Positions 1 through 20,319 of a stretch of DNA of 20,319 nt are shown here, piece after piece. The position numbers and the translations under genes are program-made. Origin of the DNA: a virus; the IMG/VR virus record IMGVR_UViG_3300046513_000157, positions 1 to 20,319 of that record; one strand, 5' to 3'. Numbering within the stretch: the first letter of the stretch is position 1; each line of letters begins with the position of its first letter. The notes beneath the pieces are model-generated. The model had not been told where the DNA came from. It saw nothing but the letters and a program-made list of their open reading frames with translations, and did no database searches.

Positions 1-247
1 CCAGGCCGTCGGACAGGTGCTCCCGGGTGACCGGGAAGATGAGGTTGATCTCGCGGTCGCTCGGCTCGAAGAAGCCGTCCTTGTCCTCGTCGCCGAAGCC
101 GAGCCAGTCGTTGAGCAGGTCCTTGACGTTCTCGGGGTCGATGTCGGCGGAACCAGCGAAGGCCAGGGTGATGGGCTGCTTGCTCAAGTCTGCTCCAGTG
201 TTGTGGTGGTCGCTGCCGTGGTTGGCAACAAGGAAGACCTTAGCCAT
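1..247 (-). CDS. Hypothetical protein, truncated by the window edge, with an EF-hand-like loop
   Basis: The gene starts at ATG 247-245 and runs off the left edge of the window after 82 codons with no stop. A purine-rich AGAAG about seven bases upstream can serve as ribosome binding site. The protein begins MAKVFLVANHGSDHH and is acidic. I do not recognise the family. Residues 53-64 read D-E-D-K-D-G-F-F-E-P-S-D, which fits the spacing of an EF-hand or dockerin-type calcium loop: acidic at 1, 3, 5, 9 and 12, Gly at 6, hydrophobic at 8. One such loop can arise by chance, so calcium binding is only a suggestion. The gene follows the terminator that ends the tail and lysis unit, so it probably begins another transcription unit or depends on readthrough. 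That the frame is coding is well supported by its GC-rich third positions and by the start and binding site. Confidence 0.75.
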   Translation of the reverse strand, partial: MAKVFLVANHGSDHHNTGADLSKQPITLAFAGSADIDPENVKDLLNDWLGFGDEDKDGFFEPSDREINLIFPVTREHLSDGL

Positions 248-266
248 TACGGCTTCTAAAAGCAAG

Positions 267-293
267 AAAACCCCGCTTGTCTAGCGGGGTTTT
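267..293 (-). terminator. Strong rho-independent terminator
   Basis: A perfect 11-bp inverted repeat (AAAACCCCGCT at 267-277 and AGCGGGGTTTT at 283-293) closes a 5-base loop. On the minus strand the hairpin is followed by a T-rich run (TTTTCTTGCTTTT), the normal layout of an intrinsic terminator for the leftward tail and lysis genes. The A/T ends of the stem are symmetric, so it may also stop rightward transcription. It sits 15 bases after the stop of the gene at 309-596 and about 20 bases before the start of the gene at 247. Confidence 0.9.
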
Positions 294-308
294 GCTTGTG
301 CTTGACAA

Positions 309-596
309 TCAGGGGAGGTCGGGAACTCGCCGCCCTGTGTTCGGGTGCCTGCGCGGCAGGCGCAGAGAGGCCGTCTCCGCCCCGCTGCCCCGTACCTGCG
401 CGTGCAGTACCGCCACGACTCCAGCAGCCGCCCCAGCGGCCAGCCACGGGCCGGGAACACGCTGCACCTCGTAGGCCAGCCCCACGACCACGGGCGGCTG
501 AAGGGCGGCCGGGATAGCGACAGGCAGGACGTCGCGCAGCCACTCCCACGCGGTGAAGGTGGCGAAGGCGATCAGCAGCAGCCGGAACCAGTCCAT
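309..596 (-). CDS. Small membrane protein, candidate holin or antiholin
   Basis: This 95-residue protein starts at ATG 596, two bases after the stop of the larger membrane protein upstream, so the two are probably translationally coupled. Three hydrophobic stretches are visible at about residues 3-20, 26-44 and 49-68, followed by a basic tail rich in Arg and Pro (residues 70-95). This size, the multiple membrane segments and the charged C-terminus fit small phage holins or their regulators, which form or control the membrane lesion at lysis. It is the last gene before the terminator. No recognisable endolysin accompanies it in the window. A structural membrane protein with no lysis role cannot be excluded. 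The longer frame overlapping it at 256-549 is a shadow in another frame. Confidence 0.6.
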   Translation of the reverse strand: MDWFRLLLIAFATFTAWEWLRDVLPVAIPAALQPPVVVGLAYEVQRVPGPWLAAGAAAGVVAVLHAQVRGSGAETASLRLPRRHPNTGRRVPDLP

Positions 597-598
597 GG

Positions 599-1210
599 TC
601 AGATCGCCCTCGGACCCAGGCCGCCAGGCTGCACAGCGACGGCAGGTGTGGAGTTCTCGACGACCGGCGCCGCGACCGCCTCCACGGCCGTAACGATGGC
701 CGGGACCGCGACCGTCTCGAAGCGCTGGACGACCGTGCCGACGACGGGGATCTCCTCGGCCGCCTTGACAGCCTCCTCCACGCCGGACTGAACCACGTCG
801 GTGCTCAAGGGGAAGTCGTTGGTGATGCCCTGTGCGTCCTCGGCCAGCTCGGCCGCCTGCGCCACCTCGAAGTACCGCTCGACGTCGGCGCCGTGGGTAT
901 TAAGACGGCTCTCGACCTCGGACACGAACAGGTTCTGGAGCGCACCGAACCAGGAGTACTTCTTCAGCAGGGAGTGGTAGAACGCGGTGCCGGACAGCCA
1001 GGCCAGGAACGCGGCGATCACAGCGGGCGCCCACACGAAGTTCGACGGGTCGGCCTTGTAGGTGGCCAGGGAGCCGGTGGCGAGGGCCAGGACGGCGTGC
1101 GCGAAGCCCTTGACGGTGGGGTTGGTCGACGGCTTGGTGAACACCGCCACGATGGCGGGCAGGACCAGGCCGACGGCGAGGGCCGCCACGTCGGCGTAGT
1201 TGGTAAGCAT
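599..1210 (-). CDS. Putative holin-like membrane protein
   Basis: This 203-residue protein starts at ATG 1210, with AAGGA five bases upstream. Hydrophobic segments lie at about residues 6-25 (ADVAALAVGLVLPAIVAVF), 36-50 and 59-76 (VWAPAVIAAFLAWLSG). They are followed by an amphipathic, acidic segment (about 85-150) and a Val/Ala/Pro-rich tail. An N-terminal membrane bundle with a long cytoplasmic tail is seen in many actinophage proteins annotated as holins. Its position after the last tail gene and before a second membrane protein supports a lysis role: it would pore the inner membrane to release or activate an endolysin encoded elsewhere. I assign this from topology and context, not from a specific motif. 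The gene carries one copy of the CTTAATACC word (896-904). Confidence 0.6.
   Translation of the reverse strand: MLTNYADVAALAVGLVLPAIVAVFTKPSTNPTVKGFAHAVLALATGSLATYKADPSNFVWAPAVIAAFLAWLSGTAFYHSLLKKYSWFGALQNLFVSEVESRLNTHGADVERYFEVAQAAELAEDAQGITNDFPLSTDVVQSGVEEAVKAAEEIPVVGTVVQRFETVAVPAIVTAVEAVAAPVVENSTPAVAVQPGGLGPRAI
896..904 (-). repeat. CTTAATACC word, copy 1 (in the holin-like gene)
   Basis: The coding strand reads CTT AAT ACC, in frame as Leu-Asn-Thr in the stretch RLNTHG, in otherwise GC-rich codons. It is one of five identical words in the window. Confidence 0.7.
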
Positions 1211-1231
1211 GGGGATCCTTACGGGTCGTGG

Positions 1232-2458
1232 TTACTGGGTCGGCAGAACGGCGTACTGAGGTACGGCCGCCGTGATTCCCAGAGGAACATTCTCTTCGAG
1301 CAGGGTGCGGATCAGGTAACTGCGCTCGACGTAGTTCTCGTACAAGTACGAGCGGGCCAGGTTGGGGCTGCCCCCCTGCTCCCACAGGTAGTCCGATCCC
1401 ATCGAGCCGTCGAAGTAGTCGCGGACGGAGGTACCTTCCTCGACCAGGACGCCGTCGGCCCAGAAGATGCTCGCCGTGCCCGGGGTCATGGTGGGCTTCA
1501 GGACGTTCATGCCGACGTACAGCGAGGACGCCGGTGTCGTGAAGGTGACGTACAGCGTGCGCCACCGCTTCTGGGCTGGGTCCCTGCGGTTGGCTGCCTG
1601 TGTCCACTTCACCGCGTCCAACTGCACTGCCCCCGCGCCGGACCAGGGGGCGATGTCCCCGCAGCCCTGGGCGATGGCCACGCGGGCGCTCATGGTGTAC
1701 GTACGGCCCGGGATCATGCCGGACACCTGGAAGGACAGGCCGCTGTCCTGTGTGGCCGTGGTGGGCACGGTGACCTTGAGAGCCTGGGTGCCCCGCCAGG
1801 AGAAGGAGTCCAGCGCATGGGTGGCCTGGCCGGTCGGACCGTAGCCGGTCAGCCCGCTCTCGAAGTTGGGGTTGGTCGCGTAGTTCAGCCGGGACGGCTT
1901 GATGATGGCCTGGATCTCGCGGGCGTTCTGGTATGCGCTGGGGCCGGTTGACCCGACCGGCAGCGCCTCGAACTGGACTGCATCCAAAATCTGGTGTTTG
2001 TTCGCCGACATGCTCGCGAACTTGAACCCGACAGAGGCGTACGCGGCCCGCTTCCAGGCGTAGCCGCCACCGGATACCGGGTAGTCCACCGGGCCGGTGA
2101 ACGCGGCGTAGGCGCGGCTGTAGGAGCCAGCGGGAGCCGACTGAAGCGCGCCGGAGTTGATACCGGTCCACGCCATGGCCGGGTCGACGCCCGCGTACGG
2201 GTAGTGGGCGAAGTCCTTGAACGCTGCGGCGGGCGCCTTGATTCCGGCCGAGAGGTGACCCTGGAAGGAGATCTGCCCGGCCTCGGGGGCTAGCGGCTGC
2301 GGGCGTGGGATCTTGATGGCCAGCGTGCCGTCGAGGGTGACCTGGCCGCCGAGCGTGGGACCGAACACCCTGAACCGGCGGCCGACGATGCTGCCGGAGA
2401 AGGATACGACCGGGGCGAAGTCGTCGTCGTTGACGAAGGTGAGGTTGTGCGTGGTCAT
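1232..2458 (-). CDS. Minor tail protein with a CBM4/9-like jelly-roll, likely cell-wall binding
   Basis: This 408-residue protein starts at ATG 2458, sharing one base with the upstream TGA (TGATG), a typical coupling junction. The N-terminal half (about 1-190) is rich in beta-strand and Gly; I do not recognise its fold. Residues about 192-345 look like a family 4/9 carbohydrate-binding jelly-roll: they open with NYATNPNFESG, continue with a W-R-G-T-x-A-L-K-V strand and a G-x-x-Y-T-x-S-A-R-V strand, and close with W-A-D-G-V-L-V-E-E-G. The segment D-Y-F-D-G-S right after this domain is common in actinophage minor tail proteins. The protein probably decorates the baseplate or fibres and binds wall polysaccharide. 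It is the last structural gene of the tail unit. The exact ligand cannot be read from sequence. Confidence 0.8.
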   Translation of the reverse strand: MTTHNLTFVNDDDFAPVVSFSGSIVGRRFRVFGPTLGGQVTLDGTLAIKIPRPQPLAPEAGQISFQGHLSAGIKAPAAAFKDFAHYPYAGVDPAMAWTGINSGALQSAPAGSYSRAYAAFTGPVDYPVSGGGYAWKRAAYASVGFKFASMSANKHQILDAVQFEALPVGSTGPSAYQNAREIQAIIKPSRLNYATNPNFESGLTGYGPTGQATHALDSFSWRGTQALKVTVPTTATQDSGLSFQVSGMIPGRTYTMSARVAIAQGCGDIAPWSGAGAVQLDAVKWTQAANRRDPAQKRWRTLYVTFTTPASSLYVGMNVLKPTMTPGTASIFWADGVLVEEGTSVRDYFDGSMGSDYLWEQGGSPNLARSYLYENYVERSYLIRTLLEENVPLGITAAVPQYAVLPTQ

Positions 2459-4440
2459 CAGGTCACCACCATTCCGACCTTGGTGGCCGTGCTGAACGTC
2501 GAGTTAGTAAGGGTGAGCACCTGGGTTCCGTTCCTCTGCACGGTGATGTTGCTCCCGGAGAAGGCGACCGTGATGCGGTCCCCGTCCAGGAAGGTCTGGG
2601 AGTAGGCGTAGGTGGCGACCCAGGATCCGGCCTCGATGCGGTGGAGTCCTGTGCGTCCCGCTCGCCAGTAGTTGGAGGCGTCCTGGAGCCGGAACACCAC
2701 TCCCTGCCGCAGGGCGTTCGACGGGCTGGTGAGGAACGTTGCTGCCACTGTCCCGTCGGCGTGGCCGGGAACGGTGGCGATGGACGCCGTGGCGCCTACC
2801 GGGTAGGCCGATCCTCCTGCGTAGCCGCCGGAGGTCCACTGGCCCAGCGTCTCGGTCCAGGAGGCACCTCCCAGGTCCGTGGTGCGGGTGGTCCAGTCGA
2901 CCCAGCCCTGGCTGAAGGAGTCGAGCACGGTGTAGGCCGGGACGGTGTCGGAGTACAGAGAGGTGATCAGCGCGCCGTGGGAGTCGTAGTACTCGACGAA
3001 CGGGTACACGTTGACCTGCTCGCCGGAGTACGCCTGCGCGTAGCCGGACAGGCACATCTGCACACGGTCGTCGTAACCCAGCGGCGTCCACTGGGCGTTG
3101 GCCGTCGGGGTGGTCGGTGGTGAGACGTTCAGGGACGCGGTGAGCGCCTGGTAGATGCGGCCGTGGAAGACGACCATGTCACCGGGCTGGTAGTCGGTGT
3201 TGTTGTCCCACGCCTGCCAGGTGTACGGGATGGGAACACCGAACAGGACCGGCTGCTGCGGGTCCATCGTCGACTGGCCGGACAGGCGGCCGACGGAGCG
3301 CACACCCATCGTGGCGACCGATCCGCCGGAGTTGGTGTTGCGCACCCACAAGGCGTTGCCCGCCTTGTCGTCGGGGTTGGTCGGGTTCTGCACTCCGATG
3401 CCCACCAGGACGCCGTTGGTGCCCGGGGTGACGCCTGCGGTGAAGGAGATCTCTTCCCAGCCCGCCACGTGTCCGTTGGCGTCGACCAGGGTGGAGTCGG
3501 TGCCGTACGAGACGACGGTCCAGTACGCGTTGGAGGCGTTGGTGCCGGTGGGTGCCTGGGCCTGTCCGTACGCGCCGGAGGAGCCCGCCTGGTACAGGTA
3601 CGAGCCGAACTCCACCTTCTCCCCGGAGGCGTAGTTCACGCCCGAGTCCCACTGCGGGAACGTCGGGTGGTCGAAGTCGGCCTGGTCGTCGGAGAGCATC
3701 AGGTTGTCGCCGATGCTCAGGTCAGCGTCGTAGCCGGTGGTCTCGGAGATGATCGAGCGGATCTGCTCCAGGGTGCCCTTCTGGCGGCCGAGAGTGGCCG
3801 CGTCCCGCACGCGCTGGCGGAAGAGGTAGGCCGGGGCGCTGGCCTCGTACTGGATCCCGAACTGGTTGGCCAACTGGGCGATGTTGTCGAAGCGCGTGCG
3901 CATCGCGTCGTTGGTGTACCGGTTGGAGTCGTAGTAGCTCTTCACGATGTCGAACCCGAACCCGAAGATCGACAGGAACGGGGTCAGGTAGGGGTTGAGC
4001 GTGTTGGAGTCGTCGGTGACGTTGTTGCCCGGCTGGACGTCGACCTTGTAGTGGTCGGGGATCAGGTCGTACAGCAGCTCGGTGTAGCCGTTGTTCTTCG
4101 GCATCAGGCACGAGATGGTTCCCGCCCGGGACCACTGGCCGGACGCGGAGATGAAGATCGTGTAGTACAGCCAGTGCCCGCCGACCACGCCCTTGTCGGA
4201 GAACGAGGTCGCGGCGTGGGTCTGGTCGAGCAGGATCTCGCCGTCGTTCTCGTTGACCGCCCAGCCGTACCGGTTGCGGATCAGCCGCAGGGAGTCCCAC
4301 GTACCGGCCGGGGCCTTCCAGTCCAGCAGCACGGTGGAGTAGTCCACGGGCGTGGCTGTGAACGGGCTGACGTCGAAGTCGGGATGGATGTCCGTCCCGT
4401 ATTTCGACAGCCCGTACAGGGAAACGCCGTACGTTCCCAC
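2458..4440 (-). CDS. Baseplate wedge protein, tail protein I-like, with carbohydrate-binding modules
   Basis: This 660-residue protein starts at GTG 4440, one base after the upstream TGA, with GGGAGG as ribosome binding site. An Fn3-like domain comes first (about 22-112). Next is a P2 gpI / phage tail protein domain (about 117-245), with the segment Y-T-E-L-L-Y-D-L-I-P-D-H-Y, helices around D-N-I-A-Q-L-A-N-Q-F-G and Q-K-G-T-L-E-Q-I-R-S. Two short modules follow the CBM5/12 pattern W-x(5)-Y-x-x-G-x-x-V-x-x-x-x-x-x-Y-x-A (about 263-312 and 408-457), separated by a beta-rich domain (about 313-405). The C-terminus (about 505-660) resembles a LamG or concanavalin-like sandwich. P2 gpI is normally a short wedge protein of under 200 residues, so over 400 extra residues here are devoted to binding. 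It follows gp25 and J as expected. The wedge assignment is good; the binding-module assignments come from pattern only. Confidence 0.82.
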   Translation of the reverse strand: MGTYGVSLYGLSKYGTDIHPDFDVSPFTATPVDYSTVLLDWKAPAGTWDSLRLIRNRYGWAVNENDGEILLDQTHAATSFSDKGVVGGHWLYYTIFISASGQWSRAGTISCLMPKNNGYTELLYDLIPDHYKVDVQPGNNVTDDSNTLNPYLTPFLSIFGFGFDIVKSYYDSNRYTNDAMRTRFDNIAQLANQFGIQYEASAPAYLFRQRVRDAATLGRQKGTLEQIRSIISETTGYDADLSIGDNLMLSDDQADFDHPTFPQWDSGVNYASGEKVEFGSYLYQAGSSGAYGQAQAPTGTNASNAYWTVVSYGTDSTLVDANGHVAGWEEISFTAGVTPGTNGVLVGIGVQNPTNPDDKAGNALWVRNTNSGGSVATMGVRSVGRLSGQSTMDPQQPVLFGVPIPYTWQAWDNNTDYQPGDMVVFHGRIYQALTASLNVSPPTTPTANAQWTPLGYDDRVQMCLSGYAQAYSGEQVNVYPFVEYYDSHGALITSLYSDTVPAYTVLDSFSQGWVDWTTRTTDLGGASWTETLGQWTSGGYAGGSAYPVGATASIATVPGHADGTVAATFLTSPSNALRQGVVFRLQDASNYWRAGRTGLHRIEAGSWVATYAYSQTFLDGDRITVAFSGSNITVQRNGTQVLTLTNSTFSTATKVGMVVT

Positions 4441-4441
4441 C

Positions 4442-5077
4442 TCACGCCTCCCGGATCATGACCGCGCTCAGGTGCAGGTTCTGGAGTTGCAGGGTCTTGG
4501 TGGCCAGCGGGTGGTAGAGGGTGAGGTCGATGGCCTTGCCTGCGGTGACCCATCCCTGCCAGCCGATGTGCATGTGGGAGTTTCCGTCGGTGATCGGTTG
4601 GAGGTCCTGGGACATCACCTGACCACCGCCGACTGCGATGTTGATCTGCCGGTCGGCGCCCGTGGCGTTCGAGCCGGTGGCGTTGGCCCACATGACTCGG
4701 CCGAAGACGATCCACCAGCCGGTTCGGTTGGCGGTGATCGAGTGCCCGTTGAACAGTCCCTCGGGGTCCTGGGCCGCCGACGGCCGGGAGAAGGAGATCG
4801 TCTTGGTCGCGCCTCCCTTGACGGTGTCGGACGTCTTGGAGACGTAGCACGCGGGTATGCCGTGGCCGCGCTGGATGGCGTCGAGCCGGGCCGCGACGGA
4901 GGCGTAGGTGTTGGTCTTCATCTTCAGGCCGGTGTCCTGGTGCGGCAGGATGCCCAGGGTCTGCTGAAGGGCCAGCACCTCGTCCTGGAGGTTGTTGACG
5001 TGGGATGCGTCGATGTCCTCCACCAGGTTCTTGTGCACGGTGAAGGACTTGTACTGCTTCGGGTAGACGGCGGCCAT
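4442..5077 (-). CDS. Short tail fibre or receptor-binding protein with a C1q-like head
   Basis: This protein has 211 residues. I place the start at ATG 5077, which shares a base with the baseplate J stop (TGATG) and has GGAGGT eight bases upstream. The frame stays open to 5356 but that part overlaps J and has no such signal. The N-terminal segment (about 8-42) contains H-V-N-N-L-Q-D-E-V-L-A-L-Q-Q-T-L-G, a helical, probably trimerising anchor common in actinophage fibre proteins. The C-terminal 115 residues are beta-rich, with the strand pattern of a C1q/TNF jelly-roll (G-W-W-I-V-F-G-R-V-M-W, then a final strand L-H-L-S-A-V-M-I). An H-M-H motif is present near the end, with no clear role. Lying between J and I, it is likely attached to the baseplate as a short receptor-binding spike. 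The fold assignment is moderate. Confidence 0.75.
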   Translation of the reverse strand: MAAVYPKQYKSFTVHKNLVEDIDASHVNNLQDEVLALQQTLGILPHQDTGLKMKTNTYASVAARLDAIQRGHGIPACYVSKTSDTVKGGATKTISFSRPSAAQDPEGLFNGHSITANRTGWWIVFGRVMWANATGSNATGADRQINIAVGGGQVMSQDLQPITDGNSHMHIGWQGWVTAGKAIDLTLYHPLATKTLQLQNLHLSAVMIREA

Positions 5078-6549
5078 CAGCCGATACCTCCGGTCATGGT
5101 GATGTTGGCGATGTTGCCGACCGTGGGGATTTCCCAGGCGCGCATGACGATGTCGGCGGTCCCGGTCTGGGCCGCGTCGGCGCGGGCAATCAGGGGGATG
5201 TCGACGTAGCGGACTCCCTCCACGTCCAGGATCGTTTTGTAGAAGTCGGAGAGGGTCAGGCGCATGCCGAAGTCGACGTTCGCGAAGGAGAGCATCGTCT
5301 TCAGCGCCTGCTGCACGTCGTAGAGGACGGAGGCCCGGGAGTAGCGGGGCCAGCACTCGACGGTGATCGGGTTCGAGGAGTTGCCCACGTTCACCTTGAC
5401 CGTGGTCGGGCCGGACACAGTGACCGTGGTGCCTGCCAGGGCCTTGGCCTGGAGGCTGGTCTGCACGTTCTGGAGGGTGGTCGTGCTCGGGGTTCCTCCG
5501 GCGGAGCCGATGACGAACACCGAGATCGAGGTGTAGGTCGACGCGATGGCGTTGGCCCGGACGATGCCGGGGATGGTCAGCGCGAGGTCGGAGAAGTCGG
5601 CCAGGGTGACGCAGCGGTCCTGGGTGCGGAAGATGCGCGGGGCGTTGGCGCGGATCTGGTCGTTGGTCTCCGGGTCAGCCCCGCCGGTCATGACGGAAGA
5701 GATCGCATTGCCGCTGGAGTCCTGCGAGAAGGTGACACCAGGCAGGGTGGAGTCCGCGATGGCGTTGACCACGCCCGCGTTCACGTTGCCGACCGTCCCG
5801 CCGCCCACTCGGTAGGTGGCGTAGATGGTCAGGTTGGTGGTCGGGATGGCGCCGTTGATGTTGTCGCCGAAGCGGATCCACGTGGCACCCGCCTCGTCCA
5901 GGTAGGTGCTGAAGACGCGGTCGCTCGGGTCGGCGTCCACGATGTAGTCGATGTACGTCCACTCGGTGAGGGTGTCGACGTCGTCCACGTACACGCGGAC
6001 CGTGCCGCCGATGACAGGCACGTCGGGCAGCCGGAACTCCTGCACCGGCAGGCCCGAGCTGGTGCCGACGTTGACCTGGGTGCGGGTGACTCCCTGGGTG
6101 ACGGAGACAGTCGCGGTGCCACCGTTCTTGGGCACGGTGACGTCCGTGTCGGTCTCGTACGTGATCGGCGAGTCGATGGTGTCGATGTAGTCGGTGACGA
6201 CCTGGGTGCCCGCAGGCACGGTGACGGCCGGGCCCGGGTTGGACGTCTGGAAGGTGACAGTTCCGGTAGCCGGTACGCCGTTGGACGGCTGGTAGCCGAG
6301 CAGGTCGGAGATCTGGAGCAGGGACAGCCGCTGCGTCGCGGTGGGCAGGAAGGACTCCTGCTGGAGCCGGTCGCCGTAGTAGGAGAGGCTGTCCCCGAGG
6401 TAGGAGAACAGCTCGACCAGGAGCACGCCGAAGTCGCCCTCGGAGGAGGGCACCCACTGGGGGAAGGCACGCGAGGCGAAGTCGAGCAGGGACGACTTGA
6501 AGCCCTCGTAGTCGCGTGAGGTGTAGTCGATCGCGGGAACGTCAGCCAC
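5077..6549 (-). CDS. Baseplate J-like wedge protein
   Basis: This 490-residue protein starts at GTG 6549, inside the last codons of gp25 (8-base overlap), with GAGGT six bases upstream. It belongs to the baseplate J / T4 gp6 family (PF04865 type), the main wedge protein that links hub, tail protein I and sheath. The N-terminal segment D-Y-T-S-R-D-Y-E-G-F (about 9-18), the helix with E-G-D-F-G-V-L-L-V-E-L-F-S-Y-L-G-D and the segment A-T-Q-R-L-S-L-L-Q are characteristic. The central part holds beta domains and the conserved G-A-D-P-E-T-N-D-Q-I-R-A-N-A-P stretch (about 287-301), followed by a J-type segment with D-F-S-D-L-A. Contractile injection systems often have two J-like wedge proteins; only one is present here, as in phages. 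The length is normal for the family. Confidence 0.93.
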   Translation of the reverse strand: MADVPAIDYTSRDYEGFKSSLLDFASRAFPQWVPSSEGDFGVLLVELFSYLGDSLSYYGDRLQQESFLPTATQRLSLLQISDLLGYQPSNGVPATGTVTFQTSNPGPAVTVPAGTQVVTDYIDTIDSPITYETDTDVTVPKNGGTATVSVTQGVTRTQVNVGTSSGLPVQEFRLPDVPVIGGTVRVYVDDVDTLTEWTYIDYIVDADPSDRVFSTYLDEAGATWIRFGDNINGAIPTTNLTIYATYRVGGGTVGNVNAGVVNAIADSTLPGVTFSQDSSGNAISSVMTGGADPETNDQIRANAPRIFRTQDRCVTLADFSDLALTIPGIVRANAIASTYTSISVFVIGSAGGTPSTTTLQNVQTSLQAKALAGTTVTVSGPTTVKVNVGNSSNPITVECWPRYSRASVLYDVQQALKTMLSFANVDFGMRLTLSDFYKTILDVEGVRYVDIPLIARADAAQTGTADIVMRAWEIPTVGNIANITMTGGIG

Positions 6550-6961
6550 TGATGACCTCGCTTACGGTGCCGCCGACCCGGACGACTGCTGTGTTGGACT
6601 GGAGAGCCAGGCTGGAAGGGGACGCCCCGTCCTCGCGGCGGATGTAGTCGACCTCGATACGAGCGAGGGACATCTGCGTGGAGTCCGGGATAGGGGTCGC
6701 CTTCTGGAGGACCACACCGGGCTCGTACGTATTGAAAGCCGTGGTTACGGCACGGCTGATCTCCTGCGCGACAAAGGACGCGTCAGGGTCGAACAGCAGA
6801 TCAGCCACGGGAACCCCGTAATCCGGGAGCATGACCCGCTCCCCCGGCTGCGTGCCGATGAGCGCATTCACATGCTGGGCGATCTGCCTGTCCGGATTCG
6901 TCTCGACGGCGATAGTGCCGTCGGACGCTAGGCGAAACGGAAATGCAATCTCGGTAGGCAT
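6542..6961 (-). CDS. Baseplate wedge subunit, GPW/gp25 family
   Basis: This 139-residue protein starts at ATG 6961 and overlaps the J gene by 8 bases. It shows the gp25/GpW signature: an N-terminal F-P-F-x-x-x-x-D-G segment (residues 7-15), a helix with I-A-Q-H-V-N-A-L-I, then Q-P-G-E-R-V-M-L-P-D-Y-G (about 38-49) and a following L-L-F-D-P. In T4 and related tails, gp25 nucleates sheath assembly at the baseplate rim and binds J. The order gp25, J, I is the classic baseplate cluster. What is odd is the start: the first 18 bases form one arm of a perfect inverted repeat with the leader, while the likely Shine-Dalgarno (GGGAG, nine bases upstream) lies in the loop. Translation of this low-copy subunit may therefore be restrained or regulated. 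Confidence 0.93.
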   Translation of the reverse strand: MPTEIAFPFRLASDGTIAVETNPDRQIAQHVNALIGTQPGERVMLPDYGVPVADLLFDPDASFVAQEISRAVTTAFNTYEPGVVLQKATPIPDSTQMSLARIEVDYIRREDGASPSSLALQSNTAVVRVGGTVSEVISG

Positions 6962-6997
6962 GCTTGCATTCTCCCAGGAATGCCTACCGAGATTGCA
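6944..6997 (-). promoter_or_regulatory. Perfect 18-bp inverted repeat across the gp25 start codon
   Basis: The arms are 6944-6961 and 6980-6997 (ATGCCTACCGAGATTGCA and its exact complement) with an 18-base spacer. On the mRNA the upstream arm lies in the leader and the downstream arm is codons 1-6 of gp25. The loop carries GGGAG, the probable ribosome binding site. A 7-base alternative pairing exists between the loop (6964-6970) and codons 5-7 (6942-6948). There is no T-run after the stem, so it does not look like a terminator. The repeat is seen directly; a regulatory role is inferred. Confidence 0.85.
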
Positions 6998-7011
6998 CTT
7001 ACGGTTCTACG

Positions 7012-7314
7012 TCAGATTCCGGGGAACGCGACCTGGGAATCCGCGAGGACCTGGTTGTTCTGCGCCTGGATGTCGGCGTCGACCGCCTGCCGTGCGACGT
7101 TGTAGTCCTCGGCGACCTGGTTGTAGCGCGGAGCCCCAGCGTTCGAGTTAGTCGCCTGCTCGGTGCTGACCCAGATGTCTCGGATGTAGGACTTGGCGGC
7201 CAACTGAACGAGGTCCACGTCCGGAGTGTCGACGTTGTTCGGGTAGCAGACGTGGAACGCGGCAGCGACGCGCGGCCAGACGTCGTCAGGAACCGTGACG
7301 GTAATGTCAGGCAT
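7012..7314 (-). CDS. Small hypothetical tail-region protein
   Basis: This 100-residue protein starts at ATG 7314, 12 bases after the stop of the giant spike-fibre gene, with GAGGAAGT as binding site. It begins with a beta-like segment (PDITVTVPDDVWPRV), continues with a predicted helix holding A-A-K-S-Y-I-R-D-I-W, and ends with a long polar helix rich in Gln, Asn and Ala (about 60-92), perhaps a coiled coil. Small proteins with this layout (short N-terminal strand, helix, Ala/Gln-rich tail) are frequent beside actinophage fibre genes and usually have no assigned function; a role as fibre partner or assembly factor would be a guess. The gene lies between the spike and gp25. The single Cys (C23) forms no obvious motif. 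Confidence 0.75.
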   Translation of the reverse strand: MPDITVTVPDDVWPRVAAAFHVCYPNNVDTPDVDLVQLAAKSYIRDIWVSTEQATNSNAGAPRYNQVAEDYNVARQAVDADIQAQNNQVLADSQVAFPGI

Positions 7315-7326
7315 TAAGTGACTTCC

Positions 7327-10300
7327 TCACTTGGTGTACGTGATCTTAAGTTGCGGAGGGTGGGAATCCCCGACACCGGAAAAGTACCCGTAGTAGGTCT
7401 TGTCGGTGCTGGATCCAAGATCCGCACCTAGCGTAATTCCACGATACGGGGTGGTCGCGTTCCAAGTTGAATTCCAGGACGACGGCAGGGTTACCCACTT
7501 TCCGGCGCCAACGGGCCACGAGGAAACGGTGAGGTTCACTCCGCTACCACCGAAAGACGTCGGCTCGGTGGTTCCGGTGAATGCACCGATGTGCGCCGTG
7601 CCACCCCCGTTGTAGTACCAGTGGTTGTTGTAGAGGTAGATCTCGACCTTGGAGACCTTCGCCGTGGAACCCATGTCTGTGAAGGGCTGGGTGCCGAAGT
7701 AGATCATCGACTTCTGCGTGCCCCAGGTGCTGGAGTAGTAGCCCTGGTACACGGTGCCGTCGGTGTATCCGGCGTTGCCGTACCGGCGGGACCACACCGC
7801 GTTGTACGTCTTGGTGTACGTCTTGGTGGCCGTCACGGCCGCGCCACCCGTGTTGTACACACCGTTCTCGGGCACGGCCGGACCGATGTCCTCGACGTAA
7901 AAGTCCGAGGATTGCGCGGGGATGTAGTTGCGCAATCCCCAGCCGGTGGCGTTGCCTGCGTGCTGCGTCGCAGTCCAGAGGAGCCTGTGGTCGCCTGGCG
8001 CCAGTGCCGTGGTGCTGCTGTACAGGCCGCCCGCGTCGGAGGAGCAGACGATGATGCCTTCCACGGCGGTGGTGCCGTCGGTCCCTCCGCCGTCGTAGTA
8101 CATCCCGAAGCAGCGGGCGATGATCTGGTCCGTCACCCTTGGGCTGGCACCGGTCGGGTTCATTAGCGTGCACCCGTTGACGGACGTCGTCGTGGCGGCG
8201 ACGTTGATGCGGTTCTCCAATACTTGGTTACCTGTACCGCCGTTGAAGTCGAACTGGGATCGGGCCACGATGCGGTACATGCGGCCCTCGACGGCTGTGA
8301 AGGCCAACTCGATGAGTCCGGTTTCGGTGGTGTAGTAAGTCGACGAGGTCGGCTTGTTCGTCCAGCCGCGCTCGTAGGTGACCATGCCCCACGGCATGTT
8401 CCACAGCAGCGCTCCCAGTTCCTGTCCCTGGTACCAGATCTGTCCGGTCGGGTCATCGGAGGGTGCCCCCGCCGGGCGCTGCGGGGTGAAGATCGACTTG
8501 AAGGTGCCCACGCCGTTGGGGTCGATGCTCGCTGCTCCGCCCGCGAAGGTGGCGTAGGCGTTGGACGTGGTCAGTTCCGTGCCGAGTGATCCGTCCGGCC
8601 CGAACAGCCGGACACCGGCGGCCGAGATGTCCGTCGCGCCGTAGCCCTCGCGCATGACGAGGACGTCGTCCACGCAGATGTAGGAGAACGACGAGGTGGA
8701 CAGCCCATACGAGCCGGGGTTCAACTGCTGGAAGGTGACCCGGCCCCACAGTGCCCCGGTGGGCGCCGTCATCTCGAAGATGTCCTCGGTGTACGCCGCA
8801 GCGTTGTAGGTGACGTCGTTGACCCCAGCCATCTGGTCGGTCCAGGTGACCTTGTCCGGGCTGGTCTCGAAGGTGACGTGCAGGTGCCCGATGCCGTAGT
8901 ACCAGTACCGGAACATGTACGTCTGCCCGGCGACGACTGGGAAGGGGTCGCTGGTCGCGGTAGCGGTGCCGGTGTTGTTGACCCCCAGGGTCGCCTTGCC
9001 CTGACCGGAGCGTGCCGGGTACCCGCCTTGAGCGATCTCGATCTTGGCGACCGTTGTGGCCAGCGTGCTGTCGCTCTGGGTCAGGGTCCAGCCGACGCGG
9101 GAGGCATCCTCGAAGCCCGGGTTGGTGACCATGTTGCCGGTCACGGAACCCAGGGAGAGGTGCGAGGCGTTGACGTTGCCGAGGTTGATGTTGGCCGAGT
9201 TGACCTGGCCGGTCTCGACGACCTCGATGGTGAACATGTCCATCTCGGCCGCACCGGATCCGCCGTTGTAGTTCATGTAGAGGCAGGGGCTGATGTACTT
9301 CACGTTCTGGTGCAGCGTGGCCGGGGCGGTCGGGTTGTTGGCCGGGTTGCCTCCCGTGGGGGTGGCGGAGGATCCCTTGATGTAGCCGGTGTAGGTGACC
9401 CATGCACCACCAGTGGTGAGAGGCACTCCCTTGGCCGCGACGTAGTGCTGGTTGGAGACGGCGTTGGCTCCGGTGGTGCTGACCAGGGTCACGCCGTCGG
9501 ACGCGATGCCGGTGACGCCCGCGTAGAAGTTCTGGTTGGTGCCTGGGGTGGAGTTGTCAGAGACCTGGCGGACCCGGCAGGTCACGCGGTAGGTGACGGT
9601 CGGGTCGAAGGGTATGAGCAGGTCCGGGCGGTAAGCGCCCTGGACGTACCCGGCGCAGCGCATGACGAAGCCGCCGGAGGCCGCGTCGGTCTTGGATACC
9701 GAGGTTATGGTGCCGCCCGCACCTGCGGCGTTAAGCCACTTCGAGGCGCTGGTGCCGAAGTCGTAGAACTTCTGGCCCACCAGACCCTGAAGACCTGCGG
9801 AGAACTTGTCGACGGTAAGCGTTCCGGCCTTGATGCTGCTGGCGTCCAGGTTGGTGATGCTGGCCAGGCTCGCGTCGATCGTGCCTGTCTTGATCGAGCC
9901 ACCGTTGATCGTGGTCGTGGTCGGGATGGTGCCGTTGCTCAACTGCCCGGCGGGGACGCTGACGCTCGCGCCGATGGAGCCGGTGACTGTGGTAGCGCTG
10001 CCTGCGGAGGTCGCCGAGGTAGCCGTGGTCGCGGTTGTGGCGCTGGATACTGTTCCAGTGACCTGTGCGCCGGGGACGGCGACGCCCGCGCCGAGGGATC
10101 CCGTGACGGTCCCTGCGCTGCCCGCTGAAGTTGCGCTGCCTGCCGTGGTAGCACTCGCGACCGTACCGCTCACGTTGCCGCCACCGATGACCAAATTGGT
10201 GGCGTCGATCTGGGTTGCAGTCAACTTGCCGACGGTGATCTTGCTGGCGTCGATGCTGGCGATGACACCGCTCTGGGCCGTGATCGTTCCGGCCGCCATC

Positions 10301-11703
10301 TGGTTGGCTGTGATCGTGTTCGCCGCGATCTGGTTGGCGGTGATGGTGTTGGCTGCGAGCCGGTCGCCCGTGATCGAGCCCGCCAGGATCTGGGTAGCCG
10401 TCAACGTCCCGGCGGTGATCTTCGAGGCGTCCAGCGATCCGGCTGCGATGCGCGCGGCGTTGAGCGTGCCGACGTTGATCTTGCCCGCGTCGAGGTCGGC
10501 GATCTTGGCGTTGTTGATGGCCGCGTCGGCGATCTGTGCGTTGCCGATGGCGCCGTTGATGATCTTCGCCGAGCCGATCGTGGCGTCGGCGAGCTGTGTG
10601 CCGGTGACCGCGTTGTTGGCGATGTTCGTGGTGCCGACGGCCAGGGCCGCCAGCTTGCCTGCCTCGACAGCCCCGTTGGCTATGTTCGCGGCCAGGACGG
10701 CGTTCGCCGCCAGCTTGGTGTTGTCGATGGCGCCGACTGCGATCTTCGCCGCCGACAGTGAGCCGTCGAGGATGTCCTGGGCGACGGCCTGCTTGGGGGT
10801 GTCCGAGTTCGAGCCGGACGGGGCCGAGGCGATGCCGACCTTGGAGTATGCGACCAGCCGGTAGTAGTAGGCGCTGGCGTAGTTCTGGATGGAGTCGTAC
10901 AGGAAGTCCGGGCCGGGCAGCGTGCCGATCACGACAGGGTTGGAGAACGCCGAGGTGGTGTCCCGCTGCACCTGCACGTGGGAGAAGATCGCAGGCATTG
11001 CCGTGCCGGTGTTGTCCTTGCCGTCCCAGGTGACCCGCAGGCCGCCGAGTACTCCGAGGACCCCCGGCGCGGAGGGCACCGGAGGCGGGGTGGAAGCGGA
11101 CGCCGTGGTGAGGTTGGCGCTCGCCCACAGGGAGGTGTTGTTGCTGGTGTCGAAGGCCGCGACCCTCACGTAGAGGGCCACGCCGGTATTAAGTCCGTCG
11201 AGGAGGACCAGGTCCTCCGTGGTGACGAAGCCGCCGCTCCAGTTGCTGTTGTCGTAGGAGGTTTGGAGCAGGTAGTGGGACAGGTCGGTGAGGGCGGTCC
11301 CGTCCTGGTTCTCCGTGGGCGGGGTCCAGCTCGCTGTCACGCGGGCCCGGGTGGCGCCCTCGGCGGTGACGTACTGCACCGTGGTGAGGGTGAGGGCGGT
11401 GGGCTCCTTCGGCGGAAGGACATCGAGCGTCTCTCCGCTGGGCAGGTCGTCGACCTGGTCCTGAACGGCCTTGATGCCGAGCGGGGAGTAGACCGGCTTG
11501 GTGATGTCACCGCCGGAGAACTGCACCCACAGCGTCTGGCCGACCGGCGGGATCGTGTTGGTCGGGGAAGCGGGGGCGGCCCAGGCGCTTTCGGCGTTTC
11601 CGAGTACCTGCGGAATGAGCAGCGTGACGCGGGCTTCATTCAGCGGGTCCTGGTTATTGGCAACGCTCGCCCGGTACATTCCCAGCACCGGATCAGCCGA
11701 CAT
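7327..11703 (-). CDS. Baseplate spike OB-fold fused to a giant multidomain tail fibre
   Basis: This 1458-residue protein starts at ATG 11703 and overlaps the hub gene by 11 bases. Residues 1-90 look like the gp5/VgrG-type OB-fold that sits under the hub (A-R-V-T-L-L-I-P-Q-V-L-G, then G-Q-T-L-W-V-Q-F-S-G-G-D). Two Fn3-like domains follow (about 100-200 and 205-300). Then come about 18 ten-residue repeats (about 310-505), a Thr/Ala/Ser-rich double repeat (about 510-590), a jelly-roll (about 650-840) and a CBM4/9-like domain opening N-M-V-T-N-P-G-F-E-D (about 858-1020). A C1q-like beta domain (about 1030-1280) and a C-terminal domain ending P-P-Q-L-K-I-T-Y close the protein. The hub upstream supports the spike role and the rest suggests receptor binding. 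Spike proteins normally end in a short needle; a fusion of this size is unusual. No separate PAAR-like tip gene is visible. Confidence 0.85.
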   Translation of the reverse strand: MSADPVLGMYRASVANNQDPLNEARVTLLIPQVLGNAESAWAAPASPTNTIPPVGQTLWVQFSGGDITKPVYSPLGIKAVQDQVDDLPSGETLDVLPPKEPTALTLTTVQYVTAEGATRARVTASWTPPTENQDGTALTDLSHYLLQTSYDNSNWSGGFVTTEDLVLLDGLNTGVALYVRVAAFDTSNNTSLWASANLTTASASTPPPVPSAPGVLGVLGGLRVTWDGKDNTGTAMPAIFSHVQVQRDTTSAFSNPVVIGTLPGPDFLYDSIQNYASAYYYRLVAYSKVGIASAPSGSNSDTPKQAVAQDILDGSLSAAKIAVGAIDNTKLAANAVLAANIANGAVEAGKLAALAVGTTNIANNAVTGTQLADATIGSAKIINGAIGNAQIADAAINNAKIADLDAGKINVGTLNAARIAAGSLDASKITAGTLTATQILAGSITGDRLAANTITANQIAANTITANQMAAGTITAQSGVIASIDASKITVGKLTATQIDATNLVIGGGNVSGTVASATTAGSATSAGSAGTVTGSLGAGVAVPGAQVTGTVSSATTATTATSATSAGSATTVTGSIGASVSVPAGQLSNGTIPTTTTINGGSIKTGTIDASLASITNLDASSIKAGTLTVDKFSAGLQGLVGQKFYDFGTSASKWLNAAGAGGTITSVSKTDAASGGFVMRCAGYVQGAYRPDLLIPFDPTVTYRVTCRVRQVSDNSTPGTNQNFYAGVTGIASDGVTLVSTTGANAVSNQHYVAAKGVPLTTGGAWVTYTGYIKGSSATPTGGNPANNPTAPATLHQNVKYISPCLYMNYNGGSGAAEMDMFTIEVVETGQVNSANINLGNVNASHLSLGSVTGNMVTNPGFEDASRVGWTLTQSDSTLATTVAKIEIAQGGYPARSGQGKATLGVNNTGTATATSDPFPVVAGQTYMFRYWYYGIGHLHVTFETSPDKVTWTDQMAGVNDVTYNAAAYTEDIFEMTAPTGALWGRVTFQQLNPGSYGLSTSSFSYICVDDVLVMREGYGATDISAAGVRLFGPDGSLGTELTTSNAYATFAGGAASIDPNGVGTFKSIFTPQRPAGAPSDDPTGQIWYQGQELGALLWNMPWGMVTYERGWTNKPTSSTYYTTETGLIELAFTAVEGRMYRIVARSQFDFNGGTGNQVLENRINVAATTTSVNGCTLMNPTGASPRVTDQIIARCFGMYYDGGGTDGTTAVEGIIVCSSDAGGLYSSTTALAPGDHRLLWTATQHAGNATGWGLRNYIPAQSSDFYVEDIGPAVPENGVYNTGGAAVTATKTYTKTYNAVWSRRYGNAGYTDGTVYQGYYSSTWGTQKSMIYFGTQPFTDMGSTAKVSKVEIYLYNNHWYYNGGGTAHIGAFTGTTEPTSFGGSGVNLTVSSWPVGAGKWVTLPSSWNSTWNATTPYRGITLGADLGSSTDKTYYGYFSGVGDSHPPQLKITYTK
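9935..10175 (-). repeat. Double Thr/Ala/Ser-rich coding repeat in the spike-fibre
   Basis: Two imperfect copies of about 37-40 residues, each starting V-(S/T)-G-T-V and ending with a V-x-V-P-(G/A)-x-Q segment, with a core of alternating Ala, Thr and Ser. Such stretches form slender trimeric shafts in fibres. Copy number may vary between relatives by recombination. Confidence 0.75.
10190..10770 (-). repeat. Array of about 18 ten-residue repeats in the spike-fibre
   Basis: The 30-base units encode a decapeptide close to (A/N)-(G/N)-x-(I/L/V)-x-x-x-x-(I/L)-A, for example ANTITANQIA followed by ANTITANQMA at about 10292-10351. The hydrophobic positions recur every ten residues, as expected for a beta-helical or beta-prism shaft. 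The DNA copies have diverged, so this is an old array rather than a fresh duplication, apart from the two near-identical units named above. Confidence 0.85.
11185..11193 (-). repeat. CTTAATACC word, copy 2 (in the spike-fibre gene)
   Basis: In frame as Leu-Asn-Thr in the stretch DGLNTGV of the first Fn3-like domain. The neighbouring codons are GC-rich. Confidence 0.7.
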
Positions 11704-12844
11704 TGATGTCCTCCAGAAGACTCGATTCCCAGAACTGCCTGTTCCTCAGCACAGCCGGGACGGTGTCGAACTTGAAACGCTTGTTCGCATCGCTTCGGAA
11801 TGTTACCGCGTAGGGCTGGTCCCTTTCCGCATCGACGGTCGTGGTGAACATCAGGCCCTTGTTGTTCTTGTCCCGGTTGATAACGTGCTTGGTGCTCGTC
11901 ACCATCCACCGGCCCTTGTTGTCCGACGAAACGGAACTGCCGGAGATGCCGACCAGCGTTCCAGGAGTCACTTTCGCCGTCCCGTAAATCGTGGCCTGCA
12001 TGGTGATCCATCCACGGGACGCGAGAGTGCGTGCTTCCATAAGGGCCTGCGCGTCGGCGTAGTTGTCCACGGCGCGGGCGGTGGATATGGAATTCAGGAA
12101 CGTGCCGATTCCGGTGTCCGAGGTAGAGGACGCCTTGATGACCTTCCCGGTCTTCGCATCCAGGCCGGAAATCACCGAGGTGCTGGCCGCCCCATTGCTG
12201 CGGGGAATCATCGTGCCGGTGAGAATGGAAAGGCTCTGGAGGGTGTCGTAAAGCCCAGGGGTCTGGTTCTTGGAGAACACCGGGATGTCCTGGGCCTTCT
12301 GCCCGAGCAGGAGAATGCGCGGGTCGAGGAAGTACAGGGTGGCGCCCTCCACCCAGAAGCGGAAACCGGTCTCGGCCGCGAGGTCGTTGACCAGCTTGAA
12401 GTCGCTCCCGCCGGTCTGGGCCCAGTAGGTCAGGCGCCGGGCGGACGGGGAGATGACGGTGCGCAGGCCGTTCTCCCGGCCCACTTGCCGCACGATCGAC
12501 GTCGGCGAGACGTTCTTCCACGACCGGGTGCGCTGGGTGTTCATAGGCAGCGTGGTCCCGATGCAGATGTACCGCACCGTGGTGTGGAGGGTGTCGGAGG
12601 AGGCGAGCGCGCTGGAGTGGTGCACGTAGCCGTTCCAGCGGACCAGGTCGTTCGGTGCGCGGCCGTAGTCGAGCACGACGGGCGTCAGTTCGCTGTAGGG
12701 GTTCTTGGACGTGGGAGGGGTGGTCACGTCGATGATGACCATCGAGTGAACGCCGTAGCCCTCGCGGACCTCCACTCGCGTGATGTAGTCCGTGATGCGG
12801 TCGGTGCCCATCGTCAGACGGGTGACCGGTGCTTGTTCAGACAC
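11693..12844 (-). CDS. Baseplate hub protein, GPD/gp27-like
   Basis: This 383-residue protein starts at GTG 12844 inside the end of the LysM-like gene (8-base overlap), with AGGA seven bases upstream. It resembles the late control gene D / T4 gp27 / VgrG N-terminal hub family, the trimeric ring joining the tube to the spike. Supporting features are the N-terminal beta-domain (D-Y-I-T-R-V-E-V-R-E-G), a helix region S-I-V-R-Q-V-G-R-E-N-G, and the family hallmark L-A-A-E-T-G-F-R-F-W-V-E-G-A-T-L-Y-F at about 152-169. The C-terminal part includes G-T-L-V-G-I-S-G and W-M-V-T-S-T-K-H-V-I, typical of the second hub barrel. It lies between the LysM-like protein and the OB-fold spike, exactly where a hub belongs. 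In many systems hub and OB-fold are one VgrG polypeptide; here they are separate. Confidence 0.87.
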   Translation of the reverse strand: MSEQAPVTRLTMGTDRITDYITRVEVREGYGVHSMVIIDVTTPPTSKNPYSELTPVVLDYGRAPNDLVRWNGYVHHSSALASSDTLHTTVRYICIGTTLPMNTQRTRSWKNVSPTSIVRQVGRENGLRTVISPSARRLTYWAQTGGSDFKLVNDLAAETGFRFWVEGATLYFLDPRILLLGQKAQDIPVFSKNQTPGLYDTLQSLSILTGTMIPRSNGAASTSVISGLDAKTGKVIKASSTSDTGIGTFLNSISTARAVDNYADAQALMEARTLASRGWITMQATIYGTAKVTPGTLVGISGSSVSSDNKGRWMVTSTKHVINRDKNNKGLMFTTTVDAERDQPYAVTFRSDANKRFKFDTVPAVLRNRQFWESSLLEDINVG

Positions 12845-13109
12845 TGGGGATCCTGATGATCTGGCCGGGGGTGAGGGCAGTCCAGTCCATGACCTCGGGG
12901 TTGGCGTCGGCGATGTGCCACCACAGGCGGGCGTCGCCGTAGAACTGGGTGGCGACCAGGTCGATGCGGTCGGCCGAGGTCCACTGGTGGTAGGTGAACT
13001 GGAAGGACCACTCGCGTTGCTGGCCCGGCACGATGGTGAGGTTGGTGCCTCGGCCGGAGGAGACGAGCGCGAGGGTGGAGTCCGCGTAGCGGGAGTTCGA
13101 GGAGATCAT
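12837..13109 (-). CDS. Small LysM-like baseplate protein (tail protein X / gp53-like)
   Basis: This 90-residue protein starts at ATG 13109 and overlaps the upstream stop as ATGA. The N-terminal half is beta-like and polar. Residues 58-90 hold the phage baseplate LysM pattern: G-D-A-R-L-W-W-H-I-A-D-A-N-P-E, then L-T-P-G-Q-I-I-R-I-P. In contractile tails such domains belong to tail protein X or to the C-terminus of the CIS-tube adaptor. They help fix the hub to the first tube ring, perhaps contacting peptidoglycan. Here the LysM-like part has its own gene directly after the CIS-tube-like gene, so the two proteins may together equal the two-domain adaptor of other systems. Assignment by pattern and position. 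Confidence 0.83.
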   Translation of the reverse strand: MISSNSRYADSTLALVSSGRGTNLTIVPGQQREWSFQFTYHQWTSADRIDLVATQFYGDARLWWHIADANPEVMDWTALTPGQIIRIPSV

Positions 13110-13888
13110 CGCCCAGCCTTTCCGTTCTTGCCCAACTGCTCGGACGTCGACAGCGGGTCGCCGGAGTTAGGCAGCCGTGGGCCGATGATCGGTGCGTACT
13201 TGTTGCCGCCCTGCGGGGTCGGCAGCAGCGTCACGGTCAACTGGACCACGCAGCGCTGGGGGATCATCTGCTGAGTCCAGTGGGTGTACCGGACGTCCAA
13301 CTGCTGGATCACGCCGTAGAAGGACAGCGTCGACCCGATGACGACGTACACCGGGGTGTAGATCATCGGGCCTGCCGGGCCGGTCGAGAAGGAGCCCTTC
13401 CGGAAGTTGTCGATGGCGGACTGCTTGTCCGTCTCCTGGTTGCCCGAGACGGTCATCGGAGTCGCAATGCCCGTGATCTTGTACAGCGACAGGATGTCGT
13501 AAGCCACTCCGAACTCCGGAACCCACGTGAGGGCATCCCCGAACAACTTGCTGGAGTCCCACAACTCGTATGTCCGGTCGAATTGCAGGTTGAACTGCAA
13601 CGTCTGCTGGAGGGGCAGGATGAACTGCCCCGCCGTGACGTCGTTCTTCAATGCTGAATTCGGGTCGGTAAGGACACCCGAGTCGATACCGTGGGAGATG
13701 TCGAGTTCGCTAGGGTTGTACAGGAAGTTGCAGCGGTAGCGCACGCCGTTGATTGGCTTCTCCATGATGATGAAGCCGCGCGTCAACTTCTTGGTGGTGT
13801 CGAAACTGTGCCCGTCCTTCTGGAGAAACGGGATGCTCGCTATCCGGGGGTCGAAAGGACCGTTGTCTTCGATCTTGCTGGCTGCCAT
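13106..13888 (-). CDS. CIS-tube-like tube initiator / baseplate adaptor protein
   Basis: This 260-residue protein starts at ATG 13888, sharing one base with the tape-measure stop (TAATG). The pattern C-N-F-L-Y-N-P-S-E-L-D-I-S (about 53-65), a later segment Q-T-L-Q-F-N-L-Q-F-D-R-T-Y-E-L-W, and the strands S-F-Y-G-V-I-Q-Q-L-D-V-R-Y-T-H-W and R-C-V-V-Q-L-T-V-T-L match the beta-barrel of CIS-tube proteins (Afp7 type), which form the first ring between hub and tail tube. The tail (about 225-260) is Gly/Pro/Ser-rich and probably flexible. In eCIS proteins of this family a LysM domain follows the barrel; here LysM is encoded by the next gene. Alternative: another tube-like minor tail protein. The position after the tape measure fits the adaptor reading. 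Confidence 0.78.
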   Translation of the reverse strand: MAASKIEDNGPFDPRIASIPFLQKDGHSFDTTKKLTRGFIIMEKPINGVRYRCNFLYNPSELDISHGIDSGVLTDPNSALKNDVTAGQFILPLQQTLQFNLQFDRTYELWDSSKLFGDALTWVPEFGVAYDILSLYKITGIATPMTVSGNQETDKQSAIDNFRKGSFSTGPAGPMIYTPVYVVIGSTLSFYGVIQQLDVRYTHWTQQMIPQRCVVQLTVTLLPTPQGGNKYAPIIGPRLPNSGDPLSTSEQLGKNGKAGR

Positions 13889-16800
13889 TAGTTCCCTGCC
13901 GCGATGAGATTGATCCGGCTGTCTTCGGCGAGTGCGGTCATGAACTGCGTCGCCGCATCCCGTGCGGACGTCTGATCCATGGCGCCCTGCACCTGAACCA
14001 CGACGGCCCCGGAGTGGAAGTTGAGGGTGGCCTTACCACCCGAGGTATTAAGCCCGCCAATTCCGCCCGTGAGCGGGGTATTACTCGACAGCGCCTTTCG
14101 GATGGCGTCGGCCTGGTGCGCCGGGATAATCATTTCGCCCTTGTGGATGCGGGCGGTCTGGTCCACGTCGATATTCGTGGAGCCGACTGCGTATCCCTTA
14201 TAGCCTCCGCCGTTCGACATCGACTTGATACCCGGCACATTCGCCAGGGAGCCATAGCGCGAATCCGCATACCGCACACCGGCAATAATGTTGTCGACCG
14301 GGTTCCAAATGTTCTTGTGACCCGCCAGCGAATACGCGTTGAACGTCGAGTCGATCGTCTGGAGAATGCCCTTGGACGGGTGCCCGGCCTTGGCATTGCT
14401 GTCCCAGTTGTTCTGCGCGCGGGGGTTACCGCCGGACTCGTGCATGGCCATCGTGTTGACGTACCGCTCGTTGGAGGCGGTGTCCTTGTGCAGGATGCCG
14501 AGCGCCGACTTGATCCACGTCTTCAGGCTTCCGGAGGGCAGGGCACCGGCCGCGTTGTTGCCGTTGTCGGTGGTCTGCGACGAACCCTGTCCGGCGCCGA
14601 CTCCGGAGCCCACGTTGGCCGCACCGATCGAGGAGACCCCGGCCGCGATGGCGTCGACTTCTTCGGTGGAGCCGTACGAGCCGACGTCACCGCCGAAGCC
14701 CATGGTGGACAGTCGGTTGGAGTCGGAACCCGCAGTGTCGGAGTTGTCGTTGGTGAAGTCGCCGACGTTGCCGACCGCGCCAAGGATCCGGACAGCGTTG
14801 GTGAACTCGCCTGGCTTGTAGGACCGGACGCGCACCGAGGACCCTGTGTGCGGAGCCTCGATGACCCTGCCGTTGCCTATGCACATCACGACGTGGTGAG
14901 CGGGGTTGCCGTTGAAGAGCAGGTCACCCGCGCGCTCCTGGCCGAGCTTGACCGCCTTACCGGCCTTCTGCTGCTGCGCGGCCGTACGGGGCAGCGAGAC
15001 ACCGATCTGCTTGAAGGAGTACTGAAGCAAGCCGGAGCAGTCGAAGCCCTTCGGTGAGGCCCCACCCCAGACGTATTTCACGCCCAGGTACTTCATGGCG
15101 ACCTTGATGACGGCAGCGGCCGTCTTACCCGCGCCCTGCGTACCTGTGGCCACCGCGCCGGACTTGCCCGAGCCGGTGGCGGCCGAGGCGTTGCTCTCTC
15201 CAGCGCCACCGAAGATGCCGACACCCGCACCGATTGCACCACCAACCAGCGCGCCGACCCCGGTACCGATGACGGGGACGACGGAACCGACGGCTGCACC
15301 AGTCAGGGCGCCGGTCGCCGCGTCCACGCCGATGTGACCGGCCTTGTTGGCCTTCTTGCCGTGGACGTACTTGTCGACCAACTTCGAGCCGAAGTGGTGC
15401 GTGAGGTAGGCGCCGACGCCAAAGCCGCCAGCAGCGCCCAGGGCAGCCCCGGAAAGGTCCAGGGCACCTCCGAGCGCGCCGAAGCCAGCAGCCGGTCCTG
15501 TACCGCCTCCCAGGGCCGCGCGAGCAGCACCGAGCATGCCCCCGCCACCCCCACCTCCGAAGCCGCCGAGGCGGGCGACGCTGCCCAGGCCGCGCATCAT
15601 GCCGTAGGTGCCCATGGCAGAACCGGCAGCGGAGCCGACCATGGAACCGGCACCACCGGCCCAGCCGATCGGGGTGTCCAGGTGGGAACTCTTGAGGAAG
15701 GACTGGACGGCGGTGCTGAACTTGTCCAGGTAGTTGGTCGCGGTCTTCAGTCCATCGTTGAAGGGCTGGAGTGTGTTGACGTCCTGATTGCGCAGCGTTC
15801 CGGCCCGGTCCTGGAGGGCCTGCGCGTCGGAGTCGCCGATGTTCCACTTCTTCAACAGGGCCCTGGCACTCTTGTTGCCGGTGTTGGCCTTGGTCATCGT
15901 GGAGTCGTACTGCTTCTCGGACGCGCCGTTGATCTGGGCGCTGAGTATCCCCGTCAGTTCGCCCTTGACCTGCTGGAGGGTGCCCGCAGGCATGGTGCGA
16001 GCCAGCGACTGCATTACTGCGGAGCCGTCGCTGAGGGTGTCGTGGATCTGGTCCTTGTTCTTGATGCTTTTCAGCGACGACCAGCGCTGCATGACCTGCT
16101 GGGCGATCTGGCGGGGGTCCTGACGCTGCCCGTTCTTGATCGTCTGGATGCCGATGGCCTGGTTGGCGTAGTAGGACCCGGCCGTCCACGCACCCGTCAT
16201 ACCCTGGACGCGCTGTGCCTCCGAGACACCTGGGTTGAGGAATCCGGAGGACTTGGCGTAGTTCCATGCCGTGTTGAAGTTCGAGGAGCCTGGAGAACCG
16301 GCCGTGGACTGCGCGAGGGTCTGATAGGCGAGTCCCGCGTCCGTCGTGGACTGGGCGCCGAAGTTGTTGGTGAACGCCTGCTTCGCGGTCGCGCCGTAGG
16401 ACTGCGAGGAGATCTGGCCCGTCTGGTAGGTGACGCTGTCCATGAGGACCTTGTCGGGCATCTGCTTGGTGGCCCAGGCATAGGCGTCCTTGAGGCCGCC
16501 CTTGAGCGAGTAGGGGCTCTTGCGCTGGCCGCCGTTGTTCCCGGCACCCCCGCCCAGGCGCGGAGTGTTGGTGCCCGAGCCACCTGATCCGCCGGAGCCA
16601 CCAGAGCCGCCGTTGTTGGCCGCACCGCCGCCCTGGTTGGTCTGCCCGGAGAACGTGGCCCCACCTCCGTTGGAGGACGTCGTCATGCGCTGCTGGGTGC
16701 CCGCGCGGGGCGCGGTGGCCGGAGCGCTCGCACCGCCGTTGGGACGGCCGTGTGCGTAGTTGCTGGTGCCGTTCCAGACGTCGTTGGCGAGCATGCCGAA

Positions 16801-17013
16801 GCCCCGGGCGCCACTGGTGGACCCGGAGCCGTGGCTGTTCCATCCCTGATAGAGACCGGCAGCTCCCCCGCCGACCGTCTTGAACTTGGCGGCAGCCGTC
16901 TCCAAGCCCTTGTTCAGGGACTCGACGTTCTTCGCCAGTTTCGAGATCGCATCCTGGGCTTTGTTCCAGCCCAGGAGCGGTCCCTGTCCTGCCACCGTGC
17001 CTTCGTCAGCCAT
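13888..17013 (-). CDS. Tape measure protein with NlpC/P60 and lytic transglycosylase domains
   Basis: This 1041-residue protein starts at ATG 17013 with GAGGCGG about four bases upstream. A short coiled-coil start (about 17-47) leads to a Gly/Ser/Asn-rich linker (about 90-165), an alpha-helical middle (165-445) and a Gly/Ala-rich hydrophobic region (about 450-605), as in many tape measures. An NlpC/P60 peptidase domain spans about 630-745, with the D-C-S-G motif (Cys659), His706 or His707, and His722 as candidate catalytic residues. A lytic transglycosylase-like domain follows at about 826-925, with the likely catalytic Glu859 in M-H-E-S-G-G. The C-terminus carries the conserved tape-measure segment A-R-I-H-K-G-E-M-I-I-P-A-H-Q-A-D-A-I (about 954-971). 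The protein sets tail length and, when ejected, can open the wall with a peptide-cutting and a glycan-cutting activity. All key residues seem intact. Confidence 0.93.
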   Translation of the reverse strand: MADEGTVAGQGPLLGWNKAQDAISKLAKNVESLNKGLETAAAKFKTVGGGAAGLYQGWNSHGSGSTSGARGFGMLANDVWNGTSNYAHGRPNGGASAPATAPRAGTQQRMTTSSNGGGATFSGQTNQGGGAANNGGSGGSGGSGGSGTNTPRLGGGAGNNGGQRKSPYSLKGGLKDAYAWATKQMPDKVLMDSVTYQTGQISSQSYGATAKQAFTNNFGAQSTTDAGLAYQTLAQSTAGSPGSSNFNTAWNYAKSSGFLNPGVSEAQRVQGMTGAWTAGSYYANQAIGIQTIKNGQRQDPRQIAQQVMQRWSSLKSIKNKDQIHDTLSDGSAVMQSLARTMPAGTLQQVKGELTGILSAQINGASEKQYDSTMTKANTGNKSARALLKKWNIGDSDAQALQDRAGTLRNQDVNTLQPFNDGLKTATNYLDKFSTAVQSFLKSSHLDTPIGWAGGAGSMVGSAAGSAMGTYGMMRGLGSVARLGGFGGGGGGGMLGAARAALGGGTGPAAGFGALGGALDLSGAALGAAGGFGVGAYLTHHFGSKLVDKYVHGKKANKAGHIGVDAATGALTGAAVGSVVPVIGTGVGALVGGAIGAGVGIFGGAGESNASAATGSGKSGAVATGTQGAGKTAAAVIKVAMKYLGVKYVWGGASPKGFDCSGLLQYSFKQIGVSLPRTAAQQQKAGKAVKLGQERAGDLLFNGNPAHHVVMCIGNGRVIEAPHTGSSVRVRSYKPGEFTNAVRILGAVGNVGDFTNDNSDTAGSDSNRLSTMGFGGDVGSYGSTEEVDAIAAGVSSIGAANVGSGVGAGQGSSQTTDNGNNAAGALPSGSLKTWIKSALGILHKDTASNERYVNTMAMHESGGNPRAQNNWDSNAKAGHPSKGILQTIDSTFNAYSLAGHKNIWNPVDNIIAGVRYADSRYGSLANVPGIKSMSNGGGYKGYAVGSTNIDVDQTARIHKGEMIIPAHQADAIRKALSSNTPLTGGIGGLNTSGGKATLNFHSGAVVVQVQGAMDQTSARDAATQFMTALAEDSRINLIAAGN
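14044..14052 (-). repeat. CTTAATACC word, copy 3 (in the tape measure gene)
   Basis: In frame as Leu-Asn-Thr in GGLNTSGG near the C-terminus. A partial match (AATACC) lies 27 bases away in SSNTPL, in a locally more AT-rich stretch. Confidence 0.7.
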
Positions 17014-17177
17014 TGTCCGCCTCAGCAGTTCGCCTATTACGTTGCGCCTTGAACCACTTCACCCAGTGCAGGCGCTCTCGTACGGTCAACCGGCGAATTT
17101 CGCTGAGGCTCCAAGCCGGGGATAGCTCGACTAGTTGCTCGTATTCGAAGTACGTGTCGAAGTAGTTACAGGCCCTG
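17006..17177 (-). CDS. Frameshift-dependent C-terminal extension of the tail assembly chaperone
   Basis: A second frame, +1 (equivalently -2) relative to the gp26-like gene, is open from 17239 and ends with TGA at 17008-17006, overlapping the tape measure start as ATGGCTGA. From the overlap with the first frame it encodes about 56 extra residues that look like real protein: aromatic and acidic first (Y-F-D-T-Y-F-E-Y-E-Q-L-V-E-L), then S-P-A-W-S-L-S-E-I-R, then basic (R-E-R-L-H-W-V-K-W-F-K-A-Q-R). No ATG, GTG or TTG lies in the open frame before this conserved-looking part; the only candidates are internal (TTG, then GTG near its end). A fusion made by frameshifting, about 341 residues long, is the simplest reading. 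It is the pattern known for G/GT-type tail chaperones just before the tape measure. A one-base sequencing error would look the same. Confidence 0.7.
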
Positions 17178-18032
17178 AAACAGGTCCCCCACCTTGATGT
17201 AGAGGGGGACCTCCTTTCCGCACGAATCGTGCAGGAACTTCACATCATTGTATTGCGGGCCTGGCTGGTTCTTCTCAATTGCATCTAGGATCGACTGGCG
17301 GTCCATGATGCCGAGCGCGCGGGCGAAGTCGGGATTACCGGTGACGGCATTCTCGGAGCCGTCCGCTTCGACCACGGAAATGAGAACCCGGGAGAGCAGG
17401 AGGGTGTTCTGCTCGGAGTCGGTGGCGCGGTCGATGACGGCCAGGAGCGCTTCCTGGTCGCTGCCGACGGGCAGGCGTACGAACGCCTTGCGCCCCTTGC
17501 GCAGGGGTACCTCGAAGATGCGGGCGGAGGGGTCCTCCAGGCGCCGCACGGGGATCTCGTCCAGGGTGACCGTCAGGCGGAACTCCTCGCCGCACCACGG
17601 GCAGGAGTACTGGTCCCAGGTGATCTCGTCGCCGTAGGTCGCACGCCGGATCTCCATGAGGAGCATGTCGCGGTCGCCGAGCAGGAGGTTGGACAGCAGG
17701 GGGGCGCTGGTCTTCTCGTCGCCCACGGAGACGGTGCCTGCCGTGAGCAGGGTGGAGATGTACTTGCCGATACCACTCTGGCGGGCCTTGGTCAGGGCCT
17801 CCTCGTCGGCGCCGGTCAGTTCGCGGACCTCGGCGTCGTAGCGGACGGATGCGTAGTCGCTGCCCAGAACGTAGCCTCCCGGCAGGCTGAAATTGCCACC
17901 TGCCGGGAGGGTGATCTCGGGCTTGGCGACCTGTGCCCCGGCGTCGTTCAGAAGCGCCGTAATGGCGGCATTCGCTGCACCGGGGTTGGAGAGGGGGTTG
18001 GTGTACCCCTCGGTATTAAGGTCGTTAGCCAC
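17166..18032 (-). CDS. T4 gp26-like protein with a putative zinc site, likely tail assembly chaperone or baseplate hub factor
   Basis: This 288-residue protein starts at GTG 18032 with AGGAG eight bases upstream. It resembles the T4 gp26 baseplate family (PF12322 type): a central segment E-V-R-E-L-T-G-A-D-E-E-A-L (about 68-80), then L-L-G-D-R-D-M-L-L-M-E-I-R-R (about 117-130), and C-P-W-C at 144-147. A second pair, His268 and Cys271, sits near the C-terminus, so a C2HC zinc site is plausible. Its place between tube and tape measure is that of the tail assembly chaperone in tailed phages, and a second reading frame follows its stop as expected for a G/GT-type pair. The known T4 gp26 role is hub assembly. 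Which job this protein does is not settled by sequence; the two readings need not exclude each other. Confidence 0.8.
   Translation of the reverse strand: MANDLNTEGYTNPLSNPGAANAAITALLNDAGAQVAKPEITLPAGGNFSLPGGYVLGSDYASVRYDAEVRELTGADEEALTKARQSGIGKYISTLLTAGTVSVGDEKTSAPLLSNLLLGDRDMLLMEIRRATYGDEITWDQYSCPWCGEEFRLTVTLDEIPVRRLEDPSARIFEVPLRKGRKAFVRLPVGSDQEALLAVIDRATDSEQNTLLLSRVLISVVEADGSENAVTGNPDFARALGIMDRQSILDAIEKNQPGPQYNDVKFLHDSCGKEVPLYIKVGDLFQGL
17177..17192 (-). promoter_or_regulatory. Candidate +1 frameshift site
   Basis: The zero-frame codons here are GTG GGG GAC CTG TTT CAG, four codons before TAA (17168-17166). Two +1 slips re-pair well: tRNA-Gly on GGG-G (17189-17186) and tRNA-Phe on TTT-C (17180-17177). 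UUU-C is the type of +1 slip known from influenza PA-X. A purine run AAGGTGGGGG just upstream could act as an internal Shine-Dalgarno stimulator; a better match, AAAGGAGGT (17217-17209), lies further upstream. The exact slip site is inferred. Confidence 0.5.
18012..18020 (-). repeat. CTTAATACC word, copy 4 (start of the gp26-like gene)
   Basis: In frame as Leu-Asn-Thr at codons 5-7 (MANDLNTEG), close to the start codon, the only copy in a translation initiation region. Confidence 0.7.
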
Positions 18033-18068
18033 TGGTTATGCTCCTAGTCGAGTCTCGGGAATCCGCTA

Positions 18069-18620
18069 TTAGAAACTAACGGAAGACGACCCGACACTGT
18101 TAGCCAACTTGAACTCGAAGCCCTCGTGGGCGAGGGTCATTTGCTGGACGACGATCGCGTTGGCGCCAGCGTCGAGGTCCGAGAAGGCGACCGCCGTAGG
18201 CCACGCGTTGTAGACGCGGAATGCGGCCTTGGCCGGAGTGGTGCCGGAAGTCACCGGGTGGTCGAGCACCTTGATGTCGACCATGTGCCGGAATTCGGCA
18301 CCCGCCTTGCCGGAGCCGGTGCCCTGGATGACGGTGAACAACTGGCGCATCCAGTCCATCATCTGGCTGTCGCCGACCGCGAGGCCCTTGGACAACGTAA
18401 TAGGGGCGAAGTCGGACTGTCCGGGCATTTTCTGCGTTGTCGTGTTCATTCCACCCTCACGGTATGGAATGACCTCAGTCGTGACGTTCAGTCCCGAAAC
18501 GGACATGAAGCCCATGCGGGCGAAGCCCTTGATGCCGGGGTGCTGGATCTGGACCTGGAACTTGAAGTTCCGCAACGGGTCCGTTGCGATGTGCCCCACG
18601 GTCGAAGTGGTCGTAGCCAT
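18069..18620 (-). CDS. Tail tube protein (gp19-like)
   Basis: This 183-residue protein starts at ATG 18620, with AGAGGT about ten bases upstream and 14 bases after the sheath stop. It belongs to the T4 gp19-like tube family (PF06841 type). The motifs are the early D-P-L-R-N-F-K-F-Q-V-Q-I (about 14-25), then F-M-S-V-S-G-L-N-V-T-T-E-V-I-P-Y-R-E-G-G (about 38-57), P-I-T-L-S-K-G-L, and the C-terminal Q-M-T-L-A-H-E-G-F-E-F. Hexameric rings of this protein stack to form the conduit for DNA and the tape measure. It follows the sheath directly, as in contractile tails. Only one tube gene is present, whereas eCIS usually carry two or more, which favours a phage. It ends with tandem stops TAA TAG. Confidence 0.95.
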   Translation of the reverse strand: MATTTSTVGHIATDPLRNFKFQVQIQHPGIKGFARMGFMSVSGLNVTTEVIPYREGGMNTTTQKMPGQSDFAPITLSKGLAVGDSQMMDWMRQLFTVIQGTGSGKAGAEFRHMVDIKVLDHPVTSGTTPAKAAFRVYNAWPTAVAFSDLDAGANAIVVQQMTLAHEGFEFKLANSVGSSSVSF

Positions 18621-18634
18621 CAGTCAGTTACCTC

Positions 18635-20179
18635 TCAGGAAGTGGCCGTCGAGTCGGTCGCGGAGGACCCACCCGAGTACTGGCCGATCTGGATCACGAT
18701 GAATTCGGCCGGGGTCTGGAGCGCCACACCGACGGAGATGTTCACGACGCCGTTGGCCACCGAGGCAGCCGTGTTGTTCGAGGAGTCGCAGGTGATGAAG
18801 TACGCCTGGTCCGGGGTGGTCCCGGCCAGCACGCCGGTCTGCATCAGCGTCAGCAGGTACTGCGTGATGACCGCGTTGACCTGGTCCCACAGGATCTGGT
18901 CGTTGGGCTCGAAGACCGCGAAGCGAGTCGCGTCGAGGATGCCCTTCTTGATCAGCATCAGCGAGCGGCGGATGGAGACGTACCGGTCCGGCATGCCGGT
19001 GGACAGCGTCCGGGCGCCGTAGATGACAAAGCCCGTGCCCGGCAGCGACTTCAGCACGTTGATGCCCGCGACGTTCAGCGCGTCCTGGTCGTCGTTGGAG
19101 AACCGGAACTCCGTGTCGAGCACACCCTTGAGGACGGTGTCGATACCGGCCGGAGGCTTCTGCACACCGCGCGAGGCGTCCGTACGGGAGTACTGACCGA
19201 GGACCGCACCGCCCGGGGGCAGCAGACGCGCCGAGCCGGAAGCAGTGGTGGCCGGGTCATTGACGATCAGCCACGGGCCGTAGACGGCCGCGTACGAGGA
19301 CGCCGACAGCGCGGAGCCGCCCGTGGACATGTTCTGGAGCGACAGCGCGTAGGAGTGGGCGTTGTCGGCCGAGGTCGACTTCACGCCGTCCACGACGACG
19401 AACACGTTGCCCTGGTCCTCGGCCCACGCGATGATCGGGTTGAGGACGGTCGCGTCGGTGACGCCCGGGACGTTGAGGATCAGGTTCGCCTCGACGGTCT
19501 CCAGCCGCTCCGTCGCGGTCGCCAGGTCCACGGCCGCAACACCGTCCGAGCCGCCAGCCAGGGGGATGCCGGTCGCTATGGCCGGGGCGTGGTTCGGGGC
19601 CCACGTGGTATTAAGCAGGCTCTGGACCTGGATGAAGGACGAGCCGGTGACCGGGGAGTTGATCAGGGCCTGCGCGTTGCGGGAGTCGGCCGGATCCAAC
19701 GAGACGTCGGTGAAGCGTTCCTTGAGGAAGGCCGCAGTGTCACCGCCGACGTAGACGAACAGGTCGAAGCGACCACCACCGGAGGACGCCGCCGTGACGT
19801 CGAGGTAGACACTGTTCCCCCACACGCCCGGGGAGATCGCCTTGACCTTGAGGGTGTCCTTCGCGGTCGTCTCGGTGTCCTGAAGAGTGACGGAGGCCGC
19901 GACCGCGTCGGAGGCCGCCGCACGCACGATGTACGCCGCGTTGCCGCCGTTGTTGAAGTAGGAGTAGACGGCGAACGGGAGCAAGTCCGAGGTGTCGCCG
20001 AAGGCGCCGAAGGTGGCCACGTACTGCGACCAGGACGACACCAGCGTGGGAGCCAGCGGGCCGCCCTGCTTGTTCTTGCCGACGAACGCCGCAACGGACT
20101 CGCCCGGTGTGTTTACGGTCTGGCTGAGCGGGGCCAGAGTCTCACTGATGTAGACACCCGGCCGCTTGTAGACAGTCAT
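18635..20179 (-). CDS. Contractile tail sheath protein
   Basis: This 514-residue protein starts at ATG 20179 with AGGAG about seven bases upstream. It is a tail sheath protein (PF04984 type). The N-terminal M-T-V-Y-K-R-P-G-V-Y-I-S-E-T is typical, as are the segment N-G-G-N-A-A-Y-I-V-R-A (about 72-82), the central G-S-D-G-V-A-A-V-D-L and the C-terminal domain (about 360-500) with V-I-Y-G-A-R-T-L, R-Y-V-S-I-R-R-S-L-M-L-I and A-L-Q-T-P-A-E-F-I-V-I. The C-terminal domain carries the linker arms that hold the sheath lattice together. The protein contracts round the tube to drive it through the host envelope. Its presence proves a contractile tail. The length is normal for the compact sheaths of P2-like and CIS-like systems and shorter than T4 gp18. 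Confidence 0.97.
   Translation of the reverse strand: MTVYKRPGVYISETLAPLSQTVNTPGESVAAFVGKNKQGGPLAPTLVSSWSQYVATFGAFGDTSDLLPFAVYSYFNNGGNAAYIVRAAASDAVAASVTLQDTETTAKDTLKVKAISPGVWGNSVYLDVTAASSGGGRFDLFVYVGGDTAAFLKERFTDVSLDPADSRNAQALINSPVTGSSFIQVQSLLNTTWAPNHAPAIATGIPLAGGSDGVAAVDLATATERLETVEANLILNVPGVTDATVLNPIIAWAEDQGNVFVVVDGVKSTSADNAHSYALSLQNMSTGGSALSASSYAAVYGPWLIVNDPATTASGSARLLPPGGAVLGQYSRTDASRGVQKPPAGIDTVLKGVLDTEFRFSNDDQDALNVAGINVLKSLPGTGFVIYGARTLSTGMPDRYVSIRRSLMLIKKGILDATRFAVFEPNDQILWDQVNAVITQYLLTLMQTGVLAGTTPDQAYFITCDSSNNTAASVANGVVNISVGVALQTPAEFIVIQIGQYSGGSSATDSTATS
19607..19615 (-). repeat. CTTAATACC word, copy 5 (in the sheath gene)
   Basis: In frame as Leu-Asn-Thr in SLLNTTWAP, inside very GC-rich coding sequence where CTC or CTG and AAC would be expected. 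Confidence 0.7.
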
Positions 20180-20231
20180 CTGTTTCTCCTGAGTAAAGGG
20201 AATTCCTGGGGTTACGAATCCTGGGTCCGGA

Positions 20232-20319
20232 TCATGGGCGGATTACGTGGTCCGTGAAGTACTCGAAGCCCAGCGCCACGCTGGTCGCCTTGACATACGC
20301 GTCGGCGACAGACGGAAGC
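20232..20319 (-). CDS. C-terminal end of an unidentified gene upstream of the sheath
   Basis: Only the last 28 codons are in the window, ending with TGA at 20234-20232. The encoded end reads L-P-S-V-A-D-A-Y-V-K-A-T-S, then V-A-L-G-F-E-Y-F-T-D-H and V-I-R-P. Codon bias supports coding. The position just before the sheath is usually held by a tail terminator or tail completion protein, but 28 residues are too few to assign one. The 52 bases between this stop and the sheath start hold the sheath ribosome binding site and an imperfect direct repeat, with no clear promoter or terminator, so cotranscription is likely. Confidence 0.7.
   Translation of the reverse strand, partial: LPSVADAYVKATSVALGFEYFTDHVIRP

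What the first reader, a model, noticed from the sequence alone, without database searches (positions are those of the whole stretch)
17006..17239. Programmed +1 (or -2) frameshift producing a long form of the tail assembly chaperone
After the gp26-like gene stops at 17166, a +1 frame open over 77 sense codons (17239-17009) runs into the tape measure start. It has no ATG or GTG start before its protein-like part, encodes a well-formed aromatic and basic segment, and ends in the same ATGGCTGA overlap style used elsewhere here. Most known tail chaperone shifts are -1; +1 or -2 cases (for example the -2 shift of phage Mu) are rarer. A gp26-type zinc-site protein with such an extension would link the gp26 family to the G/GT chaperones.
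Basis: partly seen in the sequence, partly recalled or inferred. Interest (0 to 1): 0.77.

Follow-up and report, generated by a model that had tools for sequence, protein, structure and literature searches.

The report
Phage tail chaperone +1 ribosomal frameshift
A family of contractile-tailed viruses of Streptomyces-type soil bacteria appears to make a second, longer version of a tail-building helper protein by having some ribosomes skip one base at a conserved UUU-C, a way of shifting frame that few bacterial viruses are known to use.

Summary
Behind the 288-aa gp26-like gene (18032-17166, minus strand) the +1 frame runs on to the tape measure start. In all 110 loci examined whose next stop is held (window included), the +1 frame stays open past the stop for 44-79 codons. 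Here it is TTT_C at 17180-17177. Skipping the C gives a 341-aa protein with a 56-residue extension, under purifying selection in the +1 frame only (dN/dS 0.16; 2.0 and 2.6 in the others). The same domain occurs in frame, or behind a -1 site, in gp26-like genes of other contractile systems. Gene position and a modest fold match (HK97 tail assembly chaperone, Z 6.7) favour a G/GT-like short/long chaperone pair. T4-like tail chaperones were apparently identified in 2022 (title only), and TTT-CGC was proposed for an unrelated halovirus chaperone in 2020. So: a well-supported new variant of a known kind. No experiment shows the shift.

The parts
17166..18032 (-). gp26-like gene, short form (288 aa), proposed TAC-N (G-like) chaperone
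   Evidence: PF12322 E 3.2e-10, 40.5 bits against cut-off 24.5; phrog_150 baseplate hub E 1.2e-12; fold model pLDDT 87
17177..17180 (-). slip site TTT_C: P-site Phe tRNA proposed to move from UUU to UUC (+1)
   Evidence: 115 of 115 loci TTT at this aligned column; next base C 113, T 2
17186..17195 (-). AAGGTGGGGG, Shine-Dalgarno-like G-rich stretch ending 5 nt before TTT; possible stimulator
   Evidence: anti-SD pairing at gap 2-8 nt stronger than in synonymous shuffles; 3 of 1000 shuffles as low, 36 representatives (profile)
17166..17168 (-). frame-0 stop TAA that ends the short form
   Evidence: TAA 68, TGA 34, TAG 13 among 115 loci
17009..17176 (-). +1-frame extension (56 residues; stop 17008-17006), T-like C-terminal domain of the long form (341 aa)
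   Evidence: translation with TTTC read as F; dN/dS 0.16; W307, L315, E319, R320 invariant in 16 aligned long forms, window included
13888..17013 (-). tape measure protein (1041 aa, NlpC/P60 and SLT domains), ATG overlapping the extension's stop
18069..18620 (-). tail tube protein (T4 gp19 family), context
   Evidence: PF06841 E 1.2e-31
18635..20179 (-). tail sheath protein, context
   Evidence: PF04984 E 1.5e-14

Best explanation
The gene makes two proteins. Most ribosomes stop at 17166 and give the short gp26-like protein (288 aa). A minority, with the Phe tRNA in the P site on UUU (17180-17178), slip forward one base onto UUC and read on in the +1 frame to 17009. They give a 341-aa protein with a small C-terminal domain (invariant W, L, E and R). 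Short and long forms would be TAC-N and TAC-NC chaperones (lambda G/GT-like) that coat the tape measure protein and recruit tail tube subunits. Shown here by computation: the conserved +1 reading, the invariant UUU-C site, selection on the extension, the gene order, and homology of the extension to in-frame C-termini of other gp26-like proteins. Inferred: that ribosomes slip there, how often, the role of the upstream Shine-Dalgarno-like stretch, and the chaperone function.
For: +1 frame open past the stop in 110 of 110 loci. TTT at the W285 column in 115 of 115; in the 36 representatives 36 of 36, against 33 TTT and 192 TTC elsewhere in the same genes; other columns with Phe in half or more of the loci are mostly TTC. 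Extension dN/dS 0.16 in +1, 2.0 and 2.6 in the other frames. An HMM of the extension searched against 4765 six-frame ORFs of 38 loci hit, at E<0.1, only extension ORFs or C-termini of gp26-like genes. Profile match to a nine-sequence set from other systems (six in-frame, two -1, L184 +1): E 7.7e-9, 0 of 150 column-shuffled decoys as good. Context in 36 representatives: a tube gene in 34 and a sheath gene in 33 loci, the misses being loci with under 1200 nt upstream; an ORF of 400 codons or more downstream in 32. Fold model of the short form: best two of 997 aligned PDB chains are HK97 tail assembly chaperone 2OB9 (Z 6.7) and YqbN 3KLU (Z 6.4; a tail chaperone by my recollection), next 3.9. T4 gp26 and gp51 both hit PF12322 (8.8e-64, 3.9e-52). 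Slippage at UCC_UUU_CGU in the +1 direction was shown by mass spectrometry for influenza PA-X (PMC3498833, passages).
Against: No expression data. No downstream RNA structure stands out. [quoted passage not shown] The Shine-Dalgarno-like signal is modest (3 of 1000) and not corrected for relatedness. The two chaperone folds align to different parts of the model (102-260 and 31-135) with Z below 8. The extension HMM missed some gp26-like loci of the same search: L183, L189, L191, L192, L194, L195 and the jumbo-phage and SP-15 extensions did not reach E 0.1. Direct profile matches to T4 gp51's C-terminus (52 of 150 decoys as good), jumbo-phage -1 extensions (41 of 150) and SP-15 (42 of 150) are not significant. 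73 of 110 loci have some possible start codon in the open +1 frame, between slip site and Trp or upstream in the overlap.
Confidence: 0.88

Rival explanations
1. The second frame is a separate small gene, translated by its own start or by re-initiation coupled to the upstream stop.
For: GenBank records of LuckySocke, Alone3, GiJojo and BRock annotate it as its own hypothetical gene. 23 of 110 loci have ATG, GTG or TTG between slip site and conserved Trp, and 73 of 110 have one there or upstream in the overlapped part.
Against: 87 of 110 loci, the window included, have no such start between slip site and Trp, and 37 none at all. The annotated starts differ between relatives: TTG at +34 (GiJojo, BRock) or ATG at +76 (LuckySocke, Alone3) from the frame-0 stop, the latter cutting off the part up to and including the conserved Trp. 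It would not explain the invariant TTT-C. In 11 of 11 loci L185-L195 the domain is fused in frame.
Confidence: 0.05
2. The shift is -2, or a short hop over the stop, rather than +1.
For: A -2 shift reaches the same frame and is known in phage Mu (PMC5009743, passages).
Against: The invariant element is TTT followed by C (or T), which supports P-site re-pairing one base forward. Two bases back the codon would be TGT in the window. One to six codons lie between TTT and the stop.
Confidence: 0.04
3. The conserved frameshift is real, but the products are structural baseplate hub proteins rather than chaperones absent from the virion.
For: Annotated 'baseplate protein' in BRock; Pfam and PHROG names are base plate / baseplate hub; a T4 review notes genetic support for gp26 in the hub (PMC3004832, passages).
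Against: The same review lists gp26 and gp51 as hub assembly chaperones and says gp51 is not in the final particle. Gene position and short/long design match tail assembly chaperones.
Confidence: 0.1
4. Transcriptional slippage, or a sequencing error that split one gene.
For: Frameshift errors occur in draft genomes (general knowledge).
Against: The same break lies at the same codon in 115 loci from isolates, genome contigs and metagenomes. The window has only three T in a row at the site.
Confidence: 0.01

Closest known systems
T4 gp26 / gp51 (PF12322, phrog_150)
   Same: Same protein family by Pfam and PHROG. T4 has a short (gp26, 208 aa) and a longer member (gp51, 249 aa, 48 residues past the Pfam match). 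The nine-sequence set of in-frame/-1/L184 C-termini matches gp51's C-terminus (E 3e-4, 0 of 150 decoys).
   Different: T4 uses two separate genes on opposite strands, not adjacent to tape measure gene 29. Here one gene plus a +1 frameshift would give both. The window's own extension group does not match gp51 directly (52 of 150 decoys as good).
Tail assembly chaperones with frameshift (lambda G/GT and many others)
   Different: Lambda uses -1; this is +1 on UUU_C and belongs to the gp26 family.
-1 tail chaperone of Vandenendeviridae/Andersonviridae (phage Adele)
   Same: Conserved downstream frame routinely annotated as a hypothetical gene; T-rich site at the 3' end of the first ORF (PMC12846349, passages).
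   Different: -1 at GTTTTT; whether its chaperone is in the gp26 family was not tested here.
HF1-group haloviruses (HF2 HrrHF2_550/545)
   Same: Contractile-tailed virus, +1 frame, TTT-CGC near the stop, proposed on an alignment of six genomes (PMC7230728, passages; sequence seen).
   Different: Archaeal host; no significant match to the gp26-like or extension models (E 0.15 or worse); PHROG families 14268 and 12163 instead.
Influenza A PA-X and related UUU_CGN +1 sites
   Same: UUU followed by C, +1, shown by mass spectrometry for PA-X (PMC3498833, passages).
   Different: Eukaryotic ribosomes. A-site CGN is preferred there; here 30 of 115 loci (18 of 36 representatives) have CGN and the window has CAG.

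Membership tests
gp26-like proteins (PF12322 / phrog_150) | Match above the curated Pfam cut-off | tested here: met
   40.5 bits against 24.5; phrog_150 E 1.2e-12
gp26-like proteins (PF12322 / phrog_150) | Cys residues of the proposed zinc sites | tested here: inconclusive
   C144, C147 and C271 invariant in 22 aligned sequences, window included, but the second site keeps one Cys only; metal binding not testable here
Tail assembly chaperone (G/GT or TAC-N/TAC-NC) | Gene between major tail tube gene and tape measure gene | tested here: met
   window; isolates; representatives:
Tail assembly chaperone (G/GT or TAC-N/TAC-NC) | Conserved second frame that extends the first product | tested here: met
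   110 of 110 loci; dN/dS 0.16
Tail assembly chaperone (G/GT or TAC-N/TAC-NC) | Tail assembly chaperone fold | tested here: inconclusive
   best two PDB matches are HK97 tail assembly chaperone and YqbN, Z 6.7 and 6.4, but they lie on different parts of the model and below Z 8
Tail assembly chaperone (G/GT or TAC-N/TAC-NC) | Both products made, absent from virion, bind tape measure and tube proteins | not testable with these tools
   needs proteomics and binding assays
PA-X-like UUU_CGN +1 frameshift sites | P-site UUU followed by C | tested here: met
   TTT 115 of 115; next base C 113, T 2; window TTT_C
PA-X-like UUU_CGN +1 frameshift sites | A-site codon CGN | tested here: not met
   window has CAG; CGN in 30 of 115 loci. 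It works like these sites but is not the CGN form
prfB-type +1 cassette | Shift codon directly before a stop codon, SD-like element just upstream | tested here: not met
   the stop is the 4th codon after TTT here, 2nd to 7th in the representatives; an SD-like stretch ending 5 nt upstream is present

The most novel reading that the evidence does not exclude
One tail-chaperone family has kept the same Phe anchor, shift point and C-terminal domain while changing how the domain is reached: +1 on UUU_C in actinobacterial phages, a -1-frame step at a T9 run in Ramlibacter-like injection-system loci, straight in-frame fusion in an eCIS and its relatives, and separate genes in T4. The bacterial ribosome would then use a PA-X-type UUU_C +1 site across many phage lineages, helped by an upstream Shine-Dalgarno-like stretch.
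Probability: 0.65. Interest if true: 0.68.

Novelty: new variant of a known kind. Interest (0 to 1): 0.57.

Why it matters
Internal +1 frameshift sites are hard to find; the PRFect paper states that no general motif for forward shifts has been identified (PMC10885494, passages). Here is a UUU_C site conserved in 115 loci, testable in ordinary Streptomyces or E. coli reporters. It would correct the annotation of isolated Streptomyces phages (BRock, LuckySocke, Alone3, GiJojo, pSt2308), and it offers a natural series (+1, -1, fused, separate genes) for asking why tail chaperones need a short and a long form and in what ratio.

Tried and rejected
Rejected: -2 shift (no re-pairing, no conserved element for it); own start codon (87 of 110 loci have none between slip site and conserved Trp, though only 37 have none at all in the open +1 frame); stimulatory downstream RNA structure (z scores of 36 representatives from -2.2 to 1.6); low synonymous variation over the last six codons as extra support (70 of 281 windows as low or lower). 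Direct homology of the extension to T4 gp51, jumbo-phage -1 extensions or SP-15 was not significant. The gp51 alignment against the long-form alignment gave hhalign probability 5.9, E 0.0063: weak. A PHROG search of eight extension pieces gave gp51's own families and a few weak hits (E 0.01 to 0.3) to families of unknown function. Foldseek of the gp51 model against the PDB gave no match with E<=0.001; the blocks covering the model's last 49 residues have mean pLDDT 53-64. A nucleotide search of phage records gave no match. Queries with PA5oct, Atu_ph07, SP-15, Ramlibacter and T4 gp51 proteins brought 3, 1, 1, 1 and 10 loci.

Of only the 24 loci not already seen were analysed; all 9. Loci include near-identical copies of the window: of 90 distinct long forms, 64 representatives lie below 90% and 36 below 70% identity. 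In one search tube and sheath genes were sought anywhere on the locus's forward strand, not only upstream. L073 and L143 lack an ORF of 400 codons downstream although 4843 and 2401 nt are held; not followed up.

Full report
What is there. The window is the tail module of a contractile-tailed phage, read on the minus strand: sheath (20179-18635), tube (18620-18069), a gp26-like gene (18032-17166), tape measure (17013-13888), then further tail and baseplate genes. G000 is a 20,319-base virus record. Six records of five relatives are phages isolated on Streptomyces, and relatives lie on genome contigs of Terracoccus, Streptomyces and Nonomuraea.

The observation. The +1 frame behind the gp26-like gene is open from 17239 to 17009 and its stop overlaps the tape measure start.

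Conservation. In 110 of 110 loci whose next stop is held, window included, the +1 frame runs past the frame-0 stop for 44-79 codons (79, where 7 of 86 were too short; 31, where L170 and L171 were set aside because their extension lies in the -1 frame). In 36 representatives below 70% identity, base-shuffled extensions are open with mean probability 0.15 each, and the -1 frame is open for 45 codons or more in none. In the close family (43 distinct sequences) dN/dS of the extension is 0.16 in the +1 frame; read in the other two frames (40 of equal length) it is 2.0 and 2.6. The gene body has 0.30.

The slip site. Aligning the frame-0 proteins of 115 loci puts the window's F285 in a column where the codon is TTT in all 115. 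Other columns with Phe in half or more of the loci are mostly TTC. The next base is C in 113 and T in 2; the following codon is CAG 61, CGC 27, CTC 15 and others; one to six codons lie between TTT and the stop. Outside this codon the 36 representatives use TTT 33 and TTC 192 times in the same gene. This is what a P-site UUU to UUC slip needs. It resembles influenza PA-X, where the site and the +1 direction were shown by mass spectrometry (PMC3498833, passages), although the A-site codon here is CAG and only 30 of 115 loci have CGN. [quoted passage not shown] at 10-20 nt 252 of 1000, at 25-33 nt 59 of 1000). Bacterial release factor 2 genes use such an upstream element for +1 shifting (PMC5009743, passages). 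No consistent downstream structure was found.

What the extension is. An HMM of the actinophage extensions searched against 4765 six-frame ORFs of 38 loci found, at E below 0.1, only extension ORFs behind gp26-like genes or the C-termini of gp26-like genes (L163-L169 were in the training set, and some regions are held twice). It missed L183, L189, L191, L192, L194, L195, SP-15 and the jumbo-phage extensions. In 11 of 11 loci L185-L195 (two from the phylum search around the Terracoccus genome, nine from the order search around the Ramlibacter genome) the domain is read in frame at the end of the gp26-like ORF. One of these, L191 (held with its surroundings as L196), lies beside eCIS_core, Pvc16_N and AAA genes, so it is an extracellular contractile injection system; the other ten were not typed. 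In Ramlibacter-like loci (L170/L201, L171, L183) the domain is in the -1 frame behind a run of nine T; L201 also carries an AAA ATPase with winged-helix domain, two tube genes and a spike-type gene, which suggests an injection system too, though no eCIS_core was seen in the nine ORFs tested. Profile comparison with a set of six in-frame, two -1 and one +1 (L184) extensions: actinophage extension E 7.7e-9, 0 of 150 decoys; that set against gp51's C-terminus E 3e-4, 0 of 150; actinophage extension against gp51 directly not significant. Bacillus phage SP-15 has TTT TTT CAC and an open +1 frame; its extension does not match significantly. PA5oct, Atu_ph07, Phosso and L178 have open -1 frames at TTTTTTC, again without significant extension match.

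What it does. Position, short/long design and family favour a tail assembly chaperone pair. The short form's model (pLDDT 87) has HK97 tail assembly chaperone (Z 6.7, 96 residues, rmsd 3.6) and YqbN (Z 6.4, 99 residues, rmsd 4.0) as its best two of 997 aligned chains, next 3.9; but they cover different parts of the model and Z is below 8, so this is support, not proof. In BFVD its best matches include T4-like baseplate hub assembly proteins and SP-15's baseplate hub subunit. T4 gp26 and gp51 are both PF12322, match each other (BLASTP 2e-6), and are listed as hub assembly chaperones in a T4 review, which also notes genetic support for gp26 in the hub (PMC3004832, passages).

What is known. Phage tail genes use -1, -2 or +1 shifts, and the myovirus HSTV-2 very likely +1 (PMC5009743, passages). 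For HF1-like haloviruses a TTT-CGC +1 site was proposed in 2020 (PMC7230728, passages); I saw TTT CGC AGA TAG in HF2, in a chaperone without significant match to the gp26-like models. [quoted passage not shown] that paper is not held, so I know only its title. That it names gp26/gp51 is my recollection. Eight searches listed no paper that, from its title, the start of its abstract or the passages I opened, describes this site in bacterial phages; most listed papers were not opened, and the library lacks most subscription journals. The records of BRock, LuckySocke, Alone3 and GiJojo annotate two separate genes and pSt2308 leaves the extension unannotated; a term search in the BRock paper found none of frameshift, chaperone, tail or baseplate.

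Verdict. A real and very well conserved +1 frameshift candidate in a gp26-family tail chaperone: a new variant of a known kind, with the frameshift itself still to be shown at the bench.

Noticed in passing
L196:7908-8636 (and L185-L195): A gp26-like protein of an eCIS cluster carries the extension domain fused in frame, as do the gp26-like ORFs of L185-L195.
   Followed up: partly
L170:5762-5770; L171; L183: Ramlibacter-like loci, one with injection-system-type genes (AAA ATPase, two tube genes), have a run of nine T at the same point and the extension in the -1 frame; ribosomal -1 shift or transcriptional slippage.
   Followed up: partly
L173, L174, L005, L178: Phages PA5oct, Phosso, Atu_ph07 and a viral contig have TTTTTTC just before the gp26-like stop and a -1 frame open for 73-77 codons.
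   Followed up: partly
window 17216-17209 (minus strand AAGGAGGT): A perfect Shine-Dalgarno sequence lies about 30 nt upstream of the slip site, without a start codon at usual spacing; strong anti-SD pairing there in relatives is largely explained by the encoded residues.
   Followed up: partly
L213:33028-33811 (Halorubrum phage HF2): An archaeal contractile virus with a chaperone of another family ends AAG TTT CGC AGA TAG with the extension in +1: apparently independent use of the same motif.
   Followed up: yes
L001-L004, L006: Five isolated Streptomyces phages are annotated with two genes, or one gene and a gap, where one frameshifted gene is likely.
   Followed up: yes
L073 and L143 downstream of the extension: No ORF of 400 codons follows although 4843 and 2401 nt are held; the tape measure gene may be broken or arranged differently.
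   Followed up: no
window 7327-11703 (minus strand): A 1458-aa ORF with repeats of the type NAKIADLDAGKINVGTLNAARIAAGSLDASKITAGTL; likely a tail fibre or tip protein.
   Followed up: no
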